Positions 1-64,000 of a DNA stretch of 64,000 nucleotides are shown here, one piece after another. How positions within the stretch are numbered: the first letter of the stretch is position 1; each line of letters starts with the position of its first letter. The notes below the pieces were generated by a model. It worked only from the letters and a program-made list of their open reading frames with translations. It was not told the origin of the DNA and ran no database searches. Source of the stretch: Cupriavidus basilensis (GTDB lineage Bacteria; Pseudomonadota; Gammaproteobacteria; Burkholderiales; Burkholderiaceae); NCBI RefSeq assembly GCF_008801925.2, contig NZ_CP062803.1, positions 2,604,001-2,668,000 on the forward strand, in the 5' to 3' direction. The position numbers and the translations under genes are program-made.

Positions 1-370
1 CCTTGGCCTTGACCAGGTCCGGATAGCTGCGCTCCAGGTGCCGCACCGCGGCTGGCACCGAGAACAAGCTGATAAACACCAGCATGGAAGCGATCACCAG
101 CGGGATCATCAGCGCGATCACAAACAGCGGCGCCACCACCGTGCGCAAGGACTGCAAGCCGAACCAGTCCAGCGCGCCGTAGATCCAGCTGGTCAGCACC
201 GACGTCTCGAGCACGCTGCGCGCGGCCGTCATGATCGGCTCCCACCCCCACAGCAGCAGGCCACCCCACAGCCCGGTGGCGAGCAGGAAAGGAATGACGG
301 TAAGCATCAGCATGCGCGGATGCAGCTGGCTGATCAGGGCACGGCCTAGCGCGCGAAAAATATCGTTCAT
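1..370 (-). CDS. EI24-domain (CysZ-like) membrane protein, 3' part cut off by window edge
   Basis: The first 123 codons are visible, starting with ATG at 370 (MNDIFRALGRALISQLHPRM) and running off the left edge. Two long hydrophobic stretches are seen: residues about 20-45 (LTVIPFLLATGLWGGLLLWG) and about 80-110. An amphipathic 'ISQLHPRML' segment precedes the first. This start matches the EI24/CysZ-like family of betaproteobacteria, integral inner-membrane proteins related to the sulfate permease CysZ. The family call is from pattern recognition and the C-terminal half is not available. It is transcribed away from the hydroxylase gene in the same direction, with 156 bp between them. Its actual substrate, if it is a transporter, cannot be inferred. 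Confidence 0.75.
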   Translation of the reverse strand, partial: MNDIFRALGRALISQLHPRMLMLTVIPFLLATGLWGGLLLWGWEPIMTAARSVLETSVLTSWIYGALDWFGLQSLRTVVAPLFVIALMIPLVIASMLVFISLFSVPAAVRHLERSYPDLVKAK

Positions 371-526
371 GCAGTAAATTGGGGTTCCACAAAGGCGGGA
401 TTAACTAGACTAGCACACGTCATAAGTGCTGCGGGGGACGCGTGCGCCGCTAGCGCAAGACGGCAGGGCGCGGGAGGGAGCGCGCATGCACGCTCCCGGA
501 GCTGCCGCGGCAGGCGCCCCGCCGCT

Positions 527-1501
527 TCAGCCCAGCCGCAACAGGCGCTTGATCCCGTACCACTGCTGGGACAGGAAGCCAGCGCCGTAGTCGCGCCCCT
601 TGCCTGCCGGTGGCGGCATCTGGTCGCGCACCCCGGTGGGGTAGTAGGCGTCGGAGAACACGGCGGTGCGGAACAACATGTCCCACCAGGGAAAGATCAC
701 GCCGTAGTTGCATCCGCCCAGCTTGGTGGGCCGGCCGATGGCTTCATGGCCGACGCCAACCGCATGGTGGGTGCGGTGAAAGCGCGGCGAGACCAGCAGC
801 CGCTCGCCCCACGAGCCAAAGTGCAGGCGCAGGTTGGCATGCTGCAAACTCTGCAGCAGTTGCGACAGCGCCACCAGCAGCACGTACTGGGAAGGCTCCA
901 CGCCCACCGCCAGCGCCGCCACCGCAAACACCACGTCGCGCAGCATGTCGTCGAGCAGGTGGTTGCGGTTATCGCTCCATAGCGTCATCTGGCGCTGGCT
1001 GTGATGCAGCGAATGCAGGCTCCACCACCAGCGGTAGGTATGCGAGAGGCGGTGGTACCAGTAGTCAAGCAGGTCGAACAGCAGCAGGTAGATAAGGAAG
1101 CTGACCAGCGGGATCGACGTCACCGCCGGCCACCAGTCTTCCACATTGACCCGCTGCCAGCCGAGCAGGCGCATATGCCCTTCCAGCCCATCCATCAGCG
1201 GATCAAGCAGGAAGAACATGGCCAGCCGGAACAGGCCGAGGCGATGCACCACGGTGTAGAGGATGTCGGTGCGAATGGCGGCGCGGTCGGTCACCGCTTC
1301 GACCGGGCGCAGCTTTTCCAGCGGCCCGAGGATCAGCACCATCACCACGATCTGCACCAGCCCGACCAGCAGCCATTCGGTGCCGGTGAAGGCGTCCTCG
1401 GCATAGCCGCCCAGCCCAAGCTGGTAGACCACCGGCAGGATCACGCCCTGGAACAGCGTGGCTTCAATCTGGCCAATCCAGCCGTTGAGCAGGTCGAGCA
1501 T
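527..1501 (-). CDS. Sterol desaturase / fatty acid hydroxylase superfamily membrane protein
   Basis: The protein has 324 residues and several hydrophobic helices (about 42-62, 128-148 and 190-215). It carries the histidine clusters of the di-iron fatty acid hydroxylase superfamily: H150-R-L-S-H154, H163 with H166-H167, H221, and H242 with H245-H246. Family members are inner-membrane oxygenases that hydroxylate or desaturate lipids, sterols or carotenoids. The substrate here is unknown. The ATG at 1501 shares its A with the TGA stop of the upstream deacetylase (TGATG), so the two are probably translationally coupled and act on the same envelope component. The family call is firm; the lipid or sterol specificity is not. 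Confidence 0.88.
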   Translation of the reverse strand: MLDLLNGWIGQIEATLFQGVILPVVYQLGLGGYAEDAFTGTEWLLVGLVQIVVMVLILGPLEKLRPVEAVTDRAAIRTDILYTVVHRLGLFRLAMFFLLDPLMDGLEGHMRLLGWQRVNVEDWWPAVTSIPLVSFLIYLLLFDLLDYWYHRLSHTYRWWWSLHSLHHSQRQMTLWSDNRNHLLDDMLRDVVFAVAALAVGVEPSQYVLLVALSQLLQSLQHANLRLHFGSWGERLLVSPRFHRTHHAVGVGHEAIGRPTKLGGCNYGVIFPWWDMLFRTAVFSDAYYPTGVRDQMPPPAGKGRDYGAGFLSQQWYGIKRLLRLG

Positions 1502-2382
1502 CAGCGGCTCCCGGCTGGTTGCCCGGCCACCGTGGCGGACTGCCCGCGCAGCCAGTCACGATAGGCGGGATGCTCGCGCAGCGTGGCAAAGCAGAAACCC
1601 TTGCGCTCCAGGCCGCTGATCAGCGGCTCGAGCACGCCGGGCGCCCAGGGGTCCTTGCGCGACCAGATCCCGAGGTGTGCCATGGCGATGTCGCCATCGC
1701 GCAGGCCGCGCAATGCGCGCTCCAGCAGCACCTTGTTCGGGAAACGCTCGGACGAAAGCTCGTCACCCAGGAAGCCGGCCGGCGCCCAGGCCACGTGCTT
1801 GAACCCACACTGCTCGGCCCATTGCAGCGTCTGCGGCGCGGTATGGCCACCCGGTGCCCGCCACAGCGGCGACATGGTCGCGCCGCTGAGGTGCTTCAGC
1901 GCCTGCGCGCTGCGGTTCAGCTCGCTGCAGAAGCTTTGCTGGTCCATCACCACGTCCTGCCCCGCATGCGCGCCGAACTGCGGCCGCATGGTGACCTTGC
2001 CGTCGCGTACGCCGCGCAGGTAGACGTGATCGAACGTGTGGCTGCCAAAAACATGGCCATCGGCGGCCAGCGTCTTCCAGTACGCGGCCCAGCCCGGGTC
2101 GAGCGAGCTGTCCTTGTTGATGGTGGGTTCGTTGGCGAGGAAGAACGTGGCCTTGATATGGTGCTGGCGCAGCGTATCGGCGATCAGCGCCGCCTGGCTC
2201 ATGCTGCCGGTATCGAAGGTCAGGTAGAGCGTGCCGGCGCGGCAGGCCTGGGGCGCGGCGGCAGGCACCGGGCCCGCCGGACTGGCCGGCCCGGCGGCCA
2301 GCGCCAGTCCGGTGGCTGCAAGCCCGGCAGCCACCGCGCGGACCAAAGCGCGGGGCAACCGGGGCTGCGAATGCTTGCTCAT
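1501..2382 (-). CDS. Secreted polysaccharide deacetylase (NodB-type, carbohydrate esterase 4)
   Basis: The ATG at 2382 (MSKHSQPRL) is chosen because it is followed directly by a signal peptide: basic residues, then an Ala/Leu/Gly-rich core to about residue 35. The frame stays open upstream but gives an unlikely Pro/Arg-rich sequence. The 293-residue product shows NodB motifs in order: LTFDTG (motif 1), SHTFDH (HxxxH zinc ligands, motif 2), LWRAPGG (motif 3) and AMAHLG (motif 5 His). Motif 1 normally reads TFDDG; here the second Asp, a metal ligand, is Thr. It probably de-N-acetylates an envelope or extracellular glycan in the periplasm. It overlaps the hydroxylase gene by one base. Confidence 0.85.
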   Translation of the reverse strand: MSKHSQPRLPRALVRAVAAGLAATGLALAAGPASPAGPVPAAAPQACRAGTLYLTFDTGSMSQAALIADTLRQHHIKATFFLANEPTINKDSSLDPGWAAYWKTLAADGHVFGSHTFDHVYLRGVRDGKVTMRPQFGAHAGQDVVMDQQSFCSELNRSAQALKHLSGATMSPLWRAPGGHTAPQTLQWAEQCGFKHVAWAPAGFLGDELSSERFPNKVLLERALRGLRDGDIAMAHLGIWSRKDPWAPGVLEPLISGLERKGFCFATLREHPAYRDWLRGQSATVAGQPAGSR

Positions 2383-2480
2383 GATGCCTGTCCTGATTTC
2401 CTGTGACTGCATTGGAGTGGCAGCGGCCATACTAGTTCGATGCCGTGCCCGCCATGGCGTTCCCGGACGAGCGCCCTCTC

Positions 2481-3467
2481 TCAATAAAGCGGTGCGCGGG
2501 TACGGAAATAAATGCCGTGCGGCGAGCGGCCCACGCGGATGGTCTTGACCAGCTTGCGGCTGGCCACATCGACCAGGCCCACCGAACGCGCCCAGCGGAA
2601 GCTCACCCACAAGGTCTTGCCGTCGGCGGTCAGTTCCATGTCATCGGGGCCAGCCGGCAGGCCGGTGATGTCGCCAACCTTGGTGAGGGTCTGCTGGTCG
2701 ATGATGCTGATGGTGCCGGAAACCCGGTTGGACAAGAACAGATGGCGCTTGTCGCCCACCGCGCGGAAATTGTGCGCGCCCTTGCCGGTCTGGATCTGCT
2801 TGACCACGGTGCGGGTATGCCAGTCGATCACGGCGACATAATCGGCACCGGTCATGCCCACCAGCAGGTATTTCTGGTCTGGCGTAACCCACACGCCCGC
2901 CGGCGCCGAACCGGCATTCATGCGCCACATCACGGTCTGTGTGGGCAGGTCGATGGCGACCACTTCGTTGGAGTCCTGCAGCGTGACAAAGGCAACACGG
3001 CTGTCGGCGGTAAAGGCAATATGGCTAGGCGTCTTGGCCAGCGGCAGTTGCTTGGCGATCTTGAGCGCCTTGCCGTCCCAGCGATACACGTCGACGCGAT
3101 CGAGGCGGTTGCCCGTGGTCAGGAACCACTTCTGGTCGGGCGAGAAGCCGATCTGGTAGGGGTCGTCGATATTGGCCACACGCTGCTGGACCTTGCCGGT
3201 GACCGGGTCGAGGAACACGAGGTCGTTGCCGACCGCATTGGCAACGATCAGCGATTTGTCGTCGGGCGTGGCGATCAGGTGGTGCGGCTCCTTCCCGATC
3301 GGGAACGTCTCCAGCACCTTCTGGGTGTCCTTGTCGATCAAGGTGACGGTAGCATCACCAGAATTGAGCACCACCACCACTTCCGCCCACGCCGGCGCCG
3401 CTACCATCCCCAGGGCCAGGGCGCCGATGGCGGCAAACCCGGAAACTACACGACGCAATGCGAGCAT
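2481..3467 (-). CDS. Periplasmic YncE-like (YVTN-repeat) beta-propeller protein
   Basis: The ATG at 3467 (MLALRRVVSGFAAIG) gives a clean signal peptide ending near APAWA-E. A TTG five codons upstream is in frame but less likely. The 328-residue product consists of about seven blades of the YVTN/cytochrome-cd1-like type, recognisable by recurring patterns such as 'VTLIDKDTQKVLETFPIG', 'VANAVGNDLVFLDPVTGKV' and 'VWVTPDQKYLLVGMTGAD'. Such proteins are periplasmic scaffolds, often near PQQ-alcohol oxidation or metal systems. No such partners are seen here. It lies 137 bp downstream of hrpA on the same strand. The exact role is unknown. Confidence 0.85.
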   Translation of the reverse strand: MLALRRVVSGFAAIGALALGMVAAPAWAEVVVVLNSGDATVTLIDKDTQKVLETFPIGKEPHHLIATPDDKSLIVANAVGNDLVFLDPVTGKVQQRVANIDDPYQIGFSPDQKWFLTTGNRLDRVDVYRWDGKALKIAKQLPLAKTPSHIAFTADSRVAFVTLQDSNEVVAIDLPTQTVMWRMNAGSAPAGVWVTPDQKYLLVGMTGADYVAVIDWHTRTVVKQIQTGKGAHNFRAVGDKRHLFLSNRVSGTISIIDQQTLTKVGDITGLPAGPDDMELTADGKTLWVSFRWARSVGLVDVASRKLVKTIRVGRSPHGIYFRTRAPLY

Positions 3468-3604
3468 AAGACTGTTGGACAATGACTTAATCGATCATTC
3501 TAACGTTTTCAGACTGCGATCCGATGACCTAGCGCAACAAACTAACATTTGGTCACAATCTCCGCGCGGGGTAGCGTTCGCGCGAAAGACAGGCAAGCCT
3601 GACT

Positions 3605-6600
3605 TCAGCGCTGCATCGCTTCCCACACCTTTTGCAAACGCTTGACCGACATCGGCACGGGCGTGCGCAACTCCTGCGCGAACAGGGCCACACGGAGTTC
3701 TTCCAGCATCCAGCGGAACTCGTCCAGGCGCGCGTCTTCCACGCCCCGCCCCTGCTGCCGCAACTGCGTCTCGGCCCGCTGCCATTGCTGCAGCAGCGGC
3801 GTGATTTCCTGCAGCCGCTGGGTGTCGCGCGCCGGATCGCCCTTGATCTTGTCGATGCGCATGGCGATGCCCTTCAGGTAGCGCGGGAAATGCACCAGCT
3901 GCAGGTAAGGCGTATCGGCCACAAAGTGCTTGCCCATCAGCCGCGTCAGTTGCGCCTGCATGTCGGCGTGTGCCGCGGCGAACGGCTTGGCCTGGATCAG
4001 CTTGCGCGGCAGCGTCGCGTACTCGGCCAGCACTGCCCCTACCAGCCGGGCAATCTCCTGCGCCAGCAGGCTCAGGCGCGAGCGCCCTTCTTCCTTGCGA
4101 GCGGCGAACTCGGCCTCGTTGCGCGGCAGCGGCGCCTGCAGGCAGGCCCGCTCCAGCGCCAGCATCACGATCTGGTCGCGCAGCATTTCCTGCGTGCCCA
4201 GCGTCATGTACTGCATCGCCATCTGCTGCATGCCGGGGATATTCTTCTCCAGGAACTTCACCTGCTCGCGCAACTGCAACGCAAACAGGCGGCGTAGCCC
4301 GGCTTGATGGATGCGCGCGGCTTCCTGCGGATCGTCGAACACCTCCACGTCGCAATGCGTGGCGTGGTCGACCAGCGCAGGATAGCCGTACAGCGTCTGG
4401 TTGCCCTTGCGGACCTCCAGCAGCTCGGGCAGTTCGCCAAAGGACCAGCTGGTCAGGTTCTCGTATTGCCCCGCCTCGGCCGCCGGCACGTCGCGTGCGG
4501 CGATGTTCTGGAACGACTGCTGCGCCTGCCCGCCAAACTCGGCGCGCAACTGAGCCAGGTTGCGGCCCATGTCCAGTTGCCGGCCGTGCTCGTCCACCAC
4601 CTTGAAGTTCATGGCGTGGTGGGCGGGCAAGGTTTCCAGCTTGAAGTCGGCACGCTTGACCATGGTGCCGGTCTGCTCGCGGATGTCGGCAATCAGCACA
4701 TCCAGCAACTCGCCCTCGCCAAAGGCATTGCGATCGACGAAGCCCGCCGCGTAATCCGGCAGCGGCACGCAATGGCGGCGCAGCTTCTGCGGCAGCGACT
4801 TGAGCAGCAGGTGCACCTTCTCCTTGACCATGCCCGGCACCAGCCAGTCCGCGCGCTCCTGGCGCACCTGGTTAAGCGCGTACAGCGGCACCGTCAGCGT
4901 CACGCCATCGCGATGGCTGCCGGGCTCGAAGTGGTATGTCAGCGACATATCCACGCCCGCCACCGGCATCAGCTTGGGGAAAAGGTCGGTGGTGATGCCA
5001 GCCGCCTCGTGCCGCATCAGCTCCTCGCGGTTCAGGTAAAGCAGCTTGCGCTCGCGCGCGCTCTCGGCCTGGTACCACTGCTCGAAGGTGGCCTGCTGGT
5101 GAATCTCGGCGGGGATCAGGCGATCGTAGAACGCGAAGATCAGCTCGTCGTCGACCAGAACATCCTGGCGGCGCGCCTTGTGCTCCAGGTTTTCGATCTC
5201 GCGCGTCAGGCGCTGGTTATGGGCGAAGAACGGCAGCTTGGTATCGAACTCGCCTTCCACCAGCCCGCGGCGGATAAACAGCTCGCGCGCCTCGGCCGGG
5301 TTCATCGGTCCGTAGTGCACGCGCCGGTGCTGGTAGACCACCAGCCCGTACAGCGTGGCGCGCTCCATCGCCATCACCTGGCCGGATTTCTTCTCCCAGT
5401 GCGGATCGCTCCAACTGACGCGGAGCAGATGACGTCCGACCTGCTCCAGCCATTCCGGCTCGATCTTGGCCAGCGTGCGCGCGAACAGCCGGCTGGTTTC
5501 GATCAGTTCGGCGCCGATGATCCAGCGGCCGACCTTGCGCGCGATCAGCGAGCCGGGCCACAGGTGGAACTTGATGCCGCGCGCACCCAGGTACTCGCGC
5601 CCGCGCCCGTCGGCGTCTTCAATCTTGCAACCTACGTTGCCGAGCAACCCCGTGAGCAGCGCCTTGTGCACCTGCTCATAGGTGGGCTCGCTCTCATTGA
5701 GCTTCCAGCCCTGCTCGGTGACGGTAGTCAGCAGCTGCGAATGCACGTCGCGCCATTCGCGCAGGCGCACATGCGACAGGAAACTGGCGCGGCACTGGTC
5801 CTGCAGCTGGCGGTTGGTCTTCTTGTGCGCCACCGCCTCCTCGAACCACTTCCACATCTTGACCCAGCCCAGGAACTCGGAGCGCTCGTCCATGAACTTG
5901 CGGTGGGCCTGGTCGGCGGCTTCCTGCGCCTCCTGCGGACGGTCGCGCGGATCCTGCACCGACAGCGCGCTGGCGATGATCAGCACCTCACGCAGGCAAT
6001 GGTGCTCGCGCGCGGCCAGCGTCATGCGGGCCACGCGGGGGTCCAGCGGCAGGCGGGCCAGCTGGCGGCCGACCTGGGTCAGCGCGTTGGCGTCGTCGCC
6101 CACGCTTTCCACCGCGCCCAGCTCCTGCAGCAGCTGGTAGCCGTCAGCGATAGCGCGGCCCAGCGGCGGCTCGATAAAGGGGAATTCCTCGATCGCCGTC
6201 AGCTTCAGCGCCTTCATGCGCAAGATCACCGCGGCCAGCGACGAGCGCAGGATTTCCGGATCGGTAAAGCGCGCCCGGCTGACGAAATCGGCCTCCTCGT
6301 ACAAGCGGATGCACACACCGTCGGCCACCCGGCCGCAACGCCCGGCGCGCTGGTTGGCGGCGGCCTGCGAGATCGCCTCGATCTGCAGCTGCTCGACCTT
6401 GTTGCGGTAGGAATAGCGCTTGACCCGCGCCATCCCGGTATCCACCACGTAGCGGATGCCCGGCACGGTCAGCGAGGTTTCTGCCACGTTGGTGGCCAGC
6501 ACGATGCGCCGCGCGTTGGAAGGCCGGAACACCCGTTCCTGTTCCTGCACCGACAAGCGCGCGAACAGGGGCAGGATCTCGGTATGCGGTGGATGGTGCT

Positions 6601-7705
6601 TGCGCAGCGCCTCGGCAGCCTCGCGAATTTCGCGCTCGCCGGGCAGGAACACCAGCACATCGCCCGGGCCAAGCCGGCACAGCTCGTCCACCGCCTCGAC
6701 GATGCCGTCGAACAGGTCGCGATCTTTCGATTGCGCGGACTTGGGCGCGCCCTCGCCCGCCGCCTTGTCCTTCTCGATTGGCCGGTAACGGATCTCCACG
6801 GGATACAGACGCCCGCTGACCTCGATTACGGGCGCAGGCTTGCCGCCCTGCGCGAAGTGCTCGGCAAAGCGGTTGGCGTCGATGGTGGCCGAGGTGATGA
6901 CCAGCTTGAGGTCGGGCCGCTTCGGCAGGATCTCCTTCAGGTAGCCGATCAGGAAATCGATATTGAGGCTGCGTTCGTGCGCCTCGTCGATGATGATGGT
7001 GTCGTAAGCGCGCAGCAACGGATCGTTCTGCGTCTCGGCCAGCAAGATGCCGTCGGTCATCAGCTTGACCGACGCGCCCGCCGACATGGTGTCGTTGAAA
7101 CGCACCTGGTAGCCCACGTGCTCGCCCAGCGGTGTGCCAATCTCTTGCGCGATGCGCTTGGCCGTGGAGGTGGCGGCAATCCGGCGTGGCTGCGTATGGC
7201 CGATCAGGCCGCCGCTGCCGTCAGCGCCCGGACCGCGCCCGATCGACAGGCAGATCTTGGGCAACTGGGTGGTTTTGCCGGAGCCGGTCTCGCCGGAGAC
7301 GATCACCACCTGATTGGCCAGCAGCGCCTTTGCGATCTCCTCGCGGCGGCCGGATACCGGCAGCGCCTCGGGGAAGGTGATGGGCGGGAGCGGATTGGCC
7401 TGGCGCACCGGGCGGCGTGCCTCGCGGGGCGCTCGCTCGGTGCGCTCGGTGCGCTCCGGGCGCGGCGGCCGGGGCGTGCCGTTTGCCGGCTGCGTCCTGG
7501 CTTGCCGGGCCTGGCCCGGCTGCCGGGGCGGGCGTTCTGCCGGCGGACCGGCGGCTGGCGTGGCGGCCACGGCCGGCGCTCGCGCCGGCCTGGCGACAGG
7601 CTGGACAGCGGGCTGGGCTGGCGACGGGGCGGCCTTGGGCGCGGGGCGGCCGGCATCGGTTTTCCGATCCGGCGACAAAGGTTTGGCTGGGCGTTGTGCT
7701 GACAT
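3605..7705 (-). CDS. hrpA: ATP-dependent RNA helicase HrpA
   Basis: This is a DEAH-box helicase of 1366 residues; E. coli HrpA is about 1300. Residues 1-105 are a Pro/Ala/Arg-rich, probably disordered extension with a short 'ERTERTERAPR' repeat. The helicase core follows: Walker A GETGSGKTT (138-146), DEAH (240-243), SAT (about 270), then the second RecA domain with QRAGRCGR, the HA2 and OB-fold region, and the long C-terminal domain typical of bacterial HrpA. HrpA unwinds structured RNA and in E. coli helps process fimbrial mRNA and rescue stalled ribosomes. The ATG at 7705 lies 23 bp from the divergent argA start, so the two promoters overlap. Confidence 0.97.
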   Translation of the reverse strand: MSAQRPAKPLSPDRKTDAGRPAPKAAPSPAQPAVQPVARPARAPAVAATPAAGPPAERPPRQPGQARQARTQPANGTPRPPRPERTERTERAPREARRPVRQANPLPPITFPEALPVSGRREEIAKALLANQVVIVSGETGSGKTTQLPKICLSIGRGPGADGSGGLIGHTQPRRIAATSTAKRIAQEIGTPLGEHVGYQVRFNDTMSAGASVKLMTDGILLAETQNDPLLRAYDTIIIDEAHERSLNIDFLIGYLKEILPKRPDLKLVITSATIDANRFAEHFAQGGKPAPVIEVSGRLYPVEIRYRPIEKDKAAGEGAPKSAQSKDRDLFDGIVEAVDELCRLGPGDVLVFLPGEREIREAAEALRKHHPPHTEILPLFARLSVQEQERVFRPSNARRIVLATNVAETSLTVPGIRYVVDTGMARVKRYSYRNKVEQLQIEAISQAAANQRAGRCGRVADGVCIRLYEEADFVSRARFTDPEILRSSLAAVILRMKALKLTAIEEFPFIEPPLGRAIADGYQLLQELGAVESVGDDANALTQVGRQLARLPLDPRVARMTLAAREHHCLREVLIIASALSVQDPRDRPQEAQEAADQAHRKFMDERSEFLGWVKMWKWFEEAVAHKKTNRQLQDQCRASFLSHVRLREWRDVHSQLLTTVTEQGWKLNESEPTYEQVHKALLTGLLGNVGCKIEDADGRGREYLGARGIKFHLWPGSLIARKVGRWIIGAELIETSRLFARTLAKIEPEWLEQVGRHLLRVSWSDPHWEKKSGQVMAMERATLYGLVVYQHRRVHYGPMNPAEARELFIRRGLVEGEFDTKLPFFAHNQRLTREIENLEHKARRQDVLVDDELIFAFYDRLIPAEIHQQATFEQWYQAESARERKLLYLNREELMRHEAAGITTDLFPKLMPVAGVDMSLTYHFEPGSHRDGVTLTVPLYALNQVRQERADWLVPGMVKEKVHLLLKSLPQKLRRHCVPLPDYAAGFVDRNAFGEGELLDVLIADIREQTGTMVKRADFKLETLPAHHAMNFKVVDEHGRQLDMGRNLAQLRAEFGGQAQQSFQNIAARDVPAAEAGQYENLTSWSFGELPELLEVRKGNQTLYGYPALVDHATHCDVEVFDDPQEAARIHQAGLRRLFALQLREQVKFLEKNIPGMQQMAMQYMTLGTQEMLRDQIVMLALERACLQAPLPRNEAEFAARKEEGRSRLSLLAQEIARLVGAVLAEYATLPRKLIQAKPFAAAHADMQAQLTRLMGKHFVADTPYLQLVHFPRYLKGIAMRIDKIKGDPARDTQRLQEITPLLQQWQRAETQLRQQGRGVEDARLDEFRWMLEELRVALFAQELRTPVPMSVKRLQKVWEAMQR

Positions 7706-7721
7706 TGGCCGGGATTATAAT
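7694..7721 (+). promoter_or_regulatory. argA promoter: TTGTGC-N16-TATAAT, placing the start codon at about +1
   Basis: A perfect -10 hexamer TATAAT (7716-7721) follows a plausible -35 TTGTGC (7694-7699) by 16 bp. The expected transcription start about seven bases downstream falls at 7728-7729, the A of the argA ATG. No purine-rich ribosome binding site lies between the -10 and the ATG, so the message may be leaderless. The -35 lies inside the first codons of the divergent hrpA gene. Confidence 0.6.
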
Positions 7722-7728
7722 CCGCGGC

Positions 7729-9165
7729 ATGAATGCAAGAACCGACACGCCAGCCGACGCGCCCGCGCCGTCCGAAATGGACGAGCCCCTGCCCGTCACC
7801 GACCCTTCCACGCTGCCCGCGCCCGCCGCCGGCGCCGACCCCGTCGAGCGTGGCGCCCCCGACCACCAGCAGTTCGTCGACTGGCTGCGAGCGGTTGCGC
7901 CTTATATCCACGCCTTCCGCGGCAAGACTTTCGTAATCGCCTTCGGCGGTGAGCTGGTCAAGGCCAACATCCTCAACGCCCTGGTCAATGACGTGGCCCT
8001 GCTGCACGCCATGGGCATGCAGATCGTGCTGGTGCACGGCTCGCGCCCGCAGGTGGAAGAGCAACTGGCACTGCGCCACGTCGAGTCGCAATTCGCCGAC
8101 GGCGTGCGCGTGACCGACAACGCGGCGCTGGAGTGCGCCAAGGAAGCCGCCGGCGAACTGCGCCTGGATATCGAGGCCGCCTTCAGCCAAGGCTTGCCTA
8201 ACACGCCCATGGCTGGCGCCCAGTTGTCGGTGATCTCCGGCAACTTTGTCACCGCCCGCCCGCTCGGCATCGTCGACGGCGTGGATTACCAGCACACCGG
8301 GCTGGTGCGCAAGATCGACGGCGAGTCGGTTCGCATGTCGCTGTCGCACGGCAAGATCGTGCTGCTCTCGCCGCTTGGCTTTTCGCCCACCGGCCAGGCC
8401 TTCAACCTGTCGATGGAAGACGTGGCCAGCGCCACAGCCATCGCCCTGAAGGCCGACAAGCTGGTATTCATCACCGAAGTCCCCGGCGTGCAGGACCCGG
8501 TCGGCAAGCTGATGCCGGAAATGTCGCTGCGCACCGCCATCGAGCGGCTGCAGAACAACCACCTGCCGCCCGATGTCTCCTATTACCTGGAACACCTGGT
8601 CAAGGCGCTCAAGGGCGGTGTGCCGCGCGCCCACCTGATCCCCTTCCAGCTGGACGGCTCGGTGCTGCTGGAGCTGTTCCTGCACGACGGCGTCGGCACC
8701 ATGATCTCCGACACCGACCTGGAAAGCCTGCGCGAAGCCACGCTGGACGACGTCGGCGGCATCCTGCAACTGATCGCCCCGCTGGAGCAGGACGGCACAC
8801 TGGTGCCACGCGGGCGCCACCTGATCGAGCGCGACATCGCCAACTTCTCGGTGATCGAGCACGATGGCGTGCTGTTTGGCTGCGCCGCGCTCTATCCCTA
8901 CCCGCGCGAAGGCATGGCCGAGATGGCCTGCCTGACTGTGTCGTCCGAAGCCCAGGGCACCGGCGACGGCGAGCGCCTGCTCAAGCGCATCGAGCGCCGC
9001 GCCCGCAGCCTCGGCCTTGACCGCCTGTTCGTGCTCACCACCCGCACGGAGCACTGGTTCCTCAAGCGCGGCTTTGTGCACGCCACCGTGGACGACCTGC
9101 CGGAAGACAAGCGCAAGCTCTACAACTGGCAGCGCAAGTCGATGGTGCTGATGAAGAAGCTGTGA
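7729..9165 (+). CDS. argA: N-acetylglutamate synthase (amino-acid N-acetyltransferase)
   Basis: This enzyme makes N-acetyl-L-glutamate from acetyl-CoA and glutamate, the first step of arginine biosynthesis. The product has 478 residues. It has a divergent leader of about 45 residues, an amino-acid-kinase-like domain (about 50-320, with 'TFVIAFGGELVKANIL', 'IVLVHGSRPQVEEQL' and 'VFITEVPGV'), and a C-terminal GNAT domain (about 325-478, with 'MAEMACLTVSSEAQGTGDGE' and 'TTRTEHWFLKRGF'). The ATG at 7729 follows a consensus -10 box and lacks a Shine-Dalgarno sequence. The frame stays open upstream over hrpA, but that is antisense GC-rich sequence. In this family the kinase-like domain carries arginine feedback control. 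Confidence 0.95.
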   Translation: MNARTDTPADAPAPSEMDEPLPVTDPSTLPAPAAGADPVERGAPDHQQFVDWLRAVAPYIHAFRGKTFVIAFGGELVKANILNALVNDVALLHAMGMQIVLVHGSRPQVEEQLALRHVESQFADGVRVTDNAALECAKEAAGELRLDIEAAFSQGLPNTPMAGAQLSVISGNFVTARPLGIVDGVDYQHTGLVRKIDGESVRMSLSHGKIVLLSPLGFSPTGQAFNLSMEDVASATAIALKADKLVFITEVPGVQDPVGKLMPEMSLRTAIERLQNNHLPPDVSYYLEHLVKALKGGVPRAHLIPFQLDGSVLLELFLHDGVGTMISDTDLESLREATLDDVGGILQLIAPLEQDGTLVPRGRHLIERDIANFSVIEHDGVLFGCAALYPYPREGMAEMACLTVSSEAQGTGDGERLLKRIERRARSLGLDRLFVLTTRTEHWFLKRGFVHATVDDLPEDKRKLYNWQRKSMVLMKKL

Positions 9166-9275
9166 CGGCGGTGGGGGTAGCCTGAAGGCCGGCCCCCGCT
9201 TCGTTACAATAGCGGCACCGCAACGGCCGGCCACTCGCTGCGCCGGCCACATCACACGACAACAAGGAGTTCCCC

Positions 9276-9551
9276 ATGGCCCGCATGGTTCAATGCGTCA
9301 AGCTCAACAAAGAAGCCGAAGGACTCGACCTGCCGCCGCTGCCAGGCGAACTCGGCAAGAAGATCTGGCAAACCGTGTCGAAGGAAGCCTGGGCTGGCTG
9401 GCTCAAGCACCAGACCATGCTGATCAACGAAAACCGCCTGAACATGGCCGACGCCCGCGCTCGCCAGTACCTGCTCAAGCAGACCGAGAAGTACTTCTTC
9501 GGCGAAGGCGCGGACCAGGCACAGGGCTACGTGCCGCCGCCGGCTGCCTGA
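9276..9551 (+). CDS. yggX: Probable Fe(2+)-trafficking / oxidative damage protection protein YggX
   Basis: The protein has 91 residues and matches the YggX family along its length. The N-terminus [18 protein letters not shown] carries the conserved cysteine C7, followed by '[14 protein letters not shown]' and '[14 protein letters not shown]'. YggX proteins protect iron-sulfur clusters and labile iron under oxidative stress. A good ribosome binding site (AAGGAG, six bases before the ATG) fixes the start. A TACAAT -10-like box lies near 9204, within the 110 bp after argA, and a strong bidirectional terminator follows, so it is probably monocistronic. Confidence 0.96.
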
Positions 9552-9594
9552 TCTGGCTGCGCGCGGCTTGGCGCCGCGCGGTGGAAGACAAAAA

Positions 9595-9620
9595 GGGTGC
9601 CTGTTACGGCACCCTTTTTT
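9595..9620. terminator. Bidirectional rho-independent terminator between yggX and rpiA
   Basis: The stem GGGTGCC (9595-9601) pairs with GGCACCC (9608-9614) around a six-base loop. Six T follow on the plus strand and five A precede, so it can end both yggX (plus) and rpiA (minus) transcription. Confidence 0.93.
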
Positions 9621-9649
9621 CATGCGATCCGCCAACGGGACCGGCAGAT

Positions 9650-10336
9650 TCAATAATCGCTGCGCTTCACGCCCTCCGGCGTGCCCAGCAACAGTACGTC
9701 GGCGCCGCGCAGGGCAAACAGCCCCACCGTGACCACGCCCGGCATGTGATTGATGGCTTCTTCCATCGACTTCGGATTGCTGATCTTCAGGCCTGCCACA
9801 TCCAGGATCACATTGCCGTTGTCGGTCTTGAAGATACCGCCTTCCTTGGTCATGCGCAGGCGCGGCTGGCCGCCAAATGCAGCCAGTTGGCGGGCGACCG
9901 CGGCGCGTGCCATCGGAATCACTTCCACCGGCAGGGGAAACGCCCCCATCACATCCACCAGCTTGCTGCCGTCGGCGATGCAGACAAAGCGCTTGGCCAC
10001 CGAGGCCACGATCTTCTCGCGCGTCAGCGCGCCGCCACCGCCCTTGATCATGGCGCCGCTGGCATCGATCTCGTCCGCGCCGTCGACGTAGACCGGGATC
10101 TCGTCGACCTCATTCAGGTCCAAGACTTGGAAGCCGTGCTGCTGCAGGCGGCGCGTGGACGCCTCCGAGCTGGAGACCGCGCCGGAAAAGCGTTCCTTGA
10201 ACGCCGCCACCGCATCGATAAAGAGGTTGGCCGTGGAGCCCGTGCCCACGCCCAGCACCGCACCCGCCGGCACCACCTCTTTGACATAGTCGGCCGCGGC
10301 TTGCGCCACCAGCGCCTTGAGTTCATCCTGTGTCAT
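9650..10336 (-). CDS. rpiA: Ribose-5-phosphate isomerase A
   Basis: This cytoplasmic enzyme interconverts ribose 5-phosphate and ribulose 5-phosphate in the non-oxidative pentose phosphate pathway. The 228-residue length is normal for RpiA. The phosphate-binding [13 protein letters not shown], the DGADEID segment and the [11 protein letters not shown] motif are all present. The ATG at 10336 ([10 protein letters not shown]) is preferred; another ATG four codons upstream (MGVV-) is possible. The gene is divergent from transaldolase, its partner in the same pathway, with 173 bp of shared intergenic DNA. Confidence 0.97.
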
Positions 10337-10509
10337 GACAACGCCCATCTGCTTTGGGGGAAACCGCATAGTGTACCGGAATGCCGTGGCATCCCCGGCG
10401 AGGGCGCGAGCCGACGGTACAATGCCCCGAGGCATGCATCAGCGCGGCGCCCGGGGCCTGCCGTTTTGGTCCTGCGCCATCACCAACCCTTAAAAGCAAC
10501 TCACTGACC

Positions 10510-11448
10510 ATGAACCAGCTCGATCAGCTCAAGCAGTTCACCACCGTGGTGGCGGACACCGGCGATTTCCAGGTGATGAAGCAGTACACGCCGCAGGACG
10601 CCACCACCAATCCTTCCTTGATTCTCAAGGCCGTCCAGAAGGCCGAGTACCGTCCCCTGCTGGAAAAGGCGGTGCGCGGCAATGAAGGCACCGATGCCGT
10701 GATGGACGCCCTGCTGATCGCCTTTGGCTGCGAGATCCTGGCCATCGTGCCGGGCCGCGTTTCGACCGAGGTCGATGCCCGCCTGTCCTTCAACACCGAA
10801 GCCACGCTGGCCAAGGCCCGCCACCTGATCTCGCTGTATGAGCAGCGCGGCGTGGCCCGCGAGCGCGTCCTGATCAAGATCGCCTCCACCTGGGAAGGCA
10901 TCCGCGCCGCCGAAGTGCTGCAGCGAGAAGGCATCAACTGCAATATGACGCTGCTGTTCTCGCTGGCCCAGGCCGTTGCCTGCGCCGAGGCCGGCGCGCA
11001 ACTGATCTCACCCTTCGTTGGCCGCATCCTGGACTGGCACAAGAAGCAAGCCGGCGACAAATGGGACGCCGCCGCCAACGCGGGCGACAACGATCCCGGC
11101 GTGCGTTCCGTGCGCCAGATCTACGACTACTACAAGAAGTTCGGCCACCCGACCGAAGTGATGGGAGCCAGCTTCCGCAGCACCGAGCAGATCCTGGCTC
11201 TGGCCGGCTGCGATCTGCTCACCATCAGCCCGGACCTGCTGGAGCAGCTGGCCGCCAGCGAAAGCACCGTGGAGCGCAAGCTGTCGGTCGACCAGGCGCA
11301 GGCCGGCAATATCGCCCGCATCGAGTGCGGCGAGGCGGCTTTCCGCTGGCAGATGAATGAAGACGCGATGGCGACGGAAAAGCTGGCCGAGGGGATCCGC
11401 GCATTTGCAGCGGATGCGGTCAAGCTGGAGGCGTTGATTACGGCTTGA
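10510..11448 (+). CDS. tal: Transaldolase
   Basis: Transaldolase transfers a dihydroxyacetone unit between sedoheptulose 7-phosphate and glyceraldehyde 3-phosphate in the pentose phosphate pathway. The 312-residue length fits the TalB class. The N-terminal [11 protein letters not shown] signature and the Schiff-base lysine K123 in [11 protein letters not shown] are present, together with the downstream '[20 protein letters not shown]' region. The start at 10510 gives the canonical MNQLDQLK N-terminus. A TACAAT -10-like box occurs about 80 bp upstream. A GC hairpin just after the gene may serve it and the convergent sirtuin gene. Confidence 0.97.
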
Positions 11449-11476
11449 GACGGGGAATTGAGCGGGAGAAAACAGA

Positions 11477-11500
11477 CGCCGCCCGGGAATCCAGGCGGCG
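11477..11500. other. GC-rich hairpin at the convergent ends of tal and the sirtuin gene
   Basis: CGCCGCC (11477-11483) pairs with GGCGGCG (11494-11500) around a ten-base loop. There is no T-tract on either side, so it is not a classical intrinsic terminator. It may protect the 3' ends or assist rho-dependent termination. Confidence 0.5.
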
Positions 11501-11509
11501 GGCAGCGAT

Positions 11510-12268
11510 TCAAGCTGGTGTCGCGCTCACGTCGTCCCACAGCAAGGGCAAGACCACGCCGGCCGGGCCACGCAGCACGATGTCGGCGGTCTGATCCAGC
11601 GCCGAAGGCTCGGGATTGACCACGATGACATGCGCGCCATGGTCCTTGGCGGCGCCGGGCAAGCCGGCTGCCGGATAGACCAGCCCGGAGGTGCCCACCA
11701 CGATGCACAGATCGCACTGCTCGGCTGCGTGCTCGGCGCGATAGCGGGCCACGCGCGGCAGTTCCTCGCCGAACCACACCACGCCGGGGCGCATCATGGC
11801 ATTGCAAAGGGAGCAGCGCGGCGGCACGCCCGGCACGGCGGTCGCCGGGTCGCAACGGCCGCAGCCGTCAAGCCACTTGTTGGCGAACAGGTTGCCGTGC
11901 AGCTCGATCACATCGCGGCTGCCGGCGCGCTGGTGCAAGCCATCCACGTTTTGCGTGACCAGGGTGACGGCCTTCTGCGAGGCGAGCGCCACCAGGGAGA
12001 TATGCGCCGGATTGGGATCGGTGGCCGCCACCAGCTCGCGCCGGTGCAGGTACCACTCCCAGACCAGCGCGGGCTGGCGCCGGTAAGCGTCTTCCTGGGC
12101 CAGCTCCTCGGGATTGAAGCGCGACCACAGGCCGGTCATGGCGTCGCGGAACGTGGGCACGCCGGACTCGGCCGATACGCCCGCGCCGGTGAGCACCATG
12201 ATATTGGTGGCTTCGCCGATCAGGCGGCGCGATGCGGCTAGCGCCTGTGCGTCGATATTCGCCGGCAT
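11510..12268 (-). CDS. NAD-dependent protein deacylase, sirtuin (Sir2/CobB family)
   Basis: The 252-residue protein has the sirtuin Rossmann fold motifs: GAGVSAESGVPTFRD (28-42), TQNVDGLH (105-112) and the catalytic histidine H124 in IELHGN. A zinc site is formed by CGRC and CSLC with a spacer. Sirtuins consume NAD+ to remove acyl groups from lysines. Y73 and R76 form the YxxR pair (WYLHRREL) that marks class III sirtuins such as CobB and SIRT5, which favour succinyl and other acidic acyl groups, so desuccinylase activity is likely. It lies 17 bp downstream of rlmB and is probably in the same transcript. Confidence 0.93.
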   Translation of the reverse strand: MPANIDAQALAASRRLIGEATNIMVLTGAGVSAESGVPTFRDAMTGLWSRFNPEELAQEDAYRRQPALVWEWYLHRRELVAATDPNPAHISLVALASQKAVTLVTQNVDGLHQRAGSRDVIELHGNLFANKWLDGCGRCDPATAVPGVPPRCSLCNAMMRPGVVWFGEELPRVARYRAEHAAEQCDLCIVVGTSGLVYPAAGLPGAAKDHGAHVIVVNPEPSALDQTADIVLRGPAGVVLPLLWDDVSATPA

Positions 12269-12285
12269 GGCTGCTGCCCCAGCGC

Positions 12286-13029
12286 TCAGCGCTTCAGGCG
12301 GCGCTGGCGCACCGCCTCATACAGGCACACGCCGCTGGCCACGGAAACGTTCAGGCTTTCCACGCCGCCGGCCATCGGGATGCTGACCAGTTCGTCACAG
12401 GTTTCGCGGGTGAGGCGGCGCATGCCCTCGCCTTCGGCGCCCATCACCAGGGCAACCGGCCCCTTGAAATCGACGTCATAGAGCGTCTTTTCCGTGCCGT
12501 CGTCCGTGCCGATCACCCAGATGCCGCGTTCCTGCAACTCGCGCAGCGTGCGCGCCAGGTTGGTGACAGTGATGTAGGGGACGGTTTCCGCCGCGCCGCT
12601 GGCCACCTTGGCCACCGTGGTGTTCAAACCCACGCTGCGGTCCTTCGGAGCGATCACGGCGTGCGCGCCGGCGCCATCGGCCACGCGCAGGCAAGCGCCC
12701 AGGTTGTGCGGATCGGTGACGCCATCGAGCACCAGCAGCAAGGGCGTGCCTTCGATGCCGTCGAGCAGTTCGTCAAGATTGAGGGCCAGCGCCACATCTT
12801 CGGCGCGGGCGACCACGCCCTGGTGGCGGTCGGTGCCGGCCATGCCGCGCAGGCGCTCGGCATCCACCGGGTGCAGGCGGACTTTGAGGCTTTCGGCAAG
12901 GCGGATGAAGTCCTGCATGCGGCGGTCACGCCGCGCGGATTCTACGTAGACATCGGTGACGCCAGCGGCGTCCTGGCGCAGGCGCGCGGTGACGGCGTGA
13001 AAGCCGATCAGGAGTTTTTGTTTAGCCAT
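12286..13029 (-). CDS. rlmB: 23S rRNA (guanosine-2251-2'-O)-methyltransferase RlmB
   Basis: RlmB methylates the ribose of G2251 in the peptidyl-transferase P-loop of 23S rRNA, using S-adenosylmethionine. The 247-residue SpoU-family protein has an N-terminal substrate-binding domain ('[16 protein letters not shown]') and the knotted SPOUT domain. The three knot motifs are '[12 protein letters not shown]', '[10 protein letters not shown]' and '[15 protein letters not shown]'. The start at 13029 (MAKQKLLIG) is the standard family start. It follows rnr by 88 bp, the rnr-rlmB pairing also seen in E. coli. Confidence 0.97.
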
Positions 13030-13073
13030 GGCGAGATTGTACATTCCCGCCGGGGCTTGCCCTGCGTCGGCAG

Positions 13074-13114
13074 CCATGGCGCCGGAACCGGGCAAGCCGG
13101 CGCCGGCGCCATGG
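13074..13114. repeat. 12-bp perfect inverted repeat in the rnr-rlmB spacer
   Basis: CCATGGCGCCGG (13074-13085) is the exact reverse complement of CCGGCGCCATGG (13103-13114), with 17 bases between. It begins three bases after the rnr stop codon. There is no T-run, so it is more likely a transcript-stabilising or attenuating hairpin than a full terminator. Confidence 0.75.
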
Positions 13115-13117
13115 CCG

Positions 13118-15709
13118 TCAGGTGCGCTTGCGCGAAGCGCGGCTGCTCTTGCCGGCCGGCTTGGCGCCGCCCTTGTGCGTCGAGCCCAGATGCTGCGGCT
13201 TGGGCTTGGCGGCGCGCTTGGCCGGCTTGCCGCCGGCCTTGGCGCCCTGCCCCACGTGCGGCTTGACCGGCGTCATGACAGCCTCGAACACCGGCTGCTC
13301 TTCGATCACGCGGTCCAGCGTTTCGTCGAACGACTCTTCCGGCTTGGAGCTGCCACCCAGCAGCGCGGCCAGCTGACGGCCCTTCTTGCGCGCGGGCACG
13401 GCGTGCGCGGCGGGCACGCGCGGTGCGGCATCGACGATCGGGGCGCGGCCACGCAGGTTCTTGGCTGAAGGCTCCTGCACCAGGCGGAAGTCGATCTTGC
13501 GCGCATCGAGGTCCACGCGCGAAACCTGCACGCGAACGCGGTCGGTGAGGCGGTAGCGGATGCCGGTACGCTCGCCGCGCAGCTCATTGCGCGCTTCGTC
13601 GTACTGGAAGTAATCGCTGCCCAGCTCGGTGACATGGACCAGGCCTTCGACATAGAGCTCGTCGAGCTGCACGAAGATGCCAAACGAGGTGACCGAGCTG
13701 ATGGTGCCCGAATACTCGCTGCCAAGCTTGTCGCGCATGAAGTAGCACTTGAGCCAGGCTTCCACATCACGCGAGGCTTCATCGGCGCGGCGCTCGTTGG
13801 CCGAGCAGTGCAGGCCGAGCTCGTCCCAGATGGCTTCGTTGCGCTGGGCGCGCGCGGCGCTGCGCTCTGCCTTCTCGGCAGCGTCCTTGGCCTGCATGCG
13901 GCGTGCCTTGGGCGCAATCGCGGTGTTCAGCGCGGTGCCCGGCGCAAATGCCGGCCGGTACTTGGTATGGGCCAGCACGGCCTTGATGGCACGGTGCGTG
14001 AGCAAGTCCGGGTAACGGCGGATCGGGCTGGTGAAGTGGGCGTAAGCCTCGTACGACAAGCCGAAGTGGCCGATGTTGTCCGGGCTGTAGACCGCCTGCT
14101 GCATCGAGCGCAGCAGCATGGTCTGCAACATCGGCGCGTCGGGACGGCTCTTGATCTTGTCCATCACGTCGGCGTAGTCGCCCGCCTGCGGCTTGTCGCC
14201 ACCGGCCAGCGAGAGCCCGACGGTACGCAGGAACTCTCGCAGGTTCTTCAGCTTTTCCTCGCTCGGGCCGGCGTGGATCCGGTACAGCGTGGGATGCTTG
14301 AAGCGTTCGAGGAAGTCCGCGGCGCACACGTTGGCGGCCAGCATGCATTCCTCGATCAGGCGGTGGGCGTCGTTGCGGGTACGCGGCAGGATCTGCTCGA
14401 TCTTGCCCTGCGCATTGCAGACGATATAGGTCTCGGTGGTATCGAAGTCGATTGCGCCACGCTCGCGCCGCGCCTTGAGCAGGACCTGGAACAACTCGTA
14501 GAGGTTCTGCAGGTGCGGCACCAGGTCGGCACGCTTGTGCGCCTCCGGGCCCTTGGTGTTGGACAACACCGACCAGACCTCGTTATAGGTCAGGCGCGCC
14601 GCCGAATGCATCACGGCGGGATAGAACTGATAGCCCTTGAGCTCGCCCTTGGCGGTGATCACCGCATCGCACACCATGCACAGGCGGTCAACTTGCGGGT
14701 TCAGCGAGCACAGGCCGTTGGAGAGCTTTTCCGGCAGCATCGGGATGACGCGGCGCGGGAAGTACACCGAGGTGGCGCGATCCAGCGCATCGGCGTCGAG
14801 CGCCGTGCCAGGGCGCACATAGTGCGACACATCGGCAATCGCCACCACCAGGCGCCAGCCCTTCGAGCGGCCGATCTTGACGGGTTCGCAGTAGACAGCG
14901 TCGTCGAAGTCGCGCGCGTCCTCGCCGTCGATCGTCACCAGGGGCACGTCGCGCAGGTCGATGCGGTGCTCCAGGTCGGACTCGCGCACCTCGTCGGGCA
15001 GGCCGGCGGCTTCTTTGGCGCAGGCATCCGAGAATTCATGCGGCACGCCGTACTTGCGCACGGCGATTTCGATTTCCATGCCGGGGTCGTCGAAGTCGCC
15101 CAGCACTTCCACCACACGGCCCACGGGCTGCACGTAGCGATCGGGGTAGTCGATGATCTCGACGCTGACCACCTGGCCGACTTGCGCCTTGCCTTGCGAT
15201 TTCGGCGGGATCAGGATGTCCTGGCTGATGCGCTTGTCTTCGGGCGCCACCACCAGCACGCCGCCTTCGCTCAGCAGGCGGCCGATCACGTAGCGGTTGG
15301 CGCGCTCGAGGATCTCGACGATCTGGCCTTCGGGCCGGCCGCGCCGGTCGTAGCCGATCACGCGCACCTGGGCGCGGTCGTTGTGCATGGCCTTTTGCAG
15401 CTCGCGCTCCGGCAGGAAGATGTCGTCATCGCCATCGTCGCGGATCAGGAAGCCGAAGCCATCGCGGTGGCCCTGCACACGGCCGACCACAAAGTTAGGC
15501 TGGTTGGCCAGTTCGTAGCGGCCCTTGCGGTTGAGTTCGATCTGGCCGTCGCGCTCCATGGCGGCGAGGCGTTTCTGGAAGCCGTCGTGTTCTTTGCGCG
15601 TGACAGCGAGCGCCTTGGCGATATCGCCGCCCGACAAGGGCGACCCCGACGTCCGCAGGACGCCAAGGATTTCTTCCCGACTAGGGATCGGATAGTTATT
15701 CTGATTCAA
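13118..15709 (-). CDS. rnr: Ribonuclease R (3'-5' exoribonuclease)
   Basis: RNase R degrades structured RNA and takes part in rRNA quality control and trans-translation. The 863-residue protein has an N-terminal winged helix (residues 5-60), two cold-shock-like domains, the RNB catalytic domain with [12 protein letters not shown] (D264 to D270), an S1 domain (about 660-745) and a Lys/Arg/Ala-rich C-terminal tail. The only usable start at the expected N-terminus is TTG at 15709; an in-frame TAG sits three codons before it and no Shine-Dalgarno sequence is obvious. The next Met is residue 51, inside the conserved domain. It is divergent from tRNA-Leu. Confidence 0.95.
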
Positions 15710-15725
15710 TTTTTTCTAGAATTAT

Positions 15726-15753
15726 TTGACAAACGACTTGCGGTCGCTATAAT
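15726..15753 (+). promoter_or_regulatory. Consensus sigma-70 promoter of tRNA-Leu
   Basis: TTGACA (15726-15731) and TATAAT (15748-15753) are both perfect, separated by 16 bp. A GC-rich stretch resembling a stringent discriminator follows. The tRNA 5' end is 26 bp beyond the -10. Confidence 0.93.
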
Positions 15754-15778
15754 GAGCGCTTCGGTTGTTTCGACGCCC

Positions 15779-15865
15779 GCCCAGGTGGCGAAATTGGTAG
15801 ACGCACTAGGTTCAGGTCCTAGCGGTGGCAACACTGTGGAGGTTCGAGTCCTCTCCTGGGCACCA
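15779..15865 (+). tRNA. tRNA-Leu, anticodon CAG
   Basis: This 87-nt class II tRNA has an encoded CCA end. The acceptor stem GCCCAGG (15779-15785) pairs with CCTGGGC (15855-15861). The anticodon stem CTAGG/CCTAG encloses loop TTCAGGT with anticodon CAG, which reads CUG, the dominant leucine codon in this GC-rich genome. A long variable arm and a T-loop GTTCGAGTC are present. It is a single gene between its own promoter and terminator. Confidence 0.98.
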
Positions 15866-15877
15866 GATCAAACGGAA

Positions 15878-15911
15878 AACCCGCAGCGCTTTCGAGCCCT
15901 GCGGGTTTTTT
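15878..15911 (+). terminator. Intrinsic terminator of tRNA-Leu
   Basis: AACCCGCAG (15878-15886) pairs with CTGCGGGTT, the closing arm ending at 15907, and is followed by further T residues. It lies 13 bases after the tRNA CCA end. Confidence 0.92.
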
Positions 15912-16285
15912 GTTTTCCGGCGTCTGATCTTGCAACTTGGCACTCCCGATTCGATATTGGCGCGACTGCGCGACTTAACACTTAACACTTAACAATTGAC
16001 TAAATACCAGTCGCAGCAACGACCGCTCCGGGGCGTGGAATCCGCTCTTGCCTGTAGAGGCCGAGGCATCCACACGGCCTGGCGCTCACACGAACTGCCA
16101 GGGCGCGGCCGGAGCAGCAGCCGACTGCTGCGCTGCGGGTGAGTGTATCAGTTTCAGTGGCGCTCCCGGCATTCTTCCACCATTCTCACGCCGGAATGTC
16201 GCGTTTTCCGACGTTTTCAGGCGCAAACCACCCGATTGCTGCACGCGCATGCCACACCGGCATGCCTGCGTGGCCCGCCAGTCGC
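15912..16285. other. Non-coding interval downstream of tRNA-Leu, with a heptamer tandem repeat
   Basis: No credible gene is seen in about 375 bp. Short open frames here have no ribosome binding site and a Cys/His/Pro-rich translation of no recognisable kind. The stretch holds a three-copy heptamer repeat (15973-15993) and a small imperfect dyad with GCATGCC near 16250. No duplicate of the tRNA 3' end, as expected for an integrated element, is visible. Confidence 0.7.
15973..15993. repeat. Three tandem copies of heptamer ACTTAAC
   Basis: ACTTAAC occurs at 15973-15979, 15980-15986 and 15987-15993, followed by a diverged copy AATTGAC (15994-16000). It is AT-rich in a GC-rich neighbourhood. Confidence 0.95.
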
Positions 16286-16325
16286 TTGACAGCGACACTC
16301 ATCTGTAACTAAGATAGTTTCATAT
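16286..16325 (+). promoter_or_regulatory. Promoter and Rrf2 operator upstream of the Rrf2 gene
   Basis: TTGACA (16286-16291) and TAAGAT (16310-16315) are spaced by 18 bp. The -10 is embedded in an imperfect dyad: TGTAACT (16304-16310), five bases, AGTTTCA (16316-16322). The same half-sites with the same spacing recur before the next gene, so binding of the encoded regulator would block this promoter (autorepression). Confidence 0.72.
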
Positions 16326-16338
16326 TGCCTTACCCATC

Positions 16339-16773
16339 ATGACCACCAGCAGCCGATTCGCCGTTGCCGTCCATATCCTCACCTTGCTGGCCAGCGCCGC
16401 GGGGCCCTTGCCGTCGTCGCTGATCGCGGGCAGCGTGGGCACGAACCCGGTCCTGATCCGCCGCCTGGTCAGCCAGTTGGCCGAGGCGGGGCTGGTGAGC
16501 ACGGTGATGGGGAGCAACGGCGGCGCCTCGCTGGCGCGTGCGGCGGCATCCATCACGTTGCTCGATGTGTTCCGTGCGGTGGAGTCGGCCACGCTGATCG
16601 CGCCGCACCACAGCGTGCCCAATCCGGCGTGCATGGTGGGACGGGAAATTACCGGCGCGCTGAAGCACGCCGCCGACCGCGCCCAGGCAGCGATGGATGG
16701 TGCGCTGGCCGAGATCACGATTGCCGGCATGCTCGCCGACGTGGAGCGCGCAGCCCGGCAACGCAAGCCGTAA
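16339..16773 (+). CDS. Rrf2-family transcriptional regulator, YwnA type
   Basis: The 144-residue protein has an N-terminal winged helix (residues 1-65: 'RFAVAVHILTLLAS', recognition helix region 'NPVLIRRLVSQLAEAGLV', wing 'GSNGGASLAR') and a C-terminal dimerisation helix. Unlike IscR and NsrR it lacks the three-cysteine Fe-S cluster; only C98, in VPNPACMVG, is present, as in YwnA-type members. A thiol- or ligand-based signal is therefore inferred. It sits 70 bp before an NmrA-like oxidoreductase gene, as ywnA sits near ywnB in Bacillus. Matching palindromes before both genes suggest it represses both. Confidence 0.9.
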   Translation: MTTSSRFAVAVHILTLLASAAGPLPSSLIAGSVGTNPVLIRRLVSQLAEAGLVSTVMGSNGGASLARAAASITLLDVFRAVESATLIAPHHSVPNPACMVGREITGALKHAADRAQAAMDGALAEITIAGMLADVERAARQRKP

Positions 16774-16786
16774 AAATTTTTGTCCT

Positions 16787-16813
16787 GATATGTAACTGAA
16801 ATAGTTTCATATC
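16787..16813 (+). promoter_or_regulatory. Second Rrf2 operator, upstream of the NmrA-like gene
   Basis: GATATGTAACT (16787-16797), five-base spacer, AGTTTCATATC (16803-16813): 11-bp arms with one mismatch. The core TGTAACT-N5-AGTTTCA is identical to the site at 16304-16322. It lies 30 bp before the ATG of the oxidoreductase. Confidence 0.75.
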
Positions 16814-16843
16814 GATATTCAACAGTGCAACAAAGGAGTCAAC

Positions 16844-17455
16844 ATGAAGATCGCAATCATCGGCGCCACCGGCCGTGTCGGCACCCGCCTCATCGACGAA
16901 GCCCTGAGCCGCGGCCACACGGTCACCGCCATCGCACGCCAGGCCGACAAGCTGGCCGCGCGGCCGGGCCTCGCCACGATCAATGCGGATGTCGCGGACA
17001 CCAAGGCCCTGGCGGCCGCCCTCGCCGGCCAGGACGTGGCAATCAGCACAGTACGTTTCCTGCAGACCACGGCGCAACAGATCACCTCCGCGGTCAAGGC
17101 CGCCGGCGTGCCCCGCCTGCTGGTGGTGGGCGGCGCGGGCAGCCTCTTCGTAGCACCGGGCGCGCAACTGGTGGACACGGCGCAGTTCCCGCAAGCCTAT
17201 AAGGCAGAGGCCCTGGCCGGACGGGACTTCCTCAACGCCCTGCGCAATGAGACGGCGATCGACTGGACCTTCCTGTCCCCCGCAGCCCTGTTCGAGCCGG
17301 GCTCACGCACGGGCAAGTTCCGCGTGGGCGAGGAGACGCTGCTCTCCGACGCCAGCGGCAAGAGCTGGATCTCGATGGAAGACTATGCCATCGCCATGAT
17401 CGACGAAGTGGAAAAACCGGCGCACTCGCGCCAGCGCTACACGGTCGCTTACTAA
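16844..17455 (+). CDS. NAD(P)H-binding NmrA-like / atypical SDR oxidoreductase (YwnB-like)
   Basis: The 203-residue protein opens with the Rossmann motif GATGRVG (residues 7-13) in MKIAIIGATGRVGTRLIDE. It continues as a short atypical SDR ('INADVADTKALAAALAGQDV', 'VGGAGSLFVAPG', 'DWTFLSPAALFEPG', 'ISMEDYAIAMIDEVE'). Such proteins bind NAD(P)H and act as quinone or flavin reductases or as redox sensors; the reaction here is unknown. The ATG at 16844 has AAAGGAG eight bases upstream. Its own copy of the Rrf2 palindrome implies control by the neighbouring regulator, probably in response to electrophile or redox stress (inference). Confidence 0.9.
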   Translation: MKIAIIGATGRVGTRLIDEALSRGHTVTAIARQADKLAARPGLATINADVADTKALAAALAGQDVAISTVRFLQTTAQQITSAVKAAGVPRLLVVGGAGSLFVAPGAQLVDTAQFPQAYKAEALAGRDFLNALRNETAIDWTFLSPAALFEPGSRTGKFRVGEETLLSDASGKSWISMEDYAIAMIDEVEKPAHSRQRYTVAY

Positions 17456-17521
17456 GCAGGAAACGGGCAGCAACGGCGGGGGCCGCGGCATGCCGCCCTC
17501 TCCGTCTTCTGCAGGCCCGGT

Positions 17522-18811
17522 TCAGCGCCCGGGCCGCGCCAGATAGCCGCGACGCCAGGGCTTGAGCACCGCGATGGCAAGCAGCGCGGTCACGATATCC
17601 AGCGTGATTGCCACGCCGAACACCGGCATCCAGCTGCCCAGCTTCTCGTGCATCAGCGCCGCCAGCGGGCCGCCGAAGATCGAGCCGATGCCCTGCGAGA
17701 TATACAGCCAGCCGTAGTTGGTGGTGGCGTAGCGCGTGCCGAAGGTATCGGTCAACGTGGAAGGAAATAGCGAGAAGATTTCGCCCCATCCCAGGAACAC
17801 CACGCCCGACAGCAACACGAACAGCACCGCGTTCTCCCGGGTGAGCAGCCACAGCGCCATGGCCACGGCCTCCAGCGCGAAGGCGAAGCACATCGTGTTC
17901 TCGCGCCCCCAGTGGTCCGACACCCAGCCGAACAACGGCCGCGTGAGGCCGTTGGTAAAGCGGTCGATGGTCAGCGCCAGCGGCAACGCGGCCATACCAA
18001 ACACCACGGCGCCGGACACACCGAAGTCCTTGGCGAACGAGGCCATCTGCGAGGTAACCATCAGCCCAGAGGTGGACATCATCGTCATCATCGCAAAGAG
18101 CAGCCAGAACAGCGGTGTGCGCAGCATCTGGCGCGTCGGCACATCAACCACACCAGACGCCGCCACCGCACGCGGGTGCGTGGGCGCGAGCTGCGCGCCG
18201 GCAGCCGGCGCGCGCAGCCCCTGCGAGGCGATGAAGCCGATCACCGCGAACAGCAGGCCGAACTGCCACAGCGTGGTTTCCAGCCCCTTGCCTGCCAGGG
18301 CCGACGCGATCGGGAATGTGGTGAGGATCGCGCCCATGCCATAGCCGGCAGCCACCAGGCCCACCGCAAAGCCGCGCCGGTCCGGGAACCAGCGCACCAT
18401 CTGGCCCACTACCCCCACATAGACAATGCCCGTGCCCAGGCCACCCACCACGCCGTAGCTGAGATACAGCATGCCCAGGCTATGCACCTGGGCCGCCAGC
18501 ACCCAGCTCAGGCCGGACAGGACCGTGCCGAGCGCAATCAGCCGGCGCGGGCCGAAGCGCTCGATCAGCGCGCCCTGGAACGGTGAGAAGAACGTCTGCA
18601 GCACGATCAGCAGGGAGAAGGTGACCTGTAGCTCTGAGAGCGGCACGCCGAGCTTGGCCGCGAGCGGCTTGGTAAACAAGGTCCACACATACTGCGGGCT
18701 GGAGATCGCCATCATGCACGCGACACCCAGCGCCAGCTGGATCCAGCGCGTACGCGCCAACGGCAAGGCAGGCGACATGCCGAGTGCCGGGTTATCTGCA
18801 ACAGAACGCAT
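17522..18811 (-). CDS. MFS transporter, oxalate/formate antiporter (OFA) family
   Basis: The 429-residue protein has twelve predicted membrane spans and the OFA-type start 'RWIQLALGVACMMAISSPQY'. Other recognisable parts are 'GPRRLIALGTVLSGLSWVLA' between TM2 and TM3, the TM4-5 segment 'GTGIVYVGVVGQMVRWFPDR' and the central loop before 'RQMLRTPLFWLL'. The ATG at 18811 gives the standard N-terminus; the frame is open further upstream only by chance. OFA members exchange oxalate, formate or related small carboxylates. It lies 157 bp downstream of an HpxW-like amidohydrolase on the same strand, so oxamate import or oxalate exchange is a reasonable inference. Confidence 0.9.
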   Translation of the reverse strand: MRSVADNPALGMSPALPLARTRWIQLALGVACMMAISSPQYVWTLFTKPLAAKLGVPLSELQVTFSLLIVLQTFFSPFQGALIERFGPRRLIALGTVLSGLSWVLAAQVHSLGMLYLSYGVVGGLGTGIVYVGVVGQMVRWFPDRRGFAVGLVAAGYGMGAILTTFPIASALAGKGLETTLWQFGLLFAVIGFIASQGLRAPAAGAQLAPTHPRAVAASGVVDVPTRQMLRTPLFWLLFAMMTMMSTSGLMVTSQMASFAKDFGVSGAVVFGMAALPLALTIDRFTNGLTRPLFGWVSDHWGRENTMCFAFALEAVAMALWLLTRENAVLFVLLSGVVFLGWGEIFSLFPSTLTDTFGTRYATTNYGWLYISQGIGSIFGGPLAALMHEKLGSWMPVFGVAITLDIVTALLAIAVLKPWRRGYLARPGR

Positions 18812-18968
18812 CGAACCACTCCTTGGAAGGGACTTCGAGGAAACCGCAGGCTCTTTGGTGAAGCCTCGGGGAACCAGGCCCGGCGGCGAGCGGCGGCAAA
18901 CCGGGGACGGCCAGCCCAGACCTGGAGAAAGCCAAGCGTCGCCGCGCCGGCACGCGCACAGCGGGTGC

Positions 18969-20573
18969 CTACCAGCTGGCCACCGCGCCGTCGCTGCGCA
19001 GATCGAACCCGCCTTCATAGAGCCCGTCCGCATGCAGCACGATGGCGCCGGCATGCCCCATGGTCTCGTCGTAGGGCCTGAGCATTTCCACCTCGTGGCC
19101 AAGCGCGCGCAGCGCGTCGCACGTGGCTGCGGGAAAGCGCGCTTCGAGCTTGAGGGTGTCGCTGGTCTGGCCCCAGGTCCGCCCCAGCAGCCAGCGCGGC
19201 GCGTCAATGGCGGCCTGCGGGTTCATGCCGAAATGCACGATGCGCGAGAACACGGCGCTCTGCGATTGCGGCTGGCCGTCGCCGCCCATATTCCCGTAGA
19301 CCAGCGTGCGTCCATCGGCCAGGCGCGCCAGTGCCGGGTTGAGCGTATGGAACGGCTTGCGCCCCGGCATCAACGGATTGCGTGCGGCCGGATCCAGCGA
19401 GAAACTGCAGCCACGGTTCTGCCAGTTCACGCCCGAAGCCGGCAGCACGATGCCGCTGCCGAACTCGTGATAGATGCTCTGTATAAAACTGACCGCCACG
19501 CCATCGCCATCGACCACGCCCATCCACACGGTATCGGCCGGCCCAAGGCCGTTGCCCCACGGCAGCACGGCGTCCGGGCGGATCCGGGAAGCGGCGCCGT
19601 CGAGCCAGGGCGGCGCCAGCAGGTCTTGCGGCTCGATTTCCATGTAGGCCGGATCGGTGATATGGCGGTCGCGCACGCCGAATGCCTGCTTGGTGGCCTC
19701 CACGCAGGCGTGCACGAAGGGCGCGCCGCAGGGGTCCATGCCGCTATCCAGCAAGCGGTCCAGCTGGCCAAGGATCAGCAGCGAAACCAGGCCCTGGGTA
19801 GGCGGCGGCATGTTGTAGATCGTGCCGAACGAATGCGCCAGCGACAGCGGCGTCTTCCACACCGCACGGTGCGCGCGCAGGTCATCGAGCGTCAGCGGGC
19901 TGCCCACGTCCGCAAGATCGCGCGCCATGCTTTGCGCGAGTTCGCCCTGGTAGAAATCATCCAGCCCAGTCCTCGCCAGTTGCTCCAGCGTGGCCGCCAG
20001 GCGGGGTTGCCGGAACCGGCTGCCGGGCGCCGGCACGCCGTTGGCGAGGAAGGTTTCGGCAAAGCCAGTGATATCGGCAAGTTCGCCCCTTTTGGCGGCG
20101 ATGCATGCGGACTGGCTGTGCGTGACGGGCACGCCGTCGCGCGCGTAGGCGATGGCATCGGCCAGCAGCCGCGACAGCGGCAGGCGCCCGCCGAGCGCCT
20201 CGTGCGACCATGCCAGCGCCGCTCTCCATCCGGAGATCGTGCCGGCCACGGTGTTGGCCGCCATGCCGCCACGGAAAGGAATCGTGCTCAGGCCGGCATC
20301 ACGATAGCGCGCAATGCTGGCCGCGCCCGCGGCGGCGCCGCAGGCTTCCAGCCCGCGCGGCGCCTCGCCCGGCCGGGCGATCAGCCAGAAGCTGTCGCCG
20401 CCGATGCTGTTCATATGGGGATAAGCCACCGCGATGGTGGCTGCCGCGGCGATCATTGCCTCGACGGCATTGCCGCCCTCGCGCAACACGGCCAGCGCGC
20501 TCTGCGATGCCAGCGCATGAGGCGCCACGGCCATGCCTCGGCTGCCGCGGATGGGATTCAGGTAATGACTCAC
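18969..20573 (-). CDS. Gamma-glutamyltransferase-family Ntn hydrolase; candidate oxamate amidohydrolase (HpxW-like)
   Basis: The 534-residue proenzyme of the GGT superfamily has the substrate-binding start GMAVAPHALASQ (13-24), 'REGGNAVEAM', 'GIGGDSFWL'-like 'SIGGDSFWLI' and 'MPPPTQGLVSLLILG'. The expected autocleavage nucleophile is T348 (DTVWMGVVDGDGVAVSFIQS); cleavage there would give subunits of about 347 and 187 residues. There is no signal peptide, whereas true GGTs are periplasmic. This, the close resemblance in my recollection to Klebsiella HpxW, and the adjacent OFA transporter and FCD regulator suggest cytoplasmic oxamate hydrolysis to oxalate plus ammonia. The start is GTG at 20573. 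The superfamily call is firm; the substrate is inferred. Confidence 0.85.
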   Translation of the reverse strand: MSHYLNPIRGSRGMAVAPHALASQSALAVLREGGNAVEAMIAAAATIAVAYPHMNSIGGDSFWLIARPGEAPRGLEACGAAAGAASIARYRDAGLSTIPFRGGMAANTVAGTISGWRAALAWSHEALGGRLPLSRLLADAIAYARDGVPVTHSQSACIAAKRGELADITGFAETFLANGVPAPGSRFRQPRLAATLEQLARTGLDDFYQGELAQSMARDLADVGSPLTLDDLRAHRAVWKTPLSLAHSFGTIYNMPPPTQGLVSLLILGQLDRLLDSGMDPCGAPFVHACVEATKQAFGVRDRHITDPAYMEIEPQDLLAPPWLDGAASRIRPDAVLPWGNGLGPADTVWMGVVDGDGVAVSFIQSIYHEFGSGIVLPASGVNWQNRGCSFSLDPAARNPLMPGRKPFHTLNPALARLADGRTLVYGNMGGDGQPQSQSAVFSRIVHFGMNPQAAIDAPRWLLGRTWGQTSDTLKLEARFPAATCDALRALGHEVEMLRPYDETMGHAGAIVLHADGLYEGGFDLRSDGAVASW

Positions 20574-20588
20574 GGGACGCCCTGTGAT

Positions 20589-20602
20589 TTATGTATACAT
20601 AA
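20589..20602 (-). promoter_or_regulatory. Perfect palindrome TTATGTATACATAA: probable GntR/FCD operator
   Basis: This 14-bp perfect dyad lies 15 bases upstream of the amidohydrolase start and downstream of the gntR stop. FCD-class GntR regulators commonly bind TNGTATACNA-like sites, which this contains (TGTATACA). On the minus strand TATACA within the palindrome can serve as the -10, so occupancy would block transcription of the enzyme and transporter genes. Confidence 0.8.
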
Positions 20603-20731
20603 TCTTGCTCACAGGAGTCATTGCAACATGCGTGCCACGGCGCATAGCCACCACGGAATGCGCAAAGAAAGGCACAAAGAACAATGGCCGCCCTACGGGC
20701 GGCCATTAGCGGCAGGTCATGCAAGCCTGGG

Positions 20732-21499
20732 TCAGCCGAAGCGCCTGCGCCGCTGCGGTGCGTTGCGCACCGCCTGCTCGGTAGACGGCACAAGGCTGGT
20801 GCGGGCTTGCTCGAGCCGCTCGGTGGTGAGCCGGCTCACCTCGGCACGGCCATCCTCGATATGCGCGGCCAGCAAGGAAACCGCCCGCGGCGCATCGTGC
20901 GCGGCCAGGGCATCCAGGATGGCGGCGTGTTCGTCATAGGTGAGCGCGACACGATCGCCGTAGGCGAAATCCATCCGGCGGATGATGCGGATACGGTCGG
21001 TGACCTGCTGGTGAACCGCGGCAGCCTCGGGGTTGCCAGCGGCATGCATGAGCGCCATGTGGAAGGCTTCATCCAGTGCGGCCACCGTGTTGCCATCGGT
21101 GAGACGCTCGGCGCGCGGCACGCGCCAGATCGCATCCAGCTTGGCCAGGCCAGCAAGGTCGACTTGCCGCGCGGCGGGTTGCTGGCACAGCCGCGTCACC
21201 GCGTGGGTCTCCAGCACGGTGCGCAGTTCGTAGAGCGCCTCGAAGCGGCCCAGGTCGAGCGGCACGACTTCCCAGCCATTGCGGAAGTAGCCGCGCACCA
21301 GGCCGTCGCCCTGCAGGCGCTGCAGGGCCTCGCGCACCGGCGTGCGCGAAATGCCGAGCCGCTCGGCAACGTCGTTCTCGGTGAATCGGTCGCCGGGCAG
21401 CAGGCGAAAGGCAAAGATATCGTCGCGCAGGCTGTGATAGGCCGCCTGCGAACGCGATGCTCGCGCGGCAGCACCCTGCGCGCTCGTTTGCTCGCTCAT
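20732..21499 (-). CDS. GntR-family transcriptional regulator, FadR subfamily with FCD domain
   Basis: The 255-residue protein has an N-terminal winged helix-turn-helix (about 20-85: 'RFTENDVAERLGISRTPVRE', 'LQGDGLVRGYFRNGWEV') and an all-helical FCD effector domain (about 95-230, with 'DEAFHMALMHAAGN' and 'YDEHAAILDALAAHD', whose histidines and aspartates bind metal and carboxylate ligands). FCD regulators usually respond to small organic acids. It starts only 19 bp after the phosphoribosyltransferase gene, so it may be read through from the purA side. It precedes the HpxW-like gene and the nearby palindrome is its likely operator; HpxS of the Klebsiella hpx cluster is also a GntR regulator. 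Confidence 0.93.
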   Translation of the reverse strand: MSEQTSAQGAAARASRSQAAYHSLRDDIFAFRLLPGDRFTENDVAERLGISRTPVREALQRLQGDGLVRGYFRNGWEVVPLDLGRFEALYELRTVLETHAVTRLCQQPAARQVDLAGLAKLDAIWRVPRAERLTDGNTVAALDEAFHMALMHAAGNPEAAAVHQQVTDRIRIIRRMDFAYGDRVALTYDEHAAILDALAAHDAPRAVSLLAAHIEDGRAEVSRLTTERLEQARTSLVPSTEQAVRNAPQRRRRFG

Positions 21500-21518
21500 T
21501 TGCCCGAGCCGCCCGGGA

Positions 21519-22079
21519 TCAGGCCTGCGAGCTGCCGGCGGCGTGCTTGCCGCGCTTGAGCCAGGCCGCCAGGTTGTGCGGACGCAGCGTGTCGTACTCT
21601 TCGAACGGCTGGTGAATCCAGGGATTCGTCGGCAGGAAGGTCACGTGGTAGTCCGGCTTGACCTTGGAGCAGGCCTTGTACCACAGCACGGACGAGCGCA
21701 CTTCCGTCACGGCCGGATAGCGCTCCTGCAGATGGCGGCCCACGCGCTCCAGCGTGACGCCGGAATCCACCAGGTCATCGACCAGCAGGATCTTGCCGGA
21801 GAGGTCGCCCTTGGTCATGGTGATGTACTGCGCGATATCGAGGTCGCCCTGCTGTGTGCCCGCTGCCTCGCGGTAACTGCTGGTGGCCAGGATGGCCAGA
21901 GGCACGTCGAAGATACGGGACATCTGGTCGCCGACGCGCAGGCCACCGCGTGCCAGGCACAGGATCTTGTCGAACTTCCAGCCCGACTCGTGGACGTTCA
22001 GCGCCAGGCGCGCGATCAGGCTGTGGTAGTCGTCCCACGAGATCCACAGGTTCTCTTCGTCGTTCGATGGCAGGGTCAT
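21519..22079 (-). CDS. Purine-type phosphoribosyltransferase domain protein
   Basis: The 186-residue protein is a type I phosphoribosyltransferase. The PRPP-binding signature ILLVDDLVDSGVTLE is at about residues 97-111, preceded by 'KILCLARGGLRVGDQMSRI' and followed by 'SSVLWYKACSKVKPDYHV'. The sequence resembles xanthine/guanine-type salvage enzymes. In betaproteobacteria it commonly follows purA, as here, with 153 bp between. It would convert a purine base and PRPP to a nucleotide in the cytoplasm. The exact base specificity cannot be read from the sequence. Confidence 0.88.
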   Translation of the reverse strand: MTLPSNDEENLWISWDDYHSLIARLALNVHESGWKFDKILCLARGGLRVGDQMSRIFDVPLAILATSSYREAAGTQQGDLDIAQYITMTKGDLSGKILLVDDLVDSGVTLERVGRHLQERYPAVTEVRSSVLWYKACSKVKPDYHVTFLPTNPWIHQPFEEYDTLRPHNLAAWLKRGKHAAGSSQA

Positions 22080-22132
22080 GATTGTTTTAGCTCTTCGGCT
22101 TTAGGCTTGAGGTCTGTCGACCGATAAAGTTT

Positions 22133-22152
22133 CGGCCCGCTTGCGCGGGCCG
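22133..22152. other. GC hairpin between purA and the phosphoribosyltransferase gene
   Basis: CGGCCCGC (22133-22140), loop TTGC, GCGGGCCG (22145-22152): a perfect 8-bp stem. No T-run follows on the minus strand, so partial attenuation or mRNA processing between the two genes is more likely than full termination. Confidence 0.6.
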
Positions 22153-22232
22153 ATTTGCTCTTGTGCAACTGCCGTCTTTTAGCGGGCGCGACTTCGTTCA
22201 GCCGCGCGGGCGCCCTGACGGGCAAGACTGCA

Positions 22233-23621
<1,389 letters not shown>

Positions 23622-23687
23622 TCAACTCCCCGATTTTGGGGAGATCGGCCTGCAACGCGGGGGAATTCCGCGGCCTGGCGCTTGCGC

Positions 23688-24851
23688 TCAGGCCCCGGCG
23701 CTGCGCGGAATCACCGTCCAGCCGCCATCCTGGCGGACCAGTTGCCGGTCGCAGTTGAACTCGTCGAGCTGGTGCGTGTGCCCCGGCAGCGACTGGATGA
23801 CGATCTCGCCGGCGGCGCGCAGCGCGGCAATCGCGGCACGCAAGGCAGGATCCGCATCCCACGGCGCGAAGATGGCAAAAGCACGCACTTCCAGCGGAGA
23901 AAGCGAGGCAACTTCGCGCAAGTCCAATGAAAAGCCGGTTGCAGGCCGCGCGCGACCAAAGGCCTCGCCGACCTTGTCATAGCGGCCACCGCGCGCCACG
24001 TAGTTGGGCAAGCCAGCCACATAGGCAGTGAACATCACGCCACTGTGATAGTGGTAACCGCGCAGGTCGGACAGGTCGATATTGACGCTCGCCCCGCTCA
24101 CTTCCGCGGCCAGTGCCGCCAGTTCGTCCAGCGCACGGCCAATCGCCGGGCTCGCCGGCAGCGTCGCGCGGGCGCGCTCGATCACCTCCACGCCGCCGTA
24201 CAGCGTCGGCAGCGCCAGCAGCGCATCGCGCTCGGCCTGCGGCATGCCTTCGGTCAGTTCGCGCAGCGCCGACACATCCTTGGTTTCCAGGGCCGCAAAC
24301 AGCACATCCTCGATCTTGCGGCTGGACGGCAAGCCGTCCAGCAAGGCCTCCAGGATGCCCGCGTGGCAAAGGTCGAGGCGGATCTCGGTCAGGCCGGCAA
24401 CCTGCAGCGCGGCCAGCATCAGGGCCTGGATTTCCACATCCGCTTCCAGGCCGGCATGGCCGTAGATCTCCGCGCCGACCTGGATCGGCTCGCGGGTTGC
24501 GCGAAAGCCGGCCGGGCGAGCGTGCAGCACATTGCCCGCGTAGCACAGCCGGGTCACGCCGGAGCGGTTCAGCAAGTGGGCATCGATGCGGGCGACCTGC
24601 GGGGTAATGTCGGCGCGCAGGCCCATGGTGCGGCCGGAGAGCTGGTCGACCAGTTTGAGCGTGCGCAGGTCGAGGTCGTGCCCGGTCCCGGTGAGCAGCG
24701 ATTCCAGGTATTCCAGCATCGGCGGCATGACCAGCTCGTAGCCGTAGGTGCGGAACAAGTCCAGCATGCGGCGGCGCAGTTCTTCGATCTTGCGGGCCTC
24801 CGACGGCAGCACGTCGGCGATGTTTTCAGGCAGGAGCCAGTGATTGGACAT
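23688..24851 (-). CDS. hisZ: ATP phosphoribosyltransferase regulatory subunit
   Basis: HisZ is a catalytically inactive relative of histidyl-tRNA synthetase that associates with the short form of HisG to make the first enzyme of histidine biosynthesis. The 387-residue protein has the class II synthetase-like fold: '[20 protein letters not shown]', '[20 protein letters not shown]', '[20 protein letters not shown]' and 'YYHSGVMF'-like '[13 protein letters not shown]'. The start at 24851 (MSNHWLLPE) is typical. hisG is not in this window. A perfect bidirectional terminator lies upstream, between hflC and hisZ. Confidence 0.96.
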
Positions 24852-25029
24852 GGTAAATCTCTTCACTTCACACAGTTGCCGGGAGGCCTTGAGCCACCCG
24901 TTGAAATTCGATCCCGCCGCGCGCTGCGCCGGGAGCGCCAGCCGCAAGCGGGGAGCCAGTCACCTGGCGTGGCGGATGAGACGGCAGCGACGCCCCTCGC
25001 GAGCCTCTCTTGCCGCCCCTCCAGCCGGA

Positions 25030-25055
25030 CAAAACCCCGGCAAGCCGGGGTTTTG
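25030..25055. terminator. Bidirectional intrinsic terminator between hflC and hisZ
   Basis: CAAAACCCCGG (25030-25040), loop CAAG, CCGGGGTTTTG (25045-25055): 11-bp perfect arms with A- and T-tracts in the stem. It separates hflK-hflC transcription from hisZ-purA. Confidence 0.88.
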
Positions 25056-25086
25056 TCGAAGCGCCTGGCGGATGGAACCGCCTAGC

Positions 25087-25995
25087 TTAGCGACGGCTCG
25101 CCGGAGGCGCTGCCGCCGGCGCCGCTGCGCCGCCCGACGACCGCATATAGCGGAAGAAGTCGGAATTGGGCTCCAGCACCAGCACGTCGCGCTTGTCGCG
25201 GAACGTATTGCGGTAAGCCTCCATGCTGCGCCAGAACTGCGCGAACTGGGGATCCCGGCCAAACGATTCGGCGTAGATCTGCGACGCGCGGGCATCGCCC
25301 TCGCCCTTGATCTTCTGCGCATCGCGGTAGGCTTCCGCCAGCACGACTTCACGCTGACGATCGGCATCGGCGCGGATCTTCTCGCCCTCGGCCGCGCCGG
25401 TGGAGCGCAGCTCGTTGGCCACGCGCTTGCGCTCGGCTTCCATGCGGCGATACACCGATTCGCTGATTGCGGGCAGCAGGTCGACACGCTTGAGGCGCAC
25501 GTCGATGATCTCGACGCCAACGGACTGCGCGTAGTCAGCCATCGCGGAGCGGATATTCTGCATCACCTTCTCGCGCTCGCCGGCCACCAGCTCCGCCACC
25601 GTGCGCTTGCCGAATTCCTCGCGTGCAACGGAGTCGATACGCTGGGTCATGCGGTCCTGCGCGCCGCGGATGTTGCCATTGAAGGCCACGTAGAACTTGC
25701 GCGGATCGGTGATGCGCCATTTGACGAACCAGTCCACCACCATGCTCTTCTTCTCGGCCGTGAGAAAGCGCTCCGAAGCGGCCACATCGATCGTCAGCAG
25801 GCGGCGATCCATGAAAATCACGTTCTGCAGCGGCGGCGGCAACTTGAAGTGCAGGCCCGGCTCGTTCACCACCTGCTTGATTTGGCCGAAGGCGAACACC
25901 ACGGCGTACTGACGCTGGTCCACCACGAACACCATCGAGGAGCCGATCGCCAGCGCGATGAAGAGGCCGATTACTACGGAAATCAGTCGGTTCAT
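25087..25995 (-). CDS. hflC: Protease modulator HflC (SPFH/band 7 protein)
   Basis: HflC forms the inner-membrane HflKC cage around the FtsH protease and tunes degradation of membrane and regulatory proteins. The 302-residue protein has one N-terminal membrane span (residues 4-25: 'LISVVIGLFIALAIGSSMVF'), a band 7 domain ('VDQRQYAVVFAFGQIKQVVN', 'DWFVKWRITDPRKFY') and a C-terminal coiled segment ('GEKIRADADRQREVVLAEAY'). It lies 11 bp after hflK. Confidence 0.97.
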   Translation of the reverse strand: MNRLISVVIGLFIALAIGSSMVFVVDQRQYAVVFAFGQIKQVVNEPGLHFKLPPPLQNVIFMDRRLLTIDVAASERFLTAEKKSMVVDWFVKWRITDPRKFYVAFNGNIRGAQDRMTQRIDSVAREEFGKRTVAELVAGEREKVMQNIRSAMADYAQSVGVEIIDVRLKRVDLLPAISESVYRRMEAERKRVANELRSTGAAEGEKIRADADRQREVVLAEAYRDAQKIKGEGDARASQIYAESFGRDPQFAQFWRSMEAYRNTFRDKRDVLVLEPNSDFFRYMRSSGGAAAPAAAPPASRR

Positions 25996-26006
25996 GTCGG
26001 GTCTCC

Positions 26007-27410
26007 TCAGCGCGAATCGCGGTCACGGTTGCGCAACAGCTCGCGCGACCGGTTATCGCCACTGGCATCGGGCGCGGGAGACGTGCCGCTGCCCGCGGCA
26101 GGGGCCTGCGCGGTGCCGGAAGCCGGCGCGCGCGCATCCACCGCCGATTGCGACATCAGCTTGTCCAGCGGCAGGTAGAGGAGATTGTTACCCTGGCGTG
26201 AATCCACCAGCACCTTGGTCGAATTGGTATAGATCTGCTGCATGGTCTCGATATAGATGCGATCACGCGTCACCTGCGGGGCCTTGGCATACTCGGCCTG
26301 GACCTGGCGGAAACGCGAGGCATCGCCTTCGGCCTGGGCGGTCACTCGCGCCTTGTAGGCTTCGGCTTCTTCATTCAGACGCGCGGCGGTACCCTTGGCG
26401 CGCGGAATCACGTCATTGGCGTAGGCCTGGCCTTCGCTGATGGCGCGTTCGCGGTCCTGGCTGGCCTTGTTGACGTCGTCAAAGGCCGCCTGGACCTGCT
26501 CGGGCGGCTGCACGCTCTGCACGTTGACGGAGATCACGCGGATGCCGGTCTTGTACGCGGTCAGGATCGACTGGATCGACTTGGCCAGGTTCTGGGCAAT
26601 CTGTTCACGGTTCTCGTAGAGCACCGCGTCCATCTTGTTGCGCCCGACGATCTCGCGCACCGAGGTCTCGGCTGCCTGGGTCACCAGTTCTTCGTCGCCA
26701 CCACGGTCGGTCTTGTTGTAGAACAGGAATTCGCTCGCATCCTGGATGTCGTACTGCACCGTGAAGCGGACGTCGATGATGTTCTCGTCCTGCGTCAGCA
26801 TCGACGCGTCCTTCAGGTTGCTGTCCTTGATCGAGGTGGAACGGCCCACTTCAACCGAGCGCACGCCCGACAGGTTGACGATCTCGGCGGACTGGATCGG
26901 GTACGGCAGGCGCCAGTTGATACCCGGGCCCGTCGTGTACTTGAACTTGCCAAACTGGAGGATGACGGCGGTCTGGCCTTCCTGCACCATGAAGAAACCG
27001 CTGGCCAGCCAGATGCCGACCGCTGCGATCACCACCACGCCCGCGCCGATCCCCGAGCCTTTGCCCGGCGTGCGCGCACCGCCGCCAAAGCCCTGGTTGC
27101 CGCCGCCATTGTCCTTACGGCCAAGCAGGCCGTTAAGGCGACGGTTGAAATCGCGCCAGAGTTCGTCGAGGTCGGGCGGACCATCCTGGGGCGGACGCTG
27201 GTTTTGCTGGCGATTGTTGTCGCGGCTATCCTTGTCCTTGTCTTTGTCCTCGTCATCCGGGCCGCCCCTACCCCAACGGGGATCGTTCAAAGACAGGATC
27301 GCGCGCAAACGCTGCCAGGCCGTTCGCGACGGTGCATGGCCGCCGTTGCGGCCACCTGCGCGGCTGCCAAAGGCATGGCTCGATTCAGAATTCCGGGGAA
27401 ACAGGGGCAT
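26007..27410 (-). CDS. hflK: Protease modulator HflK (SPFH/band 7 protein)
   Basis: HflK partners with HflC in the FtsH-associated membrane cage. The 467-residue protein has a cytoplasmic Asp/Lys/Asn/Gln-rich N-terminus (about 50-80, 'DDEDKDKDKDSRDNNRQQ'), one span ('IGAGVVVIAAVGIWLASGFF', about 125-145), the band 7 domain ('QEGQTAVILQFGKFKYTTG') and a Pro/Ala/Ser-rich tail with many arginines. ATG at 27410 is preferred; the in-frame GTG three codons upstream is less likely. HflC follows at once. Confidence 0.97.
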   Translation of the reverse strand: MPLFPRNSESSHAFGSRAGGRNGGHAPSRTAWQRLRAILSLNDPRWGRGGPDDEDKDKDKDSRDNNRQQNQRPPQDGPPDLDELWRDFNRRLNGLLGRKDNGGGNQGFGGGARTPGKGSGIGAGVVVIAAVGIWLASGFFMVQEGQTAVILQFGKFKYTTGPGINWRLPYPIQSAEIVNLSGVRSVEVGRSTSIKDSNLKDASMLTQDENIIDVRFTVQYDIQDASEFLFYNKTDRGGDEELVTQAAETSVREIVGRNKMDAVLYENREQIAQNLAKSIQSILTAYKTGIRVISVNVQSVQPPEQVQAAFDDVNKASQDRERAISEGQAYANDVIPRAKGTAARLNEEAEAYKARVTAQAEGDASRFRQVQAEYAKAPQVTRDRIYIETMQQIYTNSTKVLVDSRQGNNLLYLPLDKLMSQSAVDARAPASGTAQAPAAGSGTSPAPDASGDNRSRELLRNRDRDSR

Positions 27411-27514
27411 GAAGTGCACGGGTCCGGGATAGTTGGAACAAGGGGATTCTAACAGTCATCGACGCCACTTTTACCCATTTGGGGCAATCTGGCTCCGATT
27501 TCCGTCGAACCGGC

Positions 27515-28762
27515 TCACTGCGTGTCGGGTTCTTCCGGATCCACCCGGGTGTCATCGCCGTCAAAATCGCTGTCGAGATCGTCGTCCGGGTAGGGCTGCG
27601 CAACCGCGAGGCGCGGATCCAGCGGGGGACGCTCCGGCGGGCGCTCGGCCAGCCAGCGCGCCACTTCCACCAGCGCTTCGCGCAAGGTATCCAGACCAAT
27701 ACCATCGCGCGCGCTGACGAACACGCGGGTCGGCACACCCTCCTCGTTGCGCTCCACGCGGGGGCCCTGCTCGAGCAGTTCGGGCGACGCGTCGATCTTG
27801 TTCATCACCACGATCTGCGGGATGTCGTCGGCATTGATTTCGGCCAGCACACGGTTGACCTGCTCGACCTGCTCATGGCGCACCGGGCTGGAGGCATCGA
27901 CCACATGCAGCAGCAGGTCCGCATGCACGGTCTCCTCCAACGTGGCGCGGAACGCGGCCACCAGCTGGGTCGGCAGATCGCGGATGAAGCCCACGGTATC
28001 CGACAGCACCACGTTGCCCACGCCTTCCAGGTACAGCCGGCGCGAAGTGGTATCCAGCGTGGCAAACAGCTGGTCGGCAGCGTAGGCCCGAGCCTTGGTG
28101 AGGGCGTTGAACAGCGTCGACTTGCCAGCGTTGGTATAGCCGACCAGCGAGATGCTCAAGGTGTCGTTGCGCGCCCGCGCGCGCCGCTGGGTGCTGTGCT
28201 GACGCTGCAGCCGCGTCAGGTCAGCTTTCAGCCGCTTGGCGCGCTCGTCCAGCAGGCGGCGGTCGAGCTCGAGCTGGCGCTCGCCCGGGCCGCCACGCAT
28301 GCCAATGCCCCCCTTCTGCCGCTCCAGGTGGCTCCAGGCGCGGACCAGCCGCGAGGCCTGGTACTGGACCTGGGCGAGCTCGACCTGCACCTTGCCGACG
28401 TGGCTCTGCGCCCGCTGGCCGAAGATGTCCAGGATCAGTCCGGTACGGTCGATGACATGGCGCTGCAGGAAGCGCTCGAGGTTGCGTTGCTGGGCAGGGC
28501 TGAGCGAGTGGTTGAACACCACCACGTCGGCATCGAGTGCATCGGCGGCCTCCTTCAGTTCCTCCGCCTTGCCGGAACCGATGAACAGCGCCGGGTCGGG
28601 ACGGGACCTGCGTCCGGTCAGCGTGTGCACCGGCGTGGAACCCGCGGTCGACGTCAGCAACGCCAGCTCGCTCAGGCTTTCCTGGAAATCATGCTTGCCG
28701 AAATCGACACCAACGAGGATGGCGCGGGAGGACTCGGAATTGGAAGTGGCTCTAGATTGCAA
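27515..28762 (-). CDS. hflX: Ribosome-associated GTPase HflX
   Basis: HflX is a 50S-binding GTPase that splits stalled or heat-damaged ribosomes. The 415-residue protein has the HflX domain (about 15-190, 'DVVVFNHSLSPAQQRNLERF', 'GGIGMRGGPGERQLELDRRL') and a GTPase domain with G1 GYTNAGKST, G3 DTVGFIRDLP and G4 NKID. The first possible start is TTG at 28762; no ATG or GTG is available in frame before the conserved ILVGVDFGK. The N-terminus therefore carries some doubt. It lies 295 bp downstream of hfq, wider than usual, with no other gene between them. Confidence 0.95.
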   Translation of the reverse strand: MQSRATSNSESSRAILVGVDFGKHDFQESLSELALLTSTAGSTPVHTLTGRRSRPDPALFIGSGKAEELKEAADALDADVVVFNHSLSPAQQRNLERFLQRHVIDRTGLILDIFGQRAQSHVGKVQVELAQVQYQASRLVRAWSHLERQKGGIGMRGGPGERQLELDRRLLDERAKRLKADLTRLQRQHSTQRRARARNDTLSISLVGYTNAGKSTLFNALTKARAYAADQLFATLDTTSRRLYLEGVGNVVLSDTVGFIRDLPTQLVAAFRATLEETVHADLLLHVVDASSPVRHEQVEQVNRVLAEINADDIPQIVVMNKIDASPELLEQGPRVERNEEGVPTRVFVSARDGIGLDTLREALVEVARWLAERPPERPPLDPRLAVAQPYPDDDLDSDFDGDDTRVDPEEPDTQ

Positions 28763-29057
28763 ACGGGAGGATCGCGAAACGCGAGAAAGGAAAACGGGTT
28801 GGAAGCTACTGGGAGGCAGCGGCTGGCGCCGTTAGGCAGGAGCCCCGGCCTGGGAAGACGCTTGAAGCGGGGGCGCTGTCCGTGGCGGAATGCACCAGGG
28901 TGAAGCATGTCCGTGCCCGTGGCTACTTTGCAGCCAGGATGGGCTGGCGTCTTTTGGTGTCGCACCGGAGCATCTGGCCCCTGCGCGACACCGGCACTGG
29001 CGGCCGTGTCGTGGTGCGACTGGCCCGCCGGAAAACTGCGGTGCTATCCGCGGATGA

Positions 29058-29297
29058 TCAGCCTTCAGCCGTTTCGTCCACGCGGAAATTCACGGCGCGG
29101 GCGGGTACGACGGTGGAAATCGCATGCTTGTAGACCATCTGCGTCACGGTGTTGCGCAACAGGACGACGTACTGGTCGAACGACTCGATATTGCCTTGCA
29201 GCTTGATGCCATTCACGAGGTAGATGGAAACCGGTACGTGCTCTTTGCGCAGCGCGTTCAGGAACGGGTCTTGTAGCAATTGCCCTTTGTTGCTCAT
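29058..29297 (-). CDS. hfq: RNA chaperone Hfq
   Basis: Hfq is a hexameric Sm-like protein that pairs small RNAs with mRNAs. The 79-residue product has the proximal-face [15 protein letters not shown] and Sm2 [12 protein letters not shown] motifs and a short C-terminal tail. The ATG at 29297 has TTGGAG eight bases upstream. A small inverted repeat GGGGA/TCCCC lies in the leader near 29335-29350. As in other betaproteobacteria, it sits between der and hflX. Confidence 0.98.
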
Positions 29298-29504
29298 GGC
29301 ACACTCCAAATTTATAGATTTAGTGATAGATGATGGGGACGGTAATCCCCGATTCAAGTCAAACGGCGCAAACCGCGCCAAAAAAAGATCAAAACGGTAC
29401 CAAGCTAGCATCGCCTCGCAGGGAACCCCCTGCTACCGTGAATTTAGCCTCAGTTCCAAACGAACGCAAACGAAACTTACCCGCCCGGGCTCCCGTCGAC
29501 TGAC

Positions 29505-30848
29505 TCAATCCTTCGAGTCGGCATATGGGTTTTTGTTCGTTCTAAATTCGATGCGAAGCGGTGTGCCCTTCAGTTTGAAAGCCGAGCGGAAACGGTTTTC
29601 GAGATAGCGCCGATAGGTGTCGGCGATACCGGAAAGCGAATTGCCGTGCACGATGATGATGGGCGGATTGGACCCGCCCTGGTGCGCGTAGCGCAGCTTG
29701 GGCCGGGTCGCGCCGACACGCCGCGGCTGCTGGAACTCGACCGCTTCCTGCAGGATCCGCGTGAGCTGCGGCGTGGGCAGCTTGACCATCGCCGCGGCAT
29801 ACGCCTCATCCACCGAGCGCAGCAGCGCGCTGATGCCCGTGCGCTGCTGCGCGGACACAAAGTGGAAGTTGGCGAAGTCCAGGAACTGCAGCTTGCGCTC
29901 CAGATCGTGCTTGATACGGTCGCGGCTGTGGCCGTCAAGGCCGTCCCACTTGTTGACGCCAACCACCAGCGCCCGCCCGGATTCCACGATGAAGCCGGCG
30001 ATGTGCGCATCCTGCTCCGACACGTCCTGCTGCGCGTCGAGCAGCAGCACCACGACGTTCGCATCAGCGATCGATTGCAGCGTCTTGACCACGGAGAACT
30101 TCTCGATGGCCTCGAACACCTTGCCGCGCTTGCGCAGGCCGGCTGTGTCGATCAGCGTATAGGGCTTGCCGCCGCGCTCGAACTCCACATAGATGGCATC
30201 CCGGGTGGTGCCAGGCATGTCGAACGCGATCACGCGTTCTTCGCCGATCAGGGTGTTGACCAGCGTGGACTTGCCCACATTCGGCCGGCCCACGATAGCG
30301 ATCTTGACGCCGCGCTGGGCGCCCTCGTCTTCCTCGGCAAGTTCCGGGCGTTCTTTCACCGCCAGTTCCAGTGCCTCGTCGACCAGCTCGCGCACGCCGT
30401 CGCCGTGGGTCGACGAAATGGCATAGGGGTCGCCCATGCCAAGCTCGTAGAACTCCGACACCACGGTCGTGTACTTCATGCCCTCGGCCTTGTTCACGGC
30501 CAGCATGACGCGGCGCCCGGTCTTGCGCAGGTAATCAGCGATCACGCGGTCCTGCGGCGCCAGCCCGAGGCGGCCGTCGACGAGGAAGATCACCACGTCG
30601 GCCTCGACCACCGCCTGACGGGTCTGCTTGGCCATTTCGGCAACGATGCCTTCCTTGGCCACCGGCTCGAAACCGCCGGTGTCGATGGCGATGAACGGAC
30701 GTTCACCGATACGGCCCTCGCCATAGTGGCGATCACGCGTGAGCCCAGGCAAATCGGCGACAAGCGCGTCGCGCGAACGGGTCATGCGGTTGAATAGCGT
30801 CGACTTGCCCACATTGGGACGGCCGACCAGAGCGATAACTGGTTTCAT
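29505..30848 (-). CDS. der: Ribosome biogenesis GTPase Der (EngA)
   Basis: Der has two tandem GTPase domains and assists 50S subunit assembly. The 447-residue protein shows G1 motifs [12 protein letters not shown] (residues 8-19) and [12 protein letters not shown] (about 186-197), G3 DTGGFEP and [11 protein letters not shown]4 NKAE and NKWD, and the C-terminal KH-like domain ('[20 protein letters not shown]'). It lies 225 bp after bamB, a pairing also seen in E. coli. Confidence 0.98.
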
Positions 30849-31073
30849 GCAATAAACGGAAATGGGGGCCGGCAGATGCCGCCCCCCAGGAACTCCGGAG
30901 TGATATGGGTCCGACGGCCAGGCGTCGCGCGCCTGGCCACTTTTCCTGTCGGGTGGTCAGGTTTGCATCGCAACCCGACCTCGTTCACCTGCACGGCCAG
31001 AAGGGCCGCGCTACCGGATTGGCGCCGCCCGTGCCGACAGGTGCACGGACAGTCGCCATGAATGTCGACCGCC

Positions 31074-32261
31074 TCAGTCCGGCACGAAGCCGTAGAGGTT
31101 GCCGTCGCGTGTCTGTACCACCAGCGACGGGCCCGCCACCACCGGCGCAGCGGTAATCTCGCTGCCATCGGTCTTCAGGCGTGCCACGAACTGACCGTCC
31201 TCGCGCGACAAGAAGTGTACATAGCCTTCGTAATCGCCCGCCACCACCGAACGCCCCACCGCCAGCGGCGTGCCGAGACGGCGGTACAGCAGTTGATCGT
31301 TCTTCCAGCGTTCCGTGCCGTTCTGGCGGTCAAACGCATGGACCACGGAGCGCTCGTCCCCGGCGTACAGCGAAGTGTCATCCTGCGCGGGGCCGGTCGG
31401 CGAAGAGAAATCCTTGCCCCACTGCGGCTGGCCATTGGCCAGCTCAAGACAGGCGATCCGGCCCTGGAACGTGGTCGCGCAGACCTGGCGGCCATTGACC
31501 ATGGGCTGGCCCGTCACATCATTGAGCCGTTCAATCTCGGACACGCCCTTCGGATAGGAAACCGTACTCTCCCAGCGCAGCACGCCGTTGCCCGGAGCCA
31601 GCACACCCAGCTTGCCGCCGGGGAAACCCATCACGATGCCGTCGCCGGCAAACGCCATGCCCATCGAGGCGCGCAGGTTGAGCGGGGTCTGCGAACGCTG
31701 GTAGATCCAGCGGCGCTCGCCGGTCTGCGCATCCAGACCAAGCACGCGGGTATCGGTCGTGCGCACGACCACCAGGCCGTTGCCAACCAGCGGCGCGGAG
31801 AGAACCTCCCCATTGACCTGCTTCTTCCAGATCTGCTTGCCGCTGGCGTCAAAGGCAAAGACCGCGCCCTTCTCGCCCGCCACCGCCGTCACTGTGCCGT
31901 CGCTGCCGGGGCCGGTGGTCAGGTCGATGTCGGTCTTGGCCTCCCACAAGGTGCGCCCCGTGGCGCCATCGAGCGCCAGCACCTTGCCGCCATTGGAAGA
32001 TGCATAGACGGTGCTGCCGGAGACAGAAGGTTGCAGCGAGTACGGGCCGCTCTTGCCGACGCTGGCCTTCCAGGCCTGGCGCACCGACAACGTCTGGGTG
32101 ATCGGCTTGAGTTCGACCGGCGTGCGCTTGTCAGCCTTGCTGAACAACGAGCAGCCGCCCAGGCTGGCGACGCTGGCCGCACAAGCGGCGGCCACCACCA
32201 GGCCGCGGACAAATTTGCCGTGTTGCTGGTTCTGGGCCGTGCCGGAAAACAATGACTTCAT
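31074..32261 (-). CDS. bamB: Outer membrane protein assembly factor BamB
   Basis: BamB is the beta-propeller lipoprotein of the BAM complex that inserts outer-membrane proteins. The 395-residue protein has a long n-region, hydrophobic core and lipobox SLGGC at about residues 33-37. PQQ-like propeller repeats follow ('[14 protein letters not shown]', '[20 protein letters not shown]', '[20 protein letters not shown]'). The ATG at 32261 gives this lipoprotein signal; the upstream open frame does not. YfgM follows upstream in the conserved cluster. Confidence 0.96.
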
Positions 32262-32365
32262 GAGGTTCCGATCCTGATTTAAGTTGAGGCGCAAGGGTGC
32301 AGGCAAGCGGGGCATACGTGGCATGCAAATTCCGCGGGCCTGTCGGCGAGCCGGGCCAACCGCCT

Positions 32366-32998
32366 TCAGGCGGTGCCCAGCGCGTCAAGCTTGAACTGAA
32401 TGATCTGGCGCATGGCTGCGTCATTGGCGCTCAGCTTGTCGAGCGCCTTCTGGTAGGCCAAGCGGGCTTCCGGGCGCTTGTCCTGGGCCGCCAGCAGATC
32501 GCCCCGACGGTCCGCATATAGCGCCACGAACGGTGCCGGCGGCTCGTCCTTGAGCAGTGCCAGGCCCTGGTCGTAGGCCTTCTCGTCAAGCAGCACGCCA
32601 GCCAGGCGCACGCGCGCCAGGTGAGCATACTCGCCATCGCCATGGTCGATCGCCCATTGCAACTGGGCCTTCGTGCCAGCCAGGTCGCCTGCATCGTACA
32701 GCACCTTGGCCGATACCAGCGCGGTCATGGGGCCATAGGCTGTCTTGCCGAATTTTTCCTCGAGATCGCCGGCGGCGCGCTTGATCCGCTCGACATCGCG
32801 GCTCTCGGCAGCCTTGACCACCTGCTCGTACAGCAGCGCCGCTTCTCCGGCCTGCTTGCGTTGCCAGTAGTTCCAGCCACTCCACGCAGCGAAGGCCAGC
32901 AAGCCGGCGATCAAGGCCCAGGTCACGGTATTGCCGTACTGGCGCCACCAGGCCTTGAGGCTCTCAAGCTGTTCCTGTTCTTCTAGATCGTAAGCCAT
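32366..32998 (-). CDS. YfgM-family tetratricopeptide membrane protein (ancillary SecYEG subunit)
   Basis: The 210-residue protein has an acidic N-terminus ([18 protein letters not shown]), one membrane span (about 24-42, '[16 protein letters not shown]') and periplasmic helical repeats of the TPR_21 type ('[14 protein letters not shown]', '[20 protein letters not shown]', '[20 protein letters not shown]'). In E. coli YfgM joins SecYEG and PpiD and hands nascent proteins to periplasmic chaperones. It sits between hisS and bamB, the conserved position. Confidence 0.93.
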
Positions 32999-33083
32999 GT
33001 CGAGGGATCCACCCGCGTTTGTTTGTATGAAGGACCGCGCTCGTGCGGTCCCTGGTTCCGATGCTGCCTGCTGACCTGCAGGC

Positions 33084-34472
33084 TTAGTCGCTGGCGCCAA
33101 CCATGGCGTCGATGATGTGGTCGACCAGCTTTCCAGCCTCCACCGTCACCTGCGCGCCGCCGCCTTCGGCCTGCGCGCCCTGGCGCAGGTCCTTGACCTG
33201 TGCCGTGCCCGCCACCACTTCATCCTCGCCAATGATAACGGCATAGGCCGCACCGCTGCCGTCGGCACGCTTCATCTGCGACTTGAAGCTGCCGCTCTTG
33301 CCGTCGGGCGTGGCATGCAGCAGCACGTCAAGGCCGGCATCGCGCAAGCGCTCGGCGATGATCATGGCCTGCTCGCCAGCCGCTTCGCCCTGGTGGACGA
33401 GGTACACATCGGCGCCTTCCGCCTGCGGCACGAGCTTTTCCTCGCGCAGCAGTTCGATGATGCGCTCGATGCCCATCGCCCAGCCACAAGCCGGTGCCGC
33501 CTTGCCGCCCATCTGCGCGATCAGCGGATCGTAGCGCCCGCCGCCGGCGATGGTACCCTGCGCGCCGAGCTTGTCGGTGATCCACTCGAACACCGTCAGG
33601 TTGTAGTAGTCCAGCCCGCGCACCAGGCGCGGATTGATCTTGAACGGGATGTTGTTGGCCTTGAGCAGGCGCTGCACGCCGTCGAAGTGGGCAAGCGACT
33701 CCGCGCCCAGGAAATCGATCAGCTTGGGCGCGTTGCTCGCCATTTCCTGCAGCGCGGGATTCTTGGTATCCAGCACGCGCAGCGGGTTGGTGTACAGGCG
33801 GCGCTTGCTGTCTTCGTCAAGAATGTCCTGGAAACCTTCCAGGTATTTGATCAGTTCTTCGCGGTGCGCGGCGCGCTCTTCGGCCTGGCCCAGCGAGTTG
33901 AGCTCGAGGCGCACGCCGACCAGGCCCAGGTCATCCCACAGGCGCTGGCACATCATGATGATCTCGGCGTCCACGTCCGGGCCGGCAAAGCCGAGTGCCT
34001 CGGCGCCAAGCTGGTGGAACTGGCGATAGCGCCCGCGCTGGGGACGCTCGTGGCGGAACATCGGGCCGGTGTACCACAGGCGCTTTGGACCGTCGTACAG
34101 CAGGTTGTGCTCGATGGTGGCCCGCACCGCGGCCGCCGTGCCTTCGGGGCGCAGCGTCAGTTGCTCGCCGTTGAGCGCATCGGTGAAGGAATACATCTCC
34201 TTCTCGACGATGTCGGTCACCTCGCCGATGCCGCGCACGAACAGCTGCGTGTGCTCAACGATGGGCGTGCGGACCTGCTGGTAGCCATAGGCACGCAGCA
34301 TCGCGCGCGAGGCGTTCTCGAAATGCTCCCACAACGGCGCGTCGGCGGGCAGCATATCGTTCATGCCCTTGACGCCCTGCAGTGCTTTCACTGCCTTGCT
34401 CTTGCTCTCTGCCTTGCTGTCGGCAGCCTTGGTGCCATCGCTGGCGGCCACCGGATTCACGGGTTGGTTCAT
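33084..34472 (-). CDS. hisS: Histidyl-tRNA synthetase
   Basis: This class II aminoacyl-tRNA synthetase charges tRNA-His. The 462-residue protein has '[19 protein letters not shown]' after a Lys/Ser/Ala-rich extension of about 34 residues, motif 1 '[13 protein letters not shown]', motif 2 '[18 protein letters not shown]' with '[20 protein letters not shown]', the HisA motif '[15 protein letters not shown]' and motif 3 '[11 protein letters not shown]'. The N-terminal extension is longer than in E. coli HisS (424 residues). ispG is 39 bp upstream and yfgM follows at once. Confidence 0.98.
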
Positions 34473-34511
34473 TGTGTCTTGTCTTTCCCTGTAGCGCCTG
34501 GCCGCAACGGC

Positions 34512-35804
34512 TCAGGCTGCCACCTCATTGCCGGCGCTCCCGGCCTTCTTGCCGTAGTGGGTGCGCACATAATCGTCCACGATCGCCTGGAATTCCTCGG
34601 CGATGCGATCGCCGCGCAGCGTCTTGACCTTCACGCCGTCGACAAACACCGGCGCCGCCGGCGATTCGCCCGAACCCGGCAGCGAGATGCCGATATTGGC
34701 ATGCTTGCTTTCGCCCGGCCCGTTCACGATGCAGCCCATCACGGCCACATCCATTTCTTCTACGCCAGGGTAGGCGGTCTTCCAGGTCGGCATCTGCTCG
34801 CGCAGGTAGCTCTGGATGCTGGACGCCAGTTCCTGGAAAGTGGTGCTGGTGGTACGGCCACAGCCCGGGCAGGCAATCACCATCGGGGTGAAGTTGCGCA
34901 GGCCCATGGTCTGCAGGATCTCCTGCCCCACGTAGACTTCCTTCTCGCGCGCAGCGCCGGGTTCCGGTGTCAGCGAAATCCGGATGGTGTCGCCGATGCC
35001 TTCCTGCAGCAGCACCGACAGCGCGGCGGTGGAGGCCACGATACCCTTGCTGCCCATGCCTGCCTCGGTCAGCCCGAGGTGCAATGCGTAGTCGCAGCGC
35101 TTGGTCAGCTCGCGATACACAGCGATCAGTTCCTGGACCTGCGAGACCTTGCACGACAGGATGATCTGATCACCCGAAAGCCCGATTTCCTCGGCCTTCT
35201 TCGCCGACTCGATCGCGGAGGTGATCAGCGCCTCGACCATCACATTCTGCGCCGGCCACGGCTCGGCGCGCAGGGCGTTCTCGTCCATGATGCGCGCCAG
35301 CAGCGACTGGTCCAGGCTGCCCCAGTTCACGCCGATGCGCACCGGCTTGTCGTAGCGGCAGGCCATTTCGATCATCTGCGCGAATTGCGTGTCGCGCTTG
35401 GCGCCCTGCCCCACGTTGCCGGGGTTGATGCGGTATTTCGACAACGCCTGGGCGCAGTCGGGATAATCGCGCAGCAGCGTGTGGCCGTTGTAGTGGAAGT
35501 CACCCACCAGCGGCACGTTCACGCCCATGCGGTCCAGTTGCTCACGCAGCGCGGGAACCGCTGCCGCGGCTTCCGGCGTGTTGACCGTGATGCGCACGAT
35601 TTCGGAACCGGCACGCGCCAGCTCCTTGACCTGGATCGCGGTGCCGATGGCGTCCACCGTGTCGGTGTTCGTCATCGACTGCACGCGCACGGGAGCGTCG
35701 CCACCGATCGTGACCACGTTGTCGCCCCACACCACGCGCGCCTGGCGCGTTTTGCGGCGGGGCAGCGGGCCGGGCAGCACCGGCATACAAGCCTGTTGAT
35801 TCAT
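34512..35804 (-). CDS. ispG: 4-Hydroxy-3-methylbut-2-enyl-diphosphate synthase (flavodoxin)
   Basis: IspG reduces methylerythritol cyclodiphosphate to HMBPP in the non-mevalonate isoprenoid pathway, using a [4Fe-4S] cluster. The 430-residue protein has the TIM barrel part ('[20 protein letters not shown]') and the C-terminal cluster domain with CPGCGRTT and GCIVNGPGE. The ATG at 35804 has AAGGTGG seven bases upstream and is preferred over the ATG at 35837, which has no ribosome binding site. It follows rodZ by about 50 bp. Confidence 0.97.
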
Positions 35805-35854
35805 AGCATTACCACCTTGCAATGCGGCGTTGCGCATGGCTGGAGAAACGATGT

Positions 35855-36862
35855 TCAGGGCAGCGTCAGGCGCGCCACGTTATTGCGGTTTGCCGCCTGC
35901 AGGTCGACCGGTGTGCCGTTGCGCGTCAGCGACTCGACGCCCTTGACGTTGCCGATCACGATTTTGTACGGTGGCGTACCGCCACCGCTAAGATCCTGGC
36001 CCGCGCGCGCAGTACCGCCAAGCACGATCTTGCCGCTACGGTCGCGGATCTCGTACCAGGTATCCGATGCGAAACGGATGCGCAACTCGCCCGCGCCATC
36101 CGCCGCTGCGGGGGCAGGCACTGCTGCTGAAGCAGCTACCGCCGCGGGGACAACGGCCACGGCGGCCGGAGCCGGCGCTGCCGAAGGTGCGGGTGCTGCC
36201 GAAGGTGCTGGCGCCACCGCCACCGGGCCGCTGGCGGGCAGCGACTCGGACGGCGCGGGGGCATCGGACGCGGCCATCACCGACGGCAGTGCGGCCGTGA
36301 CGGTACCGGGCTCGCTGCCTTGCACCGTGGCTTGCTCCGCCGGGGGCGCCGTGAGCGTTTCCTTGCGCGTCTCGATCCATTGCTTGAAGTGGTCCAGCCC
36401 GAACAGCACCCCGCCACCGATCACGGCGACCACCAGGGCCAGCCAGATCCACCGACCGCCGGAGCCGCCGGAGTTAAAGCGGTTACGGTCGTCGAAACTC
36501 TCGTTCAGGCCACCTTCGCGGCGCATGCCGATTTCCACCACCGGCACAGCCTGCGCGTGGAAACGCGCCAGCAAGGCGTCGATATCGATCTGCAGCATGC
36601 GCGCGTAAGCGCGCATCACGCCCTTGGCAAAGGTCACGTCGGGCAGCGCCGCGACGTCACCCTGCTCGATGGCGGCCAGTTTGTGCGAGGCGACCTTCAG
36701 CCGCGCACTGACATCTTCCAGCGAGAAACGCTGATCCTTGCGCGCTTGCGCCAGCCGCTCGCCAATCTCGCGCGCCACCACCTCGCGCCCGGCATCCGCA
36801 GGAGTACTCCCCGCGTGCCCCGTCGCTGCAGTCTGGCCTTCGGCGCGCTCGTGCTCACTCAT
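35855..36862 (-). CDS. rodZ: RodZ-like cytoskeletal / helix-turn-helix membrane protein
   Basis: The 335-residue protein has a cytoplasmic HTH_25 domain (30-100, '[20 protein letters not shown]', '[20 protein letters not shown]'), one membrane span at 138-155 ([18 protein letters not shown]), a Pro/Ala-rich periplasmic linker with '[13 protein letters not shown]' repeats, and a C-terminal beta domain ('[20 protein letters not shown]'). RodZ ties MreB to the elongasome and controls rod shape. Its start overlaps the pilW stop by eight bases, and ispG follows, the usual order. Confidence 0.95.
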
Positions 36863-37634
36863 CCCATGCTCCTTGTTCGTATGCGGTCAACTCACGCGAA
36901 TCGGGGAAACGGCTGCGCAACTGTGCCACCAGGGCATTCTGCGCCGCTACATCACCCTGACGGCGGGCAATGCGCGCACCCAGCCAGAGGGATTGCGCGC
37001 TGACGAAATTGCTGCTGTTGATGCGGCCGACATACTGCTGGGCACGCTGGTAGTCCCCTCGCTGGTAATACAGCAGCGCCAGGTTGTTGTTGGCTACCGG
37101 GTTGTTGCGATCGTAGCGCAAGGCGCCAAACAAGCTCTTCTCGGCTGCCTCGCTGCTGCCATTGCGCAGCTGGCAGGCACCGAGGCTGGTCAGTGCCTTG
37201 CCGGGCCCGCTTGCCGAGGGCGCGTTGACCGCACGTTCCAGGTAAGGCACGGCCTCGGCATAGCGCCCATTCACGCACAGGAACCACCCGTAGTTGTTCA
37301 GCACGTCGCCGTCATCGGCGCGCATGGCCAGCGCGGTACGAAAGCTCTCTTCCGCCAGCACGCGCTCGTTCATGTTCATGTAGACCAACGCGCGGATATG
37401 GTACGCATCGACCAGCGTCGGGTCGATGGCAATGGCCTGCTTGGCCTCGTCCAGCGCGACGGTGTACTGTCCGGCTTCAAGGTAGCTGGTAGCCAGCTGG
37501 AGACGGATGGTGGCACGCCGGCTCAGCTCGGTCTGGTCGGATGCGGTCTGCAACTCGGGCTTGACCGGCGGCGGCAACTGGCACGCGGACAGCAGCGCCA
37601 GCCCCATCAGGACCGCAACTATCAGACGGGTCAT
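36855..37634 (-). CDS. pilW: Type IV pilus biogenesis/stability lipoprotein PilW (PilF)
   Basis: This is an outer-membrane lipoprotein of 259 residues with lipobox LLSAC (about 14-18) and about six TPR units ('[20 protein letters not shown]', '[20 protein letters not shown]', '[20 protein letters not shown]'). PilW/PilF is the pilotin that lets the PilQ secretin multimerise. It overlaps rlmN by four bases (ATGA) and rodZ by eight, so translation is probably coupled. Confidence 0.95.
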
Positions 37635-38785
37635 GCAGGCCGGGCCTCTTGCGGCTGGCCGGCCGCGGGCGCCGCCACGATCGGCGTGATCTTGCCGAAC
37701 TTGCCGCGCTGGGCCAGGCGGGTACGGTCCTTGACCTCGCCCGCGAGCTGGCCGCAGGCGGCATCGATATCGTCGCCGCGCGTCTTGCGGATGGTGGTGA
37801 CGATGCCGGCGTCCATCAGGACCTGGGCGAAGCGGCGGATCTGCTCGTTGTTCGAGCGCTTGAGGCCCGACTCCGGGAACGGGTTGAACGGGATCAGGTT
37901 GAACTTGCAGGGCACGTCGGCCACAAGCTTCAGCAGTTCCCGGGCATGCTCGACACCGTCATTGACGCCATCCAGCATGCAGTATTCGAAGGTGATGAAA
38001 TCGCGCGGGGCGAATTCCAGGTAGCGGCGGCAAGCCGCCATCAGCTCGGCGAGCGGGTACTTCTTGTTGAGCGGCACCAGCATGTCGCGCAACGGATCGT
38101 TGGACGCGTGCAGCGATACCGCCAGCGCCACGGGCAAATCCTTGGCCAGCCGGTCCATCATCGGCACCACGCCGGAGGTCGACAACGTCACGCGCCGGCG
38201 CGACAGCCCGTAGGCATTGTCGTCCAGCATCAGGCGCATGGCCGGCACAACCTGGCCATAGTTGAGCAGCGGCTCGCCCATGCCCATCATCACCACGTTG
38301 GAGATGACGCGATCGTCCTTGGCGGCACGGCCCAGCTGGGCACGCATGGCGAACTCGGCCATCCACAGCTGGCCGATGATCTCGCCAGTGGACAGGTTGC
38401 GCGAGAAGCCTTGCTTGCCGGTCGAGCAGAACCGGCAATTGACGGCGCACCCCGCCTGCGAAGACACGCACAGCGTGCCGCGCGTCTCCTCAGGGATGTA
38501 CACCGTCTCCACCGCATCGCCGGCGCCAACGTCCAGCAACCACTTGCGCGTGCCGTCGGCCGACAGGTTGTCGGTGATGACGGCAGGCGAGCGGATCTCG
38601 GCGCGCGTGGCGAGCTTTTCGCGCAGCGACTTGGCGAGATCCGACATGGCATCGAAACGGCTGGCGCCAAACTGGTGAATCCAGCGCTGCAACTGCCGCG
38701 CACGAAACGGCTTCTCGCCGAGCTCGCCGCAATAGGCGGTAAGCGCGTCCGCATCCAGATCGAGCAGGTTGACGAGAGTGTTCAT
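37631..38785 (-). CDS. rlmN: Dual-specificity 23S rRNA/tRNA adenine-C2 methyltransferase RlmN
   Basis: RlmN is a radical SAM enzyme that methylates C2 of A2503 in 23S rRNA and A37 in tRNAs. The 384-residue protein has the N-terminal helical domain ('[20 protein letters not shown]'), the [4Fe-4S] site CAVNCRFC in [20 protein letters not shown], and '[17 protein letters not shown]'. The C-terminal cysteine participates in the methyl-transfer mechanism in the family. It follows ndk by 53 bp. Confidence 0.98.
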
Positions 38786-38838
38786 GACGGCAGTATCAAC
38801 TTCTATGGCAGTCTAGTCTTGTGGAATAGACCAGACAA

Positions 38839-39264
38839 TCAGCGGCTGTAAACGTTCATGCCGGGGAAGAAGAAAGCGATTTCGACGGCAGCGGTTTCTG
38901 CTGCGTCCGAGCCGTGAACGGCGTTGGCGTCGATGCTGTCAGCGAAATCGGCGCGGATCGTGCCGGCTTCAGCCTTCTTCGGGTCGGTTGCGCCCATCAG
39001 GTCGCGATGCTTGGCGATGGCGTTCTCGCCTTCCAGGGCCTGGATGATGACCGGGCCGGAAACCATGAAGTCCACCAGGTCCTTGAAGAACGGGCGGGCA
39101 GCGTGCACTGCGTAGAATTGCTCGGCTTCGCCGCGCGACAGGTGAACCATCTTGGCAGCCACGATCTTCAGGCCTGCGGCCTCGAAACGAGCGTAAATCT
39201 GGCCGATGACATTCTTTGCCACGGCATCCGGCTTGATAATCGACAGGGTGCGTTCGATCGCCAT
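38839..39264 (-). CDS. ndk: Nucleoside diphosphate kinase
   Basis: Ndk balances nucleoside triphosphates by phosphate transfer through a histidine. The 141-residue length is standard; '[20 protein letters not shown]', '[20 protein letters not shown]' and the active-site [10 protein letters not shown] (phosphohistidine about 117) are present. It heads the minus-strand run ndk-rlmN-pilW-rodZ-ispG-hisS-yfgM-bamB-der. A weak AGTTTTT leader with TTTTTGGAG provides the ribosome binding site. Confidence 0.99.
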
Positions 39265-39602
39265 AAAAACTCCAAAAAATGAAGGGGTTACAATTCAAGT
39301 AAACGTGCAATTCTAGCACGAGACGGTTATGGTTTCGAGAAGGCCCGTGGCCGCAGGTTCCCGTGAGCCAACCAAAGCACGGCACACATCGAAAAGATAC
39401 TTAAAAGTCACTTAAAGTATCGCGCCACATGCAGGGAACGCAGGAGGCCGGTCGCGATCAAAGCATCACTGGCAGCGCGGATTCCGCAAGAATGTGGCTG
39501 ATACGTTCCCCAGCCCTTGCAATTCCGTTACTGCGATGCCACATTGGCGTTGTGCCCGCCTGGGTTACCCCGGCGCCTCACCGTTTTGAGACAGGAGTCA
39601 CC
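39265..39602. other. 338-bp divergent intergenic region between ndk and the Bax-inhibitor-1 gene
   Basis: No gene is supported here. It must hold both promoters, but no strong -35/-10 pair stands out. An AT-rich dyad GATACTT (39396-39402) / AAGTATC (39415-39421) contains the near-direct repeat ACTTAAAAGT / ACTTAAAGT and is the most distinctive element. AGGAG six bases before 39603 is the ribosome binding site of the downstream gene. Confidence 0.6.
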
Positions 39603-40304
39603 ATGGATAACAAGCTGAACACATACAGTTTCGGCAGTGGCACCGCGACCAGCGACGTCGTGGTGCGCAATCGGGTCATGCGCAACACCTACTGGTTGCT
39701 TGCGATTTCGATGATTCCCACCGTCATCGGTGCGTGGATCGGCGTCACCACGGGCTTCAGCCTGATGAAAGGCAGCCCCGGCCTGTCGATGATCCTGTTC
39801 CTGGGCATCGCGTTCGGCTTCTTCTATGCCATCGAGAAGACCAAGAACAGCAGCATGGGCGTGGTCCTGCTGCTGGCATTCACCTTCTTCATGGGGCTGA
39901 TGCTGTCGCGCCTGATCGGGTCGGTGCTGCAGTTCTCCAACGGCCCCGCGCTGATCATGTATGCCTTTGGCGGCACAGCGGCGGTGTTTGGCGCCATGGC
40001 CACCATCGCTACCGTCAGCAAGCGCGATTTCTCCGGGCTGAGCAAATTCCTGTTCGTCGGCGTGATCCTGCTAATCCTGGCCAGCGTCGCCAACATCTGG
40101 CTGCAACTGCCGTCGCTGATGATCACGGTTTCGGTGATCGCCATCGGCATCTTCTCCGCCTACATCCTCTTTGACGTGCAGCGCGTGCTGAACGGGGGCG
40201 AGACCAACTACATCACGGCAACGCTGGCGATCTACCTGGACGTGTACAACGTCTTTGCCAACCTGCTGGCGCTGCTGGGCATTTTCGGCGGCAACCGCGA
40301 CTAA
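39603..40304 (+). CDS. Bax inhibitor-1 / YccA-family membrane protein
   Basis: The 233-residue protein has seven predicted membrane spans ('TYWLLAISMIPTVIGAWIGV', 'LSMILFLGIAFGFFYAIEKT', 'MGVVLLLAFTFFMGLMLSRL', 'IMYAFGGTAAVFGAMATIAT', 'LFVGVILLILASVANIWL', 'LMITVSVIAIGIFSAYILFD', 'ITATLAIYLDVYNVFANLLA'). Bacterial members are putative pH-gated calcium leak channels or interact with FtsH (YccA). The C-terminal 'DVQRVLNGGETNYITATLAI' is the conserved signature with acidic gating residues. The start has AGGAG at good spacing, and a strong terminator follows. Confidence 0.95.
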   Translation: MDNKLNTYSFGSGTATSDVVVRNRVMRNTYWLLAISMIPTVIGAWIGVTTGFSLMKGSPGLSMILFLGIAFGFFYAIEKTKNSSMGVVLLLAFTFFMGLMLSRLIGSVLQFSNGPALIMYAFGGTAAVFGAMATIATVSKRDFSGLSKFLFVGVILLILASVANIWLQLPSLMITVSVIAIGIFSAYILFDVQRVLNGGETNYITATLAIYLDVYNVFANLLALLGIFGGNRD

Positions 40305-40341
40305 GGCGGGCGGCCCGGCCGCCCTGCCCCGGACTAAAAAA

Positions 40342-40368
40342 GGCCAGCGCATCCGCGCTGGCCTTTTT
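40342..40368. terminator. Bidirectional intrinsic terminator after the Bax-inhibitor-1 gene
   Basis: GGCCAGCGC (40342-40350), loop ATCC, GCGCTGGCC (40355-40363), then five T; six A precede the stem. It serves the convergent rlmD gene as well. Confidence 0.93.
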
Positions 40369-40402
40369 CTTTGCGGTGGCCGCAACGCCGCGCCTGCCTT
40401 CC

Positions 40403-41839
40403 TCAGCCGCGGTCGAACACCGCGATCGATTCCACGTGGGAGGTATGCGGGAACATGTTGACCACGCCAGCACCGGAAAGCCGGTAGCCGGCCTCGTGCA
40501 CCAGCAAGCCGGCGTCGCGCGCCAGCGTGGCCGGGTTGCACGAGACGTAGACGATGCGCTTGGGCAGCACGTCGCTGCCAGCCTGGGCCAGTTCACCAAG
40601 CGCCTTGCTGACCGCCAGCGCACCTTCGCGCGGCGGGTCGATCAGCCAGCGGTCGAAACGGCCCAGCGCGGCGATGTCTTCCGCACCCACCTCGAAGAGG
40701 TTCCTGCAGGCGAATTCGGTCTTGTGGTTCAACCCGTTGATGACCGCATTGGCAAGTGCCCGGGTAGTCAGGGCCTCGCTGCCTTCGATGCCCATCACCG
40801 AGCGGCCGCGCGTGGCCAGCGGCAACGTGAAATTGCCAATGCCGCAGAACAGGTCGAGCAGCCGCTCATCCGGGCGGGCGTCCAACAGGCGCAGCGCCCG
40901 GCCGATCAGCGCGCGGTTGATCTGGTGGTTGACCTGGGTAAAGTCGGTCGGCTTGAACGGCATGCGGATATTGAATTCCGGCAACGTGTAGGCCAGTTCG
41001 CGGTCCAGCGGGTAGAACGGCACCACGGTGTCCGGGCCCTTGGGCTGAAGCCAGAACTGCACGCCGTGCTGGTCGGCGAAGGCGCGCAGCAACGCCTCGT
41101 CGGCGTCGGTCAGCGGCATCAGGATGCGCAGCACCAGCACCGTCACATCCTGCCCCACCGCCAGCTCGACCTGCGGCAGGCGGTCGCGGATCGACAATCC
41201 CGTGATCAACTCCCGCAGCGGCACCAGCAGGTCCGATACGTGCGGCGGCAAAACCTTGCAGCTCGCCATGTCGGCCACATAGCTGCTCTTGCGCTCATGA
41301 AAGCCAACCAGCGCCACGCCTTTTTTTGCCACGTAACGCACCGTCAGACGCGCCCGGTAGCGGTAGCCCCAGTCCGGGCCGGCGATCGGGCGGAACACCA
41401 CATCCGGGTGCAGCTTCGACAAGTGCCAGAGATCGTCTTCCAGCACGCGCTGCTTGATGGCCACCTGCGCGCGCGCGTCCAGGTGTTGCATCGAACAACC
41501 ACCGCAAACGCCAAAATACTCACAGCCCGGCTTCACGCGCATCGGCGAGGCCTTCTTGATCATGCCCAGGTTGGCCTGCTCGAAGCTGGCCTTGCGCTTG
41601 AAGCTGCTGTAGCTGACGGTCTCGCCCGGCAGTGCGCCCTCGACAAAAATCACCTTGCCCGGGCTGCCGTCCTCATTGACCAGCCGGCCAACGCCGCGCG
41701 CCTCCATGTCGAGGCTGTGGATCTGCACGACGGGCAACTGCACGGGCGCAGGCTTGACCGGTACGGGTACGGCCGGGGAGGCGAAAGCGCCACCTTCTGG
41801 CACAGAATGGGCTTGCGAAAGAGTCACGGCTTGAGACAC
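40403..41839 (-). CDS. rlmD: 23S rRNA (uracil-1939-C5)-methyltransferase RlmD
   Basis: RlmD methylates U1939 of 23S rRNA. The protein has a TRAM-like domain ('[20 protein letters not shown]'), a [4Fe-4S] cysteine cluster ([15 protein letters not shown]), a SAM-binding Rossmann core ('[20 protein letters not shown]') and the catalytic cysteine in [12 protein letters not shown]. No ATG lies at the expected N-terminus. GTG codons at 41839, 41827 and 41803 are the candidates; 41839 is used here (478 residues), and the true start is uncertain. It is convergent with the Bax-inhibitor-1 gene. Confidence 0.94.
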
Positions 41840-42036
41840 CTGGGGAACCTGACGTATTGTTTTGTGAAAGCGCGATTGTAGTCCAGACGCACGGCCGGGC
41901 GGCCCTGCGGCAAGCCCGGCGGCATGAAGACCGGGACAAGCGCGCGAGATAGGCGCAACATGGGTGCAGCACGCGCGTGGCACTTCCGGCACAGAACACC
42001 GGCACCGCGCGCCGCGGCAACCGAGCAGGGGGCGAC

Positions 42037-42906
42037 ATGGAACTGATTTCCTGGAACATCCAGTGGGGTCGTGGCGCCGACGGGCGCGTCGACCTGGCCC
42101 GCACCGTCAGGACGCTGCACGCGATCGCCGACGCCGATGTACTCTGCCTGCAGGAGGTGACGCGCGGCTACACCGACCTCGCAGGCGAGCCTGGGCCCGA
42201 CCAGGTGGCCGAGCTGGCGGCGCTGTTGCCCGGCTACCGGATCCTCTACGCGCCAGCGGTAGACCGCTTTACCACAGACGGCGCGCCACGCCAGTTCGGC
42301 AATCTCATTGCCACCCGCCTGCCCTTGCGCGAAGTGTTTCGCCACGCCCTGCCCTGGCCGACCGATCCAACCGTCCCGTCAATGCCGCGTGTGGCGCTGG
42401 AAGCGACGGTAATGGCGGGAGAGCGTCGCCTGCGCGTGATCTGCACCCACCTGGAGTATTACTCGACGCATCAGCGCGCTGCCCAGACCGACGCGCTGCG
42501 TGCCTGGCACCGCGAGGCCTGCGAGCACGCCAGCCAACCCGGCCTGCGCGAGACCAGCCCCGGCCCATTCACGCCGGAAGCGCGGCCCGCCTCCGCCGTG
42601 CTGTGCGGCGATTTCAACGGCGCGCCGGACGATATTGCTTACCTGCGCATGTTGGCGCCATACGACGGTTGCCACGAAACCGGCATCATCGGCTGGCACG
42701 ACGCCTGGACGCATACCCACCCCGGCAAGCCCCACGCACCAACTTGCGCCTTATATGACAGGGAGCAATGGCCGCAGGCGCCGTTTGCCTGCGACTTCGC
42801 ATTCCTGACGGAGGACCTGCTGCCGCGCGTGCTGTGCTGCGAGGTGGATGGCGAAACGCGGGCATCCGACCACCAGCCGATCTACCTGTCGCTGGCGGAC
42901 GAATAA
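42037..42906 (+). CDS. Endonuclease/exonuclease/phosphatase (EEP) family protein
   Basis: The 289-residue protein of the DNase I-like fold has [13 protein letters not shown] at the start, '[20 protein letters not shown]' with the metal-binding Glu, '[11 protein letters not shown]', '[20 protein letters not shown]', '[19 protein letters not shown]' and the C-terminal catalytic [10 protein letters not shown]. No signal peptide or membrane segment is present. The ATG at 42037 has AGGGGG before it. Substrates of the fold range from nucleic acids to phospholipids and cannot be specified. It is convergent with the exonuclease gene, only 20 bp away. Confidence 0.9.
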
Positions 42907-42926
42907 GGGCCTGCAATGAGAGACGC

Positions 42927-43775
42927 TCAGATTTCCGGCTCTTCGTCGTCATCGCCGCCGGCATACACCGGCTTGATGCGGAAGGACTGGAGGTATTGGA
43001 TCCACTGGGAGCCCGGCAACTCGGCGAGCGACTCCTGCACGAACTCGATTTCGGTATCGAACTGCTTCGGCGTCAGGCCGCCGCGCATCAACTGGAAGCG
43101 GCAGTACACCAGGTAGGTATTGACGACGTCGGTCTCGCAGTAATCGCGGATCGCGGGCAACTGGCCGTCCTGGTAGGCCTGCCAGACCTTGCTGCCGTCC
43201 ATGCCCATCTTGCCGGGAAAGCCGCACAGCTTGGCAAGATCGTCCAGCGGTGCACTGGCACGCGGCTGGTACATCGCCAGCAGGTCCATCAGGTCCAGGT
43301 GCCGCATGTGGTAACGACTGATGTAGTTGTTCCACTTGAATTCGCGGCTGTCGGACTCGCTGCCGTCGCCCATTTCCCAGTAGCGCGGCGCCACGATGCC
43401 ATGCACCAGCCCGCGGTAATGCAGCACGGGCAGGTCGAAGCCGCCGCCGTTCCACGACACCATCTGGGGCGAATAGCGCGCCACCAGGTCATAGAACTTC
43501 TGGATCAGCACCGCCTCGCCGTCTTCCAGCGTGCCAAGCGAGCCCACGTGGAAAACCGGTGTGCCGTCGCGCTGGTTACGGCGCAGCACGCAGGAAATGG
43601 CCGCGATGCGCTGCAGGTAGTGTGGCAGGAAATCGGTGCCGTTTTTCTCGCGGCGGGCCGCGAAAGCATGTTCGGCGACCTCGGCATCGGTCATGGAATC
43701 GGGATGGTCGTGCAGACGACGCAAACCATCGACATCGGGAATCGTCTCGATGTCGAATACCAGCACAGGTGTCAT
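42927..43775 (-). CDS. Predicted 3'-5' exonuclease related to the PolB exonuclease domain
   Basis: The 282-residue protein is a DEDDy-type exonuclease. Exo I is VFDIETIPD (residues 5-13), Exo II lies in [14 protein letters not shown], and Exo III is in [15 protein letters not shown] (Y-x3-D). Between them are '[20 protein letters not shown]'-type segments. The gene overlaps the rpoS stop by four bases (ATGA), so it is translated with the stationary-phase sigma factor. A role in stress-related DNA or RNA trimming is an inference; the family has no settled function. Confidence 0.9.
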
Positions 43776-44950
43776 AGAACAGCGTCCTTGCGCACGCCTT
43801 GCGAAGCAAAATGGCGTTTGAGCTTGACCAGCGCCTCTTGCTGGATCTGGCGCACACGCTCGCGCGTCAGCCCCATTTCCTCGGCAAGCTCTTCCAGCGT
43901 GGCCGGCTCGATGTGATTAAGCCCGAAGCGGCGCTCGACAACATAGCGGTGCTTTTCGGACAAACGCGCCAACCATTGTTTCATCAGGTTTTCCAGCTCG
44001 CGGTGGGCGACTTCCTGGTCGGGCGCGGCGTTGTGCTCGTCCGATAGGAAATCAAGCAGGCTGGATCCGGGATCGAGATCGAATGGCGTGTCGAGCGAGG
44101 TGGTGTGCTCGTTGAGCGCGAGCACGTCTTGTATTTCGTCAGGGGTCTTGCCCAGCAGGTGGGCAATGTCTTCCAGGCTGGCATCGCGGCCGTCGGTGCC
44201 GCCCTTTTCCAGATGGCGCTTGGCGCGCAACACCTGGTTGAGTTCGCGGATGACGTGCACCGGCAGGCGTACGGTGCGCGCCTGGTTCATGATGGCGCGC
44301 TCGATGCTCTGGCGGATCCACCATGTGGCGTAGGTCGAGAAACGGAATCCGCGGGAAGGGTCGAATTTCTCGATGGCATGCATCAGGCCGAGATTGCCTT
44401 CCTCGATCAGGTCCAGCAGCGGCACGCCGCGATTGAGGTAGCCCTTGGCGATGCTGACCACCAGCCGCAGGTTGCGCTCGATCATGACCTGCCGCGCCGA
44501 GAAATCGCCGCCCTTGGCCAGGGTGGAAAAATGCAGTTCCTCCGGCGCGGACAGCAGCGGCTTGATGCTGATGCGATTCAGGTAATGCTGGACGGTGTCG
44601 GCTGCCAGTTCGGTGTGCAGCACGGTGCGGAAGTCGTCGTGATCGGGCGCGGCCGGCTCGGCTGCGGCCTCGCCCTCTTCTTCGTCCTCGGACTCTTCTT
44701 CGTCCTCGTCGCGGGCCTGGCGCTCGACTTCCTCGACCATCAGGTCGGCCTCGCGCAGGCCTACTGCCGTACCCGTGGTGATGGGCTCATCGGTGAGCGG
44801 CACCAGGTCGGCGGCCGGGTCCTGGCCGTAGGCCTCGGAATCTGCATCGGCATCGGCTTGCGCCACGCCAGTGGACTGCTGCAACTCCGGCTGCTTGGGA
44901 CGCCGAGCGCGGCTGGTGCTTCCGGTGGAGACAGTTTTCTGGCGTGGCAT
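43772..44950 (-). CDS. rpoS: RNA polymerase sigma factor RpoS (sigma-38)
   Basis: RpoS directs the general stress and stationary-phase response. The 392-residue protein is longer than E. coli RpoS (330). Region 1.2 begins near residue 118 ([16 protein letters not shown]), region 2 has '[20 protein letters not shown]' and '[20 protein letters not shown]', and region 4 ends with '[19 protein letters not shown]'. The extra 60 or so N-terminal residues include an Asp/Glu tract (about 80-97). It lies six bases after nlpD in the surE-pcm-nlpD-rpoS order. Confidence 0.96.
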
Positions 44951-44956
44951 GAACCC

Positions 44957-45811
44957 TCACTGTGGCGGCAGATACCGCATCGGATCGACTGGTTTCCCGT
45001 TCTTGCGTACCTCGAAATGCAGCTTCACACGATCGGTGTCACTGTTACCCATCTCTGCAATCTTTTGTCCCTTGCGGACCGTTGCCTGCTCCGTCACCAG
45101 CACCTTGTCGTTGTGGCCGTACGCAGTGAGATATGTATCGTTGTGTTTGATGATGACAAGATTCCCGTAGCCGCGCAAGGGGCCAACGTGAATCACGCGG
45201 CCATCGTCGGCTGCCTGCACCGGATCGCCCTTTTTGCCAGCAATATCGATGCCCTTGTTGCCTTTTTCGTCGAAACGACCGATCAACTGGCCGGTGACCG
45301 GCCAAGCCAGCTTGATCGAGCCATCGGCGGCGGGCGCGGAGGCCGCCGCCACGGGCGTGGAAGCCCCGCCAGCTGTGGCTGCCGGCGGAACCGGCGTGGG
45401 CACAGGCCGCGCCTGGTCGATCGGCTGGCCCTGCACGGCGCCCGGCGTCACCGGCATGGTGGCTACGCCGGAGCCCGCGTTGACGTCGGCGCCAGGAGGC
45501 GCCACGCGCAACAATTGACCCACTTCGATCTGGTTGGCGTTGGCCAGCGAATTCCAGGCCGCGACATCGCGATAGGACTGACCGTTCTCGAGCGCGATTC
45601 GATAAAGCGTATCGCCTCGCTTGACGCGATAGTATCCCGGCGGCGCGGGTTCCAGCGGGACGACACCGGCGACGCCGGCTCCGGAGGTTCGGTCCACCAC
45701 GGGCGCCGGCATGGGCGAGGAGGCGCAGGCGGCCAGCAGGGCCAGCAGCAGGGAGGCGGTAGCGAGCTGCCCGGCGCGGGCGAAACGTTCCGTATTCACG
45801 ATATTGTGCAT
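44957..45811 (-). CDS. nlpD: Lipoprotein NlpD: LysM plus degenerate LytM (M23) domain
   Basis: The 284-residue outer-membrane lipoprotein has lipobox LLAAC (about 25-29), a LysM domain (about 57-105, 'YYRVKRGDTLYRIALENGQS'), an Ala/Pro linker and a C-terminal M23 domain (about 160-284). Zinc ligands are missing: the HxGID His is Asn (NKGIDIAG) and the HxH reads YGHND. The same loss is seen in E. coli NlpD, an activator of AmiC during division rather than a peptidase. It lies between pcm and rpoS; in many proteobacteria the main rpoS promoter is inside nlpD. Confidence 0.95.
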   Translation of the reverse strand: MHNIVNTERFARAGQLATASLLLALLAACASSPMPAPVVDRTSGAGVAGVVPLEPAPPGYYRVKRGDTLYRIALENGQSYRDVAAWNSLANANQIEVGQLLRVAPPGADVNAGSGVATMPVTPGAVQGQPIDQARPVPTPVPPAATAGGASTPVAAASAPAADGSIKLAWPVTGQLIGRFDEKGNKGIDIAGKKGDPVQAADDGRVIHVGPLRGYGNLVIIKHNDTYLTAYGHNDKVLVTEQATVRKGQKIAEMGNSDTDRVKLHFEVRKNGKPVDPMRYLPPQ

Positions 45812-45819
45812 AGTTCGAC

Positions 45820-46716
45820 TCAGATAGTGCCCGATTTTAATGGCACAAAGAAAACGGCTTCAAGCGCGGTCCGGTGAAATCGATGCCGGTTACGCCGCTC
45901 GATCAACAATAATTGCTGTGTGACGGTCTGCCCGGGCCCGCCGGCGGACGGAGGCACCGCCACAGGCGCAATCAGCCGCCCGCCAATGGCAAGCTGCTCC
46001 AGCAACGCCTGAGGCACCTCCATGCCGGCCGCCGCCAGGATAATCGACGAAAACGGCGCCGCCTGGGGTAAACCCAACATGCCATCGCCATAGTGCAGGC
46101 GCAGGTTTGGCACCCGCAGCGGCCGCAAGTTCGCCTTGGCTTGTTCGTGCAGCGGACGAATCCGCTCGATGGAGAACACTTCCCGCGCCACCAGGCTCAG
46201 CACGGCCGCCTGATAGCCGCAGCCGGTACCGATTTCCAGCACACGCTCCAGCGGCTCATCCGCGCCGAGGCCATCGCGCAGCAGCTCGATCATGCGAGCC
46301 ACCACCGACGGCTTGGAGATGGTCTGCTGGTGGCCGATCGGCAACGCCGCATCTTCATACGCCTGCGATGACAGGCCGGGCTCGACAAACAGGTGGCGCG
46401 GGATAGTGGCAATCGCGTCGAGCACGCGGTCGTCGCGGATGCCGGCCGCGCGCAGCCGCGCCGCCAGCGCGCCACGCGCGCGTTCCGAGGCCATGCCGCC
46501 GCCGCCCGCCGTGGCGGCACTGGCACGCGCCTGCACGGCGCTCGCTCCCGGGGTGGGCGCAGCAGGCGCCTTGGCCGCGCGTGATTTGGCTGCCATCGCC
46601 GCGCCGCGCGCGCCGCCCACCGCAGGCATGCCAGCGGTACGCGCCGGCGCGGGCTTGCGCTCGACCACCGCGTCCAGCGACAGGGGAAATTTTGGGCGAC
46701 GCGGGACGGAACTCAT
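45820..46716 (-). CDS. pcm: Protein-L-isoaspartate O-methyltransferase
   Basis: Pcm methylates abnormal L-isoaspartyl residues and begins their repair. The 298-residue protein has a low-complexity Ala/Arg/Lys-rich extension of about 85 residues and then a normal catalytic domain: '[20 protein letters not shown]', '[20 protein letters not shown]', the SAM motif '[17 protein letters not shown]' and '[20 protein letters not shown]'. The start ATG at 46716 is the first in frame; a start inside the extension (e.g. at M of MASERAR) would still give a full enzyme. It is between surE and nlpD. Confidence 0.95.
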
Positions 46717-46744
46717 GACGGCCGGCTACTACGCGGGCAAGAGC

Positions 46745-47497
46745 TTATGCCAGCCACTGGTTGATCTGCTCGAGCTGCCCGCGATGAGTCAGGTCCAGCT
46801 GCAAAGGTGTCAGCGACACGAAGCCTTCGCCGGTGGCATGGAAATCCGTGCCCTCGCTCGCATCGCGCGCATCGCCGGCGGGGCCGATCCAATAGTTGGT
46901 ATCGCCGCGCGGGTTGACCTGCGTGATCACCGGCTGGGACGGATGGCGCTTGCCAAGCCGGGTGGCGCGGTAGCCTTTGATGTGTTCAGACGGCAGGCTG
47001 GGGATATTGACGTTGAGCAGGAACGGCTCGGCCGAGGGCCTGGCGATATAGCGCTCGACAATGTCGCGTGCCACGCGCGCGGCGGCATCAAGATGCGTCC
47101 AGCCCTTGTCCACCTGCGAAAAGGCGATCGAGGGAATGCCGAGCAGGAAGCCCTCGATGGCGGCGGCGACGGTGCCGGAATACAGTACGTCCTCGCCCAT
47201 GTTCTGGCCCTGGTTGATGCCGGACACCACCAGGTCGGGTTTCTCGTCTAGCAGACCTGTGAGCGCGATATGCACGCAATCGGTCGGCGTGCCGTTGACG
47301 AAGCGGAACCCTTTCTGCACGCCCTCCCGGGCTTCATAGATGGACAGTGGCCGCTGCAAGGTCAGCGAGTTGGAAGCACCGCTATGGTTTTGCTCGGGTG
47401 CAATCACCGTGATGCGCCCCAGCGGCGCCAGCGCGGCATGTAGCGCGGCTAGCCCCGGCGCCAGGTAACCGTCATCGTTTGCGAGGAGGATATGCAT
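46745..47497 (-). CDS. surE: 5'-/3'-nucleotidase SurE
   Basis: SurE is a metal-dependent acid phosphatase that dephosphorylates nucleoside monophosphates and supports stationary-phase survival with Pcm. The 250-residue protein begins [16 protein letters not shown], with the metal-binding Asp pair, followed by '[20 protein letters not shown]', '[13 protein letters not shown]' and '[20 protein letters not shown]'. The ATG at 47497 is the family start. It is the first gene of surE-pcm-nlpD-rpoS; a GGAGGA-like stretch in the opposite strand is not relevant. Confidence 0.98.
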
Positions 47498-47729
47498 GGC
47501 CGGGATTGTACCTGACAAGGCTGCTGCAAGCGGCCTGTCCGCAGCGCAAATCCTGCCGCAAAACCAGTACCCGGCGGCGGCTCGCCAGCTTGTAACAGAA
47601 CGACCGTGCTATTTTGCGCTACACTTGCCCGGGCCTGCCTGGCGCAACTGGCATGGACCACGCGTGCACCGCGCATGCACCCTTTTGCGCCATCTTCTGC
47701 CGGGCATCGAACATATCACCGGAGACATG

Positions 47730-48704
47730 ATGAAAGCCGTACTTTGCAAAGCCTGGGGCCCGCCTGATTCGCTGGTGCTCGAAACCCTGCCTGACCTGGT
47801 GCCCGGCGCGGGCGAAGTCGTGATCGATGTGAAGGCGGCTGGCGTGAATTTCCCCGACGTCCTCATCATCCAGAACAAATACCAGGCCAAGCCGCAACTG
47901 CCCTTCTCGCCAGGCTCGGAACTGGCCGGCGTGGTCAACGCGGTGGGCGAAGGCGTGACGCACGTCAAACCCGGCGACAACGTGATCGCCTACCTGGGCA
48001 ACGGCGCCTTCGCCTCGCAGGCCAAGGCCCCCGCCGCCGCCGTGGTGCCGATGCCGCCGGGCATCGACTTCGAGACCGCCGCGGCATTCACCCTCACCTA
48101 TGGCACCTCGCACCACGCGGTAATCGACCGCGGTGAGCTGAAAGCGGGCCAGACCATGCTGGTGCTCGGCGCTGCCGGCGGCGTGGGCCTGGCCGCCATC
48201 GAAATCGGCAAGGCCATCGGCGCGCGCGTGATCGCAGCCGCCTCCACCGACGAAAAGCTCGCGGTCTGCAAGGACCATGGCGCCGATGCGCTGATCAACT
48301 ACAGCACCGAAGACCTGCGCGAACGCGTGAAGGCGCTGACCGATGGCCGTGGCCCCGACGTCATCTATGACCCGGTGGGCGGCATCTACGCCGAGCCGGC
48401 GTTCCGCTCGATCGGCTGGCGCGGCCGCTACCTGGTGGTGGGCTTTGCCAATGGCGAAATCCCCAAGCTCCCGCTGAACCTGGCGCTGCTCAAGGGCGCC
48501 TCGCTGGTGGGCGTGTTCTGGGGTGACTTTGCGCGGCGCGAGCCCAAGGCCAATCAAGCCAACATGGCTCAGATGCTGGGCTGGATGAAGGAAGGCAAGA
48601 TCCGCCCGCACATCTCCGCGCGCTATGCGCTGGAGCAGGCGCCGCAAGCCCTGAAAGACATGGAAGCCCGCAAGGTCACCGGCAAGATCGTCATCGTGCC
48701 CTGA
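47730..48704 (+). CDS. NADPH:quinone oxidoreductase family protein (zinc-free MDR)
   Basis: The 324-residue protein has a GroES-like N-domain ('MKAVLCKAWGPPDSLVLETL', 'GVNFPDVLIIQNKYQAKPQL', 'PGSELAGVVNAVGEGV') and a Rossmann domain ('LVLGAAGGVGLAAIEIGKAI'), with no zinc-ligand cysteines. Relatives reduce quinones or enones with NADPH. The ATG at 47730 has GGAG five bases upstream; the ATG one codon before is possible. It is divergent from surE with 230 bp between, and ends at a strong terminator. Confidence 0.93.
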   Translation: MKAVLCKAWGPPDSLVLETLPDLVPGAGEVVIDVKAAGVNFPDVLIIQNKYQAKPQLPFSPGSELAGVVNAVGEGVTHVKPGDNVIAYLGNGAFASQAKAPAAAVVPMPPGIDFETAAAFTLTYGTSHHAVIDRGELKAGQTMLVLGAAGGVGLAAIEIGKAIGARVIAAASTDEKLAVCKDHGADALINYSTEDLRERVKALTDGRGPDVIYDPVGGIYAEPAFRSIGWRGRYLVVGFANGEIPKLPLNLALLKGASLVGVFWGDFARREPKANQANMAQMLGWMKEGKIRPHISARYALEQAPQALKDMEARKVTGKIVIVP

Positions 48705-48740
48705 CTTGGCGCGCCTCTGGCGCCGTGCAAGAGTAAAAAA

Positions 48741-48772
48741 GCGCCTGGTGCCGTAGCACCAGGCGCTTTTTT
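48741..48772. terminator. Bidirectional intrinsic terminator between the quinone oxidoreductase and porin genes
   Basis: GCGCCTGGTG (48741-48750), loop CCGTAG, CACCAGGCGC (48757-48766), then six T; six A precede the stem. It lies between two converging genes. Confidence 0.94.
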
Positions 48773-48811
48773 CTTGCTCTGCGGCGCTTCACGCAGCCAT
48801 CACTGCGTGCA

Positions 48812-49870
48812 TCAGAAGCGATGCTGCAAGCCGGCGGTCACCCCCACCTGGTTGTTTGCATAACCGATGAAGTCCCGGGACAAGCTCACGTTCTGCCCGT
48901 TGCGCGCCTTGGCATAGCCGCCGGACAGGTAAGCCGTGGTGCGCTTGGACAGCGCGTACTGGGCGCGCACCGAGAACAGGATCGGATCGGCATCGCTGCC
49001 GCCCTTGATATTCTGCTTGTAGACCGCGCCATACAACGTGAACGCCGGCGTGAAGTCATACGACGCGCCGCCCCAGTACATATCGCTGCGGTGAGACGCG
49101 GCTGCCGTGGTGAAGGTCCGCTTGTAGTTGCGGTAGCCCGCGTAGAGCTTCAGGTCGCCGAAGTCATAGCTGGCGCCAGCGTGGATGCCCTGAATGTAGT
49201 CCGTGACATCGGCGGGCGTGGTGCTGGTGCCTGCGCCGTTCTGGCGGTCCCAGGTGGCGGCCGCGGCAAAGCCGCCCGCACTGTAGCCCACGCCGAGATC
49301 GTACTTGGACGAGCTCTTGAAGCTGCCGGCCACTTCGCCCAGCGCCACCGTGGCGCCCAGCTTCACGCCACCAAACGTGCCGTCGTAGCGGATCGCGTTG
49401 GACGCGCGCGAGAACAAGCCATCCTTGCGGTCGCCCGTAGCGGTCGCCGAGGTCGCCCACGAATAGTTCGGCGCGTAGCCCATCGGGTCGAACGGCAGCA
49501 TGAAATCGTAGGTGGTGGTGAAGGTGCGGCCCAGCACCACTTGGCCGTACTTGCTGGACAAGCCAACAATGGCGCGCCGATCGAACAGCGTGCCATCGGA
49601 ATCCAGCCGGCCTGTATCGATGGCGATGCCGCTCTCCAGCTGGAACAATGCCTTGAGCCCACCGCCAAGGTCCTCGCTGCCGCGCATGCCCCAGCGCGAC
49701 GTGTTCTTTCCGCCCGAGGTCATCTTGACCACCGAACCATTCGGGCCGGCATGGCTGGCGTATTCAATGCCGGCATCCATGATGCCGTACAGGGTCACGC
49801 TGGATTGCGCCGCAGCGCCACCGGCCAGGCTCATGCCGACTGCTGCCAGCGCGATCGATTTCAGCTTCAT
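48812..49870 (-). CDS. Outer-membrane porin (Gram-negative porin family)
   Basis: The 352-residue protein has a signal peptide (MKLKSIALAAVGMSLAGGAAA, cleaved before QSSVTLYG), then a 16-strand porin barrel typical of Burkholderiales. Recognisable parts are 'SVTLYGIMDAGIEYASHAG', 'SRWGMRGSEDLGGGLKALFQ' and 'FDRRAIVGLSSKYGQVVLGR'. The C-terminal strand ends in Phe (GVTAGLQHRF), as needed for BAM recognition. The start at 49870 has AGGAG six bases upstream. It is divergent from a TctD/TctE-like two-component system, with 262 bp between. Its leader carries a three-copy heptamer repeat. Confidence 0.96.
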   Translation of the reverse strand: MKLKSIALAAVGMSLAGGAAAQSSVTLYGIMDAGIEYASHAGPNGSVVKMTSGGKNTSRWGMRGSEDLGGGLKALFQLESGIAIDTGRLDSDGTLFDRRAIVGLSSKYGQVVLGRTFTTTYDFMLPFDPMGYAPNYSWATSATATGDRKDGLFSRASNAIRYDGTFGGVKLGATVALGEVAGSFKSSSKYDLGVGYSAGGFAAAATWDRQNGAGTSTTPADVTDYIQGIHAGASYDFGDLKLYAGYRNYKRTFTTAAASHRSDMYWGGASYDFTPAFTLYGAVYKQNIKGGSDADPILFSVRAQYALSKRTTAYLSGGYAKARNGQNVSLSRDFIGYANNQVGVTAGLQHRF

Positions 49871-49881
49871 GCTGTCTCCTA

Positions 49882-49902
49882 TTGTGATTTGTGACTTGTG
49901 AT
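49882..49902. repeat. Three tandem heptamers (TTGTGAT/TTGTGAC/TTGTGAT) in the porin leader
   Basis: TTGTGAT (49882-49888), TTGTGAC (49889-49895) and TTGTGAT (49896-49902) follow each other directly. On the porin strand they read ATCACAA/GTCACAA/ATCACAA and end a few bases before the ribosome binding site. Confidence 0.93.
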
Positions 49903-50132
49903 TGTTGTGGTGATGTCCGGGCAGGCCCCCGGGATGGCACGCATGGTATGGCAGGCGCACTTTCAGTTCGCTTTCGAAATTCGACGGATTTCATCGCCGC
50001 GCCGGCGTTCGGGATTGGGAGTTTCCCTAGCTTCAAAGCCGGGCCGGATACCTGTATCTCTCAGCGCGGCCCGCGTTCGCGGCCCTCCTCCGCTTTTACC
50101 GATTTCACCCGGGCGCCCTGCCCGCCAAGAGA

Positions 50133-50831
50133 ATGCGAATCCTGCTCGTTGAAGACAATGTGATGCTGGCGAATGCCCTGGCCGAGGCGCTCAGCCAGGC
50201 GGGCTTCACCGTGGACTGCATGCACGATGGCCGCGCGGCCGATCACCTGCTCTCGACCCAGGACTACGCGCTGGTCATCCTCGACCTGGGCTTGCCCAAG
50301 CTCGATGGCCTGGAGGTGCTGCGGCGCCTGCGGCAACGGCGCAATGCCATGCCCGTGCTGATCCTGACCGCGCACGGCTCGGTCGAGGACCGTGTGAAGG
50401 GGCTCAACCTGGGTGCGGACGACTACCTGTCCAAGCCGTTCGACCTGTCTGAGCTGGAGGCCCGCGCGCGCGCGCTGATACGCCGCAGCTTTGGTCACGA
50501 GAGCACGCAACTGCAATGCGGCCCGCTGAGCTATGACGGCATCAGCCGCGCCTTCGTGCTTGGCGGCGAGCCCCTGGCGCTGACCCGGCGAGAACGCGCC
50601 GTGCTCGAGGTGCTGATGCTGCGCGACGGGCGCGCTGTCAACAAGGAAGCCATGTCGGAGAAGATTTTCGGCATCGACGAATCGGTCAACCCGGACGCCA
50701 TCGAAATCTACGTGCACCGCCTGCGCAAGAAGCTCGAAGGCAGCGGCGTGGCCATCGTGACCCTGCGCGGGCTGGGCTACCTGCTCGATGCCTGCGCACA
50801 AGCGGACATGGCCGCGCCGGCGGCCCGATGA
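50133..50831 (+). CDS. OmpR-family response regulator (TctD/QseB-like)
   Basis: The 232-residue protein has a receiver domain with phospho-acceptor D51 (LVILDLGLPKLDGLEVLRRL), the acidic pair E7-D8, T/A switch 'LILTAHGSVEDR' and K near residue 101 ('DDYLSKPFDLSELEARARAL'). The C-terminal OmpR winged helix follows ('LTRRERAVLEVLMLRDGRAV', 'NPDAIEIYVHRLRKKLEGSG'). The sensor kinase gene overlaps its stop by four bases. It is divergent from a porin, so porin control is likely; the closest known arrangement is TctD/TctE beside a porin for tricarboxylate uptake. Confidence 0.94.
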   Translation: MRILLVEDNVMLANALAEALSQAGFTVDCMHDGRAADHLLSTQDYALVILDLGLPKLDGLEVLRRLRQRRNAMPVLILTAHGSVEDRVKGLNLGADDYLSKPFDLSELEARARALIRRSFGHESTQLQCGPLSYDGISRAFVLGGEPLALTRRERAVLEVLMLRDGRAVNKEAMSEKIFGIDESVNPDAIEIYVHRLRKKLEGSGVAIVTLRGLGYLLDACAQADMAAPAAR

Positions 50832-52279
50832 AAGTCCCGAGCCTGCGCCTGCAGCTGTCGCTCTGGCTGCTGCTGCCGTTGCTGGCCCTGCTGGCAATGG
50901 ACGCATGGATGACCTATCACCGTGCGATGGACGCCGCCCACGTGGCGTTCGACCGCACGCTGGAAGCCTCGCTCAAATCGATGCGCGAAGGCATCCGCCT
51001 GCATGAGGGCCGCTTCGCCATCGACGTGCCTAACCTGGCGCTGGAGATCTTCGAGTCCGAGGCCGGCAGCCGGATCTACTACGTGATTCGCGACGAGCAC
51101 GGCGCCACGCTGACCGGCTACGACGACCTGCCGATGCCGGCCACGCCAACGCAGCCGCTCTACAAGACCGTCTTCTACGACGCCGTTTTCCGCGGCGAGC
51201 CGGTGCGCATGGCAGCGCAGCCGCTGCCGGTGCGCGACATGCCGTCGGGGCAGGCGCGGCTGGTCTGGGTGCTGGTCGGCGAGACCATCGAGCCGCGCCA
51301 GTCGCTGGCGCACGAGATCCTGGCCGGCTCGCTGCAACAGGAAATGGTACTGGTCACGCTGGCGCTGGGCATCGTGTGGTTCGGCGTGCGGCGCGGCCTG
51401 CGGCCGCTGCACCGGCTCAGCGCCACGGTAGCCGAGCGTGGCGCCGACGACCTGGCGCCGCTGGAGCAAAAAGACCTGCCCGCCGAAATGAAGCCCCTGG
51501 TCGAGGCGATCAACCAGTACGTCGCGCGCCTGCACCGCATGTTGCTGGCGCGCAAGCGCTTCTTTGCCGATGCCGCCCACCAGTTGAAGACCCCGCTGGC
51601 CATCATGCAGGCGCAGTCGGAACTGGCGCTGCGCGAGCGCGACGGCGACCGCATCCTTCGCCACTTGCGGCCGCTGCACGATACCGTGCGCCACGCCGCC
51701 AAGGGCGTGCAGCAACTGCTTTCGCTATCGCGCCTGGAACCGGACAGTGGCTACGCGCCGGCATTGCTGCCCTTACGCCTGGATACGCTGGCCAGGGACT
51801 TGGCCCTCGAATGGGCACCGGTGGCACGGGCAGCCCAGGTCGACCTGGGCTTCGAAGCCGATGCGCCGGTGCAAGTCCTGGGGCAAGCGGAACTATTGCA
51901 GGAATTGGCCGGCAACCTCGTCGATAACGCGATCCGCTATGCCGGCCCCGGCGCGCAGGTGACGGTCCGCGTGGCGGGTCCGGAGAACCAGCCGTTGTTG
52001 CAAGTGGTGGATAGCGGCCCGGGCGTTCCCGACGACGAACGCGACAAGGTATTCCAGCGCTTCTATCGCGGCGAATCCCCCCCGGCGCAGGATGGCAGCG
52101 GCCTGGGCCTGCCGATCGTGCGCCAGATTGCGCGCGCCCATGGCGCCACGGTGGCGCTTGAGGAAACCCCCGGTGGCGGCCTGACCGTCAGCGTGCGCTT
52201 CGCGGTGCCTGCGGTGGCAGGCACCGGGGCCGGGAAGTGGATCGGCCAAGGCCGCGCAACGACGCCAGAATCCTCTTGA
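50828..52279 (+). CDS. Sensor histidine kinase (TctE-like)
   Basis: The 483-residue inner-membrane kinase has TM1 (about 11-28), a periplasmic 2CSK-type sensor region (about 30-165), TM2 (about 172-188, 'MVLVTLALGIVWFGV') and a short HAMP segment. H251 in FFADAAHQLKTPLAIM is the phosphorylated histidine. The catalytic domain has N box 'ELAGNLVDNAIRYAG', G1 'VVDSGPGVP' and G2 'GSGLGLPIV'. It overlaps the response regulator gene by four bases. The signal is unknown; TctE-type sensors respond to tricarboxylates. Confidence 0.94.
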   Translation: MKVPSLRLQLSLWLLLPLLALLAMDAWMTYHRAMDAAHVAFDRTLEASLKSMREGIRLHEGRFAIDVPNLALEIFESEAGSRIYYVIRDEHGATLTGYDDLPMPATPTQPLYKTVFYDAVFRGEPVRMAAQPLPVRDMPSGQARLVWVLVGETIEPRQSLAHEILAGSLQQEMVLVTLALGIVWFGVRRGLRPLHRLSATVAERGADDLAPLEQKDLPAEMKPLVEAINQYVARLHRMLLARKRFFADAAHQLKTPLAIMQAQSELALRERDGDRILRHLRPLHDTVRHAAKGVQQLLSLSRLEPDSGYAPALLPLRLDTLARDLALEWAPVARAAQVDLGFEADAPVQVLGQAELLQELAGNLVDNAIRYAGPGAQVTVRVAGPENQPLLQVVDSGPGVPDDERDKVFQRFYRGESPPAQDGSGLGLPIVRQIARAHGATVALEETPGGGLTVSVRFAVPAVAGTGAGKWIGQGRATTPESS

Positions 52280-52286
52280 ATGGCCT

Positions 52287-53015
52287 CTAGGGCGGGCAAT
52301 TGGCCGGCAGCGCCAGCTCCTGCCGAAACGGATCGACCTTCAGGCTTGGATCCTTCATGCGCAAGCAGTAAGTCCCTGCAGCACCGCGCACGCGCGCGGT
52401 GCGATTCGTGCCCACCTGCGACTCGACAAGGGCTTCGCCCTGCGCGGCCGCTGCCATGCCCGCGGCAAGCCGCTGCGCAGGCGAGGCCACCGCGTCAGAG
52501 GCCGCGCGCTCGAAGACGGCCTCGCCCCGCTGACGACTGCGGGCGATATTGTCCCGCGCAACGCCAGTGGCAGATGCCGGATCTGCGGAGCGCGTCGGTG
52601 CCAGCGGCAGCATGGGCACGCTGACCGCGCTCGAACTGCGCAAAGGTGTGCCCGCCCCGGGCGGCAAAGCCATCGCCGCGACTGGCTCGCGGCCGGGCTG
52701 TCCTGCCGGCGCGGCGCGATTCACAACGGCGGACGCGCGCTCAGGCCGAGGCGCAGACAAGGCCTGCGGCTTGCGGGAGGATGCAGCAGGCTTGGCGGCG
52801 GCAGCGGGCGTGGGCAACCTGGCCTGCGGCAGCACAGCCACCCACTGCATGGCCCGCTGGTCCCGCTCGCCCGGCCGAGGCAACAAGAGCGAGGCCTGCC
52901 GTGCCGGCCAGGGCACCGGAACCAGCACGAGCCCATGCGCCACCAGCACCAGCGCCACCACGATCGACCACTGCCGGCGGCGCGTGGCGTACGCGCCGCG
53001 GTCAGCATTGCGCAT
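52287..53015 (-). CDS. Unrecognised protein with one N-terminal membrane span and a C-terminal Cys motif
   Basis: I do not recognise a named family. The 242-residue product has an Arg-rich start, one hydrophobic span (about 17-36, 'IVVALVLVAHGLVLVPVPW'), a long Ala/Pro/Arg-rich middle, and a C-terminal segment with two cysteines (GTYCLRMKDPSL... and PANCPP) that could form a periplasmic disulfide. The anchored layout with a Pro-rich region is like TonB-type or periplasm-spanning proteins, but the TonB C-terminal fold is not seen. ATG at 53015 is preferred to the adjacent GTG. It is convergent with the kinase gene (7 bp apart) and follows a 52-residue gene. Confidence 0.72.
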   Translation of the reverse strand: MRNADRGAYATRRRQWSIVVALVLVAHGLVLVPVPWPARQASLLLPRPGERDQRAMQWVAVLPQARLPTPAAAAKPAASSRKPQALSAPRPERASAVVNRAAPAGQPGREPVAAMALPPGAGTPLRSSSAVSVPMLPLAPTRSADPASATGVARDNIARSRQRGEAVFERAASDAVASPAQRLAAGMAAAAQGEALVESQVGTNRTARVRGAAGTYCLRMKDPSLKVDPFRQELALPANCPP

Positions 53016-53024
53016 CACGCTGGC

Positions 53025-53183
53025 TTAGACGAACTGGCGGTGTTCCTGCTCCAGGTCGCTGGCTTGGCGCAGGATATGCGCGATCACGGTAATGCAGTCA
53101 GCCAGGAACAACGCCATCACCAGGCTCAGCGTCGCCAGGCGCTGGCTGACACGGACAATGCGCGAGGGAACAGGGAGATGCAT
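53025..53183 (-). CDS. Small unrecognised protein, 52 residues, one membrane span
   Basis: The ATG at 53183 is preceded by CCGGAG five bases upstream, an excellent ribosome binding site. This is the main reason to call this short gene. The product MHLPVPSRIVRVSQRLATLS continues into one hydrophobic span (about 18-38) with a single cysteine and an acidic/Gln-rich end. Its stop is ten bases before the start of the 242-residue gene, so the two form one transcript. No family is recognised. Confidence 0.6.
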   Translation of the reverse strand: MHLPVPSRIVRVSQRLATLSLVMALFLADCITVIAHILRQASDLEQEHRQFV

Positions 53184-53331
53184 GGCGACTCCGGTGACGG
53201 TAAGCAAGTCGTGATTCTATGTGGAAATGATTGTTTCACAAACAATTTTTATTGCAAAACAATAATTTCAGCCAACTTCACCACGTCCGGCGCACGCTCG
53301 CCATCGCCCGGGCGCCAGCCCCACGGCGGGC

Positions 53332-54123
53332 TTACAACCGCTCGGTCTCCCCGCTCTTGGGCTGCCACTTCATCAGCCGCTTCTCCACGCTGCCGACCAG
53401 CGTATCCAGCATCAGCGCCGCCGCGGTCAGCACCACGATGCCCGCAAACACGGTGTTGATGTCGAAGGTGCCCTCGGCCTGCAGGATCAGGTAGCCGACG
53501 CCGCGCGCCGAGCCCAGGTACTCGCCCACCACCGCGCCCACGAAGGCCAGGCCGACTGACGTATGCAACGAGGAAAACACCCAGCTGGTCGCGCTCGGCA
53601 GGTAGACATGGCGCAGCAGCTGCTTGCGGTTCGCACCCAGCATGCGCACATTGGCCAGCACCACGGGGCTGACTTCCTTGACGCCTTGGTAGACATTGAA
53701 AAACACGATGAAGAACACCAGCGTCACCGCCAGCGCCACCTTGGACCAGATGCCCAGGCCAAACCAGACGGCGAAGATCGGCGCCAGGATCACGCGCGGC
53801 ATCGAGTTCATCGCCTTGATATAGGGATCGAGGATGGCCGAAGTGAGCGGGCTGAGCGCCAGCCACAGGCCAACGCCAAGGCCCGCGGCCGTGCCGATGC
53901 CAAAGGCCAGCAGCGTCTCGATCAGGGTCACGCCGAGGTGGACGTAGATGTCGCGCTCGACCACGAACCAGTTCCAGATGCGCTGGGCCACCATCAGCGG
54001 CTCACCGAAGAAGAAGGCAACCTGCTGCGAGCGCGTGGCGGCATGCCAGGCACCGAGGATCACAACGAGGACGAGCAGCTGCCAGAATCGCAGCATGCCC
54101 TTGGAGTCGGGACGGAAAGCCAT
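53332..54123 (-). CDS. ABC transporter permease, NitT/TauT (SsuC/TauC) type
   Basis: The 263-residue inner-membrane permease has about six spans ('FWQLLVLVVILGAWHAA', 'GVTLIETLLAFGIGTAAGLG', 'ALAVTLVFFIVFFNVYQGV', 'SVGLAFVGAVVGEYLGSARG', 'VFAGIVVLTAAALMLDTLVG'). Its coupling loop has 'NVRMLGANRKQLLRHVYLPS', the EAA-like motif. It is one of the three components (substrate-binding protein, ATPase, permease) encoded in order on the minus strand. The family imports nitrate, sulfonates, taurine, or aromatic and thiamine precursors; the substrate is not identifiable from this subunit. Confidence 0.94.
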   Translation of the reverse strand: MAFRPDSKGMLRFWQLLVLVVILGAWHAATRSQQVAFFFGEPLMVAQRIWNWFVVERDIYVHLGVTLIETLLAFGIGTAAGLGVGLWLALSPLTSAILDPYIKAMNSMPRVILAPIFAVWFGLGIWSKVALAVTLVFFIVFFNVYQGVKEVSPVVLANVRMLGANRKQLLRHVYLPSATSWVFSSLHTSVGLAFVGAVVGEYLGSARGVGYLILQAEGTFDINTVFAGIVVLTAAALMLDTLVGSVEKRLMKWQPKSGETERL

Positions 54124-54186
54124 GGGAATCGAAACTCGAATTGAAATCAGACCGGATTGAATGGGAACGAAGTGCGCCAGGCCATC

Positions 54187-54999
54187 TCAGGCCACCTTGC
54201 GCTGCTGCGCGTAGCCCTTGAGGACTTCCTCGCGCAGCACGTCCCAGATGGCCGCGTGCAGCTCGATGAAGCGAGGATGGTTGCGGATCTCGGCCACGTC
54301 GCGCGGACGCGGCAGGTCGATGGCAAACTCGCCGATCGGGTGCGTGCCGGGACCTGCCGACAGCACCACCACGCGATCGCTCATGGCGATGGCCTCGTCC
54401 AGATCGTGGGTGATGAAGAGTACTGCCTTGCGCTTGGCCGCCCACAATTCCAGCACCTCGTTTTCCATCAGCTGGCGGGTCTGGATGTCGAGCGCGGAGA
54501 ATGGCTCGTCCATCAGGATGATGTCCGGATCCAGTATCAGCGTCTGGGCCAGGCTCACGCGCTTGCGCATGCCGCCGGAGAGCTGGTGCGGATAGCGGTC
54601 GCCAAACCCGCCCAGGCCGACGCGGCGCAGCCAGGCCTCGCCCTCCTGCTGCGCTTCGGCACGCGCCATGCCGCGGAATTCAAGCCCGGCAATGACGTTG
54701 TCGAGCGCGCTGCGCCACGGCATCAGGGCTTCGGCCTGGAACATGTAGCCGGCGCGGGTGTTGATGCCGCGCAGCGGCTCGCCGAACACCCGTACCTCGC
54801 CGATCGAGGGCTGCAGCAAGCCGGCCCCCACATTCAGCAAGGTGGACTTGCCGCAGCCGGTCGGCCCCACCACGGAGACGAACTCGCCGGGCTGGATGTC
54901 CAGGGTGGTCTCCTTGACGGCGGTATAGCGCTGGCTGCGATCGTCGCGGGAGACGAAGGTGCAGGTGACGTTGTCGAGGGAAAGTGCGGGAGTGCTCAT
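54187..54999 (-). CDS. ABC transporter ATP-binding protein, NitT/TauT type
   Basis: The 270-residue ATPase has Walker A GPTGCGKST (about 45-53), Q-loop 'YMFQAEALMPWRSALDNVIA', signature LSGGMRKRVSLAQ, Walker B ILMDEPFSALD and the switch histidine in 'LFITHDLDEAIAMSDRVVVL'. Length and C-terminus match SsuB/TauB. It lies between the receptor gene (198 bp upstream) and the permease gene (63 bp downstream). Confidence 0.95.
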   Translation of the reverse strand: MSTPALSLDNVTCTFVSRDDRSQRYTAVKETTLDIQPGEFVSVVGPTGCGKSTLLNVGAGLLQPSIGEVRVFGEPLRGINTRAGYMFQAEALMPWRSALDNVIAGLEFRGMARAEAQQEGEAWLRRVGLGGFGDRYPHQLSGGMRKRVSLAQTLILDPDIILMDEPFSALDIQTRQLMENEVLELWAAKRKAVLFITHDLDEAIAMSDRVVVLSAGPGTHPIGEFAIDLPRPRDVAEIRNHPRFIELHAAIWDVLREEVLKGYAQQRKVA

Positions 55000-55148
55000 G
55001 GCAGGCTCTTGGCGGATACGGCGCTGAATGACGCAACGGGTGCGATGGATGCAGGCACCGCGGCTCCGCGCGATAGTAATGACGTGAAAAGCAGGTTCAG
55101 GACGGCGTACCCGATGCCATGAATGGCATCGGCAAGCGCCAATGCAAA

Positions 55149-55170
55149 GGCCCGCTGCACGCAGCGGGCC
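55149..55170. other. GC hairpin after the ABC receptor gene
   Basis: GGCCCGCTGC (55149-55158) and GCAGCGGGCC (55161-55170) are perfect 10-bp arms. On the minus strand only a short TTTGC follows. The position between receptor and ATPase genes suits partial termination or mRNA protection, giving more receptor than transporter, as is common in ABC operons. Confidence 0.7.
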
Positions 55171-55197
55171 GCCAGCACCCAGGGCGCAGGCGATGCC

Positions 55198-56244
55198 TTA
55201 CTTGTACTTGGCGTTCGCCTTCTGCACGAAGGTGTTGGTGAAGGTGTTTTCCAGCTTGATGGTCTTGCCCTTCAGGTCCGGGTCGAACTGTTGCAGCGTG
55301 TTGAGCGCGGTCTTGGGACCGTCGGCCGGCATGGTGCCGTCCGGCGAGATGGCTTCCTTGACCTTTTCCCAGGCGGACAGGTACAGCGCGCGGTCGCCCA
55401 GCAGGTAGCTTTCCGGCACGGTCTTGACGATGTCCGACGGGCCAGCCTTCTGCAGCCACTTGAGCGCGCGCACCATGGCGTTGGTCATGGCCTGCGTGGT
55501 GTTCGGGTTCTGCTGGATAAAGGCGGTGGATGCGTACAGGCAACCCGACGGCATATTGCCGCCGAAGACAGCCTGGGTGTCCTTCAGCGTGCGGGTGTCA
55601 GAGGCGATGTGCACTTCGTTCTTCTGGGTCAGCATCGACACCACCGGATCGAGGTTGGCCATCGCGTCGATCTGGCCGGAGCGCATGGCCGCCACCGCGC
55701 CAGCGCTGGCGCCGACACCGATGAAGGAGACGTCCGAAGCCTTCAGGCCAGCTTTTGCCAGCACGAAGTTGGCCATCATGTTGGTGGAGGAACCCGGCGC
55801 GGTCACGCCGATCTTCTTGCCCTTGAGATCGGCCACCGACTTGAAGTTGGGCATGGTCTTGTTGGAGACCACCAGCACGATCTGCGGGGCGCGGCCCTGC
55901 AGCACGAATTCCTGGTACTGCTGGCCCTTGGCCTGCAGGTTGATCGTGTGCTCGTAGGCGCCGGAAACCACATCGGCGCTGCCGCCCACCACGGCCTGCA
56001 GCGCCTTGGCACCACCGGCGAAGTCGACGATCTCGACGTCGAGCCCTTCATCCTTGAAGTAGCCGAGGCGCTCGGCAATGGTCAGCGGCAGGTAGTAGAA
56101 CAGGTTCTTGCCGCCCACGGCGATGGTGACCTTGGTCTTCTCGGGCTTGCCTTGTGCCTGGGCGTAGCCGCCAAAGGTGAACCAGCCCGCAAGGAACAGC
56201 GCCAGCGCGAGCAGCGCCTGCTTCCAGAATTTCTTGTTATACAT
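55198..56244 (-). CDS. ABC transporter substrate-binding protein, NitT/TauT (NMT1/SsuA-like)
   Basis: The 348-residue periplasmic receptor has a signal peptide (about 1-31, 'ALLALALFLAGWFTFGGYAQ', cleaved near AQAQG). Its type II fold contains 'KTKVTIAVGGKNLFYYLPLT', 'ERLGYFKDEGLDVEIVDFAG', 'GSADVVSGAYEHTINLQAKG' and 'KIGVTAPGSSTNMMANFVLA'. It is the first gene of the receptor-ATPase-permease set. Several features (short 'FAGGAKALQAVVGG') recall aliphatic sulfonate or nitrate receptors, but binding-pocket residues are not diagnostic. Confidence 0.94.
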   Translation of the reverse strand: MYNKKFWKQALLALALFLAGWFTFGGYAQAQGKPEKTKVTIAVGGKNLFYYLPLTIAERLGYFKDEGLDVEIVDFAGGAKALQAVVGGSADVVSGAYEHTINLQAKGQQYQEFVLQGRAPQIVLVVSNKTMPNFKSVADLKGKKIGVTAPGSSTNMMANFVLAKAGLKASDVSFIGVGASAGAVAAMRSGQIDAMANLDPVVSMLTQKNEVHIASDTRTLKDTQAVFGGNMPSGCLYASTAFIQQNPNTTQAMTNAMVRALKWLQKAGPSDIVKTVPESYLLGDRALYLSAWEKVKEAISPDGTMPADGPKTALNTLQQFDPDLKGKTIKLENTFTNTFVQKANAKYK

Positions 56245-56475
56245 TTCTCTCTCCTACCTGATTACCCGTCAACTGCAGCGCTCGCGCTGATGCATGCCGC
56301 ATGTGCTACGGCTTGCGTAGTGCCGCGTAGCGGCAAGTTGCGATGCTAGCCGATGCCGCAAAGGGCCGCATCGGGATCAACACCTATGCCACGCCGGCAT
56401 CCGCGCCAGCGTGTGGGCATCGAAGATACAGGGTGAGCCTTTCGGCCGGCTTACTGCCGGCCCCGGGCACCGGCA

Positions 56476-57513
56476 TCATTCCGCGTGGATATCGGCCGCC
56501 TTGATGACCTTGGCCCAGCGGACCAGTTCGTTGCGCTGATAGGTCGCGAGTTGCTGCGGGCCCATGAACTTCGCCTCGGCGCCGAGCTCCTCAGCCTTCT
56601 TGCGGAAGGTCTCGGTCTGCATGATGCGCTCGATCTCGCCGGCGAGCTTGTCGATGACCGGCTTGGGCGTGCCGGCCGGCGCGTACATGGCAAACCAGGA
56701 CGACACATCGAGATCGGGGTAGCCGGCTTCCGGCGCGGAGGGCACGTCCTTCAGGCTGGGCAGGCGCTGCTTGCTTGTGACCACCAGCGCTCGCAGCTTG
56801 CCGCCCGCGATATGCCCCATCAGCGGCGGCGGCGTGGTGATGGTGAGATCCACCGAACCGCCCAGCAGGTCAGTCATGGCCGGGCCGGTGCCTTTGTATG
56901 GGACATGGGTGATCTGGATGCCGGCCATCTGGTTCAGCAGCTCGGTGGAAACATGCTGCAGGGAGCCATTGCCCGACGAGGCGTAGTTGAGCTTGTTGGG
57001 GTTGGCCTTGGCATAGGCCACCAGTTCCTTGAGCGTCTTCACCGGCAAGCTCGGGCGCACCACCAGTACTTGCGGCGCCGACAGGATGTTGGCGACCGGG
57101 GAGAAATCCTTCACAGGATCCCACGCGTTCTTCATCAGCAGCGGCGAGATGACCTGGTAGCCCGAGTACTGCACCATCAGGGTGTAGCCATCCGGCTTGG
57201 CGCGCGCCACCGTCTGCGCGGCAATGCCGCCCGAGCCACCGGGGCGGTTGTCCACGACCACCGGCTGGCCGAGGGCCTTGGACAGGGGCTCGGAGATCAT
57301 GCGCGCGGCCAGGTCGGTCGTGCCGCCGGCAGCAGCGGACACCACCAGCGTGACCGGGCGCGTCGGATAGGAGCCGTCCTGCGCCTGTGCGGCGGAGCTG
57401 GCCAGGCCGGCGGCAGCCAGCGCCACAGCGGCGGCGAGCGTCTTGCGGCGCGCACCGGACGCGCACAGGGAAGATTGGGGACGTGCGATGGCAGATGCCG
57501 GATTGCGAGGCAT
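56476..57513 (-). CDS. Tripartite tricarboxylate transporter receptor (Bug/TctC family), orphan
   Basis: The 345-residue periplasmic protein has a signal peptide with 'ARRKTLAAAVALAAAGLASS' ending near AQAQDG. The Bug fold follows: 'YPTRPVTLVVSAAAGGTTDL', 'VVVDNRPGGSGGIAAQTVAR', 'GYTLMVQYSGYQVISPLLM' and 'LNYASSGNGSLQHVSTELL'. Bug proteins bind carboxylates; most are not next to TctA/TctB membrane partners. None are seen here. It lies directly downstream of an HMG-CoA-lyase-family gene and is expected to bind the acid activated by the neighbouring CoA-transferase. Confidence 0.95.
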   Translation of the reverse strand: MPRNPASAIARPQSSLCASGARRKTLAAAVALAAAGLASSAAQAQDGSYPTRPVTLVVSAAAGGTTDLAARMISEPLSKALGQPVVVDNRPGGSGGIAAQTVARAKPDGYTLMVQYSGYQVISPLLMKNAWDPVKDFSPVANILSAPQVLVVRPSLPVKTLKELVAYAKANPNKLNYASSGNGSLQHVSTELLNQMAGIQITHVPYKGTGPAMTDLLGGSVDLTITTPPPLMGHIAGGKLRALVVTSKQRLPSLKDVPSAPEAGYPDLDVSSWFAMYAPAGTPKPVIDKLAGEIERIMQTETFRKKAEELGAEAKFMGPQQLATYQRNELVRWAKVIKAADIHAE

Positions 57514-57647
57514 GAAGTGTCTCCTGCTTGGTGCTTGTTGATCTTGGTTTTCTGTTCAGCGCCCGCCGGCCCTCGCCGTGCGGTGCGCACCCGTCCTTCG
57601 GGATTCCTGCGGCGGGCCCGCTGTCAGCCCCGCTGTCAGCCCTGGTG

Positions 57648-58616
57648 TCAGCCCTGCCCGGCGAAATGCTCGGCCAGCCAGGCGGGCGGCTGGTGCGTGC
57701 GCAGGCGCGTGCCCGCGCGCAGCAACTGGCTGGCGGTGTCACGCTGGACCAGCGCGGGCAAGCCAGCCACCACGTCGAGCAGGCGCGCCAGGTCCACGCC
57801 GGTGTCCACGCCCATGGCATCGAACATATGCACCAGCTCTTCGGTGCTGACGTTGCCGCTGGCGCCGGGCGCAAAGGGGCAACCACCGAGACCGCCGGCG
57901 GCGGCGTCGAAGCGGGTCACGCCCGCCTGCCAGGCGGCCAGCGCGTTGGCCAGGCCCATGCCGCGGGTGTTATGCAGGTGAATGGTGAGGCCCGCCTGCG
58001 GCAGGCTTCGCCCGAAACGCTCGCACAGCGCGGCCACCTGCGTGGGATACGCCATGCCGGTGGTGTCACACAACGTGATGCCCGCCGCGCCAGCATGGGC
58101 GAAGGACTCGGCCAGCGCCATCACGCCATCAGCATCGACCTCGCCCTCGAAGGGGCAGCCGAACACGGTCGACAGCGAAACATTGACCGGCACGCCTGCG
58201 GCGTTAGCCGCCTCGATCATTGCCAGCAACTGCGCTTGCGACTGGGCGCGCGTCATGCGCAGGTTGGCGCGGTTATGCGTCTCGCTGGCCGACATCACCA
58301 GGTTGAGCTCATCGGGCCGGCACGACAAGGCGCGCTCCAGGCCGCGCAGGTTCGGCACCAGCGCGGTGTAGCGCACGCCCGCGCCGCGCTGCATACGGTG
58401 CATGACCGCCTCGGCATCGGCCAATGCGGGAATGGCCTTGGCCGAGGTGAATGACGTGGCTTCGATGCGTGCAAAGCCACAGGCGGACAAGGCATCTAGA
58501 AAGGCGACCTTGGCATCAGTCGGCACCACGGCCGGCTCGATCTGCAAGCCATCACGCGGTGCGACTTCGTTGATCTCGATGCGGGCCGGGCCGCGCAGCA
58601 TGGATGACGCACTCAT
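57648..58616 (-). CDS. Hydroxymethylglutaryl-CoA lyase family protein
   Basis: The 322-residue TIM-barrel enzyme has EVAPRDGLQ (about 17-25), metal-binding histidines in LTIHLHNTRG, and the family signature 'GLGGCPFAPGASGNVSTEEL' with its catalytic cysteine. The family cleaves 3-hydroxy-3-methylglutaryl-CoA to acetoacetate and acetyl-CoA; bacterial relatives cleave other 3-hydroxyacyl-CoAs such as citramalyl-CoA. It overlaps the CoA-transferase gene by four bases, so activation and cleavage of the same acid is the natural reading. Confidence 0.94.
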   Translation of the reverse strand: MSASSMLRGPARIEINEVAPRDGLQIEPAVVPTDAKVAFLDALSACGFARIEATSFTSAKAIPALADAEAVMHRMQRGAGVRYTALVPNLRGLERALSCRPDELNLVMSASETHNRANLRMTRAQSQAQLLAMIEAANAAGVPVNVSLSTVFGCPFEGEVDADGVMALAESFAHAGAAGITLCDTTGMAYPTQVAALCERFGRSLPQAGLTIHLHNTRGMGLANALAAWQAGVTRFDAAAGGLGGCPFAPGASGNVSTEELVHMFDAMGVDTGVDLARLLDVVAGLPALVQRDTASQLLRAGTRLRTHQPPAWLAEHFAGQG

Positions 58617-59809
58617 GCCACGACCCCGCGTGCGCGCAGGTCAGCGATGGTGGCAGCGTCGAAGCCGGCCGCCTCCAGCACGCTGTCCGTGTGTTCGCCC
58701 AGCGTCGGCGCACGATCGTGGATGGCGCCTGGGCTGGCCGAAAGCTTGGGCATGATGCCCGGCACTTCGACGGTCAGGCCGCTGGCCGCGGTCACGCTCT
58801 CGATCACGCCGCGCGCACGGTAGTGCGGGTCTTCCGAGATGTCCTTCACGGTGTAGATGCGCCCGGATGGCACTTCGGCCTGCTTGAGCACCACCAGTGC
58901 GTCTTCCACGCTTTGCGTGCGGGTCCACGCGGTGATGGCGGCATCGATCTCGTCGACGCGTTTCACGCGGCCATCGTTGCGTGCGAGCGCCGGGTCGTCG
59001 CCCAGGTCGGCGCGGCCGATCGCGTGCATCAGGCGCTTGAAAATGGCGTCTCCGTTGGCGGCCACCAGCACGTATTCGCCACTAGCGCAGGGATAGGCGT
59101 TGGACGGCGCGATGCCGGGCAAGGCGCCGCCAGCCGGCTGGCGCACGGCACCAAACGCCGAATACTCCGGCAGCAGGCTTTCGCTCAGGTTGAACAGCGA
59201 CTCGTACAGCGCCACGTCGATCACCTGGCCTTCGCCGCCGCGCGCATCGCGCTCGTACAGCGCCAGCAGCACGCCGAGCGCGCCATGCAGCCCGGCAATG
59301 GTGTCGCCCAGCGACAGGCCGGCGCGCACCGGGGCACGGCCCGGTTCGCCCGTGAGGTAGCGCAGGCCGCCCATGGCCTCGGCCACCGCGGCAAAGCCCG
59401 GCTCATCCTTCTTCGGGCCGGTCTGGCCGTAGCCAGACACGCGCACCATGATCAGGCCGGGGTTTTCCGCGCGCAGCGCTTCATAGCCCAGGCCCCATTT
59501 TTCCATGGTGCCCGGGCGGAAGTTCTCGATCAGCACGTCGGCCTCGGCGGCCAGCTTGCGCACCACCGCCTGCCCCTGCGGATTGCGCAGGTCGATGCAG
59601 ATGGATTGCTTGTTGCGCGATTGCGCTTCCCACCAGACGGAGGTGTCCTCGTAAAGCATGCGCCATTTGCGCAGCGGATCGCCCTGCCCGGGGGGCTCCA
59701 CCTTGACCACGTGGGCACCGAAATCGGCGAGGGTCTTGGCGGCGAAGGGGCCGGCAATCAGTTGCCCGAGTTCGAGGACCCGAATGCCTTCAAGGATCTG
59801 TCGCGCCAT
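58613..59809 (-). CDS. CaiB/BaiF (class III) CoA-transferase
   Basis: The 398-residue protein has the family start 'LEGIRVLELGQLIAGPFAAK', 'TLADFGAHVVKVEPPGQGDP', 'NKQSICIDLRNPQGQAVVRK', 'ADVLIENFRPGTMEKWGLGY' and the catalytic aspartate in LSLGDTIAG (about residue 169). It moves CoA between carboxylic acids. Its partner lyase overlaps at the 3' end and a LysR regulator lies 204 bp upstream on the same strand. A dicarboxylate or hydroxy-dicarboxylate substrate is likely but not proven. Confidence 0.95.
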   Translation of the reverse strand: MARQILEGIRVLELGQLIAGPFAAKTLADFGAHVVKVEPPGQGDPLRKWRMLYEDTSVWWEAQSRNKQSICIDLRNPQGQAVVRKLAAEADVLIENFRPGTMEKWGLGYEALRAENPGLIMVRVSGYGQTGPKKDEPGFAAVAEAMGGLRYLTGEPGRAPVRAGLSLGDTIAGLHGALGVLLALYERDARGGEGQVIDVALYESLFNLSESLLPEYSAFGAVRQPAGGALPGIAPSNAYPCASGEYVLVAANGDAIFKRLMHAIGRADLGDDPALARNDGRVKRVDEIDAAITAWTRTQSVEDALVVLKQAEVPSGRIYTVKDISEDPHYRARGVIESVTAASGLTVEVPGIMPKLSASPGAIHDRAPTLGEHTDSVLEAAGFDAATIADLRARGVVA

Positions 59810-59949
59810 GGTGGGGGTGTCTCCGTGCGGTGTGGGTTACAGCGGGCATGTGCCGATGGGAAGCGCCGCGGCCGGTGCGGCTGGTGCGGCAGGCCACACG
59901 CCTTGTTTCGACGCAGTGTGCCCCAGCCGGGCGGCCGGCGGAATCGGCA

Positions 59950-59974
59950 TTCGGAGAAGCGGGCCTTCTCGGAA
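59950..59974. promoter_or_regulatory. Inverted repeat, candidate LysR operator upstream of the CoA-transferase gene
   Basis: TTCGGAGAAG (59950-59959), spacer CGGGC, CTTCTCGGAA (59965-59974): 10-bp arms with one mismatch. It lies 140 bp before the CoA-transferase start and 40 bp after the LysR stop. No T-tract follows, so an operator is favoured over a terminator. It contains the dyad layout used by LysR regulators, though the exact T-N11-A core is not certain. Confidence 0.5.
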
Positions 59975-60013
59975 CGCGAAAGCCCCGAACGAGCTACGTT
60001 GTAACCCAGGGCG

Positions 60014-60919
60014 TCAGAACGGCGCGCGGTCGCCGCAGAGATGGGTGATGAGCAGCCGCGCCGACACTGTCAGCCCCGCGGGGTCACGCATGCCGATCAG
60101 CAGCGTGCGGCGGGCCCATGCATCCTGCAGCCCCACCAGCGACAAACCCATCGACTGCACGTGCGGCTCGGCCGCGATGCGCGGCAGCACGCCCACGCCC
60201 AGCCCCGCCATCACCATGCGGCACATGGCGTCGAAGCTGCGCACCTGGATGCGCAGGCGGAAAGGCCGGTCCAGCCGGCTGCTTTCCTCCAGCAGGCGGG
60301 CCGCCAGCGAGGTGACCTGCGGCAAGCTGACGAAGTCGTATTCCAGCGTGTCCGCGTAGCGCACGGGCCCGCGCTCGGACAGCGGATGGCCCGGCGGCGT
60401 GACCAGCACCAGTTCGTCCTGACGGTACTCCACCGTGACCAGGCCCGCGCTGGGCGTGCGGTCGGCAAAGATGCCCACGTCCGCGCGGTTTTCGACCAGC
60501 GCGGCCACGATCTCGCTGCTGTTCTGCTCTTCGAGCTCGATGCGGATGGTGGGATGCAGCGCCATGAAGGTCGCCAGGTCGTCGGGCAGGAACTGCGTGA
60601 TGGCCGAGGTATTGGCGCACACGCGCACCTGGCCACGCACGCCGCTGGCATAGTCCGACATCACGCCGGCCATGCGCTCCACGTCCTGCAGGATAGTCAG
60701 CGCATGGTGGAAGCAGGCCTGCCCGGCCTCCGTCAACTGCACTCCGGCCGCGTGGCGAAAGAACAGCGGCGCGCCAACGGCGGCCTCCAGGTCGGAAATG
60801 CGCTTGCTGGCCGCCGCCACCGCCAGGTGCGACTGGCGTGCGCCGGCGGAAATGCTGCCCTGGCGGGCCACGGCCACGAACAGGCCAAGCGTGACAAGGT
60901 CGAAACGGGCGAGATTCAT
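60014..60919 (-). CDS. LysR-family transcriptional regulator
   Basis: The 301-residue protein has an N-terminal winged helix (3-62, 'FDLVTLGLFVAVARQGSISA', 'AAASKRISDLEAAVGAPLFF') and a type II periplasmic-binding-like effector domain ('GQVRVCANTSAITQFLPDDL', 'RADVGIFADRTPSAGLVTVE', 'DFVSLPQVTSLAARLLEESS'). It is read in the same direction as the CoA-transferase, lyase and Bug genes and most likely controls them; LysR genes often face their targets, which is not the case here. A carboxylate co-inducer is expected. Confidence 0.94.
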   Translation of the reverse strand: MNLARFDLVTLGLFVAVARQGSISAGARQSHLAVAAASKRISDLEAAVGAPLFFRHAAGVQLTEAGQACFHHALTILQDVERMAGVMSDYASGVRGQVRVCANTSAITQFLPDDLATFMALHPTIRIELEEQNSSEIVAALVENRADVGIFADRTPSAGLVTVEYRQDELVLVTPPGHPLSERGPVRYADTLEYDFVSLPQVTSLAARLLEESSRLDRPFRLRIQVRSFDAMCRMVMAGLGVGVLPRIAAEPHVQSMGLSLVGLQDAWARRTLLIGMRDPAGLTVSARLLITHLCGDRAPF

Positions 60920-60971
60920 GCGGCTGCGGCCCCGCGCACGGACCCGGGCATGGCAATGCGATCGGGCACGG

Positions 60972-61586
60972 CTACACCGCGCGCCGGTCCATCACCGCGC
61001 GGGCAATGGTGCCGGCATCGACGTATTCGAGCTCGCCGCCCACCGGCACGCCGCGCGCCAGGCGCGACACCTTGAGGCCGCGCGCTTTCAGCATCTCGCC
61101 AACATAGTGCGCCGTGGCCTCGCCTTCGCTCGTGAAATTGGTGGCGACGATCACCTCCGTCACCGGGCCGCCCATGGCGGGGTCGGTGGCGCGCGCCAGC
61201 AACCGGTCCAGGTGGATCTCGCGCGGCCCGATGCCGTCGAGCGGAGAGAGCCGGCCCATCAGCACAAAATACTGGCCGCGGTAGGTCAGCGTCTGCTCGA
61301 TCATGATCTGGTCGGACGGCGTCTCCACCACGCATAGCAGCGAGGCGTCGCGCCGCTCGTCCAGGCAGGTCGAGCAGATTTCCTGCTCGGTGAAGGTATT
61401 GCAGCGCGAGCAATGCTTGATGCCGTCGGCCGCGCCGCGCAAGGCGTCGCCCAGCTTGCGGGCACCTTCACGGTCGTGCTGCAGCAGGTGGTAAGCCATG
61501 CGCTGGGCCGACTTCGGCCCCACGCCCGGCAAGACCCGCAGCGCCTCGATCAGCGCCTGCAGCGAGGTCGGGGGGGCACCCTTCAT
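60972..61586 (-). CDS. recR: Recombination protein RecR
   Basis: RecR acts with RecF and RecO to load RecA at gapped DNA. The 204-residue protein has an N-terminal helix-hairpin-helix ('[20 protein letters not shown]'), a four-cysteine zinc finger ([18 protein letters not shown], about 60-77), a Toprim domain ('[18 protein letters not shown]') and a Walker-B-like C-terminus ('[13 protein letters not shown]'). Its start overlaps the ABM-domain gene stop by four bases. Confidence 0.98.
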
Positions 61587-61900
61587 GCCGCCCCCCCGGA
61601 TGCAGCCATGCTCACCACCGGCAAATGATGCAGCACGGTGGGAAACGGCTCATAGAAATGATGCAGCAAGGCTTTCCACTGCTGGTACTCGGGCGAGCCG
61701 CGGAAACCCTCGGTGTGGTCTTCCAGCTTGCGCCAGCGCACTGTCAGCAGGTACTCCGACGGCTGCTCGATGCCGCGATGCAACTCAAGCCCAAGAAAGC
61801 CCGGCATGCCCGCGATGATATGACGCGCCTGCCCGAAGGCCGCTTCAAAGGCGGCTTCCTGGCCGGGGCGCACCGGCAGCACTGCGGATTCGAGAATCAT
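61583..61900 (-). CDS. Antibiotic biosynthesis monooxygenase (ABM) domain protein
   Basis: The 105-residue protein has the ABM/dimeric alpha-beta barrel layout: '[20 protein letters not shown]' (strand 1 and helix), '[20 protein letters not shown]', '[20 protein letters not shown]' and '[20 protein letters not shown]'. Family members are heme- or quinone-acting monooxygenases or stress proteins; the substrate is unknown. It sits between ybaB and recR, with four bases shared with recR and 18 bp from ybaB, so it interrupts the classic dnaX-ybaB-recR order without breaking the transcript. Confidence 0.9.
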
Positions 61901-61918
61901 GCGGGCTCCGTGTCAGGC

Positions 61919-62251
61919 TCAGAACGGCAGCTTGAAGCCCGGGGGCAACGGCAGGCCGGAGGTCATCGAGCCCATCTTTTCCTGCGAGGTGGCCTCGGCC
62001 TTGCGCACGGCGTCGTTGAACGCAGCGGCAACCAGGTCTTCCAGCAGTTCCTTGTCTTCGCCTTCGGCGAGCAGGCTGGGGTCGATGGAGACACGCTTGA
62101 CGTCGTTCTTGCAGGTCATCACCACCTTGACCAGGCCGGCGCCGGACTGGCCCTCGACCTCGATCAGGGCAAGCTGCTCCTGCATCTTCTTCATGTTTTC
62201 CTGCATCTGCTGGGCTTGCTTCATCAGCCCGGCCAGTTGGCCCTTCATCAT
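61919..62251 (-). CDS. ybaB: Nucleoid-associated protein YbaB/EbfC
   Basis: The 110-residue protein matches the YbaB/EbfC family: '[20 protein letters not shown]', '[20 protein letters not shown]', '[20 protein letters not shown]' and '[18 protein letters not shown]'. It forms a DNA-binding dimer of the tweezer type. AGGAG seven bases upstream supports the ATG at 62251. It lies between dnaX and an ABM gene followed by recR. Confidence 0.97.
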
Positions 62252-62333
62252 GGAGTGCTCCTGATTAGCGTTTGGATAGAAGTTACGGGCCGCCGCGCGT
62301 CATGGGCGCCGGCGGCCTGGCAAAAATAGGAGG

Positions 62334-64000
62334 TCAGGCGGCGCGCGGCTGGATCGATCCCTCCAGGATCGTGCCACCGAACTCGCGCAGCAGACCCTGC
62401 ACGAAGGGATCCCCTTCGATGGTGGCCTCGGCTTCGCGCTGGCGCTCGGCGCGAGCCTGCGCATCCGCGGCGGCGGCGGTATCGGCCACCGCGCCAATCT
62501 CGCACTGCACCCGCACGTCGGTGCCGAGGTGCTCGGCCAGCGTCTGCTGCAGGCGTTCGACGACGCCGGCCTCGGTAATGGGCGCCACCGGCGCGCGCAG
62601 GTGGAAGGTACGGCCCACGACCTGGACAAGCTCGCTCTGGTAGGCCAGTTGCTGCGCAAGGCCCTTGAGCGGCAGGCTGGCGGCCAGTGCCGGCCACGCG
62701 CCGGTGAACACCGGCGGGGTGCCATCTTCGCCGGCCACGGGCGGCTTAGGCGGCGTGAGCCGCACCGGGGCCACCGGCTCGGCCGGGGCGGCTTGCACGG
62801 CAGCGGGAGCAGGCGGCGCGGCGCGCGGGGCGGGTTCGCGCCGGGGCGCGGCCTGGCGCGAGGGCATCGGCTCGGGATCGCTGTCGTACGGCCCGATCAC
62901 GGGCAGGTCGGGCGGGAGGTCCTCCCAGGGCGGCACGTCGCTGCTGCCTGCGTGTTCCCACGGCGGGACGTCGTCGCTTGGGCCGCTATCGCGCACATGG
63001 CGCGCATCCGCGACGGCTTGCCGCGCTGACGCTGGCTCCCTGTGCGTTGGGGCTGCGGCCTGGGCGGCAGGCATCGAGGCCGCCGGCCTCGACACCGCAG
63101 CGGGTGGGCCGGGCGGACGCAAGGGCTGGGCCGAGGGCGGGCGCGCAGCCGGCGCAGCAGGCGCTGCGGCTGCAGGCGGCGGCATGCGCGGGCTGCCCCC
63201 TGCGCGCGCGGCGGAGGCCAGGCGCGCCGCGGCCAGCGCGGCACGGGCCGGCGACATCGGCGCCCCCGCGGCGGGAGCGGCTGCGGGCGCGACGGCTGCC
63301 GGAGCCGGGCTCAGCGTCCTTGCGGGTGCTGCCGGCGTCGGCGCCGGCACAGGTTGTTGTGCCTGGACTGGCGAGGGATCGGCGGCCGGCATCGGCGCGG
63401 CTGCACGCAAACTCGGAGCAACCGGCGCCACGGCGGCGCTGGCTGCTGCCGCATCTGCCGCAACCCGGGCCGCCGGCGCGGCGCCGCCGCGTGCGCGCGG
63501 CACCTGTTGGCCGCCACCCTGCGCCACCGCAGGTGTGGGGCTGGCCGACGGGCGGAACGCCAGCATGCGCAGCAGCGTCATGGTGAAGCCCGCGTACTCG
63601 TCGGGCGCCAGCGCCAGTTCACTGCGGCCAAGGTTGGCGATCTGGTAGAACAACTGCACTTCCTGCGCATCGAAGGCGGCGGCAAAGCGGCGCACTTCCG
63701 CGGCTTCCGGCCACTCTTCCTGGACCGAGGCGGGCACCGCCTGCGCCAACGCAATCTTGTGCAGCAGCGAGGCCAGGTCCTGCAAGGCGCCGGCAAACGA
63801 CAGGCTGCGATCCGCCATGCCGTCCGCCACCGCCAGCATGGCGGCACCGTCTTCGGCGGCCAGCGCATCCAGCAACTGCACCAGGTAGCTCTGATCGATC
63901 GCGCCCAGCATGCCGCGCACGGCGGCCTCGGACACCTGGCCGGCGCTGTAGGCGATGGCCTGGTCGGTCAGCGACAGCGCGTCGCGCATCGAGCCGTGGG
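62334..64000 (-). CDS. dnaX: DNA polymerase III subunits gamma/tau, 5' end beyond window edge
   Basis: The C-terminal 555 or so codons are present, entering from the right edge within the AAA+ core at GSMRDALSLTDQAIAY (sensor 2 region). The collar domain III follows ('YLVQLLDALAAEDGAAMLAV', 'SLLHKIALAQAVPASVQEEW', 'YAGFTMTLLRMLAFRPS'), then a very Pro/Ala-rich linker of about 250 residues, and the tau C-terminal part ('PVFTGAWPALAASLPLKGLA', 'AEHLGTDVRVQCEIGAVADT'). This is the clamp loader subunit that tethers polymerase and helicase. No A-rich slippery heptamer for a gamma frameshift is seen in the visible part. The C-terminal part resembles Burkholderiales dnaX. Confidence 0.95.
   Translation of the reverse strand, partial: HGSMRDALSLTDQAIAYSAGQVSEAAVRGMLGAIDQSYLVQLLDALAAEDGAAMLAVADGMADRSLSFAGALQDLASLLHKIALAQAVPASVQEEWPEAAEVRRFAAAFDAQEVQLFYQIANLGRSELALAPDEYAGFTMTLLRMLAFRPSASPTPAVAQGGGQQVPRARGGAAPAARVAADAAAASAAVAPVAPSLRAAAPMPAADPSPVQAQQPVPAPTPAAPARTLSPAPAAVAPAAAPAAGAPMSPARAALAAARLASAARAGGSPRMPPPAAAAPAAPAARPPSAQPLRPPGPPAAVSRPAASMPAAQAAAPTHREPASARQAVADARHVRDSGPSDDVPPWEHAGSSDVPPWEDLPPDLPVIGPYDSDPEPMPSRQAAPRREPAPRAAPPAPAAVQAAPAEPVAPVRLTPPKPPVAGEDGTPPVFTGAWPALAASLPLKGLAQQLAYQSELVQVVGRTFHLRAPVAPITEAGVVERLQQTLAEHLGTDVRVQCEIGAVADTAAAADAQARAERQREAEATIEGDPFVQGLLREFGGTILEGSIQPRAA

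Follow-up and report, generated by a model that had tools for sequence, protein, structure and literature searches.

Oxamate corresponds to oxalate with one carboxylate exchanged for an amide. The closest solved relative of the enzyme discussed here is HpxW of Klebsiella, whose structure (PDB 5hft) was reportedly presented by Hicks and Ealick in 2016. Like our enzyme, Klebsiella HpxW is an Ntn-hydrolase of the gamma-glutamyltransferase (GGT) superfamily, and the two proteins are 59.2% identical overall and share the same processing site. They differ in their gene partners, which are hpxU, hpxX, an AtzE amidohydrolase and hpxZ in Klebsiella, and a GntR-FCD regulator and an OFA-family carrier at our locus. 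HpxW is known as an oxamate amidohydrolase, and its structure paper is cited in PMC5270733. Regarding the origin of its substrate, PMC11326118 describes an oxamate carbamoyltransferase pathway in E. coli, AllFGH, in which oxamate is an end product of allantoin, and states that oxamate is left as a main product by E. coli living anaerobically on allantoin.

The carrier belongs to the same family as OxlT, the oxalate:formate antiporter of Oxalobacter formigenes (8hpj, 8hpk). In OxlT, Lys355 holds the second carboxylate of oxalate. According to PMC10070484, both Arg272 and Lys355 are essential, and the K355Q mutant is non-functional for oxalate. The L-lactate transporter SfMCT (6g9x) and eukaryotic MCTs, which have no Lys at this second site, are also relatives of our carrier by sequence. 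Since an animal monocarboxylate carrier, Chaski, moves oxamate (PMC5775259), oxamate is workable as a monocarboxylate substrate. This animal protein was the only oxamate carrier encountered in the open-access literature, where no bacterial one was found.

Organization and recurrence of the locus

The window, i.e., the whole 64,000-nucleotide stretch of Cupriavidus basilensis DNA analysed, comes from a genome of 8.94 Mb in 8 contigs. A preliminary description had pointed to three genes within it, encoding a GntR-FCD regulator, a GGT-superfamily enzyme and an OFA carrier. All three were found on the minus strand, with the limits of the trio exactly at 17522..21499, and coordinates together with profile matches bear out that the regulator lies ahead of the enzyme and the carrier behind it. 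The features are as follows, in the order of transcription:

21519-22079, minus strand: phosphoribosyltransferase gene, first in transcription order, ahead of the regulator
20732..21499, minus strand: regulator of the GntR family, 255 aa, carrying an FCD ligand domain and likely a local repressor (PF00392 and PF07729 over cut-off)
20590..20601, no strand assigned: palindrome TATGTATACATA, predicted operator, 28 to 17 bp ahead of where hpxW starts
18969..20573, minus strand: HpxW-type oxamate amidohydrolase (predicted), 534 aa, cytoplasmic Ntn-hydrolase precursor with a GTG start (both chains of 5hft, residue map, trees)
19530..19532, minus strand: Thr348 codon; this residue is the site of autocleavage and the predicted nucleophile (aligned Thr starts 5hft chain B)
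17522..18811, minus strand: OFA-family MFS carrier, 429 aa, predicted carrier of oxamate as a monoanion (TIGR04259; OxlT 8hpj)
17939..17941, minus strand: Arg291 codon, the counterpart of OxlT Arg272, which binds one carboxylate (alignment)
17693..17695, minus strand: codon of Gln373, aligned with the essential Lys355 of OxlT (alignments)

We consider it moderately likely that these three genes make up a portable cassette for oxamate utilisation that regulates itself and would combine uptake and hydrolysis to gain nitrogen. In regard to its position, purA (by reading frame) and the phosphoribosyltransferase gene are truly present beside it, as had been described, but no functional weight can be placed on them. 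The junction was compared in 22 other genomes of the genus, and 21 have none of the three genes between the neighbours; there, NmrA comes next after the phosphoribosyltransferase gene in 19 and tRNA-Leu in two, while five of the 21 hold the orthologue of the enzyme at other places. The trio is present at the same junction in only one other genome (G021). Proximity to purA is thus accidental, and the purine neighbourhood was discarded as functional evidence because the trio interrupts a conserved housekeeping order. The cassette is portable, and purA is no more than a bystander.

The gene neighbourhoods of orthologues were read, after clustering of genes, at 80 named loci kept of 309 confirmed relatives; transporters and regulators were counted within three genes of the orthologue, and their families were taken from cluster representatives. 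An OFA carrier was found in 20 of the 80 loci and a GntR regulator in 14, every one of which also has the OFA carrier, with the GntR-FCD orthologue sitting upstream of hpxW-OFA. The regulator-enzyme-carrier module therefore recurs in 14/80 related loci, together with a conserved predicted operator. The same order of GntR, hpxW and oxlT is present on a Paraburkholderia plasmid and is so annotated in its record. Many HpxW orthologues are accompanied by other transporters, namely TRAP DctPQM genes (20/80 loci) and Opp-type ABC transporters (5/80), an observation that counts against an oxamate cassette.

The regulator reached 72.3 bits for the FCD domain and 56.5 bits for the GntR domain. The suggested analogy with HpxS holds at the level of the GntR class only, as the Klebsiella regulator annotated beside hpxW is HpxU, of the MurR/RpiR type. 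An exact-match search found TATGTATACATA as a single copy in the whole 8.94 Mb genome, and the regulon is likely this cassette alone. Of 15 further GntR-HpxW-OFA loci that were compared (the 14 mentioned above and L133), 12 have the identical palindrome, once in each, while the remaining three, from Variovorax and two Paraburkholderia, show 1, 3 and 4 mismatches. Five mismatches were counted in L135, a locus without an adjacent GntR gene. We infer that the FCD regulator binds at this predicted operator.

Substrate site of the carrier

The carrier matches the oxalate/formate antiporter model TIGR04259 with 406.7 bits (cut-off 335), being the only match over cut-off in the genome, and aligns with OxlT 8hpj at E 1.7e-56; for SfMCT, where the cut-off is 320, it remains below with 309.7. 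Both the enzyme and the carrier have solved relatives, and there is no gap where the key residue is aligned. Gln34, Tyr35, Tyr124, Tyr150, Asn268, Arg272 (as Arg291) and Trp324 of OxlT are all kept, Gln34 and Trp324 being residues that SfMCT, unlike our carrier, does not have. On the other hand, Lys355 of OxlT is replaced by Gln373, and further exchanges are Tyr328 to Phe, Trp352 to Tyr and Gln63 to Ile. As OFAs linked to oxalyl-CoA decarboxylase (Oxc) mostly share Phe328, Tyr352 and Ile63, these three do not mark the Lys-lacking clade.

The Lys355 column itself separates the carriers by their gene partners. HpxW-linked OFAs, 23 with that of the window included, have Gln in 21 cases, Phe in two and Lys in none. 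The Oxc-linked set was built from 18 oxalyl-CoA decarboxylase genes and gave 11 carriers at 9 loci; Lys is present in 9/9 of those covering the site, two partial sequences without position 355 being left out. The best 120 listed relatives of the carrier in a database of 5.8 billion proteins, a set that contains the carrier of the window itself, show Gln without exception and also retain the Arg, and many of them are named oxalate/formate antiporter. Likewise, at 30 Burkholderiales loci whose OFAs were read, the close group comprises 14 carriers with Gln and 5 with Ala, while all 11 of the distant group have Lys. When these sets were pooled in one tree, repeated entries among them, the 162 rows lacking Lys (not counting SfMCT) came together in a single clade supported with 0.942; the node within it that unites only the HpxW-linked carriers is weak (0.252). 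Pocket-lining positions differ as well, with Gln66, Tyr150 and Tyr348 in HpxW-linked carriers versus Glu, Phe and Ala in Oxc-linked ones, and at these columns the HpxW-linked carriers agree with OxlT.

Export or exchange of oxalate, as had been put forward for this carrier, does not fit these residues: because the essential Lys355 is a Gln, an exchange by which OxlT loses its oxalate transport, transport of oxalate is unlikely as judged from the alignment. It is therefore rather improbable that oxalate leaves through this carrier, by export or in exchange for oxamate, with the entry of the precursor coupled to the exit of the product. Such an activity would suit the name of the TIGR04259 model, and the exit of oxalate would be useful in a genome holding a sole TIGR04259 match and no Oxc over cut-off; however, Lys is kept not only by the Oxc-linked OFAs of the same order, but also by the 11 more distant Burkholderiales OFAs. 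As for an oxamate-specific carrier, it should be noted against it that Gln also fits other monoanions and that SfMCT, which carries lactate, has Cys at this site.

The pairing of carrier and enzyme was also followed across 399 Burkholderiales genomes, with 3-4 candidates scored per genome. Carrier matches of at least 60% identity occur in 19 genomes, and 18 others have matches of at most 46% only, the 60% split being set after the gap between 60% and 46% had been seen. Using a threshold of E 1e-135 or better, an HpxW orthologue is present in 15/19 genomes with the close carrier versus 73/399 overall (Fisher 5e-9, phylogeny ignored), and in 5/18 genomes with the distant carrier only (p 0.22, phylogeny ignored). 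For genomes with the Gln-type carrier the count is 13/14 (p 1.2e-9, genomes treated as independent); the one exception, G133, has no HpxW match at this threshold, and a second carrier copy in G198 (Gln, in-frame stop) was not counted.

Relationship of the enzyme to HpxW

The enzyme scores 406.6 bits with PF01019. Both chains of 5hft are its top solved relatives (5hft_A, E 2.9e-104; 5hft_B, E 1.2e-77), followed by 2nlz (E 1e-73), and identity amounts to 187/334 (56.0%) for the large and 121/186 (65.1%) for the small subunit of 5hft. Thr348 aligns with residue 1 of 5hft_B, the chain that begins at the cleavage site of the processed Klebsiella HpxW structure, so the autocleavage Thr is indeed kept. 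That the enzyme carries no signal peptide was borne out by inspection of its N-terminus by eye, without a predictor.

For the comparison of binding sites, we take the pocket of E. coli GGT to be formed, in its numbering, by R114, T391, T409, N411, Q430, D433, S462, S463, G483 and G484. At the first eight of these columns the alignment gives C, T, S, Y, R, S, H and T in the enzyme; thus, only the nucleophile Thr391 is retained among them, along with G483 and G484. At 8/10 of the pocket columns 5hft has the same letter as the enzyme, the exceptions being Cys78 (Ser in 5hft) and Ser390 (Ala in 5hft). The Cys78/Ser390 pair is shared by an Azospirillum protein whose neighbourhood includes hpxZ and a DUF1116 gene.

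The curated GGT model TIGR00066 leaves the enzyme under its cut-off (312.9 vs 357.85 bits), and paralogues from the same genome are at most 36.5% identical to it (n=6 aligned, with paralogue L005, for which tblastn found no match, and the paralogue at C2:2130229 left out of the alignment). The phylogeny places E. coli GGT far from the enzyme (IQ-TREE) and unites the enzyme, HpxW and a group of Cupriavidus paralogues of 41-46% identity at a node supported with 100/100 (IQ-TREE). The node joining the enzyme to Klebsiella HpxW without the 41-46% group is modest, with 66.8/71 in IQ-TREE and 0.639 in FastTree. Membership in HpxW therefore rests more on the best hit, the pocket letters and the gene context. 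The modest node and the differences from 5hft at Cys78 and Ser390 are points against HpxW identity. Taken over the 5hft match, the replaced pocket residues and the distance from E. coli GGT, the assignment to the HpxW type, i.e., to oxamate amidohydrolases rather than periplasmic GGTs, is supported, in line with the preliminary description.

Concerning gene context, no oxalurate or oxamate genes are linked to the enzyme at the window locus itself. In Pseudomonas sp. LS-2 and Halopseudomonas pelagia (L055 and L066), one gene combining AllG and AtzH/HpxZ domains is followed by an amidase gene and then directly by the orthologue. On an Azospirillum plasmid (L134), the orthologue has hpxZ, an amidase and a DUF1116 gene at no more than 12 kb from it. 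Klebsiella hpxW adjoins hpxU, hpxX, the AtzE amidohydrolase and hpxZ, and an amino-acid-type ABC transporter is encoded nearby; the Klebsiella record lists no CDS over hpxW, which was matched in two pieces, and the gene table of the collection is incomplete.

It is quite improbable that the substrate is some other small monoamide or monoanion (such as malonamate or N-substituted oxamates), to which the enzyme would have drifted from oxamate. Such a substrate would agree with the two pocket positions unlike 5hft and with amidases near the cassette. An amidase of cluster c45 was found near the orthologue in 5/80 loci, where it comes after the carrier in these Cupriavidus-type loci; its representative is no AtzE/HpxY equivalog (184.9 vs a cut-off of 425.75 bits). 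In addition, amidase-like genes adjoin the Ala355 carriers in 4/5 loci, while the fifth locus lies where a contig ends; they were recognised by Pfam in L270 and elsewhere through their resemblance to the c45 amidase. This suggests a range of amide substrates beyond oxamate, and a related but different substrate for the Ala355 carriers. On the other hand, orthologues 71-73% identical to the enzyme are accompanied by genes for oxalurate/oxamate metabolism (AllG, HpxZ and amidase), and the Cys/Ser pair recurs in the Azospirillum protein with its hpxZ and DUF1116 neighbourhood. An ordinary gamma-glutamyl enzyme, hydrolase or transferase, that salvages peptides, with the carrier taking the released acid, is very improbable, since PF01019 membership and the Opp-type ABC transporters beside 5/80 orthologues, which would fit peptides, are opposed by the score under the TIGR00066 cut-off, the replacement of most gamma-glutamyl pocket residues, the lack of an apparent signal peptide and the tree.

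Ureide and oxalate genes elsewhere in the genome

A search for ureide genes elsewhere in the genome gave a mixed picture, with HpxZ and two AtzE-family matches over cut-off, none of them linked to the window locus, and neither AllG nor a TIGR03178 allantoinase over cut-off. HpxZ was recognised by NF033625 at C2:2.099 Mb; no HpxY is among its scanned neighbours, and HpxX, a very small protein, could escape such a scan. The AtzE-family gene at C2:47 kb was rejected as part of an hpx cluster, as it adjoins cyanate lyase and an NMT1-type ABC transporter instead, and that at C2:2242 kb is barely over the cut-off (428.5 vs 425.75). AllFGH makes oxamate, but the genome has no AllG match, and AllG was dismissed as the oxamate source. 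TIGR03178 found no allantoinase over cut-off in this genome or in any of the 60 genomes (0/60), and is thus uninformative. HpxZ is over cut-off in 8/60 genomes, 7/8 of which also have an HpxW orthologue (p 1.5e-5, phylogeny ignored), and within the genus this applies to 5/5 HpxZ genomes; matches below cut-off in G042 and G058 were not counted.

Oxalate degradation through oxalyl-CoA decarboxylase was likewise set aside, with no match over cut-off in this genome. The lack of this enzyme for the disposal of oxalate counts against an oxamate cassette. Oxalyl-CoA decarboxylase is over cut-off in 24/36 genomes of the genus and in 7/9 of those with an HpxW orthologue, so there is no pattern of exclusion.

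Proposed function and its implications

From these comparisons we infer the substrates of the enzyme and the carrier, the direction of import, the repression and the inducer of the proposed oxamate cassette. The OFA carrier would bring oxamate (H2N-CO-COO-) into the cell, with the retained Arg (Arg272 in OxlT) holding its carboxylate and the Gln in place of Lys355 facing the uncharged amide end. The cytoplasmic HpxW would cleave itself before Thr348 and hydrolyse oxamate to oxalate and ammonia, in which case the gain would be nitrogen. The palindrome ahead of hpxW is probably the site from which the FCD regulator keeps hpxW-OFA repressed, and oxamate or oxalate could release it.

More broadly, we see about an even chance that the proteobacterial clade of Lys-lacking "oxalate/formate antiporters" consists of oxamate carriers, which would have arisen through the Lys-to-Gln change, are paired with HpxW and scavenge for nitrogen the oxamate that others derive from allantoin. 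As the exchange concerns one residue, the claim for the carrier is cheap to test. If true, it would name a bacterial oxamate carrier and correct the database naming of the Lys-lacking "oxalate/formate antiporters", while a dedicated cassette for uptake and hydrolysis would show who uses the oxamate left over by metabolism of the E. coli type.

Relatives of the HpxW-type enzyme

A second group of the GGT superfamily, 41-46% identical to the window's predicted oxamate amidohydrolase, has matches in 22 of the 36 genomes of the same genus. Sixteen of its loci (L023-L038) were fetched and seven were included in the alignment, where these members carry Thr in the column of E. coli T409 and Ala in that of G484. 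In the Klebsiella record (L131:15001-16544), the hpxW match is split into two pieces and the gene table lists no CDS there, so that the gene may be broken, affected by a sequencing error, or omitted from that table.

Genomic surroundings and candidate routes to oxamate

Gene content at one junction within the window differs among genomes of the genus. Further loci of this genome are listed with it:

Window 15779-15865 and 16339-17455: tRNA-Leu (CAG), after which come an Rrf2 and an NmrA gene (the variable junction)
L182:6857-13513: AtzE-family amidohydrolase with NMT1-type ABC transporter, cyanate lyase and a deaminase gene
L281:1447-1872 and L285:17354-19672: HpxZ equivalog, adjoining FAD monooxygenase-like and LysR genes

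No HpxY was found in the scanned neighbourhood of this HpxZ equivalog (L281, L285).

The OFA carriers of four loci from the Burkholderiales sample (L261, L262, L269 and L270) have Ala at the site of the OxlT lysine Lys355, and their neighbour is an amidase-like gene, not HpxW; in L269, a molybdopterin hydroxylase gene lies upstream of it. Three other clusters were recorded:

L055:3505-11608 (Pseudomonas sp. LS-2): Rieske oxygenase, amidohydrolase, AllG-HpxZ fusion, amidase, HpxW
L066:3681-11608 (Halopseudomonas pelagia): Rieske oxygenase homologue, amidohydrolase, AllG-HpxZ fusion, amidase, HpxW
L289:5215-12235: amidohydrolase, molybdenum hydroxylase subunits, AllG

These three clusters look like a route leading from a heterocycle to oxamate.
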